Source: a virus. From it: DNA of 23,922 nucleotides. Numbering within the stretch: position 1 is the stretch's first letter; each line of letters begins with the position of its first letter. The position numbers and the translations under genes were made by a program. Where the stretch lies: IMG/VR virus record IMGVR_UViG_3300045999_004907, positions 1 to 23,922 of that record. One strand, written 5' to 3'. The notes below the pieces were generated by a model. That model saw nothing but the letters and a program-made list of their open reading frames with translations, ran no database searches and was not told the DNA's origin. This document shows positions 1-23,922 of this stretch, one piece after another.

Positions 1-157
1 CAGACAGGATCAACACGCCGCCGAACGTCGCATCTTTTCCGTAGCACGTTGCCAGCAAAGTCAGCACGCTGGCGAAGTGTTCCTTCTGTTGCGTGGTCAT
101 GTCCTGCGCGGCCTTGGTGATGGCCTCCACCGCTTTGTTTGCAATGTCTTTATTCAT
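1..157 (-). CDS. Unrecognised protein, C-terminus beyond the window
   Basis: An open frame of 52 codons starts with ATG at 157 and runs off the left edge without a stop. The N-terminus reads MNKDIANKAVEAITKAAQ, a Lys/Ala-rich helix-like start, followed by a hydrophobic stretch near residues 33-38. The start overlaps the last codons of the upstream nuclease gene by 8 bases, a spacing typical of this arm, so the two are probably translated together. I do not recognise a family. The frame could not be checked beyond base 1. Confidence 0.6.
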   Translation of the reverse strand, partial: MNKDIANKAVEAITKAAQDMTTQQKEHFASVLTLLATCYGKDATFGGVLILS

Positions 158-455
158 CGCGCCCCCGTATGAAGTGAATCAACGGCTCCAGCGTGTAAAG
201 GTTTTCTTCGTTAAGAATCATGGCAGCGCCCTTCGCGTCGCGGATTCTTCGTATGTTGTCGTCTTGCAGCGCGGTGGTTGTACCTTTGCCTGCCTTGGCT
301 TCGATGGCTACAAAGCGCCCCCCAATGCAGCACAGGAAGTCGGGCACGCCGCTGTTGCCGTAGCCCGTGCCGATAGGCATGGCGTAGTAGACGCCCTCGG
401 CGTCAAGTATTTTTCTGATCTTCTTTTTGACCAGTGCTTCTGGCGTTGATGCCAT
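150..455 (-). CDS. VRR-NUC domain nuclease
   Basis: This 101-residue protein fits a stand-alone VRR-NUC nuclease, a small PD-(D/E)XK-fold family common in phages and thought to cut branched or junction DNA during replication and recombination. Visible signature: Gly36-Val-Pro-Asp39 (GVPDF), then Glu52-Ala-Lys54 (the E-x-K pair) after a strand with a hydrophobic core, and Gln64 in a following helix. Glu20 in the N-terminal helix may be a further metal ligand. The length matches single-domain phage members. The ATG is preceded by GGAGAAGCAACC, a leader reused before several genes here. Between this gene and 621 lie about 165 bases with no convincing gene. The family call is by motif; the substrate is inferred. 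Confidence 0.85.
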   Translation of the reverse strand: MASTPEALVKKKIRKILDAEGVYYAMPIGTGYGNSGVPDFLCCIGGRFVAIEAKAGKGTTTALQDDNIRRIRDAKGAAMILNEENLYTLEPLIHFIRGRDE

Positions 456-620
456 GGTTGCTTCTCCGTGATGTGTTGGTAAATGGTCGGGGGTATGGGT
501 AGATTCAGCGCCCCCGCCGCTGTGAGGAGTTGGTGAGTTGGGTAACGCGAGCTGAGCGCCCTCTCACCGACAAAACGTACTCGCATCTACCGGGCTTGTA
601 CGCGTTGTGCAACCATGAAC

Positions 621-860
621 TCAGCTCTCGTGTTTGCTACAAATTTCGTCCAGCTTCATCTTGTAGTGCTGGGCTTTGTTGCCGTCGTCAGTGCCTTCTT
701 TCTTGCCCTGACGCATGGCGTATTTGATGATGTTCCCTTTGAGGAAACCTTTGAATTCTTCGGGCGTGAGTACCGCCTCCATGACATGCCAAGGCTGCAT
801 GCCCATGTCTTTGTAGTGCGTGCCGCCGATCTGCACGGTGTCGGCTGTTGTCTGTGTCAT
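621..860 (-). CDS. DUF3310-like small phage protein
   Basis: The protein has 79 residues. The start is the ATG at 860, which follows AGGAGTAGCAAC. A longer in-frame reading adds a low-complexity Ser/Asn stretch and has no better ribosome site. Residues about 12-27 read GGTHYKDMGMQPWHVM, then a helix with KGNIIKYAMRQGKK and a C-terminal basic helix. The GGxHYK...QPW...KGNIIKY pattern is that of the DUF3310 family, widespread in phages and related to the region of phage T7 gene 1.7 linked to nucleotide metabolism. Whether this copy binds or phosphorylates nucleotides cannot be told from sequence. It sits 19 bases after the stop of the preceding gene. Confidence 0.75.
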   Translation of the reverse strand: MTQTTADTVQIGGTHYKDMGMQPWHVMEAVLTPEEFKGFLKGNIIKYAMRQGKKEGTDDGNKAQHYKMKLDEICSKHES

Positions 861-879
861 GTTGCTACTCCTGAAGTTA

Positions 880-1185
880 TTACTGCTCGTGTTTGTTGGT
901 GCGTTTTGCACCTTGTCCAGCCTTGGAGTATACGTCGAACTGCTTGTATGCAATCAATCTTTTCTCTCGTTCGGCACTGTCCACAACGTGTTGTGCAGCG
1001 CTCTTTTCCTTGAGGCCCTTGGCCCGAAAATGCAGGTCGGTCGCGAACACGCTGGGCTGGTGGTTGCGCGCCCAATGGAAGGGCGAAAACGGGTGGCAGT
1101 TACATTTCTGTGCGGGCATGGGGGTTCCTTTCAAAACAAAACAGTTGCGGTCGGGGTCGAACTGAACGAGGTCAAGCACTTGCAT
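880..1185 (-). CDS. Unrecognised 101-residue protein with Cys/His cluster
   Basis: I chose the ATG at 1185 because GGAGG lies six bases before it. A longer TTG reading has no such site. The N-terminal part (MQVLDLVQFDPDRNCFVLKG) looks like a short beta segment. Residues about 27-37 hold a Cys-Asn-Cys-His cluster followed by Phe and Trp. The C-terminal half is basic and helical. The start overlaps the end of the upstream gene by 14 bases. I do not recognise a family. The Cys/His cluster might bind metal but is too sparse to call a zinc finger. Confidence 0.6.
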   Translation of the reverse strand: MQVLDLVQFDPDRNCFVLKGTPMPAQKCNCHPFSPFHWARNHQPSVFATDLHFRAKGLKEKSAAQHVVDSAEREKRLIAYKQFDVYSKAGQGAKRTNKHEQ

Positions 1186-1654
1186 GTGGGGCCTCCACAA
1201 TAGGGCGCATCTTCTTCAAGCGCAAGCTCTCCATGACATCGGCCATGGCGGTCTCAAGCTGCTTGACGGTCACGGTCTCAAGCTGCGCATCGTGGACTTC
1301 CATGAGCAGGTTCAAAGCCACAAGCTCAGGGCCTTTGACAATGAAGCGGAAGTTGTTAGCCACACCCCGGCGAGCCAGCGCAAGGATGGCATCTTGACCA
1401 GCGCGTATCTCCAGCTTCCAGTCCGCACCTATGCCCCGGTTGGCCAGCGCTTCGGTGATATTTGCAGCGTCAATCAGTGCGTCGATGTCAAAGCGCGCGG
1501 CCACGCCAAGGCGCAGGTTGTTCATGGCATCGTGGTTGCGAATTTTGAGCGTGGTGCCTGCGCTGATCTCGTCAACTTTTTTCAGGCCCGCCCGCACCCA
1601 CGTCATGGTGTCCGGGATGATCTGCCGGGGTTTGTACTTGCTACGCTTTCTCAC
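1172..1654 (-). CDS. Unrecognised 160-residue phage protein (GTG start)
   Basis: Translation most likely begins at GTG 1654, with AAGGAG five bases upstream and a GTGA overlap with the stop of the 51-residue gene before it. The N-terminus is basic (MRKRSKYKPRQIIPDT). The rest is mixed alpha/beta, with long Ala/Leu-rich helices and a strongly charged C-terminus (ESLRLKKMRPIVEAP). The frame stays open upstream to 1897, but that extension reads as low-quality Arg/Gln-rich sequence antisense to no known domain and overlaps two other genes. Function unknown. The basic N-terminus would suit nucleic-acid contact, which is inference only. Confidence 0.65.
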   Translation of the reverse strand: MRKRSKYKPRQIIPDTMTWVRAGLKKVDEISAGTTLKIRNHDAMNNLRLGVAARFDIDALIDAANITEALANRGIGADWKLEIRAGQDAILALARRGVANNFRFIVKGPELVALNLLMEVHDAQLETVTVKQLETAMADVMESLRLKKMRPIVEAPHASA

Positions 1655-1806
1655 GGCTTCTCCTTCAAAACAATTTTCTCCAACTTCTCCACAGCAAGAC
1701 ACAGGTCTTCGTGCAGGTAGTCGGGCAGTTGGGTCTTGGTGCTGAACGCCCACGACTCCATCGCGGACAGCAGCTTGATCAGTTTGAGTGCGTCTTCTTT
1801 GGTCAT
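1651..1806 (-). CDS. 51-residue acidic/helical protein
   Basis: This short gene reads MTKEDALKLIKLLSAMES and continues as one or two amphipathic helices ending LEKIVLKEKP. Support comes from a good ribosome site (AAGGAG, nine bases before ATG) and from overlaps of four bases on both sides: ATGA with the stop of the 222-residue gene and GTGA with the next start. Its opening MTKEDAL resembles the starts of the two genes upstream (MDKDEAL and MTKDEEL), which hints at shared leader ancestry. No family recognised. Confidence 0.7.
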   Translation of the reverse strand: MTKEDALKLIKLLSAMESWAFSTKTQLPDYLHEDLCLAVEKLEKIVLKEKP

Positions 1807-2471
1807 GTGTTCTTCTCCTTGAGTTTGGCTTCTTGCATATCCAACAGTACCAGCAACTGCGCGTCAGATCGAACACGACCGCCAATCCCTTTGGCATCGC
1901 TAATTAAGTCCAGCTTCGCATCATCCGTCAGCCCAACCCAAGGTCGCTGTGCTGCGGGTGGGGTGGTGTAGCGCTCCAATGCAGAAATCAGAGCGCCGCC
2001 GTGATCCGATTCAACGTCTCGGCCTTTGTAGCCCGGCGCAGAGTCGCCATGAGCTGCTCGTGCGCCTCTGGAATCGTTGTAGCCGAGGTCGTATGCGCCA
2101 CGGATCGCATCAAAAACCCGGCGTTTTGCCATTGCATGCAGCGCCACAGGCTCCTGCACAGTAGGTGCTGGCTGTGCGGGTGGGGTGGTGTCAGCAAAAC
2201 AGACCGGGCGTAAAGTAAACCGCGGCTTGAGTTCCCCCGCTGTTTCGGGCTTTTCCTTGCCGCCGTAAAACTGGATAGGTTCAAAGCCGTCCTCGTCTTC
2301 ACGGAGCAGCACCCACGCCACAGGCTGCACAGGTGCTTCAAGGGCTTGCTTGCAGAATTTCTCCCACGCAATGGGGCTAAACGTCACGGCTGTTGCGTCA
2401 GGATAGTGACGGTTTGTGTATGTCGTTGCGCCACATTCTTTTGCTAGCTTCAATGCTTCGTCTTTATCCAT
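1803..2471 (-). CDS. TTPPA-module protein, 222 residues
   Basis: The start is ATG 2471, after AAGGAGAAGAAC; the open frame upstream lies inside the previous gene. The protein has a helical opening (MDKDEALKLAKEC), a PVQPVAWVL segment near residue 48, a TTPPAQPAP linker near 92, a second YTTPPAAQRPWVGLTDD unit near 170 and a C-terminal AKLKEKN helix. The same units recur in the neighbouring 171-residue protein. From memory, proteins with YTTPPAAQ...W.GLTDEE units are common in phages and prophages of Comamonadaceae-like bacteria and have no known function. It overlaps the next gene by ATGA. Confidence 0.65.
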   Translation of the reverse strand: MDKDEALKLAKECGATTYTNRHYPDATAVTFSPIAWEKFCKQALEAPVQPVAWVLLREDEDGFEPIQFYGGKEKPETAGELKPRFTLRPVCFADTTPPAQPAPTVQEPVALHAMAKRRVFDAIRGAYDLGYNDSRGARAAHGDSAPGYKGRDVESDHGGALISALERYTTPPAAQRPWVGLTDDAKLDLISDAKGIGGRVRSDAQLLVLLDMQEAKLKEKNT

Positions 2472-2979
2472 TGTTCTTCTCCTTGAGTTTGGCTTCGATG
2501 GCTCGGATGCCGTGGGCGGCTTCGATGGCGCGGGCAAAGTCTGTTGTAAAACTTTGTGGCACATCAAGAAATAGTGGGTCTAAGCGATTAACTATTTCAT
2601 CAATCTGCTCATCCGTCAGCGGCACAGGTGCTGCGGGTGGGGTGGTGTAGAGGGGTCTGTCCTTCATCGCCATGTAGATTTGCTGATCCCTTTGCAGTCC
2701 GCTTCTCAATAGGGCTTGCATTGACTCATGGATTTCCCCATACGTCCCCACAGGCTGCACAGGTGATGGCTGTGCGGGTGGGGTAATTGGGTCGCATACG
2801 TGGCACACCTGACCTTGGTTGCAATCACACACCAAAGATGTTGGCATTGTTTTTAGCGCCTCCCTTGCGGCTTGAAGCGCAACGGTGGTGCTATGGATTG
2901 GCCTTGTCTGCTCAACGTGATACTCCATCGCGCTGATAAGGTCTTCAATCAGTTGCCTCAGTTCTTCGTCTTTGGTCAT
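2464..2979 (-). CDS. TTPPA-module protein, 171 residues, related to its neighbour
   Basis: ATG 2979 follows GAGGAG with six bases between. The protein opens MTKDEELRQLIEDLISAME, then has a Cys-rich patch near residues 53-65 (CDCNQGQVCHVC) that could bind metal, a TPPAQPSPVQPV linker, an YTTPPAAPVPLTDEQIDEI unit, and ends AIEAKLKEKNNG. The linker, the TTPPA unit and the AKLKEKN end are shared with the 222-residue protein encoded next, so the two look like partial duplicates with exchanged middle parts. Its end overlaps the next gene by eight bases. Function unknown. Confidence 0.65.
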   Translation of the reverse strand: MTKDEELRQLIEDLISAMEYHVEQTRPIHSTTVALQAAREALKTMPTSLVCDCNQGQVCHVCDPITPPAQPSPVQPVGTYGEIHESMQALLRSGLQRDQQIYMAMKDRPLYTTPPAAPVPLTDEQIDEIVNRLDPLFLDVPQSFTTDFARAIEAAHGIRAIEAKLKEKNNG

Positions 2980-3086
2980 AAACAACTCCTCAATGTCAAC
3001 AGGCCCAGCATCAACGTGATGAAGGCCCACAGTATCCAGATCAACTGCCCGTCAGCCGGGGTTGGCTTGTCTTCGTCTTCGTTCAT
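2976..3086 (-). CDS. 36-residue single-pass membrane miniprotein
   Basis: This small gene starts at ATG 3086, preceded by AGGAGG with eight bases between. An acidic N-terminus (MNEDEDKPTPADG) is followed by one hydrophobic segment, QLIWILWAFITLMLGLLTL, and a short RSCL end. That is the shape of a single transmembrane helix with the acidic end outside or in the periplasm. It overlaps the zinc-ribbon miniprotein start-to-stop (ATGA) and the next gene by four bases. Candidate roles such as host membrane interference or lysis help are guesses; lysis genes in phages usually sit with late genes. Confidence 0.6.
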   Translation of the reverse strand: MNEDEDKPTPADGQLIWILWAFITLMLGLLTLRSCL

Positions 3087-3175
3087 TTGATGATCCTCCT
3101 GAACGCGCCGCATCGGGCGCACTTGTACATACCCGGCCCCTCGACGGGCTCCCAGCGGTGTTGGCATTCGCTCAT
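3083..3175 (-). CDS. 30-residue zinc-ribbon-like miniprotein
   Basis: ATG 3175 follows GGAGG with five bases between. The peptide opens MSECQHRWEPVEG, and a Cys4-x-His6 pair at the N-terminus is matched by Cys19-x2-Cys22 (YKCARCG), spaced as in minimal zinc ribbons; it ends in a basic tail (FRRIIK). It ends in an ATGA overlap with the membrane miniprotein and begins one base after the stop of the winged-helix gene. Both junctions support it being real. Zinc binding is inferred from the residue pattern; a nucleic-acid or protein partner is unknown. Confidence 0.6.
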   Translation of the reverse strand: MSECQHRWEPVEGPGMYKCARCGAFRRIIK

Positions 3176-3176
3176 G

Positions 3177-3755
3177 TCAGCCTCCGAAGATTTTGCGCAG
3201 CTCATCGTATAGCGCACGCGCTTGCTTGATGCTCAGGTTGTTGAGCAGGGTCTCGGCATCCCACGCAGCGTTGATCTGCGGCGCGGGTTCTGGTTTGGCT
3301 TTTGGCTTTGGTGCTGCCTTCGGTGTGGCTTTTGGTGATGCCTTTGGTGCTGCCTTTGGTGCGGGGGTTTGCGCGGCCTTGCGCTGCGATGTCTTCAAGG
3401 GCTTGTACTCCGCCTGTTGTGCAAACATAAAGCCGTCACGGTTGACGATGTACCCCTGCTTTGTGAACTGGCCTATCAGTGAGGACGTGGAGCCCTGTTT
3501 GTAGCCTTGCGCAGCGAGCGCGTTGAGAATTTCCTTGCGGGTCTTGCCGGGGTTGTTGAGTACGAAGTCGAACGTGGCGCGTGTCACGTTGTTGGTTGTG
3601 GTGAAGAATTGTCTGGGCATGGTTGCCTCCTTAGCTTTGGTGGTGATGGATTCGATAGCGGCTTCGCCGCCTTCGTCGTCCCAATCGGTAGGGAGCTGGG
3701 TTGCGTGTTGAGCTTTTGCGAGCGCTTGCTCAAGCGCGGTTTTGATGTCTGGCAT
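3177..3755 (-). CDS. Winged-helix-like protein with Lys/Ala/Pro-rich linker
   Basis: The 192-residue product has an acidic N-terminal part (1-45) and a compact domain at about 54-112 (NVTRATFDFVLNNPGKTRKEI, then a helix, SSLIGQFTKQGYIVNRDG) that reads like a winged helix. A histone-H1-like linker of PKAxPKA repeats follows at 129-159, then a C-terminal helix (WDAETLLNNLSIKQARALYDEL). DNA binding is likely from the shape; the target is unknown. Met46 is preceded by AAGGAGGCAACC, a better ribosome site than that of the first ATG (AAGGA, nine bases upstream), so a 147-residue form starting at 3620 may also, or mainly, be made. Confidence 0.75.
   Translation of the reverse strand: MPDIKTALEQALAKAQHATQLPTDWDDEGGEAAIESITTKAKEATMPRQFFTTTNNVTRATFDFVLNNPGKTRKEILNALAAQGYKQGSTSSLIGQFTKQGYIVNRDGFMFAQQAEYKPLKTSQRKAAQTPAPKAAPKASPKATPKAAPKPKAKPEPAPQINAAWDAETLLNNLSIKQARALYDELRKIFGG
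3296..3366 (-). repeat. Imperfect tandem repeat encoding PKA units
   Basis: About four to five imperfect copies of a 12-15 base unit rich in CCAAAGGC/AGCACC code for the APKA-SPKA-TPKA-APKP linker. Because copies are nearly identical at DNA level, the linker length is likely to vary between related phages. Confidence 0.55.
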
Positions 3756-3767
3756 GATGACCGTTCC

Positions 3768-3929
3768 TTACTTGGTTGCGGGTTGATTGATGGGGGTGGC
3801 AAGCAGCCACTTGTTTCCGAGCAGGCGCAGCGAGCGAGCCCACTGGCGCATGTTGTGTCGCTGCACATGGACTGGTGCCCAGTCGTTGCAGAAGTTCTTA
3901 CGGGCGAGGGTCAAGAATTTCGTGTTCAT
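3768..3929 (-). CDS. 53-residue basic protein
   Basis: ATG 3929 overlaps the stop of the preceding gene (ATGA), and AAAGGAAGG lies about nine bases upstream of it. The protein is Arg/Trp-rich: it opens MNTKFLTLARKNFCNDW and continues HVQRHNMRQWARSLRLLG before a short tail. The stop codon itself sits inside the AAGGAACGG ribosome site of the following gene. I recognise no family. A high positive charge with regularly spaced aromatic residues would fit nucleic-acid or membrane contact, which is inference. Confidence 0.6.
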   Translation of the reverse strand: MNTKFLTLARKNFCNDWAPVHVQRHNMRQWARSLRLLGNKWLLATPINQPATK

Positions 3930-4405
3930 AGTGTGAACCTTCCTTTCGGAGTTGTTTGCCTAAAAGGTTGCACGATGTTGTGCAACAGCTTGTTGACAGG
4001 CCGAAGCCCGTGTTCGACAACGATGTCGATGTCGTTCTTGATGCCGAACAACGTGGTGAACGTCTCCAGCATTGGGTTGAGTTCCCTGCATGCGAACCAC
4101 AACGCGTCCTCTAAGTTCAGCGCGTCGTCGATAACATAGTCTCTAAGCTCAACACGCACGCTGAAGCTCCCGATACGTGCGCTGTATCCGACTTTGTCCG
4201 GGTTGAGCCAAGAGCGGCCAGCCAACTCGATATGGCCAACAACGCCTATCTTGTCGCGCCACGATGTCAGCTCCGCGATCCGTCTCGTATCAGCAAGAAC
4301 GAAGCGTGCGTACCAAGTCGCTTGCGGTAGGAAACCCCTAGCTAATGGCACCGTGTCTATCTTCAAGTCTTCCAACTTAAAAGGAGAATTTGTTGAGGAT
4401 GTCAT
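3926..4405 (-). CDS. Unrecognised 159-residue protein
   Basis: The likely start is ATG 4405, which lies 29 bases inside the end of the DUF3150-like gene. A TTG one base after that gene's stop is an alternative start but has no ribosome site. From residue 11 on, the sequence (LKIDTVPLARGFLPQATW) is clearly protein-like. It alternates strands (GHIELAGRSW, GSFSVRVELRDYVI) and ends in a helical part (NPMLETFTTLF) and a basic tail. Neighbours suggest a role with the MoxR/vWA/DUF3150 operon, but no domain is recognised. Confidence 0.65.
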   Translation of the reverse strand: MTSSTNSPFKLEDLKIDTVPLARGFLPQATWYARFVLADTRRIAELTSWRDKIGVVGHIELAGRSWLNPDKVGYSARIGSFSVRVELRDYVIDDALNLEDALWFACRELNPMLETFTTLFGIKNDIDIVVEHGLRPVNKLLHNIVQPFRQTTPKGRFTL

Positions 4406-5255
4406 CAACGGCTTTCTTGGTGTCTTGGCGCAGCGCTTCATCTTTGCGCAGGTCTTTGGGGTCAACGCCGCACAGCGTCTGCTCAAGGGCTTTGCGTGCG
4501 GCTTCGAGGTCCAGATCATTGACCACGTTGAGTGTCTTGGTCAAGTCGCACAGCTCCAAGGCACCATCGACAAGGCTGTCGTGGAACCTGCGGGCCTTGG
4601 CTTCGCCCTCAACGTAGTCGGTGGTGAGCCGGTCAGACATGCGCTTCAAATGATCCCCGAGGCGCTGGCGTACGTCCTGCATGGCGGCGTCCACACGCTC
4701 TTGTGCAATGCGCTCCAGCTTGGCCTTGATGTCGTCCATCGCAGCGTTGCCCACGTCCACACGGAAGTCGCCCGCAGTAGGCACGGGCAGGTAGTTCACA
4801 CGGAAGGCAAACTTGGTCATGATCTCGTTCTGTGAAGGGAAGTCGTTGCGCTGAAACATATCACCCAAGGCCATGGCCTGCGCTGTAATGAGCGTGGGAT
4901 AGATGTTGACGAACGACTCGACCATCAATGCGAACTCGTCCTCGAAGCCGTTCATCTTGGTAGCGAAGCGCTCGAAGTTGGCAGTAGGCAGCAAGCGCAG
5001 GCCCGAGTCAGACCATGGCAGCGTGTGGTCGTACACGTAGGTGCGAGCACGGCCAATCATCTGTTGAATAACCTCCAGCTCTGTGCGCCCTGCAAGCAGG
5101 TGCTTGTTGACGCGTGCTGCATCCTTGGCCGCAGCGTTCTTGGATGTGACGATCTCGTCTGTTGCGCCCCTGTCCAGCTTGCGTGCGGTCCACACGCTGG
5201 CGTTGAATTCGGTGAGCATGGCGCAGGTATCAAGGTTATAGCGAGTTGTGTTCAT
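4377..5255 (-). CDS. DUF3150-like coiled-coil protein of the MoxR-vWA operon
   Basis: The protein has 292 residues and starts with ATG after AGGAGAACCAACC. The opening, with TEFNASVWTARKLDR, resembles the start of DUF3150 proteins (a beta strand, then W-(S/T)-x-R-K-L). Typical of that family too are a middle region of helices and a central segment around FRVNYLPVP, followed by a long charged helix (about 175-225: DDIKAKLERIAQERVDAA) likely to form a coiled coil. DUF3150 genes often lie beside MoxR-type ATPase and von Willebrand A genes, and both are upstream in this operon. I infer it is the third, probably adaptor or target, component. The family call is from memory of the pattern. Confidence 0.6.
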   Translation of the reverse strand: MNTTRYNLDTCAMLTEFNASVWTARKLDRGATDEIVTSKNAAAKDAARVNKHLLAGRTELEVIQQMIGRARTYVYDHTLPWSDSGLRLLPTANFERFATKMNGFEDEFALMVESFVNIYPTLITAQAMALGDMFQRNDFPSQNEIMTKFAFRVNYLPVPTAGDFRVDVGNAAMDDIKAKLERIAQERVDAAMQDVRQRLGDHLKRMSDRLTTDYVEGEAKARRFHDSLVDGALELCDLTKTLNVVNDLDLEAARKALEQTLCGVDPKDLRKDEALRQDTKKAVDDILNKFSF

Positions 5256-5270
5256 GGTTGGTTCTCCTTA

Positions 5271-5498
5271 TCAGATGTTGCTTGCGTTGGTGAAGTGATA
5301 CTTGAGCGCACGCAAAGCAATGCGCTCAATGTGGGCTTGTTGGTACGAGACAATGTTGGTGCTGACTACTTGCATGTTGAGCTGTAAGTAGTTCACAATG
5401 ATCTTCTCCACTGCATCGACGACTGCGCGTTGTATTGCCTCGTCGTGATCTGCGAGCAAGACCGTGTTGGCCAGTGCGTTGGGTATCGGTTGGTTCAT
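5271..5498 (-). CDS. Unrecognised 75-residue helical protein
   Basis: It starts after GGAGAACCAACC, the same leader as the next gene. The sequence is mostly helical: NTVLLADHDEAIQRAVVDAV, then a hydrophobic helix with Gln-rich patches (NYLQLNMQVVSTNIVSYQQ), then RALKYHF. The start codon overlaps the stop of the preceding gene (ATGA), and its own stop lies 15 bases before the DUF3150-like gene. It sits inside the MoxR-vWA operon, so a role in that complex is possible. No family recognised. Confidence 0.65.
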   Translation of the reverse strand: MNQPIPNALANTVLLADHDEAIQRAVVDAVEKIIVNYLQLNMQVVSTNIVSYQQAHIERIALRALKYHFTNASNI

Positions 5499-5755
5499 GG
5501 TTGGTTCTCCAGTTGTTGGTGGTACATCATTTCGCAGAGCAAGATCGTGCTCTGCACCATCTGCCGTTGCTCGTCAGCGCTGACTGCGTAGAAGTCGTGC
5601 ATGAATGCCACGACTGGTGGGCTAAAGCCCGGCTCCGAGTAGGTGCCGTAGATGATCTGCCCTGATTGGTTGAACGGGGGCCTGACAAAAAGGGGGCGCT
5701 CCCCTCGTCGGTACTGCCCCCTCGGGCGGAAGTCGAAGTCAATGCCTTTGCTCAT
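5495..5755 (-). CDS. Unrecognised 86-residue protein
   Basis: ATG 5755 follows GAGG about ten bases upstream and forms an ATGA overlap with the gene before it; an upstream in-frame Met has no ribosome site. The N-terminal 30 residues are rich in Arg, Phe and Pro (DFDFRPRGQYRRGERPLFVR) and look extended. The C-terminal half is a helix with Met and Gln clusters (SADEQRQMVQSTILLCEMMY). Placed between the vWA protein and the DUF3150-like protein, it may be a small partner of that complex. No family recognised. Confidence 0.6.
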   Translation of the reverse strand: MSKGIDFDFRPRGQYRRGERPLFVRPPFNQSGQIIYGTYSEPGFSPPVVAFMHDFYAVSADEQRQMVQSTILLCEMMYHQQLENQP

Positions 5756-5976
5756 GCTGCACACCTCACAAGGTTGATGCACGTATCACGCAACGCGTTG
5801 GTGAGAGGCGCACTGGTGGTGAACTCAGCCAGCACGTACACGACGCTTGTGGGGCGCTTGGCCTCCACTGCGTACATGTAAGGTGCCCCGAAGTGCACAC
5901 GCCTGACCCGGAAGTCAAACATGTCCACCGTGACGGGTTTACACAGTTTCCACTTGACCAGCTCAGGCTCGCTCAT
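5752..5976 (-). CDS. Unrecognised 74-residue protein
   Basis: ATG 5976 overlaps the stop of the metallopeptidase/vWA gene by ATGA and has GAGG upstream. The protein reads as beta strands (VTVDMFDFRVRRVHFG, YMYAVEAKRPTSVVYVLAEF) with a short C-terminal helix carrying two Cys. It ends in another ATGA overlap. Strict start/stop coupling on both sides suggests a fixed ratio with its neighbours. No family recognised. Confidence 0.6.
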   Translation of the reverse strand: MSEPELVKWKLCKPVTVDMFDFRVRRVHFGAPYMYAVEAKRPTSVVYVLAEFTTSAPLTNALRDTCINLVRCAA

Positions 5977-7163
5977 GGACGAATCCTCAACACCTTGCCT
6001 GCGCGTGGCATGAAGTCTTCGTTGTCCACGACACCCCACAAGGTCGGCATGTCGGTCATGCGGTAGTCGGACTCGATGTAGCCATCGGTCAGCATGATGA
6101 CAGCCTTGGCCTTGATCTTGTGCTCGGCCACGTAGTCAGCAACACATGACACAACAGTGCCGCCACCGCCCTTGGGTGCAAGCTGCGTGGCAATGTCTTG
6201 GTACTGCTCGGGCTTGAACACTTGATCGCCGCACACCTCCGTGTCCCACCACAGCATGCGCACGCTGTCGGGCCGTGTGTTCTGCACGATACGCGCCACC
6301 TCACCGAACACAACAGGGTATGCCCAGTGCATGGAGCCTGACGTGTCACACGCAATGACGATCTCGCCAATGTTCTCGTCGAAGTGCGAAGGCATGATGA
6401 AGCCGGACGCAAGCAAGCGCTTGTTAGGTGGGCAAAAGCGTGAGTTCTCGTCGCCAACGCACACAGAACTGATGAAGTCCTGCAACGCATCGCGCCAGTT
6501 GGTCACGCGCTCCTGCGCTGTGCCAAGGATGTCACGGCCACCCTCTTTATCGCCACGCATCTTGCGCACAAGCAACTCGCCTTGGCGGTTGGCATCGTCG
6601 ACCATCTTGCCCAGCTTCTCGGACTCCTCGGGCGTCATGGGGTCACCACCACCCTCGCCGTTCATCTGGTGGTCGTCCATGGCCTGCGGCTGTTGCTCTT
6701 CGTCAGCATCCTTGAGCAACTCTTGCAGCACCTGCGGGTACGACATGCCCTTGAACTTCTCGTCGAACAAGACGCTGATCTTGGCGGGGAAGTCCATGAA
6801 CTTGCGGTCAGGGTCAAGCTCGTCGATCAGGCCGTTGACCACGTAGTCCATGGCCGCGTTGTTGATCTGCGGACCGAAGCGCTTGCTGTACCCAATGTAC
6901 GCTGGCAAGACGCAGTGCTTGAGCGCCACGTGGAAGTTCTCGTGCAGCACAACGAAGCGCAGCTCCTTGCGTGTCAGGTCACTGATGAACGCGGTGCCGT
7001 ACATCTTGTCCTTGCCGTTGGTTGCAGCAGTGGGCATGTCATCACATGCCTCGGACTTGCCCATGCACACGATGCCGGACAGCAGCGCGAATTTGTGGTG
7101 ACGCATCACGTCGATGTTGCACGCTTGGATTTTCTGGTTGGGGGTAAGTTTGTCAAAGCTCAT
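5973..7163 (-). CDS. Zincin-like metallopeptidase / von Willebrand A protein
   Basis: This 396-residue protein resembles the DUF2201 type, a metallopeptidase-like N-terminal domain joined to a vWA domain. His74-Glu-Asn-Phe-His78 (in VVLHENFHVALKH) is a zincin HExxH motif. An acidic, Gln/Gly-rich linker (about 152-185) follows. The vWA part has the MIDAS residues Asp273-Thr-Ser-Gly-Ser277 (ACDTSGSM), Thr336 after GGGG, and Asp360 in MLTDG. All key residues are present, so metal binding by both domains is likely. Such proteins pair with MoxR ATPases, which remodel a target through the vWA partner. Start chosen after AGGAGAAGCAACC. Peptidase activity is inferred from HExxH only. Confidence 0.85.
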   Translation of the reverse strand: MSFDKLTPNQKIQACNIDVMRHHKFALLSGIVCMGKSEACDDMPTAATNGKDKMYGTAFISDLTRKELRFVVLHENFHVALKHCVLPAYIGYSKRFGPQINNAAMDYVVNGLIDELDPDRKFMDFPAKISVLFDEKFKGMSYPQVLQELLKDADEEQQPQAMDDHQMNGEGGGDPMTPEESEKLGKMVDDANRQGELLVRKMRGDKEGGRDILGTAQERVTNWRDALQDFISSVCVGDENSRFCPPNKRLLASGFIMPSHFDENIGEIVIACDTSGSMHWAYPVVFGEVARIVQNTRPDSVRMLWWDTEVCGDQVFKPEQYQDIATQLAPKGGGGTVVSCVADYVAEHKIKAKAVIMLTDGYIESDYRMTDMPTLWGVVDNEDFMPRAGKVLRIRP

Positions 7164-7510
7164 GGTTGCTTCTCCTGTTGAAGTTCAGTGGGGTGAAATA
7201 GCTCTCGGGTGAGAGGTTCTTCGTAGACCACAACATAATCGCTTATGCCGTAGTGGAGCGCCCACAAGTGGGCGACTGTGTCACGCGCTGCCTCTAGCAT
7301 GGCCTTCGTGTGCGTGGCGTTGTCGAAGACTTGACGGTGTATCAGGCGCACCACCTTGTCCTTGACGCCGCGCCCGACATAGAGAGACACGGCGGTCTTG
7401 CCCTTGGCAACACCCTTCCATATCCTAGACACGATCACGATGTCCCCGTCTATGTTGCGGCAGTACAGATCGGTGCGTGGGCGCGTCAGTGAGTACAGCG
7501 AGTCCGTCAT
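7160..7510 (-). CDS. Unrecognised 116-residue protein between MoxR and vWA genes
   Basis: ATG 7510 has AGGAG about nine bases upstream and overlaps the stop of the gene before it; its own stop overlaps the vWA start. The first half is strand-rich (RNIDGDIVIVSRIWKGVAKG, KTAVSLYVGRGVKDKVVR). The second half holds a helix (HTKAMLEAARDTVAHLWALH) and an acidic end. It could be a small regulator of the ATPase-vWA pair, judging only by position. No family recognised. Confidence 0.65.
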   Translation of the reverse strand: MTDSLYSLTRPRTDLYCRNIDGDIVIVSRIWKGVAKGKTAVSLYVGRGVKDKVVRLIHRQVFDNATHTKAMLEAARDTVAHLWALHYGISDYVVVYEEPLTRELFHPTELQQEKQP

Positions 7511-7848
7511 TTCAGCTTACTCCTCAGTGCGTACTCAGTGCCGTGCTTCACAGCAAACAGATCGCACATGGTTCGCAGCATGCGGTTCTTCTCCGCCTTG
7601 GGCGTGTCACGCGGCACAAACATGCGGTGCAAGATGATGCGTTGAACCATAGCGGGCTTCCCGGCCAGCAGCTTCCCGGCCAGCACCTTGTCGTACCAGT
7701 AAGCGTACACGGAGAGCATTGCCCACCCCTCCTTGTACGCCGCTTTAGCGTCGAGCCGCAGCGCCCCTTTCGGGGTACGCAGCAGCTCCTCGATGACTAT
7801 ATTCTCAGCCACATAGTCGTACTTGTTCATTGCGCGTACTGTGCTCAT
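7507..7848 (-). CDS. Unrecognised 113-residue protein following MoxR
   Basis: ATG 7848 lies three bases after the MoxR stop and has no clear ribosome site, which suggests translation by coupling. A second Met seven codons in is an alternative. The protein is basic and helical: EELLRTPKGALRLDAKAAYK, a Tyr/Trp-rich helix (MLSVYAYWYDKVLAGK), then MFVPRDTPKAEKNRMLRT. It ends in an ATGA overlap. Adjacent KLLAG/KVLAG units (LAGKLLAGK) come from a near-direct repeat of about 15 bases at 7660-7690. No family recognised. Confidence 0.65.
   Translation of the reverse strand: MSTVRAMNKYDYVAENIVIEELLRTPKGALRLDAKAAYKEGWAMLSVYAYWYDKVLAGKLLAGKPAMVQRIILHRMFVPRDTPKAEKNRMLRTMCDLFAVKHGTEYALRSKLK
7660..7688 (-). 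repeat. Short direct repeat inside the gene after MoxR
   Basis: The block CTTCCCGGCCAGCA on the plus strand occurs twice in close succession (about 7656-7685, the second copy followed by CCTTGTCG), giving the LAGKLLAGK peptide. It looks like a recent slip duplication of 15 bases, in frame. Confidence 0.5.
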
Positions 7849-7851
7849 GAC

Positions 7852-8976
7852 TTACTTCGTGCTGAAGAAAATCTTGTGCGATGCCAAGAGCGAACCGAAG
7901 TTCGTCAACGACACATAGTGCGCAATGTTGGACGAGTTGGCCACGCTGTTGCAGAAGATCGACTGCATCTCTGTGCGCATGCGCAGCACGTACTCAACAA
8001 CCTTGGCCGCATCGTCGCGGTTGTCAACGCGTGAGACGAACTGGAACACCTGCACAAGCTGAGCAGTGGGGTTGTCGGCCAGCGGCGCAGTCGCAGGGTC
8101 TTTGAGCACACGTTCGAGCGAGCAGATGTCACGGCCAAAGCGTACGAATGAAGACAGCGCCTCGGCAGTCGTGGCACCCAGCGTACCGATCAACGCAGCC
8201 TCCAGCGTGTCATCGTCGAGCACACCGTCACCAGCATCGAGCACGTCACCCGCTGCAACCAAGCTGCGCGGCGTAGCGTAGGCCAGTGCCATCGAGCGAG
8301 GGTTGAAGATGTAGCCGTTGTCCTTGTCTTGCTGCTTGCCCTCGTGCTTGCCGCCCTTCTCGTAGTCGAGAAACGAGTCCATGACCTGCGCGTAGCTGTT
8401 GACGAACGCGATCACCGAAGCGTTGACGCCCTTGTCGATGGCCCACTGCACCCACTCGCCAGCGGTAGGCTTGCGCATCTTGACGAACACGAGACGGTTG
8501 CGCAGGTGCGCTTGAATGCTATCGCCAAGACCCTCAACAGCCAAGTTGGTTGCACAGAACACCACGCTACCCTCGGGCATGTGGTAGTTGCCCACGCGGC
8601 GCTCGTAGATGATCGGGGCCAGCACGTTCTTGATGAACTGCGGAGCCTTGGCGATCTCGTCGAGGAACACCATGATTGGCTTGGCATCGTTGACACCCAT
8701 CTGATTGGTGCGCGATACACCGAAGCGCTCGTTTGGCAACTCACGTGACACGCCGTTCTCGCGGTCGAGGTCAGGCATCCACACAGAACCATCGGACAAC
8801 TGTGTGCAATCGACGGGGTCAACTGCGATGTGGCCAGCGAACTTGGGGTGCTTCTTGAGCGCGTGGAACAGCGCGGTCTTGCCTATGCCGTTCTCGCCCT
8901 CGACGATGACGGTACGCTTGTCGCCAACAGCGGCGATGAGGTTGAGGACTTGAGTGAAAGAAAGCATTTTGTTCAT
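7852..8976 (-). CDS. MoxR-type AAA+ ATPase
   Basis: This 374-residue AAA+ ATPase carries Walker A Gly27-Glu-Asn-Gly-Ile-Gly-Lys-Thr34, Walker B at 101-107 (IMVFLDE), a sensor-1 Asn144 (CATN) and Arg159/Arg161 (LRNRL) as candidate arginine finger. The C-terminal 200 residues are helical. MoxR-type ATPases form rings that remodel or load partners, usually through a vWA protein; that partner is three genes downstream in the same operon. The ATG has AGGAG ten bases upstream, and a promoter with a palindrome precedes the gene. Similar ATPase-vWA pairs are, from memory, known in N4-like phages. The cellular target is unknown. Confidence 0.85.
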   Translation of the reverse strand: MNKMLSFTQVLNLIAAVGDKRTVIVEGENGIGKTALFHALKKHPKFAGHIAVDPVDCTQLSDGSVWMPDLDRENGVSRELPNERFGVSRTNQMGVNDAKPIMVFLDEIAKAPQFIKNVLAPIIYERRVGNYHMPEGSVVFCATNLAVEGLGDSIQAHLRNRLVFVKMRKPTAGEWVQWAIDKGVNASVIAFVNSYAQVMDSFLDYEKGGKHEGKQQDKDNGYIFNPRSMALAYATPRSLVAAGDVLDAGDGVLDDDTLEAALIGTLGATTAEALSSFVRFGRDICSLERVLKDPATAPLADNPTAQLVQVFQFVSRVDNRDDAAKVVEYVLRMRTEMQSIFCNSVANSSNIAHYVSLTNFGSLLASHKIFFSTK

Positions 8977-9006
8977 GATTGAGAACTCCTAGTGATGAAA
9001 AATTGT

Positions 9007-9026
9007 GTGAGACACAGAGGTCTCAC
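9007..9026. repeat. GTGAGAC palindrome copy 1 (loop 6)
   Basis: Perfect arms GTGAGAC and GTCTCAC flank ACAGAG. It lies in the 5' leader of the MoxR operon, downstream of the predicted promoter. On the leftward strand the hairpin is followed after four bases by five T, so this copy could weakly terminate or pause transcription. Confidence 0.85.
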
Positions 9027-9052
9027 GGGGTTAAAAACAACTGATGAGGTAG

Positions 9053-9080
9053 TGTATATCATTTGTCCATTGTTTGACAA
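9053..9080 (-). promoter_or_regulatory. Candidate sigma70-type promoter for the MoxR operon
   Basis: Reading leftward, TTGTCA (9075-9080) and TATACA (9053-9058) are 16 bases apart, close to TTGACA/TATAAT. They lie about 75 bases upstream of the MoxR start, in a 150-base gap that is A+T richer than the genes around it. The copy-1 palindrome falls about 27 bases downstream of the -10, inside the predicted leader RNA. No experimental support. Confidence 0.5.
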
Positions 9081-9097
9081 CTCCTTTGCAAAAAGAT

Positions 9098-9112
9098 TGA
9101 TGACCGTTCCTT
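9098..9112. repeat. TGATGACCGTTCCTT repeat, copy without a start codon
   Basis: The 15-mer TGATGACCGTTCCTT occurs exactly at 3755-3769, where it is the ribosome site and start region of a gene, and here, where no ATG follows. A third copy with one inserted C is at 13356-13371. This one lies just after the stop of the 321-residue gene. Confidence 0.7.
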
Positions 9113-9126
9113 CTCTCCCTGATACG

Positions 9127-10092
9127 TCAGGGGTAGGGCGTGGCTGTGTTGGGGAAGTCTTTCACGTCCATGAACGGGGCCAGTTGGATGGCGTCGGACT
9201 TGCGCTTGAGGGTGCTGCACTCTCGCTTGGCTATTCTCCACAACGCGTCAGCCAGAGTCTTCTCTGTAACGTGTTCCAGTATGGATTCGTTGGGGTAGCG
9301 CTCCGCCACCTTGACCGCCTCGTAGTCGAACACATCCTCGGCCAGTCGCATGAACTCAGCGATGTGCCTTTCTTGTGACTCCGGCTTGAGTGCGGCGAAC
9401 TGTCCTGATGCAAGCGAATCTAACGCGGCACGCTCGGCATAATCTACGTCAACCCCTTGGAACGGTTCGAGCAAGTCGTAGTCGAGGTACACACGCCCAA
9501 GGAATTCGGGTATGCGCATGCAGGCCAGCGTAATGAGGTTCTCCATGTTGGCCCGCGCTTGCTTGTGCGCGGCCTTGTCGTCGGGGCTCATGCGCTTGAC
9601 GTAGTGTGTTGTGTGCGATGACTTGGCCACGTCGAGGCGCAGGCCGTAGAGCACCTCATGCTTAACCAGCCACAGGTCAGCGCTGAACGAGGAGCCTTTG
9701 TCTGGGATGCTGTCTCTGTTGGCGATAGGCACTGCCACAGTGCGCCCGTCCGTCGTCATCCACGTGTTTTGATGGCGCACATTGAGCACGTGGCGCATGA
9801 ACTGTTTGCTCATGTTGGAGGGGTGCCCGGTGTACAGCACGCGCCGCCCGTCTGCTGTTGGTTTGTAGTAGCGTGCCATCACGGTACTGTGCAGGATCAC
9901 ATCGTAGTACTCGCCCTCGTTGATGCGCTCGATGCGGTAGTGCCACGAGCGGTTGTCCTTGAGCGGGCGTTGGTTGTCGTTCCACTTCTGTGTGCTGCGT
10001 GGGCCTTTTGGGCGCGGCGTGTTGTTGAACGTGCTGTGTGCTGCCTCCCACGTCTCGATGCTGGGCAGCGTGTGAATGGATGATGAAAACAT
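9127..10092 (-). CDS. Unrecognised 321-residue protein
   Basis: It starts after AGGAGAAGCAACC. The N-terminal third is polar and Asn/Pro/Arg-rich (TFNNTPRPKGPRSTQKWNDN). The middle is strand-rich, with the segments YDVILHSTVMARYYKP and RRVLYTGHPSNMSKQ. The C-terminal half is helical and acidic (FMRLAEDVFDYEAVKVAERY). A HTTHYVKRMSPDDKAAHKQ stretch at about 163-181 contains several His. No catalytic motif is clear and I do not recognise a family. It is the last gene of its block: a promoter and palindrome follow before the MoxR operon. Confidence 0.7.
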   Translation of the reverse strand: MFSSSIHTLPSIETWEAAHSTFNNTPRPKGPRSTQKWNDNQRPLKDNRSWHYRIERINEGEYYDVILHSTVMARYYKPTADGRRVLYTGHPSNMSKQFMRHVLNVRHQNTWMTTDGRTVAVPIANRDSIPDKGSSFSADLWLVKHEVLYGLRLDVAKSSHTTHYVKRMSPDDKAAHKQARANMENLITLACMRIPEFLGRVYLDYDLLEPFQGVDVDYAERAALDSLASGQFAALKPESQERHIAEFMRLAEDVFDYEAVKVAERYPNESILEHVTEKTLADALWRIAKRECSTLKRKSDAIQLAPFMDVKDFPNTATPYP

Positions 10093-10116
10093 GGTTGCTT
10101 CTCCTTGGGTTGGTGA

Positions 10117-10485
10117 TTAAAAACTTGTGCGGATGGAGCTGACAGGATCGACGTACTCCCACAGCTCGAACTCGTGCCCTTCCTCCTGCACTTCGATGTC
10201 GGTGGTCTCTTCCCCTATGCGTACGAAGCGCCACTCGGCTTCGTACAGCTCGGTCGCGTCGCGCATCATTTGGTGGTGCACCTGCACATCGGGGTAGCTG
10301 TCGTACCACTTCACATCGCCCGCCTTGAATGTGATGACGGGGTCATCTGTTTGATCGTGGGTCGTGTCGTTGATGGCCTCCGTCACAATCGGGTCGTTCT
10401 TGGCCAGCACGAGCGTGACAAAGGCATCACGATGCTCGATGGTGTCGAACTTGATGACGTACGCTACTTCTGATCTGTATCCCAT
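10117..10485 (-). CDS. Conserved phage protein of MGYRSxVAY type
   Basis: I chose ATG 10485 because it follows AGGAGAAGCAACC; the frame upstream runs into the palindrome. The 122-residue protein opens MGYRSEVAYVIKFDTIEHRD and continues with alternating strands and an acidic C-terminus (DIEVQEEGHEFELWEYVDP). Proteins opening MGYRSxVA are, from memory, common and conserved in many phages, without known function. The acidic strand-rich second half would suit a protein-binding role, which is inference. Confidence 0.7.
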   Translation of the reverse strand: MGYRSEVAYVIKFDTIEHRDAFVTLVLAKNDPIVTEAINDTTHDQTDDPVITFKAGDVKWYDSYPDVQVHHQMMRDATELYEAEWRFVRIGEETTDIEVQEEGHEFELWEYVDPVSSIRTSF

Positions 10486-10506
10486 GGTTGCTTCTCCTAG
10501 TGTTGT

Positions 10507-10525
10507 GTGAGACGACATGTCTCAC
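10507..10525. repeat. GTGAGAC palindrome copy 2 (loop 5)
   Basis: Arms GTGAGAC and GTCTCAC flank GACAT. It lies in the 46-base gap between two leftward genes, 21 bases before the start codon at 10485 and next to that gene's ribosome site. Confidence 0.85.
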
Positions 10526-10531
10526 GGTTGA

Positions 10532-10807
10532 TTACTCGGTAAGAACTTCTTGCATGTAGCGCACGAGACCGCGCACACCGCCGAACTTTTTCCTGATATG
10601 GGTGTGGTTGGTCCCAGTACCCCATTCGTTTCCCGGGGGTTTGTGTCGCCACGTACCTGTGGTGGGCCACAGGTGGTACTCGTGCCTGCGGCCGAGCCGG
10701 TCTGTGTTGTACACGATGATGTGTTCGCCGTGGTTGTGTACAGTGAACTCCAGACCCGCTACCGTCAAGATGGTCGGCGCGACCAAGACCCACTCGCTTG
10801 GTGTCAT
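10532..10807 (-). CDS. Unrecognised 91-residue protein
   Basis: ATG 10807 overlaps the stop of the gene before it (ATGA), with only a weak GGGG ribosome site, so coupling probably drives it. The protein is strand-rich at first (VLVAPTILTVAGLEFTVHNH, EHIIVYNTD). It continues with an Arg/Gly/His/Trp-rich middle (RRHEYHLWPTTGTWRHKPPG) and a C-terminal amphipathic helix (GVRGLVRYMQEVLTE). No family recognised. Confidence 0.65.
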   Translation of the reverse strand: MTPSEWVLVAPTILTVAGLEFTVHNHGEHIIVYNTDRLGRRHEYHLWPTTGTWRHKPPGNEWGTGTNHTHIRKKFGGVRGLVRYMQEVLTE

Positions 10808-11484
10808 ACCAACACCCCGTCCTCGTCGAACATCCAGCCGTTGGCTTCGGCGGCTTCGATCAGTGACTCCTCACTGGTGAGGTAGTCGTGCTCGGACTCA
10901 AGGTCTTTGTATATCTGCCGTGCGTAGGCCTGTGCCTCTTCGAGTATCCACGTCTCAAGGGCGTCGATCAGTTGGTCGATGTCCGCACCCTTGTACAGTT
11001 GGTAGACGTTCGCACGTTGCAGCGGGCCTTCCTCTTGCAAGCGCTCTTCATCGTCCTCGTCGAGGCATTCGAGGTTGCTGTAGCTGATGCTCTCAAGGCG
11101 CATCATGTTGTCGTGCACGTAGTGGAAGCCGCTGCGGTTGACGTTGGTGTAGCGCTCGACCCAGTCGTACCCCTCGTTGAGGATGGCTTGCAGCACGAAG
11201 TACCGGCCGTAGTCGGGGTGATCTTCCTTGAGGTGGTAGTCGAGGAACTCTTTGATGCGCACGCCCCCTGTCCACGATGCGCCATCACCTTGGGACCAGA
11301 AGCCTGAGAAGCGTATGTCGTCAATCTCGAAGCCACGTTCAGGCCCGTCTGCTTTGGCGTTCTCGTACACACCGTCCCACCATTCGTGATCCAGCGATTC
11401 GCTGAACCACTGCAACGCCTTGTCCTTGGCACGTTGGCTGAGTTCTTGATAGCTGAACTCTGTCTGTTCGATTTCATTTTCCAT
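10804..11484 (-). CDS. Unrecognised acidic 226-residue protein
   Basis: The start is ATG 11484, after GAGGAG with seven bases between. The N-terminus has the pattern EFSYQELSQRAKDKALQWF, which I have seen at the start of several uncharacterised phage and plasmid proteins. The rest is rich in Asp, Glu, Trp and Tyr (RFSGFWSQGDGASWTGGVR) and ends in two acidic helices. The very acidic character and many aromatic residues could suit DNA mimicry or protein binding, but I see nothing decisive. The start overlaps the previous gene by 11 bases. Confidence 0.7.
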   Translation of the reverse strand: MENEIEQTEFSYQELSQRAKDKALQWFSESLDHEWWDGVYENAKADGPERGFEIDDIRFSGFWSQGDGASWTGGVRIKEFLDYHLKEDHPDYGRYFVLQAILNEGYDWVERYTNVNRSGFHYVHDNMMRLESISYSNLECLDEDDEERLQEEGPLQRANVYQLYKGADIDQLIDALETWILEEAQAYARQIYKDLESEHDYLTSEESLIEAAEANGWMFDEDGVLV

Positions 11485-11644
11485 CTTTGTGCTCCTCAAT
11501 GTCGGTCACGTTGTTCTCGCCGTAGTTGGCGCTGTGATGCGGGAACAAGCGCCATGCGTACTCCTCGGCTTGCTCCTTGTCTTTGGCCTGCACCTCGATG
11601 GTGTAGAACTCGATTGCTTGGATGTGTACTGTGTACGCTTTCAT
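11474..11644 (-). CDS. 56-residue protein
   Basis: It starts MKAYTVHIQAIEFYTIEVQA with AAGGAGAACGAGCA before the ATG, then has an amphipathic helix (KDKEQAEEYAWRLF). That order suits a single beta-beta-alpha unit. It overlaps the stop of the preceding gene (ATGA) and the start of the next by 11 bases. A small protein of this shape often acts as a binding partner. No family recognised. Confidence 0.65.
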   Translation of the reverse strand: MKAYTVHIQAIEFYTIEVQAKDKEQAEEYAWRLFPHHSANYGENNVTDIEEHKDGK

Positions 11645-11970
11645 TGCTCGTTCTCCTTGGGTTGATCCATCTTCACAACGATTCCTGCAGCGGCCACCAT
11701 TGACTGCGCCATGAGGTGCAGGTCTTGCATCTCTTTCTTGGCAGTCAGCAGCACGTTGACTGCGGCGGCTTTGGTCATGTCCTTCATGAGTAGCTCAAAC
11801 GCCTCGGGCTTGCGCTTGAGTAGCTTCTGGATGATCGGCAGAGCTTGCCGTTCCTCATATGTGAGGGCGATCTTGGGTTTCTTTTCTTCAGTCATTGCTT
11901 GCTCCTCTTTTGTTGTGCGGTCACCCGCGAAGTTGCGGACAAAATGTCCGCGATTGTCTTTGTGGTTCAT
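11641..11970 (-). CDS. Unrecognised 109-residue helical protein
   Basis: Two starts are plausible. ATG 11970 has AAGGAG upstream and an ATGA overlap. ATG 11895 (84 residues, MTEEKKPKIALTYEERQ) has AGGAG six bases before it. I give the longer one because of the overlap. The first 25 residues (MNHKDNRGHFVRNFAGDRTT) are unlike the rest and include a perfect 17-base palindrome. From residue 26 the protein is basic then helical, with an Ala/Val-rich segment (TKAAAVNVLLTAKKEM). No family recognised. Confidence 0.6.
   Translation of the reverse strand: MNHKDNRGHFVRNFAGDRTTKEEQAMTEEKKPKIALTYEERQALPIIQKLLKRKPEAFELLMKDMTKAAAVNVLLTAKKEMQDLHLMAQSMVAAAGIVVKMDQPKENEQ
11935..11951. repeat. 17-base perfect palindrome GCGGACA-N3-TGTCCGC
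   Basis: GCGGACA and TGTCCGC flank AAA. It lies just upstream of the internal start at 11895, at the distance of an operator or RNA hairpin controlling that start. Its TGTCC core resembles the TGTCCA sites of the 14.3-14.6 kb region. Confidence 0.7.
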
Positions 11971-12242
11971 TCCTCATTCTCCTTTGCTTGTTGACGGTAT
12001 GCGTTGAGTGTGTGCCACTTGTCTAGCTCCTGTGTTGACATGACCTGCACTGCGGCGCTGCGCTGCGTATCGAACAGCGCGAAGCGGTACTCGTAGTTGT
12101 TCTCGTGGCCTACGTACCCGGTCTGCTTGCCCACGTAGTGCTCCTCGATGGTCTCTGCCTGCTCAGCAAGGGCCACCATGGCGTCGAGCTGCTCTGCTGT
12201 GAGCAACAGCTCAGCGTTGCCGAATCTGATCTTGAATCTCAT
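11967..12242 (-). CDS. Unrecognised 91-residue protein
   Basis: ATG 12242 follows AAGGAGAAAGCAA and overlaps the stop of the gene before it. The N-terminus (MRFKIRFGNAELLLTAEQLD) is a strand-turn-helix, followed by Glu/Ala-rich helices, a Tyr-rich strand (GHENNYEYRFALFD) and a last helix (STQELDKWHTLNAYRQQ). An N-terminal strand, TAEQLD and long helix recall small phage adaptor proteins, but the match is not specific. No family recognised. Confidence 0.65.
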   Translation of the reverse strand: MRFKIRFGNAELLLTAEQLDAMVALAEQAETIEEHYVGKQTGYVGHENNYEYRFALFDTQRSAAVQVMSTQELDKWHTLNAYRQQAKENEE

Positions 12243-12541
12243 TTGCTTTCTCCTTGTAGTTTGATAAGCCACCGCGTGGCGTCGATGCGGTACGTGTTGA
12301 GCTTCGGCCACTTGCGCATGGCCGCTGCGCTGATGATGCACTTGACATCCGGGGCCTCGTGTATGCCCGACTTGTTGATGCGCAGTTTCTCCACCGGTAC
12401 GTGCAGCACCATGAAGCCGTGCGCCTGCAAGTGCGCGAGCACTGCGGCGTAGTCCACCGTCGTGACGGTCTTGGTCGGCAGCGCCATAGGTTGTGCGGCT
12501 GTCATGTGCGCGGGCAGTGCCCACAAGCTGATTCTTTTCAT
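12239..12541 (-). CDS. Unrecognised 100-residue protein
   Basis: I chose ATG 12541, which follows GGAGAGCAGG and overlaps the stop of the 45-residue gene (ATGA). The sequence has a helix (DYAAVLAHLQAHGFMVLHVP), a basic middle with HEAPDVKCIISAAAMRKWPK, and a C-terminal basic helix. The alternation resembles a small helix-turn-helix domain, but I would not call one from this. No family recognised. Confidence 0.65.
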   Translation of the reverse strand: MKRISLWALPAHMTAAQPMALPTKTVTTVDYAAVLAHLQAHGFMVLHVPVEKLRINKSGIHEAPDVKCIISAAAMRKWPKLNTYRIDATRWLIKLQGESK

Positions 12542-12675
12542 CCTGCTCTCCAATAAAACAAGTCCAACAAGAGGACGACAGTGCACGCCGTGTAGATGGC
12601 GCACGTGATGTAGCGTGAGACGGGTTGTCTCACGTGTGTGGGGATGGGCTTTGCTGGCCCGGTGTATCGTTTCAT
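12538..12675 (-). CDS. 45-residue membrane-anchored miniprotein
   Basis: ATG 12675 follows GGAGAGATC. A basic N-terminal segment (MKRYTGPAKPIPTHVRQ) is followed by a hydrophobic stretch (TCAIYTACTVVLLLDLFYW) that looks like one transmembrane helix. Arg and Lys before it predict a cytoplasmic N-terminus. Both ends overlap neighbours by ATGA. The GTGAGAC palindrome copy 3 lies inside the coding sequence and encodes VRQPVSR. Function unknown. Confidence 0.6.
   Translation of the reverse strand: MKRYTGPAKPIPTHVRQPVSRYITCAIYTACTVVLLLDLFYWRAG
12614..12634. repeat. GTGAGAC palindrome copy 3 (loop 5), inside a gene
   Basis: The arms extend to eight bases here, CGTGAGAC and GTCTCACG, around GGGTT. 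It lies within the 45-residue miniprotein gene and is kept although coding. Confidence 0.85.
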
Positions 12676-12824
12676 GATCTCTCCATTCCTTTGTCAGCTA
12701 TGCGCCGGATCAGCGCGAAGGCATACGCACGTGCGAGCGCTGTCTGGTCTTTCTCCGACAGCATGTCCCACGCATGGCGCATGATTTTTTCGAGGGCGTC
12801 GATGGCCTTGTCAAGTTCGTGCAT
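12672..12824 (-). CDS. 50-residue helical protein
   Basis: ATG 12824 has AGGAG six bases upstream; a second ATG two codons earlier touches that site and is less likely. The protein reads MHELDKAIDALEKIMRHAWD and MLSEKDQTALARAYAFALIR, two or three amphipathic helices with Ala and Leu on one face. It overlaps the miniprotein gene by ATGA. Likely a small oligomer; no family recognised. Confidence 0.6.
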   Translation of the reverse strand: MHELDKAIDALEKIMRHAWDMLSEKDQTALARAYAFALIRRIADKGMERS

Positions 12825-12834
12825 GGCCATCTCC

Positions 12835-13272
12835 TCACAACATCTCACGCAGAACATCTTTGACCTTCTCGTCCCAGTCAATGTTGTCCAGCTCCTCGTC
12901 CACTTGCGTGGTGATGATGTCCTTGACCTGATCCTCTGTGACCCAGCCTTTTTGCGTGCGGGCGTACTCGGCCAGCGTCTCACGTGCGGTGTCAGCGGCG
13001 AGCTGCTCCACGTTTGCTTCGTCCAAGTGATCGCTGCTGCCCTCGTGGTCGAGCATGCGGTTCTCGATCATGGTCTCGATGCGTTTGTGCAGCTCCTCGT
13101 CCATGAGCTTGAGCGCGTTGCGGTTGGCCAGCATGGCGTGGAACTTGGTCTCCACCAGCATGTCGATGTGCATGGTGAACTGGTTGAGCAGCGCGTCGAT
13201 GAGCGTGTGGTGCACAGCGTGGGCTGGCTGTTGGGGTTCGGCCATTGTGATGGGCATGTCGTTGAGGTTCAT
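12835..13272 (-). CDS. Unrecognised 145-residue acidic helical protein
   Basis: ATG 13272 has GGAG nine bases upstream; an in-frame ATG five codons earlier has none. The protein has a His/Met-rich helix (ALLNQFTMHIDMLVETKFHA), then Glu/Arg-rich coils (EELHKRIETMIENRMLD), and a strongly acidic C-terminus (TTQVDEELDNIDWDEKVKD). It ends 10 bases before the next gene. A nearby palindrome half-site encodes ARETLAE. Possibly a coiled-coil structural or regulatory protein; no family recognised. Confidence 0.65.
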   Translation of the reverse strand: MNLNDMPITMAEPQQPAHAVHHTLIDALLNQFTMHIDMLVETKFHAMLANRNALKLMDEELHKRIETMIENRMLDHEGSSDHLDEANVEQLAADTARETLAEYARTQKGWVTEDQVKDIITTQVDEELDNIDWDEKVKDVLREML

Positions 13273-13296
13273 GATTGCGTTCTCCATAAGTTGTTT

Positions 13297-13313
13297 GCCA
13301 GTGGCCGACTGGC
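13297..13313 (-). repeat. Hairpin GCCAGT-N5-ACTGGC
   Basis: A perfect six-base stem around GGCCG lies in the 108-base gap before the 145-residue gene, about 25 bases upstream of its start codon and just downstream of palindrome copy 4. It could shape the leader RNA. Confidence 0.45.
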
Positions 13314-13321
13314 AGCGGTTT

Positions 13322-13340
13322 GTGAGACATTGCGTCTCAC
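13322..13340. repeat. GTGAGAC palindrome copy 4 (loop 5)
   Basis: Arms GTGAGAC and GTCTCAC flank ATTGC. It lies between two leftward genes and close to the third TGATGACCGTTCC(C)TT repeat at 13356-13371, the same pairing as seen near 9.0-9.1 kb. Confidence 0.85.
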
Positions 13341-13380
13341 GGGTTCAAGAAAGGTTGATGACCGTTCCCTTGGGGAAGGA

Positions 13381-14250
13381 TCACATGTCCTCCCACGGTA
13401 TGGCTGACCAGTCCGTGGTGGTTGGTGCAGGCACGAAAACCTCCGGTGGTTTGACCGGCTGTTTGATCTCGGGCCATGGTGGGGGCATGGGCAAGCCCGC
13501 CTCGCGCCGCGCTTTGATTCGCTCAAGCCGTGCCTTGGGGCTACCGTCCTTGGCCAGTGAGGACACTTTGGGCGGCACACGTTCGTCTGGTGAGGGCACG
13601 TGCGTGGCCAAGCTGGGCAGTCGAGCTCGTTTGCGGTACTCGGGCGGCAGGGTCTCCCACAAACGCTTGATGCGCAGGCGCTCTTCCCACTCAATGTAGT
13701 TCTCCCACTGCATGTGCTGGGGTGGCAGACCTTTGCCCTGCCACATGAACTTGATACGCTCCCGTGTCTGGGTGAGCACCAGCTTGTATTCCAAAAAGAA
13801 TGTAAGGTCGAGGTCAGGCCAAGCGTTCTTGACGTGCTTCTCTTGCTGCTGCGTGGATGCCAGCTCCTTGCGTATTCCCGCCATGACTTCGGTCCACGGC
13901 GCAGTCTTGGCCGTACGCCACACGGCGCTGGTGGCCATCTGCCTGTTGATCGTTGCCTTGATCTTGCGTTTCTCCAGCTCAGCGTTGGCGATGCGGGCGT
14001 ACAAATCCCCGCTGTTGACGCGGTTGTGGATTTCTTTGGTCGTGAGTTCGCTCAAACCTTTGGCGCGGGGTTGGCATGCCTTGCACATGGATGACTCGAT
14101 TTCCACAGGGGCGTTGCCTGAATAACCCCGCGCTCTGGCCTGTGCTCGGGATAGGTCTCGCTTGAACTCAGCCAGTGGTTTGATGTTTTTGCAGGTCGCA
14201 CACATGGCGGCATGCGTGCCCGGTGCAGGTGAAAGATAACAGTTTTCCAT
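13381..14250 (-). CDS. Zinc-finger-like 289-residue protein
   Basis: Start chosen at ATG 14250, after GGAGCAAACC; a longer reading begins at 14292 with no ribosome site. Cys17-x2-Cys20 (CATCKNIKPLAEFKRD) and Cys56-x2-Cys59 (SMCKACQPR) frame a basic loop, a pair typical of zinc ribbons or degenerate HNH-type folds. A long basic helical region follows, with Trp-rich parts, and the C-terminus is Pro-rich (LPMPPPWPEIKQPVKPPEVF). No histidine or Asn of a full HNH motif follows the cysteines, so nuclease activity is unlikely to be certain. It sits directly downstream of the candidate origin and may bind it, which is inference from position. Confidence 0.7.
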   Translation of the reverse strand: MENCYLSPAPGTHAAMCATCKNIKPLAEFKRDLSRAQARARGYSGNAPVEIESSMCKACQPRAKGLSELTTKEIHNRVNSGDLYARIANAELEKRKIKATINRQMATSAVWRTAKTAPWTEVMAGIRKELASTQQQEKHVKNAWPDLDLTFFLEYKLVLTQTRERIKFMWQGKGLPPQHMQWENYIEWEERLRIKRLWETLPPEYRKRARLPSLATHVPSPDERVPPKVSSLAKDGSPKARLERIKARREAGLPMPPPWPEIKQPVKPPEVFVPAPTTTDWSAIPWEDM

Positions 14251-14276
14251 GGTTTGCTCCAATGATGATGTAACGA

Positions 14277-14305
14277 AGTGTACATTGTCCACCTCTTATA
14301 AGCAA
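14277..14305 (-). promoter_or_regulatory. Candidate promoter for the zinc-finger gene
   Basis: Reading leftward, TTGCTT (14300-14305) and TACACT (14277-14282) are 17 bases apart, 27 bases before the ATG at 14250. A TGTCCA hexamer lies in the spacer and another begins two bases from the -35, so a protein that binds these sites could regulate the gene. Match to consensus is only fair. Confidence 0.4.
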
Positions 14306-14609
14306 GTGGACACCCGAATGGGACAGCGGAAAGCCTTTGTTTATGCGGGTTGCGGGGGGTGCTGACCCACATGACTATCAAATCCCGAAAGAGCAAAGCT
14401 GGACAAAGCCACGGGATAAGTTCTGTCCACTTGCACGCACATATATACATATATCTCTAAATCTCTATTTATATATAGTAGTGTTCTGGACAGTGGGTGT
14501 GGGACGCTAGTATCCATGCGGGTTACAGGACGCCCACGTGTTGTCCACGGCGTTGTAAACAGTGGACATGCAAAATTTGCATAGTTTCTCCACAACGTGT
14601 TACCAAAGA

Positions 14610-14634
14610 CCCGTGAGACACGGTGTCTCACGGG
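14610..14634. repeat. GTGAGAC palindrome copy 5 (10-base stem)
   Basis: The longest stem of the family: CCCGTGAGAC and GTCTCACGGG around ACGGT. It follows the stop of the 63-residue gene by 11 bases on the leftward strand and has only a weak T tract after it (TCTTTGG), so it may act as a 3' hairpin. Confidence 0.85.
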
Positions 14635-14645
14635 GGTGGATCGCT

Positions 14646-14837
14646 TCACTTGAAGCGGAGCTGGCGTGTGCCTGCCTTGTAGGTGTCCCATGCAGCGTCA
14701 CGGGCGCGAGCCTCTTCGATGACCTTGCGCTTGTAGGCTTTGTCGGTGGCGAGGTGCACGAAGTCCTCACGCAGGGCGCGCAGCTTGGTGCGCTCAGTCT
14801 CACGGATGCTGATGGTGTAACGGTTACGGTTGCTCAT
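14646..14837 (-). CDS. 63-residue basic helical protein
   Basis: ATG 14837 follows GGAGCACACC. The sequence MSNRNRYTISIRETERTKLR followed by Arg/Lys/Ala-rich helices ends with DTYKAGTRQLRFK. An opening strand of alternating polar residues and long basic helices would fit a small ribbon-helix-helix or coil DNA binder, but no signature is secure. Its IRET codons hold a palindrome half-site (GTGAGAC). It sits between the terminator after the first early gene and the candidate origin. Function unknown. Confidence 0.65.
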   Translation of the reverse strand: MSNRNRYTISIRETERTKLRALREDFVHLATDKAYKRKVIEEARARDAAWDTYKAGTRQLRFK

Positions 14838-14852
14838 GGTGTGCTCCAAGTG

Positions 14853-14871
14853 GTGAGACGCTGTGTCTCAC
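14853..14871. repeat. GTGAGAC palindrome copy 6 (loop 5)
   Basis: Arms GTGAGAC and GTCTCAC flank GCTGT, 15 bases upstream of the 63-residue gene's start codon, in its leader and just beyond the terminator at 14875-14900. Confidence 0.85.
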
Positions 14872-14874
14872 GGA

Positions 14875-14900
14875 TAAAAGAAAGCCCGGACAAGCCGGGC
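14875..14900 (-). terminator. Rho-independent terminator after the first leftward gene
   Basis: On the leftward strand GCCCGG-N5-CCGGGC (14884-14900) is followed directly by TTTCTTTT (14876-14883). That is a standard intrinsic terminator shape and orientation. It lies about 95 bases after the stop of the 143-residue gene. Hairpins at 14908-14921 (GCCAGC-TC-GCTGGC) and 14975-14993 (CGATTG-N7-CAATCG) lie just upstream of it. Confidence 0.75.
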
Positions 14901-14994
14901 GGTTGGTGCCAGCTCGCTGGCGCTTTGCTGGGTTGACAGTGGGCGGAACAACGGCCACCCCTCGAATGCAGAGTCGATTGAAAAAACCAATCGG

Positions 14995-15426
14995 TTACTC
15001 AAACTTGATAGTCTCGCGCACAGCGGCCAGCAAAGCCACGACTTCGGCCTTGGTCAAACCAGCGCACACGTCAACGATGGCGTTGACCTTGGCACGCTTC
15101 ACGGCAACGGGTTGGTGATGGTGAGACCGGGCTGTCTCACCAGTGCTGAAGTGAACCCCGACGTTACGACTCCAAGACTTCTGGGCAGCAACGTGACGCG
15201 TCTCACGTGTTGACTCAGGGCCAGTGTGAAACACGGCTGTACCCTTGGCGCTCCAAGTCGTATTGCACGCATAGTGCTTGGCGTGCACCTTGGCCAGTGC
15301 TGCCAGCAACTCAGGGTGAGACACGGATGTCTCACGTACAGCGGCCTGTAATGCAGCACCGTATGACGTGCCAGCCTTGAGGAATGCAGCGTAGCCAGCG
15401 GCTACAGTTTTGATAGAGCAGTTCAT
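14995..15426 (-). CDS. First leftward gene: unrecognised 143-residue protein
   Basis: ATG 15426 has GGAG ten bases upstream and lies about 70 bases after the predicted promoter, so this should be the first gene transcribed leftward. It ends in a helical part (LTKAEVVALLAAVRETIKFE) and opens with Ala-rich helices (KTVAAGYAAFLKAGTSYGAA). The middle is His/Arg-rich. Three palindromes of the GTGAGAC family lie in the gene, all in the same frame, giving E-T-x-x-S-H type peptides (VRETSVSHPE, GETARSHHH). A terminator follows. First genes of phages often alter the host, so a host-takeover role is possible but not shown. Confidence 0.65.
   Translation of the reverse strand: MNCSIKTVAAGYAAFLKAGTSYGAALQAAVRETSVSHPELLAALAKVHAKHYACNTTWSAKGTAVFHTGPESTRETRHVAAQKSWSRNVGVHFSTGETARSHHHQPVAVKRAKVNAIVDVCAGLTKAEVVALLAAVRETIKFE
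15120..15141. repeat. GTGAGAC palindrome copy 7 (loop 6), inside the first leftward gene
   Basis: GGTGAGAC and GTCTCACC, an eight-base stem, flank CGGGCT. Coding, in the E-T-A-R-S-H frame. Confidence 0.85.
15191..15208. repeat. Decayed GTGAGAC palindrome copy
   Basis: ACGTGA and TCACGT frame CGCGTC: the GTCTCAC arm is intact and the other reads GTGACGC. It lies midway between copies 7 and 8 in the same gene and encodes TRETRHV. Confidence 0.6.
15316..15335. repeat. GTGAGAC palindrome copy 8 (loop 6)
   Basis: Arms GTGAGAC and GTCTCAC flank ACGGAT inside the first leftward gene, encoding RETSVSH. Same frame and loop length as copy 7. Confidence 0.85.
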
Positions 15427-15465
15427 GATTCAGTAACTCCAATGATGTGGGCCGGTGTGGCCCGT

Positions 15466-15492
15466 ATCGGTCAGGGCCAATCCCTAACCGAT
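15466..15492 (-). promoter_or_regulatory. Hairpin at the predicted 5' end of the leftward RNA
   Basis: ATCGGT-C-AGGG and CCCT-A-ACCGAT pair over 11 positions with one mismatch around a CCAAT loop. With the -10 at 15499-15504 the RNA should begin near 15492, so this stem would sit at its very 5' end, where such stems protect messages from decay. A second stem, GGGCC-N5-GGCCC, lies at about 15449-15463. Confidence 0.55.
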
Positions 15493-15498
15493 GCCTCT

Positions 15499-15507
15499 AT
15501 TATACCA
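15499..15507 (-). promoter_or_regulatory. Extended -10 promoter for leftward early genes
   Basis: Reading leftward, TGGTATAAT is a perfect extended -10 (TGn then TATAAT). No good -35 is found at 16-18 bases, as expected for extended -10 promoters. It precedes the first leftward gene. A second, weaker leftward candidate is TTGACA (15721-15726) with TTTAAA 18 bases further on. Confidence 0.65.
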
Positions 15508-15524
15508 AAGGGTGTATTTTGGTA
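15503..15524. promoter_or_regulatory. Inverted repeat over the early promoter: candidate operator
   Basis: TACCAAA-N8-TTTGGTA, a perfect seven-base inverted repeat of 22 bases, overlaps the -10 element and covers the spacer of the leftward promoter. A dimeric repressor bound there would block transcription. No matching repressor gene is visible in the window. Confidence 0.55.
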
Positions 15525-15799
15525 CGTATCAGAAGGGGCAAACGGCGTACCGCAGACCCCACCCACCCCCCACCAAGCCTTTATGCAGCAGACAGGGCGA
15601 GCTTGCAAGAACACTGTTTGGCACCCGCTCCCAGCACTTTGTAAAAACTTTGACAAACCCACCCCCTTGCGCAAGAAATGCGCCCCACTCCAATTTTTTA
15701 AAAAAGACCCAAGAAACCCCTGTCAAACACTAGACACGCCCCACACGTTCCAAAAATGGGTGTACATTACGCCCAACGAGGTTACACGGCCTACGCAAT
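15525..15799. other. Noncoding gap between early and late genes
   Basis: No gene is supported in these 275 bases. They hold a C-rich run (C4-A-C3-A-C6-A-C2, 15557-15574), a rightward TTGACA (15650-15655) with a poor -10 (AAGAAA) and the palindrome CTTGCGCAAG (15666-15675) in its spacer, and TTTTTTAAAAAA around 15700. The rightward promoter for the head genes should be here or be of a phage-specific type; none is convincing. Confidence 0.5.
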
Positions 15800-16408
15800 A
15801 TGTTTGAACACTTGGTGCAATTCAACCCGGAGCCAACACCGCCCGGGATCATGACGAGACTGGCCGACGCTGAGCCGGGAGAAGTCTTGGCTGCGCAGGT
15901 TTCAACCGCCAGTTGGTTGCAGGAGCTGGGCGCTCCACCGGACGACGAAGTCATTGATGCACTGGAGAAGGCGGACGCGCGCAAAGCGTTTCAGGCCCTG
16001 ACCACCAACACCGACACGACCGAGCAGAAGGCTGCGCTGGTCCAGCTCAAGACGCCAGAGGCTGTGCGCCACATCACGGGCATGCTGACGGCCTACGACT
16101 GGGAGTTCATCGAGCAGGCCAAGGAACTTCGCGGTTACACGGTGGCCAAGCTGGTCGAGGAGACCAACAACGCCAACCCCAACATCCGCTTGAAGGCGCT
16201 CGGCCTACTGGGCAAGGTCACGGAGGTGGGGCTGTTCACCGACAAGATCGAGGTCAAGAAAACGGACATGACCGAGGACGAGATCGACAAGCGCCTCAAG
16301 GAAAAGCTGGCCAAGTTCATGGATGTGTCCGACGCTGACGTGACGGACATCGTCGAAATCAACACCACACCCCCAACGCCTGATGACACCAGCGACATTG
16401 ACGCCTGA
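15800..16408 (+). CDS. Small terminase subunit (candidate)
   Basis: The 202-residue protein is assigned mainly by position directly before the large terminase gene. It has a helical C-terminal half: HITGMLTAYDWEFIEQAKEL, then GYTVAKLVEETNNANPNIRL, then KALGLLGKVTEVGLFTDKIE. That run resembles the helix-turn-helix and oligomerisation region of small terminase subunits, followed by an acidic, Thr/Pro-rich tail. It would bind the packaging site and start DNA packaging. No ribosome site precedes ATG 15800, and an alternative is ATG 15851. The end overlaps the large subunit by 26 bases. Confidence 0.65.
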   Translation: MFEHLVQFNPEPTPPGIMTRLADAEPGEVLAAQVSTASWLQELGAPPDDEVIDALEKADARKAFQALTTNTDTTEQKAALVQLKTPEAVRHITGMLTAYDWEFIEQAKELRGYTVAKLVEETNNANPNIRLKALGLLGKVTEVGLFTDKIEVKKTDMTEDEIDKRLKEKLAKFMDVSDADVTDIVEINTTPPTPDDTSDIDA

Positions 16409-17912
16409 GCAAGCGCAGGCGCTGTTCAAAAACCTCGGCAAGCTGTCTGCGGCCGAGAAGCTGGAGGCGTTGGAGCTGCTGGACAAGGCACAGGCGCACA
16501 AGCAGAAGAATTTGGCCCGGTCGGACATGATCGAGTTTGCCAAAGCGGTGTACCCGGGCTTCAAAATCGGCCCCCACCACAGAAAACTGGCCAAAATCTT
16601 CGCGGAAGTGATCGCCGGGACCAAGAAACGGGTGATCATCAACATCGCGCCGCGTATGGGCAAGTCAGAATTCAGCTCGTACCTGTTTCCTGCCTTCTTT
16701 TTGGGCAATTTCCCCGAGAAGAAGATCATCATGGGCACCCACACCGCTGGTTTGTCGGAAGATTTCGGCCGACGGGTGCGAAATTTGCTCGCTGACGAGG
16801 ATTACCATGGCCTTTTCCCCCGAACGCTGGTGGCAGACGATCAAAAAGCGGCAGGCAAGTGGAGCACTTCAGCCGGGGGCCAATACTACGCCGCAGGCGT
16901 AGGGGGCGCTCTTGCTGGTCGTGGTGCTGATCTGTTCGTTATTGACGATCCTCACTCGGAGCAGGACGTCAAGGCCAACTCACGGCTGGCTTTCGACACT
17001 GCGTGGTCTTGGTTCCAGACGGGCCCGCTCCAGCGACTGATGCCGGGCGGGGCGATCATCATCGTGATGACGCGCTGGGGCAAGCTGGACCTGACAGGGC
17101 GCTTGATTGACTATCAGGCCAAGAACCCGGCGTCCGAGCCGTGGGAGATCGTGGAGCTTCCGGCCATCTTGCACGAGGACACGGAGAACGAGAAGTCCCT
17201 GTGGCCCGAGCAGTGGCCGCTGGCCACCCTCAAGGCGACAAAGGCGTCGATCGACCCCCAGTACTGGAACGCCCAGTACATGCAGCAGCCCACCAGCAAC
17301 AACGCAGCCATCATCTCGCGCAAGTCGTGGCGCGTGTGGGAGAAAGACGAGCCGCCGCGCTGCGACTACATCATCCAGAGCTGGGACACGGCGTTTGAGA
17401 CCAGCAACACGGCTGACTATTCCGCGTGCACCACGTGGGGGGTGTTCTACAACGAGGAAGAGAACGACAAGGCGCAGGTCATCTTGCTGGACGCGTTCAA
17501 GGACCGCATGGCCTTCCCGGAGCTCAAGGTGATCGCGCTCAAGCACTACAAGGAGTGGGAGCCCGACGCGTTCATTGTGGAGAAGAAGGCCGCTGGCGCG
17601 CCGCTGATCCAAGAACTCAGGGCCGTGGGCATCCCGGTCGAGGAGTTCAGCCCCAGCCGGGGCAACGATAAAATCGTCCGGCTCAACGCGGTGTCTGACC
17701 TGTTTGCCTCTGGCTCGGTCTGGGCACCGGACAAGCGGTGGGCCCGCGAGGTGATCGAGGAGGTCGCATCCTTTCCCAACGGAGAGAACGATGACTTCGT
17801 TGACACCACATCTCAGGCGCTGTTACGCTTTCGCCGGGGCGGGTTCATCCCGCTGGACACCGACGAGCAAGAAGAGCGCTTCTACGCATCCCGCCGGGCG
17901 GCGTACTACTAA
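16383..17912 (+). CDS. terL: Large terminase subunit
   Basis: The 509-residue ATPase-nuclease pumps DNA into the head and cuts it. Residues 89-96, APRMGKSE, are the Walker A-like motif; 184-190 (LFVIDDP) are Walker B with Asp188 and Asp189. The nuclease part has Asp335 (SWDTAFE), Glu400 (IVEKKA) and Asp471/Asp474 (NDDFVDTTSQA), the metal-binding acids of the RNase H-like fold. Length is typical. It begins inside the small subunit gene, with no clear ribosome site, so translation may be coupled. The portal gene follows after 14 bases. Confidence 0.92.
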   Translation: MTPATLTPEQAQALFKNLGKLSAAEKLEALELLDKAQAHKQKNLARSDMIEFAKAVYPGFKIGPHHRKLAKIFAEVIAGTKKRVIINIAPRMGKSEFSSYLFPAFFLGNFPEKKIIMGTHTAGLSEDFGRRVRNLLADEDYHGLFPRTLVADDQKAAGKWSTSAGGQYYAAGVGGALAGRGADLFVIDDPHSEQDVKANSRLAFDTAWSWFQTGPLQRLMPGGAIIIVMTRWGKLDLTGRLIDYQAKNPASEPWEIVELPAILHEDTENEKSLWPEQWPLATLKATKASIDPQYWNAQYMQQPTSNNAAIISRKSWRVWEKDEPPRCDYIIQSWDTAFETSNTADYSACTTWGVFYNEEENDKAQVILLDAFKDRMAFPELKVIALKHYKEWEPDAFIVEKKAAGAPLIQELRAVGIPVEEFSPSRGNDKIVRLNAVSDLFASGSVWAPDKRWAREVIEEVASFPNGENDDFVDTTSQALLRFRRGGFIPLDTDEQEERFYASRRAAYY

Positions 17913-17926
17913 GAAAGATTTAAATC

Positions 17927-20476
17927 ATGGCCACGAATATCGACAAGGCGCTGTTCCAGCAGCCCACGGGCATTGCGGCAGCCGCCGAAGGGCTGGACCC
18001 CATCGAGATTGAGATCGTAGACCCGGAAGCCGTGCGCATCGACATGGGCGACATGGAGCTCGAGATCGCCAAGGCCGAGCCTTCGGCCGATGACTTTGAC
18101 GCCAACTTGGCCGAGTACATGGCCGAGGGCGCGCTGACCACGGTGGCGGGGGACTTGTCCAGCGACATTGACAACGATCGCGGCAGCCGCAAAGACTGGG
18201 AGAAGGCCTACACCGAGGGCCTCAAGCTCTTGGGCCTGAACATGGAGGAGCGCACGGAGCCGTGGAACGGGGCCAGCGGGGTGTTTCACCCGATGATCAC
18301 CGAGGCTGTTGTCAGGTTCCAGTCAGAGACCATCACCGAGACGTTCCCGGCCGCTGGCCCGGTGCGCACCAAGATCGTGGGCAAGGAGACCTCCGAGAAG
18401 AAGGAGGCCGCGCAGCGCGTGGCAGCCGACATGAACTTCCAGCTCACGGAGGTGATGAAGGAGTTCCGCGCGGAGCACGAGCGCATGCTGTGGAGCCTCC
18501 CGGCCACCGGCTCGGCGTTCAAGAAGGTCTATTTTGACCCCAGCCTTGACCGTCAGGTGTCGGTCTTCATCCCGGCCGAGGACATCTTGCTGCCCTACGG
18601 CACCTCAGACATACAGTCGTGCTACCGCGTCACACACGTGATGCGCAAGACCAAGAACGAGATCATCAAACTGCAGCAGGCCGGGTTCTATGTGGACACC
18701 GATCTGGGTGACCCCGACAAGGCCATCGACGAGATCAACAAGGCCAAGGACAAGGAGACCGGGTTCAGCGATCTGAACGACGAGCGCTTCACGCTGTACG
18801 AGTGCCACGTGGACTTGGACCTCAAAGGGTTCGAGGACGAGGACGATGGCGAGCCCACCGGCATCGCGCTGCCGTACGTGGTGACCTTCATCCGGGGGAC
18901 CAACACAGTGCTGTCCGTGCGCCGCAACTGGCGCGAAGACGACCCGCTCAGGCTCAAGCGCCAGCACTTTGTGCACTACCAGTACATCCCCGGCTTTGGT
19001 GCGTATGGCTTTGGCCTGTTCCACCTGATCGGCGGGTTCGCCAAGTCGGCCACCAGTTTGATGCGTCAGTTGATCGACTCCGGCACGTTGTCCAACTTGC
19101 CCGGTGGCCTGAAGACTCGCGGCCTGCGCATCAAGGGAGATGACACTCCGATCGCCCCGGGCGAGTGGCGCGACGTGGACGTGGGCTCCGGTGCCATCCG
19201 CGACAACATCATGCCGCTGCCCTACAAGGAGCCGAGCCAAGTTCTCATGGCGCTGCTGGGCAACGTGGTCGAGGAAGGTCGCCGGTTCGCCGCGACAGCC
19301 GACATGAAGATCAGCGACATGGGTGCCAACGCACCCGTGGGCTCCACGCTGGCGCTGCTTGAGCGCCAGTTGAAAGTGATGACTGCCGTGCAGGCGCGTG
19401 TGCACTACGCCCTCAAGGAAGAGCTGCAGTTGTTGGCAGCCATCATCCGCGACTACACGGACGACGAGTACTCGTACGAGCCCGACGGCGAAGAGGGCCC
19501 GCGCGCCAAGGCGGCGGACTACCGACATGTCGACATCCTGCCAGTGTCGGACCCCAACGCGGCCACTTTGAGCCAGCGCGTGGTGCAGTACCAAGCGGTG
19601 ATCCAGATGGCCCAGATGGCACCGGACATCTACGACCTGCCCGCGCTGCACCGTGGCATGCTGGAGGTGTTGGGCATCAAGGAAGCCAACAAGCTCGTGC
19701 CGATCGAAGACGACATGAAGCCGGTGGACCCCGTGTCCGAGAACCAAGCCATCCTGCGCGGCAAGCCAGTCAAGGCCTTCTTGCACCAGAACCACGACGC
19801 CCACATGGCCGTGCACAACATGATGATGCAGGACCCCATGGTTGCGCAGGTGATTGGCCAGAACCCGCAGGCCCAGAAGATCATGGCGGAGATGCAGGCA
19901 CACATCTCCGAGCACTTGGGCTTCAAGATGCGCCAGCAGATCGAGGCTCAGTTGGGTATGCCCCTGCCACCCGAGGACGACAAGCTGCCACCGGAGATCG
20001 AGATCGCCCTGTCCGGCATGATGGCGCAGGCCGCGCAGCAGGTGGTGCAGCAAAGCCAAGCGCAGGCCCAGCAGGCGCAGGCCCAGCAGCAGATGCAGGA
20101 CCCCGTGTTGCAGATGCAGATGCAGGAGCTGCAGATCAAGCAGCAAGAAGTGCAGGTCAAGAGCCAAGTGGAGATGGCCAAGATGCAGTTGGCCCAGCAG
20201 GAGTTTCAACTCAAGCAGCAGCAGATGGCCATCAACGCAGCTGCGACCTCCGACAAGCAAGAGCTCGAGCAGGAGAAAGTCAGCGGCCAGTTGGAGCTGG
20301 AGTCCCTGCGCGTGGGTGCACAGATTCAGGAAAGCAAAGCCAAAGCCGACGCGGCCGAGCGCCAAGCAGGCCTGAAGATTGGCGTCGATGTCGCCAAGAG
20401 CCAAGCGGAGCAGCGACTGCGCGCCGCGCAGCTGCTGGCCCAGTCCCAAAAACCAACTGGAAAATCTGATCAATGA
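17927..20476 (+). CDS. Portal protein
   Basis: The 849-residue protein fits the large portal family of podoviruses and similar phages: an acidic N-terminus, then EPWNGASGVFHPMITEAVVR near residues 108-127, a VFIPAEDILLPYG segment, FVHYQYIPGFGAYGFGLFH near 347-365, and a core ending near 690. The 12-mer ring is where DNA enters. From about 698 to 770 is a Gln/Met/Glu-rich helical tail (QAQAQQAQAQQQMQ) likely to be a long coiled coil. It overlaps the next gene by ATGA. The start is preceded by a weak AAGAAAG. Confidence 0.88.
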   Translation: MATNIDKALFQQPTGIAAAAEGLDPIEIEIVDPEAVRIDMGDMELEIAKAEPSADDFDANLAEYMAEGALTTVAGDLSSDIDNDRGSRKDWEKAYTEGLKLLGLNMEERTEPWNGASGVFHPMITEAVVRFQSETITETFPAAGPVRTKIVGKETSEKKEAAQRVAADMNFQLTEVMKEFRAEHERMLWSLPATGSAFKKVYFDPSLDRQVSVFIPAEDILLPYGTSDIQSCYRVTHVMRKTKNEIIKLQQAGFYVDTDLGDPDKAIDEINKAKDKETGFSDLNDERFTLYECHVDLDLKGFEDEDDGEPTGIALPYVVTFIRGTNTVLSVRRNWREDDPLRLKRQHFVHYQYIPGFGAYGFGLFHLIGGFAKSATSLMRQLIDSGTLSNLPGGLKTRGLRIKGDDTPIAPGEWRDVDVGSGAIRDNIMPLPYKEPSQVLMALLGNVVEEGRRFAATADMKISDMGANAPVGSTLALLERQLKVMTAVQARVHYALKEELQLLAAIIRDYTDDEYSYEPDGEEGPRAKAADYRHVDILPVSDPNAATLSQRVVQYQAVIQMAQMAPDIYDLPALHRGMLEVLGIKEANKLVPIEDDMKPVDPVSENQAILRGKPVKAFLHQNHDAHMAVHNMMMQDPMVAQVIGQNPQAQKIMAEMQAHISEHLGFKMRQQIEAQLGMPLPPEDDKLPPEIEIALSGMMAQAAQQVVQQSQAQAQQAQAQQQMQDPVLQMQMQELQIKQQEVQVKSQVEMAKMQLAQQEFQLKQQQMAINAAATSDKQELEQEKVSGQLELESLRVGAQIQESKAKADAAERQAGLKIGVDVAKSQAEQRLRAAQLLAQSQKPTGKSDQ

Positions 20477-20667
20477 TCCAAGACTTCGCACGCGTATTGC
20501 GCGAGAAATTACGCACCGACATGAACAACTACGCCGATGACTTGGCCAGTGGTGCATGCCGCAACTTTGACGAATACCAAAAACTCTGCGGAATCATTCA
20601 GGGTCTTGCGACCGCAGAGCGTCATCTCCTAGACCTTGCAGAGAAAGTTGAGAAATCAGATGAGTGA
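20473..20667 (+). CDS. 64-residue conserved phage protein
   Basis: Starts at ATG 20473 overlapping the portal stop. Reads MIQDFARVLREKLRTDMNNY, then ASGACRNFDEYQKLCG and a C-terminal helix (ATAERHLLDLAEKVEKSDE). Small proteins with this order are found next to portal genes in related phages, as I recall, without known function. Two amphipathic helices and Cys29/Cys39 are notable. It overlaps the co-chaperonin gene by eight bases. Confidence 0.7.
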   Translation: MIQDFARVLREKLRTDMNNYADDLASGACRNFDEYQKLCGIIQGLATAERHLLDLAEKVEKSDE

Positions 20668-21094
20668 AATCATTCTGCCTCCGGGCATCACTTTGCCCAA
20701 ACACATCCAGCCAATTGACGCCCCAGACGAAGCGGCCAGCAGCGACGAAAAAGCGTCAGCACTGCCGGTTCCGACGGGCTACAAGCTGCTGTGCATTGTC
20801 CCCAACGTCGATGAAAAGATCGCTGGCACATCGCTCGACCTCGTTCGAGATGCCGCCACCCTGCGCGCCGAAGAACACGCCACAACCGTGTTGTTTGTTT
20901 TGCGTGTTGGCCCAGACGCGTACAAAGACCCTGCCAAGTTCCCGTCGGGAGCGTGGTGCAAAGAGGGCGACTTTGTGCTCGTGCGTACCTACACCGGTAC
21001 GCGTTTCAAGGTGTTTGGCAAGGAGTTCAGGATTCTGAACGACGACCAAATTGAATGTGTTGTGCAAGACCCTCGCGGCTACACCCGCGCATGA
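20660..21094 (+). CDS. GroES-like co-chaperonin
   Basis: The 144-residue protein starts at ATG 20660. Residues 1-38 are a Pro/Asp/Ser-rich lead. Residues 39-137 follow the GroES (Cpn10) fold: TGYKLLCIVPNVDEKIAGTS with the mobile loop position around 54-70, VLFVLRVGPDAYKDPAKFPS (the GV-x-VGP strand), then GAWCKEGDFVLVRTYTGTRF and RILNDDQIECVV, which matches the end of GroES-type proteins. Phage T4 gp31 is the known precedent: it replaces host GroES to fold the capsid protein. Here it sits before scaffold and capsid genes, so the same role is inferred. The loop lacks a clear IVL motif. Confidence 0.75.
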   Translation: MSEIILPPGITLPKHIQPIDAPDEAASSDEKASALPVPTGYKLLCIVPNVDEKIAGTSLDLVRDAATLRAEEHATTVLFVLRVGPDAYKDPAKFPSGAWCKEGDFVLVRTYTGTRFKVFGKEFRILNDDQIECVVQDPRGYTRA

Positions 21095-21104
21095 AGGAGT
21101 AAAA

Positions 21105-22046
21105 ATGGCTGAGTCCTACAAGTTCCCCGACGAGGTCGATGAGACCAACGTCGAGGTAGTCACAGACACCGACGTCGAGATTGAGATCGTCGACGACACC
21201 CCTGAGCGGGACCGTGGCCGCAAGCCGCTGGACCGCGAAGTGGCCGACCCCACTGACGAGGAGATCGAAAACTACTCCGACAACGTCAAGAAGCGCATCA
21301 AGGACCTGACCCACGCACGCCACGATGAGCGCCGGGCCAAGGAGTCGCTCTTGCGCGAGAAGCAGGAGCTGGAGCGCCTTGCACAGCACATGATGGCGGA
21401 GAACAACAAGCTCAAGCAGTACGTGAACAACGGCTCCGAGCACTACGCCGCCTCTGTCAAACACATTGCAGACAACGAAGTCGACAAGGCCAAGCGCGCT
21501 TTGAAAGAAGCCAACGAGTCCTTTGACACAGAAGCCATGATCGCTGCGCAAGAAGCGTTGATGGACGCCAAGATGCGTGCGGAAGCTGCAAAAAATTTCC
21601 GTCACACCCCTTTACAGGTGGACGAACCTGCGGTACAAACGTATCAACAGCAAGACGCTGCACCTCAAGTCGACGAAAAGACTCTGCGCTGGCAGGCAAA
21701 AAACCAGTGGTTTGGGGCGTCAGGTTTTGAAGAACACACCAGCTTCGCACTAGGGCTGCACCAAAAGCTAGTGAACACGGGGCTTGATCCCCGCTCTGAC
21801 GAATACTTCGAGCGAATCGACGCTCGCATGAAGTCGACATTCCCGGACGTGTTCGGAAATGAAGACCGGCCGAAGACCGGCGATGGCTCCCGACGACCTG
21901 CTTCTGTCGTGGCCCCAGCGACCCGTTCGACTGGAGCCCGAAAAGTCCAGCTAACACCGACGCAAGTTGCGCTGGCAAAAAAGTACGGACTGACCCCGCA
22001 GCAATACGCTGCTGAAGTAGCAAAACTGGAGAAATCGAATGGCTGA
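21105..22046 (+). CDS. Scaffold protein (candidate)
   Basis: ATG 21105 has AAGGAG six bases upstream. The 313-residue protein is very acidic at the N-terminus (VEVVTDTDVEIEIVDDTPE), has a charged coiled coil at about 55-170 (KESLLREKQELERLAQH) and ends with a short helix pair (LTPTQVALAKKYGLTPQQYA), the order usual in scaffold proteins that guide capsid assembly and leave later. The position before the capsid gene agrees. There is no sequence-specific family mark, so this rests on shape and place. It overlaps the next gene by eight bases. Confidence 0.7.
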   Translation: MAESYKFPDEVDETNVEVVTDTDVEIEIVDDTPERDRGRKPLDREVADPTDEEIENYSDNVKKRIKDLTHARHDERRAKESLLREKQELERLAQHMMAENNKLKQYVNNGSEHYAASVKHIADNEVDKAKRALKEANESFDTEAMIAAQEALMDAKMRAEAAKNFRHTPLQVDEPAVQTYQQQDAAPQVDEKTLRWQAKNQWFGASGFEEHTSFALGLHQKLVNTGLDPRSDEYFERIDARMKSTFPDVFGNEDRPKTGDGSRRPASVVAPATRSTGARKVQLTPTQVALAKKYGLTPQQYAAEVAKLEKSNG

Positions 22047-22497
22047 AACACTCAACCGGAACCCCCGCGCCCTTGAGGCACGCGATAAAACTTCTCGGAT
22101 CGTTTACACACCTCCGAGCGCACTGCCCGATCCGACACCTGAGCCCGGTTACGTTTATCGCTGGATTGCGACACACGTGCTTGGCGAAGCCCAGAACACG
22201 AACGTGTCTACCAAGATGCGTGAAGGCTGGGAACCGGTGAAAGCAGTCGACCATCCTGAGCTCATGCTTGAAGGAAATGCAAAGACCGGAAACGTCGAAC
22301 TCGGTGGCCTCATGCTCTGCAAGATGCCGCGTGAACGCGCACAGGCCCGGGACGAGTATTACGCCAAACAAGCGCAGGCCCAGATGGAATCTGTCGACAA
22401 CAGCTTCATGCGAAACAACGACCCCCGCATGCCACTTTTCGCTGACCGCAAGTCAACGACCAGTCGCGGTGGCGGTTTTGGTTCTGGTTCAAAGTAA
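22039..22497 (+). CDS. Unrecognised 152-residue head-region protein
   Basis: Starts at ATG 22039, GAG upstream in the scaffold gene. Residues 37-90 look structured (PGYVYRWIATHVLGEAQ, KMREGWEPVKAVDHPEL); the C-terminal third is polar with a basic, Gly/Ser-rich end (RGGGFGSGSK). Its place between scaffold and capsid genes suggests a head or assembly role. Similar small proteins occur in environmental phages, from memory, with no known function. Confidence 0.65.
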   Translation: MAETLNRNPRALEARDKTSRIVYTPPSALPDPTPEPGYVYRWIATHVLGEAQNTNVSTKMREGWEPVKAVDHPELMLEGNAKTGNVELGGLMLCKMPRERAQARDEYYAKQAQAQMESVDNSFMRNNDPRMPLFADRKSTTSRGGGFGSGSK

Positions 22498-22511
22498 CAA
22501 GGAGTCCTTAA

Positions 22512-23114
22512 ATGGCAACAACCGCTTCTCCCTACGGGCTGCGCCCCGTAAATCGCGTTGATGGCATGCCTTATGCTGGTGCAACTCAGACTTTTCTGAT
22601 TGACCCCGCTGGCGAAGCCACCAACCTCTTCTATGGCCAAGTCGTCATCATTGGCGCTGACGGCTATTTGGCCCTGTCTACCGCCACTGGCGCTGACATC
22701 ACCACCAACAACCTTGGCGGCAACGGTATTGGCGCAATCGGCGTGTTCGTCGGCTGCGAGTACTTCAACGCCCAAGGCCAGTTGATCTTCAGCCAGTTCT
22801 ACCCCTCCGGCACAACCGGCGTGGTGTCGGCCAAGGTCATCACTGACCCCAACGTCGTGTTCCAAGCACAGTTGGACGGCTCCGGCGCACAGACCGTGTT
22901 GGGCACCAACACCTTCTTTGCCGCTGCGCAGAGCACCAGCACTGGTTCTACCCAGACTGGCGTGTCGAACAGCGCATTGGATGCCACTGTGGTGACCACC
23001 GCTGCAGCCTTCCGTATCGTGGGCTTTGCGTCCACTCCCGGCGATGCGTTCACTGATGTGTTGGTTAAGTTCAACCCCAGTGCACACTCGTACCTGAACA
23101 ACGTCGGCCTGTAA
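22512..23114 (+). CDS. Head decoration or accessory capsid protein (candidate)
   Basis: ATG 22512 has AAGGAG eight bases upstream. The 200-residue protein is almost all strand and turn: Gly/Ala/Thr/Ser-rich with repeated hydrophobic strands (GQVVIIGADGYLALS, IGAIGVFVGCEYF). The Ser/Thr/Ala-rich composition with few charges is common among head decoration proteins and fibres. The place right before the major capsid gene favours decoration or stabilising protein. The call is by composition and position only. Confidence 0.55.
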   Translation: MATTASPYGLRPVNRVDGMPYAGATQTFLIDPAGEATNLFYGQVVIIGADGYLALSTATGADITTNNLGGNGIGAIGVFVGCEYFNAQGQLIFSQFYPSGTTGVVSAKVITDPNVVFQAQLDGSGAQTVLGTNTFFAAAQSTSTGSTQTGVSNSALDATVVTTAAAFRIVGFASTPGDAFTDVLVKFNPSAHSYLNNVGL

Positions 23115-23127
23115 GGAGTAACTCACC

Positions 23128-23922
23128 ATGGCAATTTCACGCGCACAACTGCTCAAAGAGCTGCTCCCCGGCCTGAACGCCTTGTTCGGTTTGGAGTACA
23201 AACGCTACGGCGAAGAGCACAAAGAACTGTACGAAACAGAGAAATCTGAGCGTTCGTTCGAAGAAGAAACCAAGCTGTCCGGCTTTGGTGCTGCACCTGT
23301 CAAGAACGAAGGCTCCGCCATCGCTTACGACAACGCGCAAGAAGCCTTCACTGCTCGCTACACCCACGAAACCATCGCTCTGGGCTTCTCCATCACTGAA
23401 GAAGCTGTGGAAGACAACCTGTACGACAGCTTGTCCGCCCGCTACACCAAGGCACTGGCCCGTGGCATGGCCTACACCAAGCAGGTCAAAGCTGCGTCCG
23501 TGTTGAACACTGGCTTCTCCGGTGCTGCCCCCGGCGGCGACGGCGTCTCCTTGTTCGGCAACAACAGCTCCGGCACTCGCGTTGGCCACCCACTCGTGGG
23601 CGGCGGCGTGAACTACAACAGCCCAACAACTGGTGTGGACTTGAACGAGACGTCGCTGGAAAACGCAACGATCCAGATCGCTGCTTGGACGGACGAGCGT
23701 CAACTGCTGATTGCAGCCAAGCCAGTCAAGCTGGTGATCCCTCCATCACTGATGTTCGTTGCCAAGCGCTTGCTGGACACCGAACTGCGTGTGGGCACTG
23801 CCGACAACGACATCAACGCGTTGAAGCAGATGGGCACCATCTCCGGTGGCTACACCGTCAACCACTTCTTGACCGACAACAACGCTTGGTTCCTGACCAC
23901 AGACGTTCCAAACGGCCTGCTC
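23128..23922 (+). CDS. Major capsid protein, 3' end beyond the window
   Basis: ATG 23128 has AAGGAG nine bases upstream. The 265 codons seen are open to the last base. The N-terminus (MAISRAQLLKELLPGLNALF) is a helix as in HK97-fold capsids, and the segment with FTARYTHETIALGFSITEEA and YTKALARGMAYTKQVKAASV is typical of capsid proteins of the phage Mu gpT-like and related groups. The strand ending VKLVIPPSLMFVAKRLLDTE also fits. The fold is inferred. It is the structural shell of the head. Confidence 0.8.
   Translation, partial: MAISRAQLLKELLPGLNALFGLEYKRYGEEHKELYETEKSERSFEEETKLSGFGAAPVKNEGSAIAYDNAQEAFTARYTHETIALGFSITEEAVEDNLYDSLSARYTKALARGMAYTKQVKAASVLNTGFSGAAPGGDGVSLFGNNSSGTRVGHPLVGGGVNYNSPTTGVDLNETSLENATIQIAAWTDERQLLIAAKPVKLVIPPSLMFVAKRLLDTELRVGTADNDINALKQMGTISGGYTVNHFLTDNNAWFLTTDVPNGLL

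Follow-up and report, generated by a model that had tools for sequence, protein, structure and literature searches.

Dispersed palindromes in phage early operons vary together with a domain of the first early gene product and are candidate operators

In the temperate Streptomyces phage phiC31, the repressor c binds repeated inverted-repeat operators (CIRs) that lie in intergenic spaces of the early region and are associated with promoters. One repressor with many dispersed operators is likewise found in the temperate phage P1, where the C1 sites are asymmetric, and in the lambdoid phages N recognizes RNA with a conserved loop and Q acts at one promoter-proximal site. Cluster A mycobacteriophages such as L5 and Bxb1 carry many short sites of one genome-specific sequence (stoperators), most of them off promoters and mainly in short intergenic spaces, and the cognate repressor and the stoperator motif vary together between phages; these phages are temperate, and their stoperators are asymmetric, orientation-dependent 13-mers, to which the repressor binds as a monomer that carries two HTH-type domains (PMC6550527, PMC9283540).

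Literature searches retrieved no description of the palindromic repeats analysed here, which were found in a 23.9-kb IMG/VR contig, the whole of which is called the window below. The nearest described systems are the cluster A stoperators and the phiC31 CIRs. As in cluster A, there are many genome-specific sites mostly away from promoters, and protein and site covary between phages. Unlike the asymmetric 13-bp sites of cluster A, the sites are dyads with N2–N4 centres, the regulator has no known family or significant fold match in place of an HTH repressor, and no integrase or ParA-type gene was found. Palindromic repeats in the intergenic early region also recall the CIRs, though three window sites lie within ORFs, and neither temperate functions nor promoter enrichment were seen as in phiC31. 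With P1 the system shares many dispersed sites, but neither the asymmetry of the C1 operators nor the temperate lifestyle. It would thus work in a stoperator-like manner without being a member of that class, given its dyad sites, its different kind of protein and the absence of detectable temperate functions.

The window has its leftward genes up to about 15.43 kb; from 15.8 kb onward the direction is rightward, with terminase, portal and later genes. We recovered all eight predicted copies of GTGAGAC-N5/6-GTCTCAC, which lie in leaders, between genes and within two ORFs of the early operon. This number exceeds chance, as no such palindrome occurred in 100 dinucleotide-preserving shuffles of the window. 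Three copies are within ORFs: two in the regulator gene, one in its 5' part (15316–15335; palindromes are given without strand) and one further inside (15121–15140), and the third (12615–12633) in a 45-codon ORF that starts at 12675. The next copy after the regulator gene (14853–14871) lies past the terminator of that gene and ahead of the ribosome-binding site of a 67-aa ORF with a conserved start at 14837; the copy beyond this ORF (14613–14631) forms, with its flanks included, a CCC..GGG palindrome with 11-bp arms. Another is upstream of a 150-aa ORF (13322–13340), one (10507–10525) stands immediately ahead of the ribosome-binding site that serves the gene with its start at 10485, and the last (9007–9026) is placed between an upstream promoter-like sequence and the downstream gene for a MoxR-type ATPase. 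The decayed copy suspected near 15191 proved to be a half-copy near 15191–15206 (GTGAGACGCGTCAC) within the first early gene. In the 65.4-kb contig G001, whose ATPase and terminase are 100% identical to those of the window, only these eight copies are present, so that the lack of copies beyond 9.0–15.34 kb reflects a real confinement to the early region.

The original prediction described loops of 5 or 6 bases between conserved arms. Two lengths do exist, but they are merely the N3 or N4 centre of a better core, TGAGACA-N3/N4-TGTCTCA with a relaxed innermost pair and flanking G/C, counted from outside. That the arms are the part that matters was borne out; within a genome the stem sequence is fixed and the centre is free.

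Relatives were collected via the MoxR-type ATPase (7852–8976), yielding 80 related loci; by terminase the nearest named phages, all at 47–52%, are DSL-LC04, 023Pt_psg01, HTVC027P, HTVC023P and Planktothrix phage Pag-Yong1. The closest loci (L124, L126, L128 and L054) have the same palindrome as the window, and in the other loci that show a clear set the palindromes are repeated to the same degree, each genome with its own half-site. About 14 half-site types occur across the relatives: TGAGACA, GCGGACA, GCAGACA, GCTGACA, ACAGACA, ATGGACA, GGGAACA, AGGTGCA, AGTATCA, GGGGTTA, GGGAGAA, GTGGAGA and GTGGTCA, with CGGTTCA in Pag-Yong1. Many types follow the common plan AACT-n-half-site-N3-half-site'-n-AGTT. 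Short or partial loci among the ATPase relatives showed no repeated palindrome. The sites of the relatives, five to ten dispersed copies per genome, are also in the early region and often in the same slots as in the window; in contigs of 62–66 kb all of them fall in the stretch bounded by the ATPase and the divergent early/late junction. The varying spacing had been taken to argue against a dimer operator, an argument that fails across the family because most types keep to one centre length, in the majority N3: all 35 GCAGACA, 23 CGGTTCA and 20 ACAGACA sites have N3, all 36 sites of the GTGG types have N2 and all 16 GGGGTTA sites have N4. A true mixture is confined to the type found in the window (77 N3, 25 N4).

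The cultured phage Pag-Yong1 (OL906435) has CGGTTCA-N3-TGAACCG, with about 35 near-matches across the genome, late genes included, against an expectation of 0.05 in mononucleotide shuffles of a 41-kb stretch. In the stretches examined of HTVC023P, HTVC027P and DSL-LC04, the regulator profile had no match and no palindrome was repeated. Thus, the case of a relative with the same genes and no palindromes was not what we saw; rather, the distant relatives without palindromes also lacked the regulator. Contigs with at least two GTGAGAC sites had the regulator in 18 of 21 cases and single-site contigs in 5 of 98. A chance spread of GTGAGAC palindromes through unrelated phages was rejected: the palindrome is single-copy in 98 of 119 loci, and these single copies look like random matches since 93 of them are without the regulator. 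Multiple palindromes with one cognate protein, spread genome-wide in Pag-Yong1, could also be ParB-parS-like partition, replication or packaging sites, bound by this protein but playing no part in transcription. We regard this as very unlikely, as all sites of the window group are in the early operon, mostly intergenic and just ahead of ribosome-binding sites, and no match to ParA-type AAA_31 was obtained in 11 genomes.

The proposed sequence-specific regulator is the unannotated 143-aa product of the first early gene (14995–15426, minus strand), to which covariation, chimeras, trees and partial Mantel tests all point. A profile found its family in 71 loci. The protein has an N-terminal domain of about residues 1–100 and a helical C-terminal domain that is swapped independently; AlphaFold models of moderate confidence (pLDDT 75 and 79) show three helices, a beta hairpin, a helix and then two C-terminal helices. 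The Pag-Yong1 protein is tied to the family through a C-terminal motif only. No significant PDB match was obtained by fold or by sequence, nor a convincing Pfam or PHROG family, and a known regulator family was rejected on this basis.

Compared with the window, the first early gene is 72% identical in G008, which has the same sites, and 41% in G006, which has GCGGACA sites on a backbone 97–99% identical to the window at terminase and ATPase. Among the 93 ORFs of G003, the first early gene alone draws a clear line between the GCnGACA genomes and the rest: it scores roughly half of self against every GCnGACA genome compared, but 0.17 or nil against the remaining genomes; the value for G005, which has GTGGTCA sites and is the nearest of the compared genomes to G003 at many other genes, was 0.17. 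Natural chimeras allocate this relationship to the N-terminal domain. The N-domain of L134 shares 72% identity with that of L149 and 17% with that of the window, whereas its C-domain shares 68% with the window and 18% with L149; the backbone is window-like, and the sites are of the L149 type, matching the N-domain and not the C-domain or backbone. Conversely, L128 and L014 have the window's N-domain (88 and 87%) and its sites with a different C-domain (38%), and L154 and L149, whose site types differ, share 9% in the N-domain and 67% in the C-domain. On trees of 47 loci, changes of arm type numbered 12 for the N-domain (minimum 11) and 17 each for the ATPase and the C-domain, with a shuffled mean of 33. 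In partial Mantel tests with same-site, given ATPase identity, the N-domain reached 0.678, compared with 0.086 for the C-domain; the values of eight other genes ranged from −0.05 to 0.27. Two observations weigh on the other side: TGAGACA sites accompany two dissimilar N-domain clades, window-like and L038-like, and L133 has a window-like N-domain, yet no clear site family within its 11 kb. Taken together, the tracking of the half-site by the N-domain upholds the guess that a binding protein is involved, and judging from the sequences we are highly confident that the sites are real and pair with this domain. In the alignment, a conserved Arg is followed by Asp in the GCGG types, by Asn in the GCTG types and, for the most part, by Gly in the GCAG types. 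L202, with GCAG-like surroundings and GCGG sites, has Asp; this is a hint of a reading code that falls short of proof.

The window also contains an exact palindrome of another type, overlooked at first, GCGGACA-TTT-TGTCCGC (11935–11951), in a slot that holds an own-type site in L134. Replacement within a slot is seen upstream of the ATPase, where a promoter-like TTGTCA-N18-TACACT (9051–9080, minus strand) is kept in relatives with other types. Wherever this stretch is shown, the promoter-like TTGTCAAACAATGGACAAATGA..TACACT is kept, as is TCATCACTAGGAGTT..ATG, and the palindrome between them is TGAGACA in the window and L128, GGGAACA in L130 and L134, and GGGAGAA in L125 and L127; in L126 and L129, TGAGACA and GCGGACA are adjacent to each other. 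L068, at present of the GGGAGAA type, retains three TGAGACA sites. Past switches are recorded in foreign-type sites, including that of the window, which we read as a relic of another specificity, and such exact sites are consistent with recombination among phages of differing type followed by site-by-site replacement. The mosaic early regions, with old and new types adjacent in L126, L129 and L068, might suggest mobile or recombination linkers spreading as repeats, as the original prediction had proposed. This is highly improbable, because the operator alone is exchanged with the flanking promoter and ribosome-binding site left in place, and because the sites within one genome are mostly of one type, matching one protein domain.

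The palindromes could act as DNA or, as the original prediction suggested among other options, as RNA hairpins. Many site ends lie 10–60 nt ahead of a start codon and some sites form terminator-like hairpins, which would suit RNA hairpins near ribosome-binding sites as targets of an RNA-binding protein, for processing or for translational control. An RNA stem should tolerate G-U pairs, but no such wobble bias was found in the arm mismatches, 19 being of the G-U and 32 of the A-C type (9 and 10, respectively, at positions 1–6). The GTGGTCA, GTGGAGA and AGTATCA groups have one site upstream of the −10 box of the conserved early promoter (TATAAT with TTTGG upstream; 15494–15504, minus strand), and this site would not be transcribed from that promoter. 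With stems that are fixed within a genome around free centres, and A/T-rich in the AGTATCA type, we rejected the RNA-hairpin reading on the mismatch test and the site positions and hold it to be distinctly unlikely. The target is most likely double-stranded DNA, given the absent G-U preference and the sites upstream of the early promoter, and the regulator very probably binds duplex DNA at the palindromes.

No enrichment of −10 boxes was found near the 281 sites examined, which argues against operators bound at promoters only. For 229 of 326 sites, the next 150 nt contain a start codon with a ribosome-binding site. Duplex DNA operators acting mostly as roadblocks are favoured by the lack of −10 enrichment, the positions and the mismatch counts. 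An intrinsic terminator lies directly 3' of the regulator gene (14884–14900, minus strand), 46 of 65 loci have a terminator-like element close to the regulator stop, and terminators occur in the regulator leader of L149, L172, L184, L197 and others. Because terminators flank the regulator gene, antitermination is a possible role, in which a protein loaded on DNA at the sites would modify RNA polymerase, as lambda Q does, and let it pass these terminators into the delayed early genes. The regulator is the first gene of the early operon and, as with lambdoid N/nut and Q, protein and site form phage-specific pairs; the site upstream of the early promoter in the GTGG and AGTATCA types would also fit. 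We nevertheless judge such an activator unlikely. A further terminator is found within 80 nt downstream in just 35 of 326 sites, and loading of the Q type needs a single promoter-proximal site, where instead we see five to ten dispersed sites without promoter enrichment, extending into late genes in Pag-Yong1. Fixed stems, free centres and many sites likewise set the system apart from N/nut and Q.

A dispersed operator or stoperator set is the most likely function, and we consider it reasonably probable that the palindromes are operators for the first early gene product that bring about the shutdown of early transcription, with repression as the outcome somewhat favoured. We infer that the protein physically binds the palindromes as double-stranded DNA, probably as a dimer in which each N-terminal domain reads one half-site (TGAGACA in the window), with the helical C-terminal domain serving oligomerization or another conserved role. 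At a few promoters the bound protein would most likely block initiation, and at the remaining sites elongation, as the sites mostly have no promoter of their own. The regulator would damp its own synthesis and turn the early genes off, and a superinfecting phage with sites of this type would be affected as well. In the relatives, the N-terminal domain would be exchanged by recombination or diverge, and the sites of the operon would then be altered one at a time to match, leaving old-type sites over. The sites, their slots, the covariation, the chimeras and the old-type sites on which this scheme builds are directly visible in the compared sequences.

The phage group looks lytic, as no match was found to Phage_integrase in 18 records or to Resolvase, HTH_3 or the ParA-type AAA_31 in 11 genomes. 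An ATPase scan of genome contigs, which reaches close relatives only, confirmed no relative, and a temperate phage was rejected on these grounds. We tentatively suggest an immunity-like system without lysogeny in lytic phages of a common aquatic group, in which a modular DNA-binding protein of a new class would close its own early operon and that of a superinfecting phage of the same type, and selection for escape would drive a turnover of specificity that would account for the 14 or more site types, the domain-swapped regulators and the operators left from earlier types. That superinfection exclusion is the selective cause is a possibility we put forward with reserve.

These phages thus raise the question of why an immunity-like specificity diversifies where no lysogeny genes are detectable. 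They offer a large natural collection of domain and half-site pairs for an uncharacterized, putative DNA-binding domain, and Pag-Yong1, as a cultured relative that has its own repeated site family, makes the system testable. A whole regulon of sites, together with its cognate protein domain, has been re-addressed repeatedly between closely related phages, and the natural chimeras and leftover sites make the steps of this rewiring visible.

The TGAGACA palindromes of the window also occur at five related loci (L038, L083, L030, L029 and L091), yet the N-terminal domain of the regulator, the 143-aa product of the first early gene and a putative sequence-specific DNA binder, is seemingly unrelated there to that of the window, possibly reflecting convergent recognition of TGAGACA sites. 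At 11935-11951 the window itself carries an exact GCGGACA-TTT-TGTCCGC palindrome, a type belonging to another phage, and apparently a relic operator.

In the cultured Planktothrix phage Pag-Yong1 (OL906435), about 35 near-matches to CGGTTCA-N3-TGAACCG were found genome-wide, late genes included, many of them directly ahead of ribosome-binding sites, and the same site family is present in MinM2 (OQ594354). The Pag-Yong1 protein UMO76074.1 has only the C-terminal motif in common with the regulator family. Both phages also share with the window an early cluster (4377-8976), which encodes a MoxR-type ATPase together with a VWA-like protein; a further protein of the cluster is encoded at the position of the MinM2 DUF3150 gene.

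The early promoter region of the window (about 15494-15620) comprises a TATAAT −10 box with TTTGG upstream of it; still further upstream are a run rich in G (15555-15574) and AACAGTGTTC (15609-15618). Relatives with different operators have comparable elements ahead of the regulator. A second conserved inverted repeat, GCCAGT-N5-ACTGGC (about 13295-13313), located directly 5′ of the ribosome-binding site of the 150-aa early-operon ORF, is the same in relatives whose operator is of another type. Downstream of the 67-aa ORF, approximately 300 nt without a clear gene (about 14300-14610) are kept among close relatives; this stretch, in which short inverted repeats accompany the A/T-rich block TATATATAAATAGAGATTTAGAGATATATGTATATATG, is a possible promoter region or small RNA.

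An intrinsic terminator was detected immediately 3′ of the regulator gene (14884-14900), and several relatives (L149, L172, L184 and L197) have an additional one in the regulator leader. The positions of these terminators suggest that the early operon may be subject to attenuation or antitermination.

Follow-up and report, generated by a model that had tools for sequence, protein, structure and literature searches.

A site cluster around an A+T-rich core as a candidate replication origin in a group of uncultivated phages

For most uncultivated phages, the replication origin and its initiator are unknown. A short region in one such genome raises the question whether it could be an origin. In the window, which is the whole stretch analysed and comprises the entire IMG/VR record IMGVR_UViG_3300045999_004907 of an uncultivated phage (23,922 bases), copies of the hexamer TGTCCA in both orientations surround an A+T-rich stretch directly upstream of a gene. 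The original prediction, made from the letters of the window, proposed that this arrangement is a possible replication origin. After following it up, we give an even chance to the region being a replication origin with an adjacent initiator/autoregulator, acting like an iteron or lambda-type origin and served by a new protein family.

Sites and A+T core upstream of the gene

The elements of the region and its borders are listed here in window coordinates.

13381 to 14250, minus strand: gene whose 289-aa product combines a CxxC...CxxC zinc ribbon with a helical body; the candidate initiator/autoregulator
14277 to 14305, minus strand: possible promoter TTGCTT-N17-TACACT of the 289-aa gene, overlapped by the right 27-mer; weak and not kept outside the clade
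14286 to 14312, no strand: right (gene-proximal) 27-bp element TGTCCAC-N13-GTGGACA, with two of the seven hexamers; aligned in relatives
14343 to 14351, minus strand: degenerate second 20-mer copy AACCCGCAT in direct orientation; better copies exist in other phages
14400 to 14405, minus strand: single TGTCCA site, TTTCCA in L007
14424 to 14429, plus strand: TGTCCA site flanking the A+T core, read as GTGGACA on the minus strand and kept in most relatives
14439 to 14488, no strand: A+T core, the window's least stable 50 bp and a candidate melting element
14487 to 14492, minus strand: TGTCCA site on the opposite flank of the A+T core
14505 to 14524, minus strand: 20-mer AACCCGCATGGATACTAGCG, the region's most conserved element
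14542 to 14568, no strand: left 27-bp element TGTCCAC-N13-GTGGACA, mirroring the right element
14613 to 14631, no strand: GTGAGAC-N5-GTCTCAC palindrome at the region's edge, one of eight clustered around the region

Exact TGTCCA or TGGACA lies at 14286, 14307, 14400, 14424, 14487, 14542 and 14563, which accounts for 7 of the window's 21 occurrences. All seven predicted copies within 283 bases were thus found, but the claimed excess of fifty times chance was slightly high: shuffles contain 15.7 hexamers per window, which corresponds to about 0.19 in 283 bases and an excess of about 38-fold. The densest 283-base cluster of TGTCCA in 400 dinucleotide shuffles held four copies, a number reached in 2 of the 400. 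When any hexamer is counted, the shuffled maximum is usually five, and because seven or more are reached in 1 of 60 shuffles, the hexamer count alone is strong, not unique.

Four of the seven hexamers serve as the arms of the two 27-bp inverted elements, which the original prediction had missed and which stand as mirror images 256 bp apart in the window. The wider pattern TRYCCAC-N13-GTGGRYA occurs zero, one or two times in each of eight related records and only at these places, and its reversed control has zero occurrences in the same records. The spacing of the pair is either 256-257 or 274-276 bp, two classes about two helical turns apart, and the segment between the copies is oriented alike in all ten relatives compared. 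Within one genome the two copies tend to agree (GGCTTTA in both L031 interiors, ACTTCGA in both of L032), with interiors varying between genomes; the window's own two interiors mismatch at most positions. Such within-genome agreement could come from base pairing, or from two copies of a site tracking one protein. The 27-mers were considered as the heart of the feature and rejected in that role, as a wider search left the 20-mer and the A+T core as the constant part. At the left 27-mer, a ribosome-site-like GTGGAG followed by an ATG (14523-14582, minus strand) opens a short ORF, possibly a leader peptide, of which the peptides diverge (19 aa in the window, 14-45 aa elsewhere).

The A+T content of 85% given for 14441-14480 is exact (34 of 40), the ATCTCTA direct repeat is present, and the stretch is the A+T maximum for 40-mers in the window, as its counterpart is in four longer related contigs (55-66 kb). 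Moreover, at both 50 bp and 100 bp the A+T core has the lowest stability of any stretch in the window, in these four contigs and in part of a fifth, with 50-bp stability z values of -5.8 to -6.7 for the window and the four contigs. Its flanks carry the three hexamers that lie outside the 27-mers.

Between the left 27-mer and the A+T core stands the 20-mer AACCCGCATGGATACTAGCG, also missed before. By scanning IMG/VR we found it exactly in 48 contigs, one of them a chance match and the others representing about 30 distinct contexts, compared to 8 contigs for the sequence of the A+T core itself. The core begins about 37-60 nt past the first base of the 20-mer in all contigs except that chance match (L084:10387-10406, an unrelated contig), where the 20-mer lies at a tRNA gene beside an apparent integrase gene, probably by chance. 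A partner copy, often degenerate, follows 170-196 nt after the first in direct or inverted orientation. Because the 20-mer occupies one place per scanned genome or locus apart from this partner, it is not a dispersed promoter. Shorter YCCAC/GTGGR sites are fourfold enriched over 17 relatives (137 versus 32 in shuffles). Direct pairs of them show a spacing peak at 21-22 bp (15 pairs) that is at the edge of random placement, and the 17 pairs lying 20-22 bp apart, against a mean of 8 and a maximum of 18 under random placement, make the phasing merely suggestive.

Conservation of the region and of the adjacent gene

Relatives were gathered by homology to the window protein, as ten IMG/VR contigs and then four more. 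About 300 bp of upstream sequence can be aligned among them, even where protein identity drops to 30-43%. In four relatives, identity amounts to 21 of 21 positions for the 20-mer and 41-44 of 44 for the A+T core, compared to 62-80% at the fourfold sites of the next gene; conservation in relatives, which the original prediction had proposed as a check, was borne out. Its description of the region as noncoding is right in effect, as the 58-aa ORF that crosses it (14341-14517, minus strand) shows no selection at the protein level: the ratio of silent to replacement changes is 1:8 and 3:15 in close relatives, and the frame is disrupted in L011, L031 and L032. A conserved small protein was rejected on these grounds, and the mainly replacement changes together with the broken frame therefore indicate that the constraint acts on DNA.

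The minus-strand neighbour encodes a CxxC...CxxC zinc ribbon, in agreement with the zinc-finger-like protein first noticed next to the sites. Nearly every contig of sufficient reach has a member of the same family as its next gene (27-67% identical to the window protein among the aligned sequences). L090, L077, L087 and L105 have a next gene without the zinc ribbon, of which the profile matches the family's helical body (hhalign probability 93.7, E 1.9e-7). Element and gene are co-inherited, because one family's gene follows wherever the contig reaches, ribbonless homologues included. AlphaFold predicts the helical body with a pLDDT of at least 90 across 129 residues. For the neighbouring protein, no known initiator family or fold could be assigned: Pfam profiles (Rep_3, RepA_N, lambda O and others) gave no hit above the cut-off, and searching structures with two AlphaFold models (pLDDT 65 and 79) produced nothing below E 0.001. 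The zinc ribbon weakly resembles that of endonuclease VII/HNH proteins, with a CxxC-x~35-CxxC arrangement, PL..F in between, and weak PHROG matches for most members. In contrast to those proteins, the nuclease part is unrecognised here and the remainder is a long helical domain without structural match.

To the right of the region, the window carries genes for the terminase large subunit and the portal protein, the terminase genes lying 1.3-2 kb from the region. Among the related genomes, G001, record IMGVR_UViG_3300046004_001292, closes on itself via a 478-base overlap to 64,916 bases and has the region near the point where leftward late genes give way to rightward early genes. It encodes its own replication set of DNA polymerase A, an SNF2-type helicase and a PD-(D/E)XK exonuclease, in addition to a 986-aa protein that matches DUF927 and primase-helicases. 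Searches of three 65-66-kb genomes turned up no tyrosine integrase, HTH_3 repressor or ParB, and 84,980 bacterial and archaeal genomes yielded no prophage relative; a lytic life is therefore likely for the phage group, although hosts outside the sampled genomes may differ. A search for a T7-like RNA polymerase found none, and the control for that search also gave no signal. At the level of the terminase, the group is kin to the pelagiphages HTVC023P/027P and the Planktothrix phage Pag-Yong1. Searches by blastn with the region gave no match in named phage records, the window protein had no match in the named phage collection, and a plasmid search with the region returned only a 36-base match at chance level. 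Among the early genes of the window, a VWA/metallopeptidase-like DUF2201 protein and an AAA-type ATPase are encoded as a pair (5973-7163 and 7852-8976, minus strand).

The palindrome at the region's edge belongs to a set of eight GTGAGAC-N5/6-GTCTCAC palindromes, at 9007, 10507, 12615, 13322, 14613, 14853, 15121 and 15316. Six of them precede a ribosome site and ATG by 15-90 nt, and the other two lie within a 143-aa ORF. Longer relatives have such palindromes clustered only within 5-6 kb around the region, with arms that vary by phage: TGGGAAC-N5-GTTCCCA in G006, GTGGGAC-N5-GTCCCAC in G007 and CGTGGAC-AAATT-GTCCACG in L011. Cluster K mycobacteriophages possess start-associated (SAS) and extended SAS repeats, inverted and located just upstream of several translation starts (PMC3203893). 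The GTGAGAC palindromes share this placement of inverted repeats upstream of the translation starts of several genes, but differ in sequence, in being clustered in 5-6 kb and in having arms that vary by phage. Just before the palindrome at 14853, an intrinsic-terminator-like hairpin GCCCGGCTTGTCCGGGC followed by TTTCTTTT is present (14884-14900, minus strand).

Origin, operator, RNA leader or recombination site

The site clusters, the least stable DNA of the window, the conservation, the co-inherited gene and the phage-encoded replication proteins all argue for an origin. GC skew, proposed as a check, did not lend support: the cumulative skew is near zero and inconsistent, no consistent switch appears at the region, and A/T skew only tracks transcription. 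The main rival is a multi-site operator alone, in which the zinc-ribbon protein, as an early regulator, would bind both 27-mers about 256 bp apart and repress its own promoter through a DNA loop, with the A+T core as a flexible or promoter element. The right 27-mer indeed overlaps the sequence TTGCTT-N17-TACACT just before the gene (TTGCAT-N17-TACAAT in L028), the copies match within a phage and differ between phages as the operators of one protein would, and the two spacing classes are about two helical turns apart. Conversely, the promoter is absent in L011, L031 and L032, matches in the region were at chance level in a promoter scan, and an operator needs neither the genome's least stable DNA nor a strictly conserved 20-mer; we consider this explanation on its own rather unlikely. 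An operator of lysogeny (CI/Cro-type) was rejected, given the lack of an HTH_3 repressor, an integrase and a prophage relative in the genomes searched. Initiators often repress their own genes, and origin and operator are therefore not mutually exclusive; the region might equally serve as a regulatory hub of early genes.

If the region instead acted as a structured RNA or 5' leader, the 27-mers would pair over about 230 nt in a long nested hairpin controlling the downstream gene. The outer stem in the ten closest sequences, with 9 of 23 positions changed on both sides compared to a shuffled mean of 4.4, folding z values of -8 to -11 in some relatives, and the ribosome site and ATG ahead of the left element are in line with this. 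However, both strands fold equally, the window itself is weak (z -2.4), and G-U type mismatches number 15 on the early strand versus 13 for the opposite strand. The equal folding and the even G-U counts thus favour DNA sites over RNA. As no consensus fold emerged over 24 relatives, in an alignment that is poor outside the core, and no Rfam family model matched the region, an RNA leader appears improbable. We regard a recombination, inversion or packaging site, with the 27-mers as recombinase sites or the region as a cos/pac block near the terminase genes, as very improbable. Two unique inverted sites, their matching interiors in some phages, the short distance to the terminase genes and the second 20-mer copy, of which the orientation is direct or inverted depending on the phage, would suit it. 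Against recombination, the three 65-66-kb genomes lack a tyrosine integrase, one orientation prevails in all ten relatives and the window's own interiors differ at most positions; against packaging, the self-closing 65-kb contig has its ends elsewhere. A tyrosine-recombinase site was accordingly rejected, with no recombinase encoded and both orientations not seen, as was a partition site parS, with no ParB gene in the three genomes.

Comparison with known origins and a possible replicator cassette

As in iteron and lambda-type origins, the region combines a multi-copy cluster of short sites in noncoding DNA with an adjacent A+T-rich element that, by computed stability, melts easily. No DnaA box TTWTNCACA was found in the window, which does not fit a DnaA-dependent origin, and no IHF-like site in the region. 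T7, a phage with DNA polymerase A, has its primary origin in an A+T-rich part of the early region. These traits are shared by our region, but the paired 20-mers and the YCCAC sites have no T7 counterpart. In the lambda ori, iterons bound by O dimers lie beside an A+T-rich region (PMC5043065). The likeness extends to repeated, internally inverted sites by an A+T-rich stretch, an early region and, provided that the neighbouring protein is an initiator, a phage-encoded initiator close by. The site sequence is unrelated, however, the sites here flank the A+T core on either side and are accompanied by a strictly conserved 20-mer, the region is upstream of the gene and not inside it, and none of the searches related the protein to O. 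In the PLE satellite, the origin is noncoding, carries semi-palindromic repeats and is served by a RepA of the satellite's own (PMC7145576). Like this origin (RepA_N) and those of iteron plasmids (Rep_3), our region would form a cassette of origin and rep gene in noncoding DNA with semi-palindromic repeats (PMC7145576), but here a DnaA box is missing, neither Rep_3 nor RepA_N matched, the sites are mixed in orientation and their phasing is only suggestive.

Two stretches in other phages are similar in plan, homology not being claimed. Pag-Yong1 carries nine GTCATAC direct repeats in about 350 noncoding bases before its terminase genes (L044:7013-7365), out of 11 in the 19.4-kb locus, an iteron-like and possibly counterpart region. 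Phage DSL-LC04 has an inverted repeat of 36 bp, whose copies are 83% complementary and stand 131 nt apart, in an A+T-rich, divergent noncoding stretch (L042:2478-2680).

We tentatively propose, at somewhat less than even confidence, that the region is a previously undescribed replicator cassette consisting of a 20-bp site pair, an A+T melting element, YCCAC clusters and a new initiator family. This family would be built of a zinc ribbon and a helical body, with the ribbon lost in some lineages, and the cassette would be common to a broad uncultivated phage group that is terminase-related to HTVC023P/027P and Pag-Yong1. On the origin reading, to which we give an even chance, the strictly conserved 20-bp recognition site and its second copy about 170-195 bp off would be an origin component, with the A+T-rich melting element placed between the two copies and flanked by clusters of the short YCCAC/GTGGR site, TGTCCA(C) in this phage. 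The protein of the downstream gene may bind these sites, bend or wrap the DNA and open the A+T core. The open core would then allow loading of the phage's own primase-helicase and DNA polymerase A, with replication starting at the region. Via the 27-bp inverted element at the gene's promoter, the protein might moreover limit its own synthesis.

The 20-mer and the gene family would mark a likely replication start in many genomes, providing a sequence handle by which origins may be located in metagenomic contigs. If the region is an origin, it offers a candidate initiator family and parts for autonomous replication; even as an operator, it would remain a regulatory cassette kept throughout a large group of phages.
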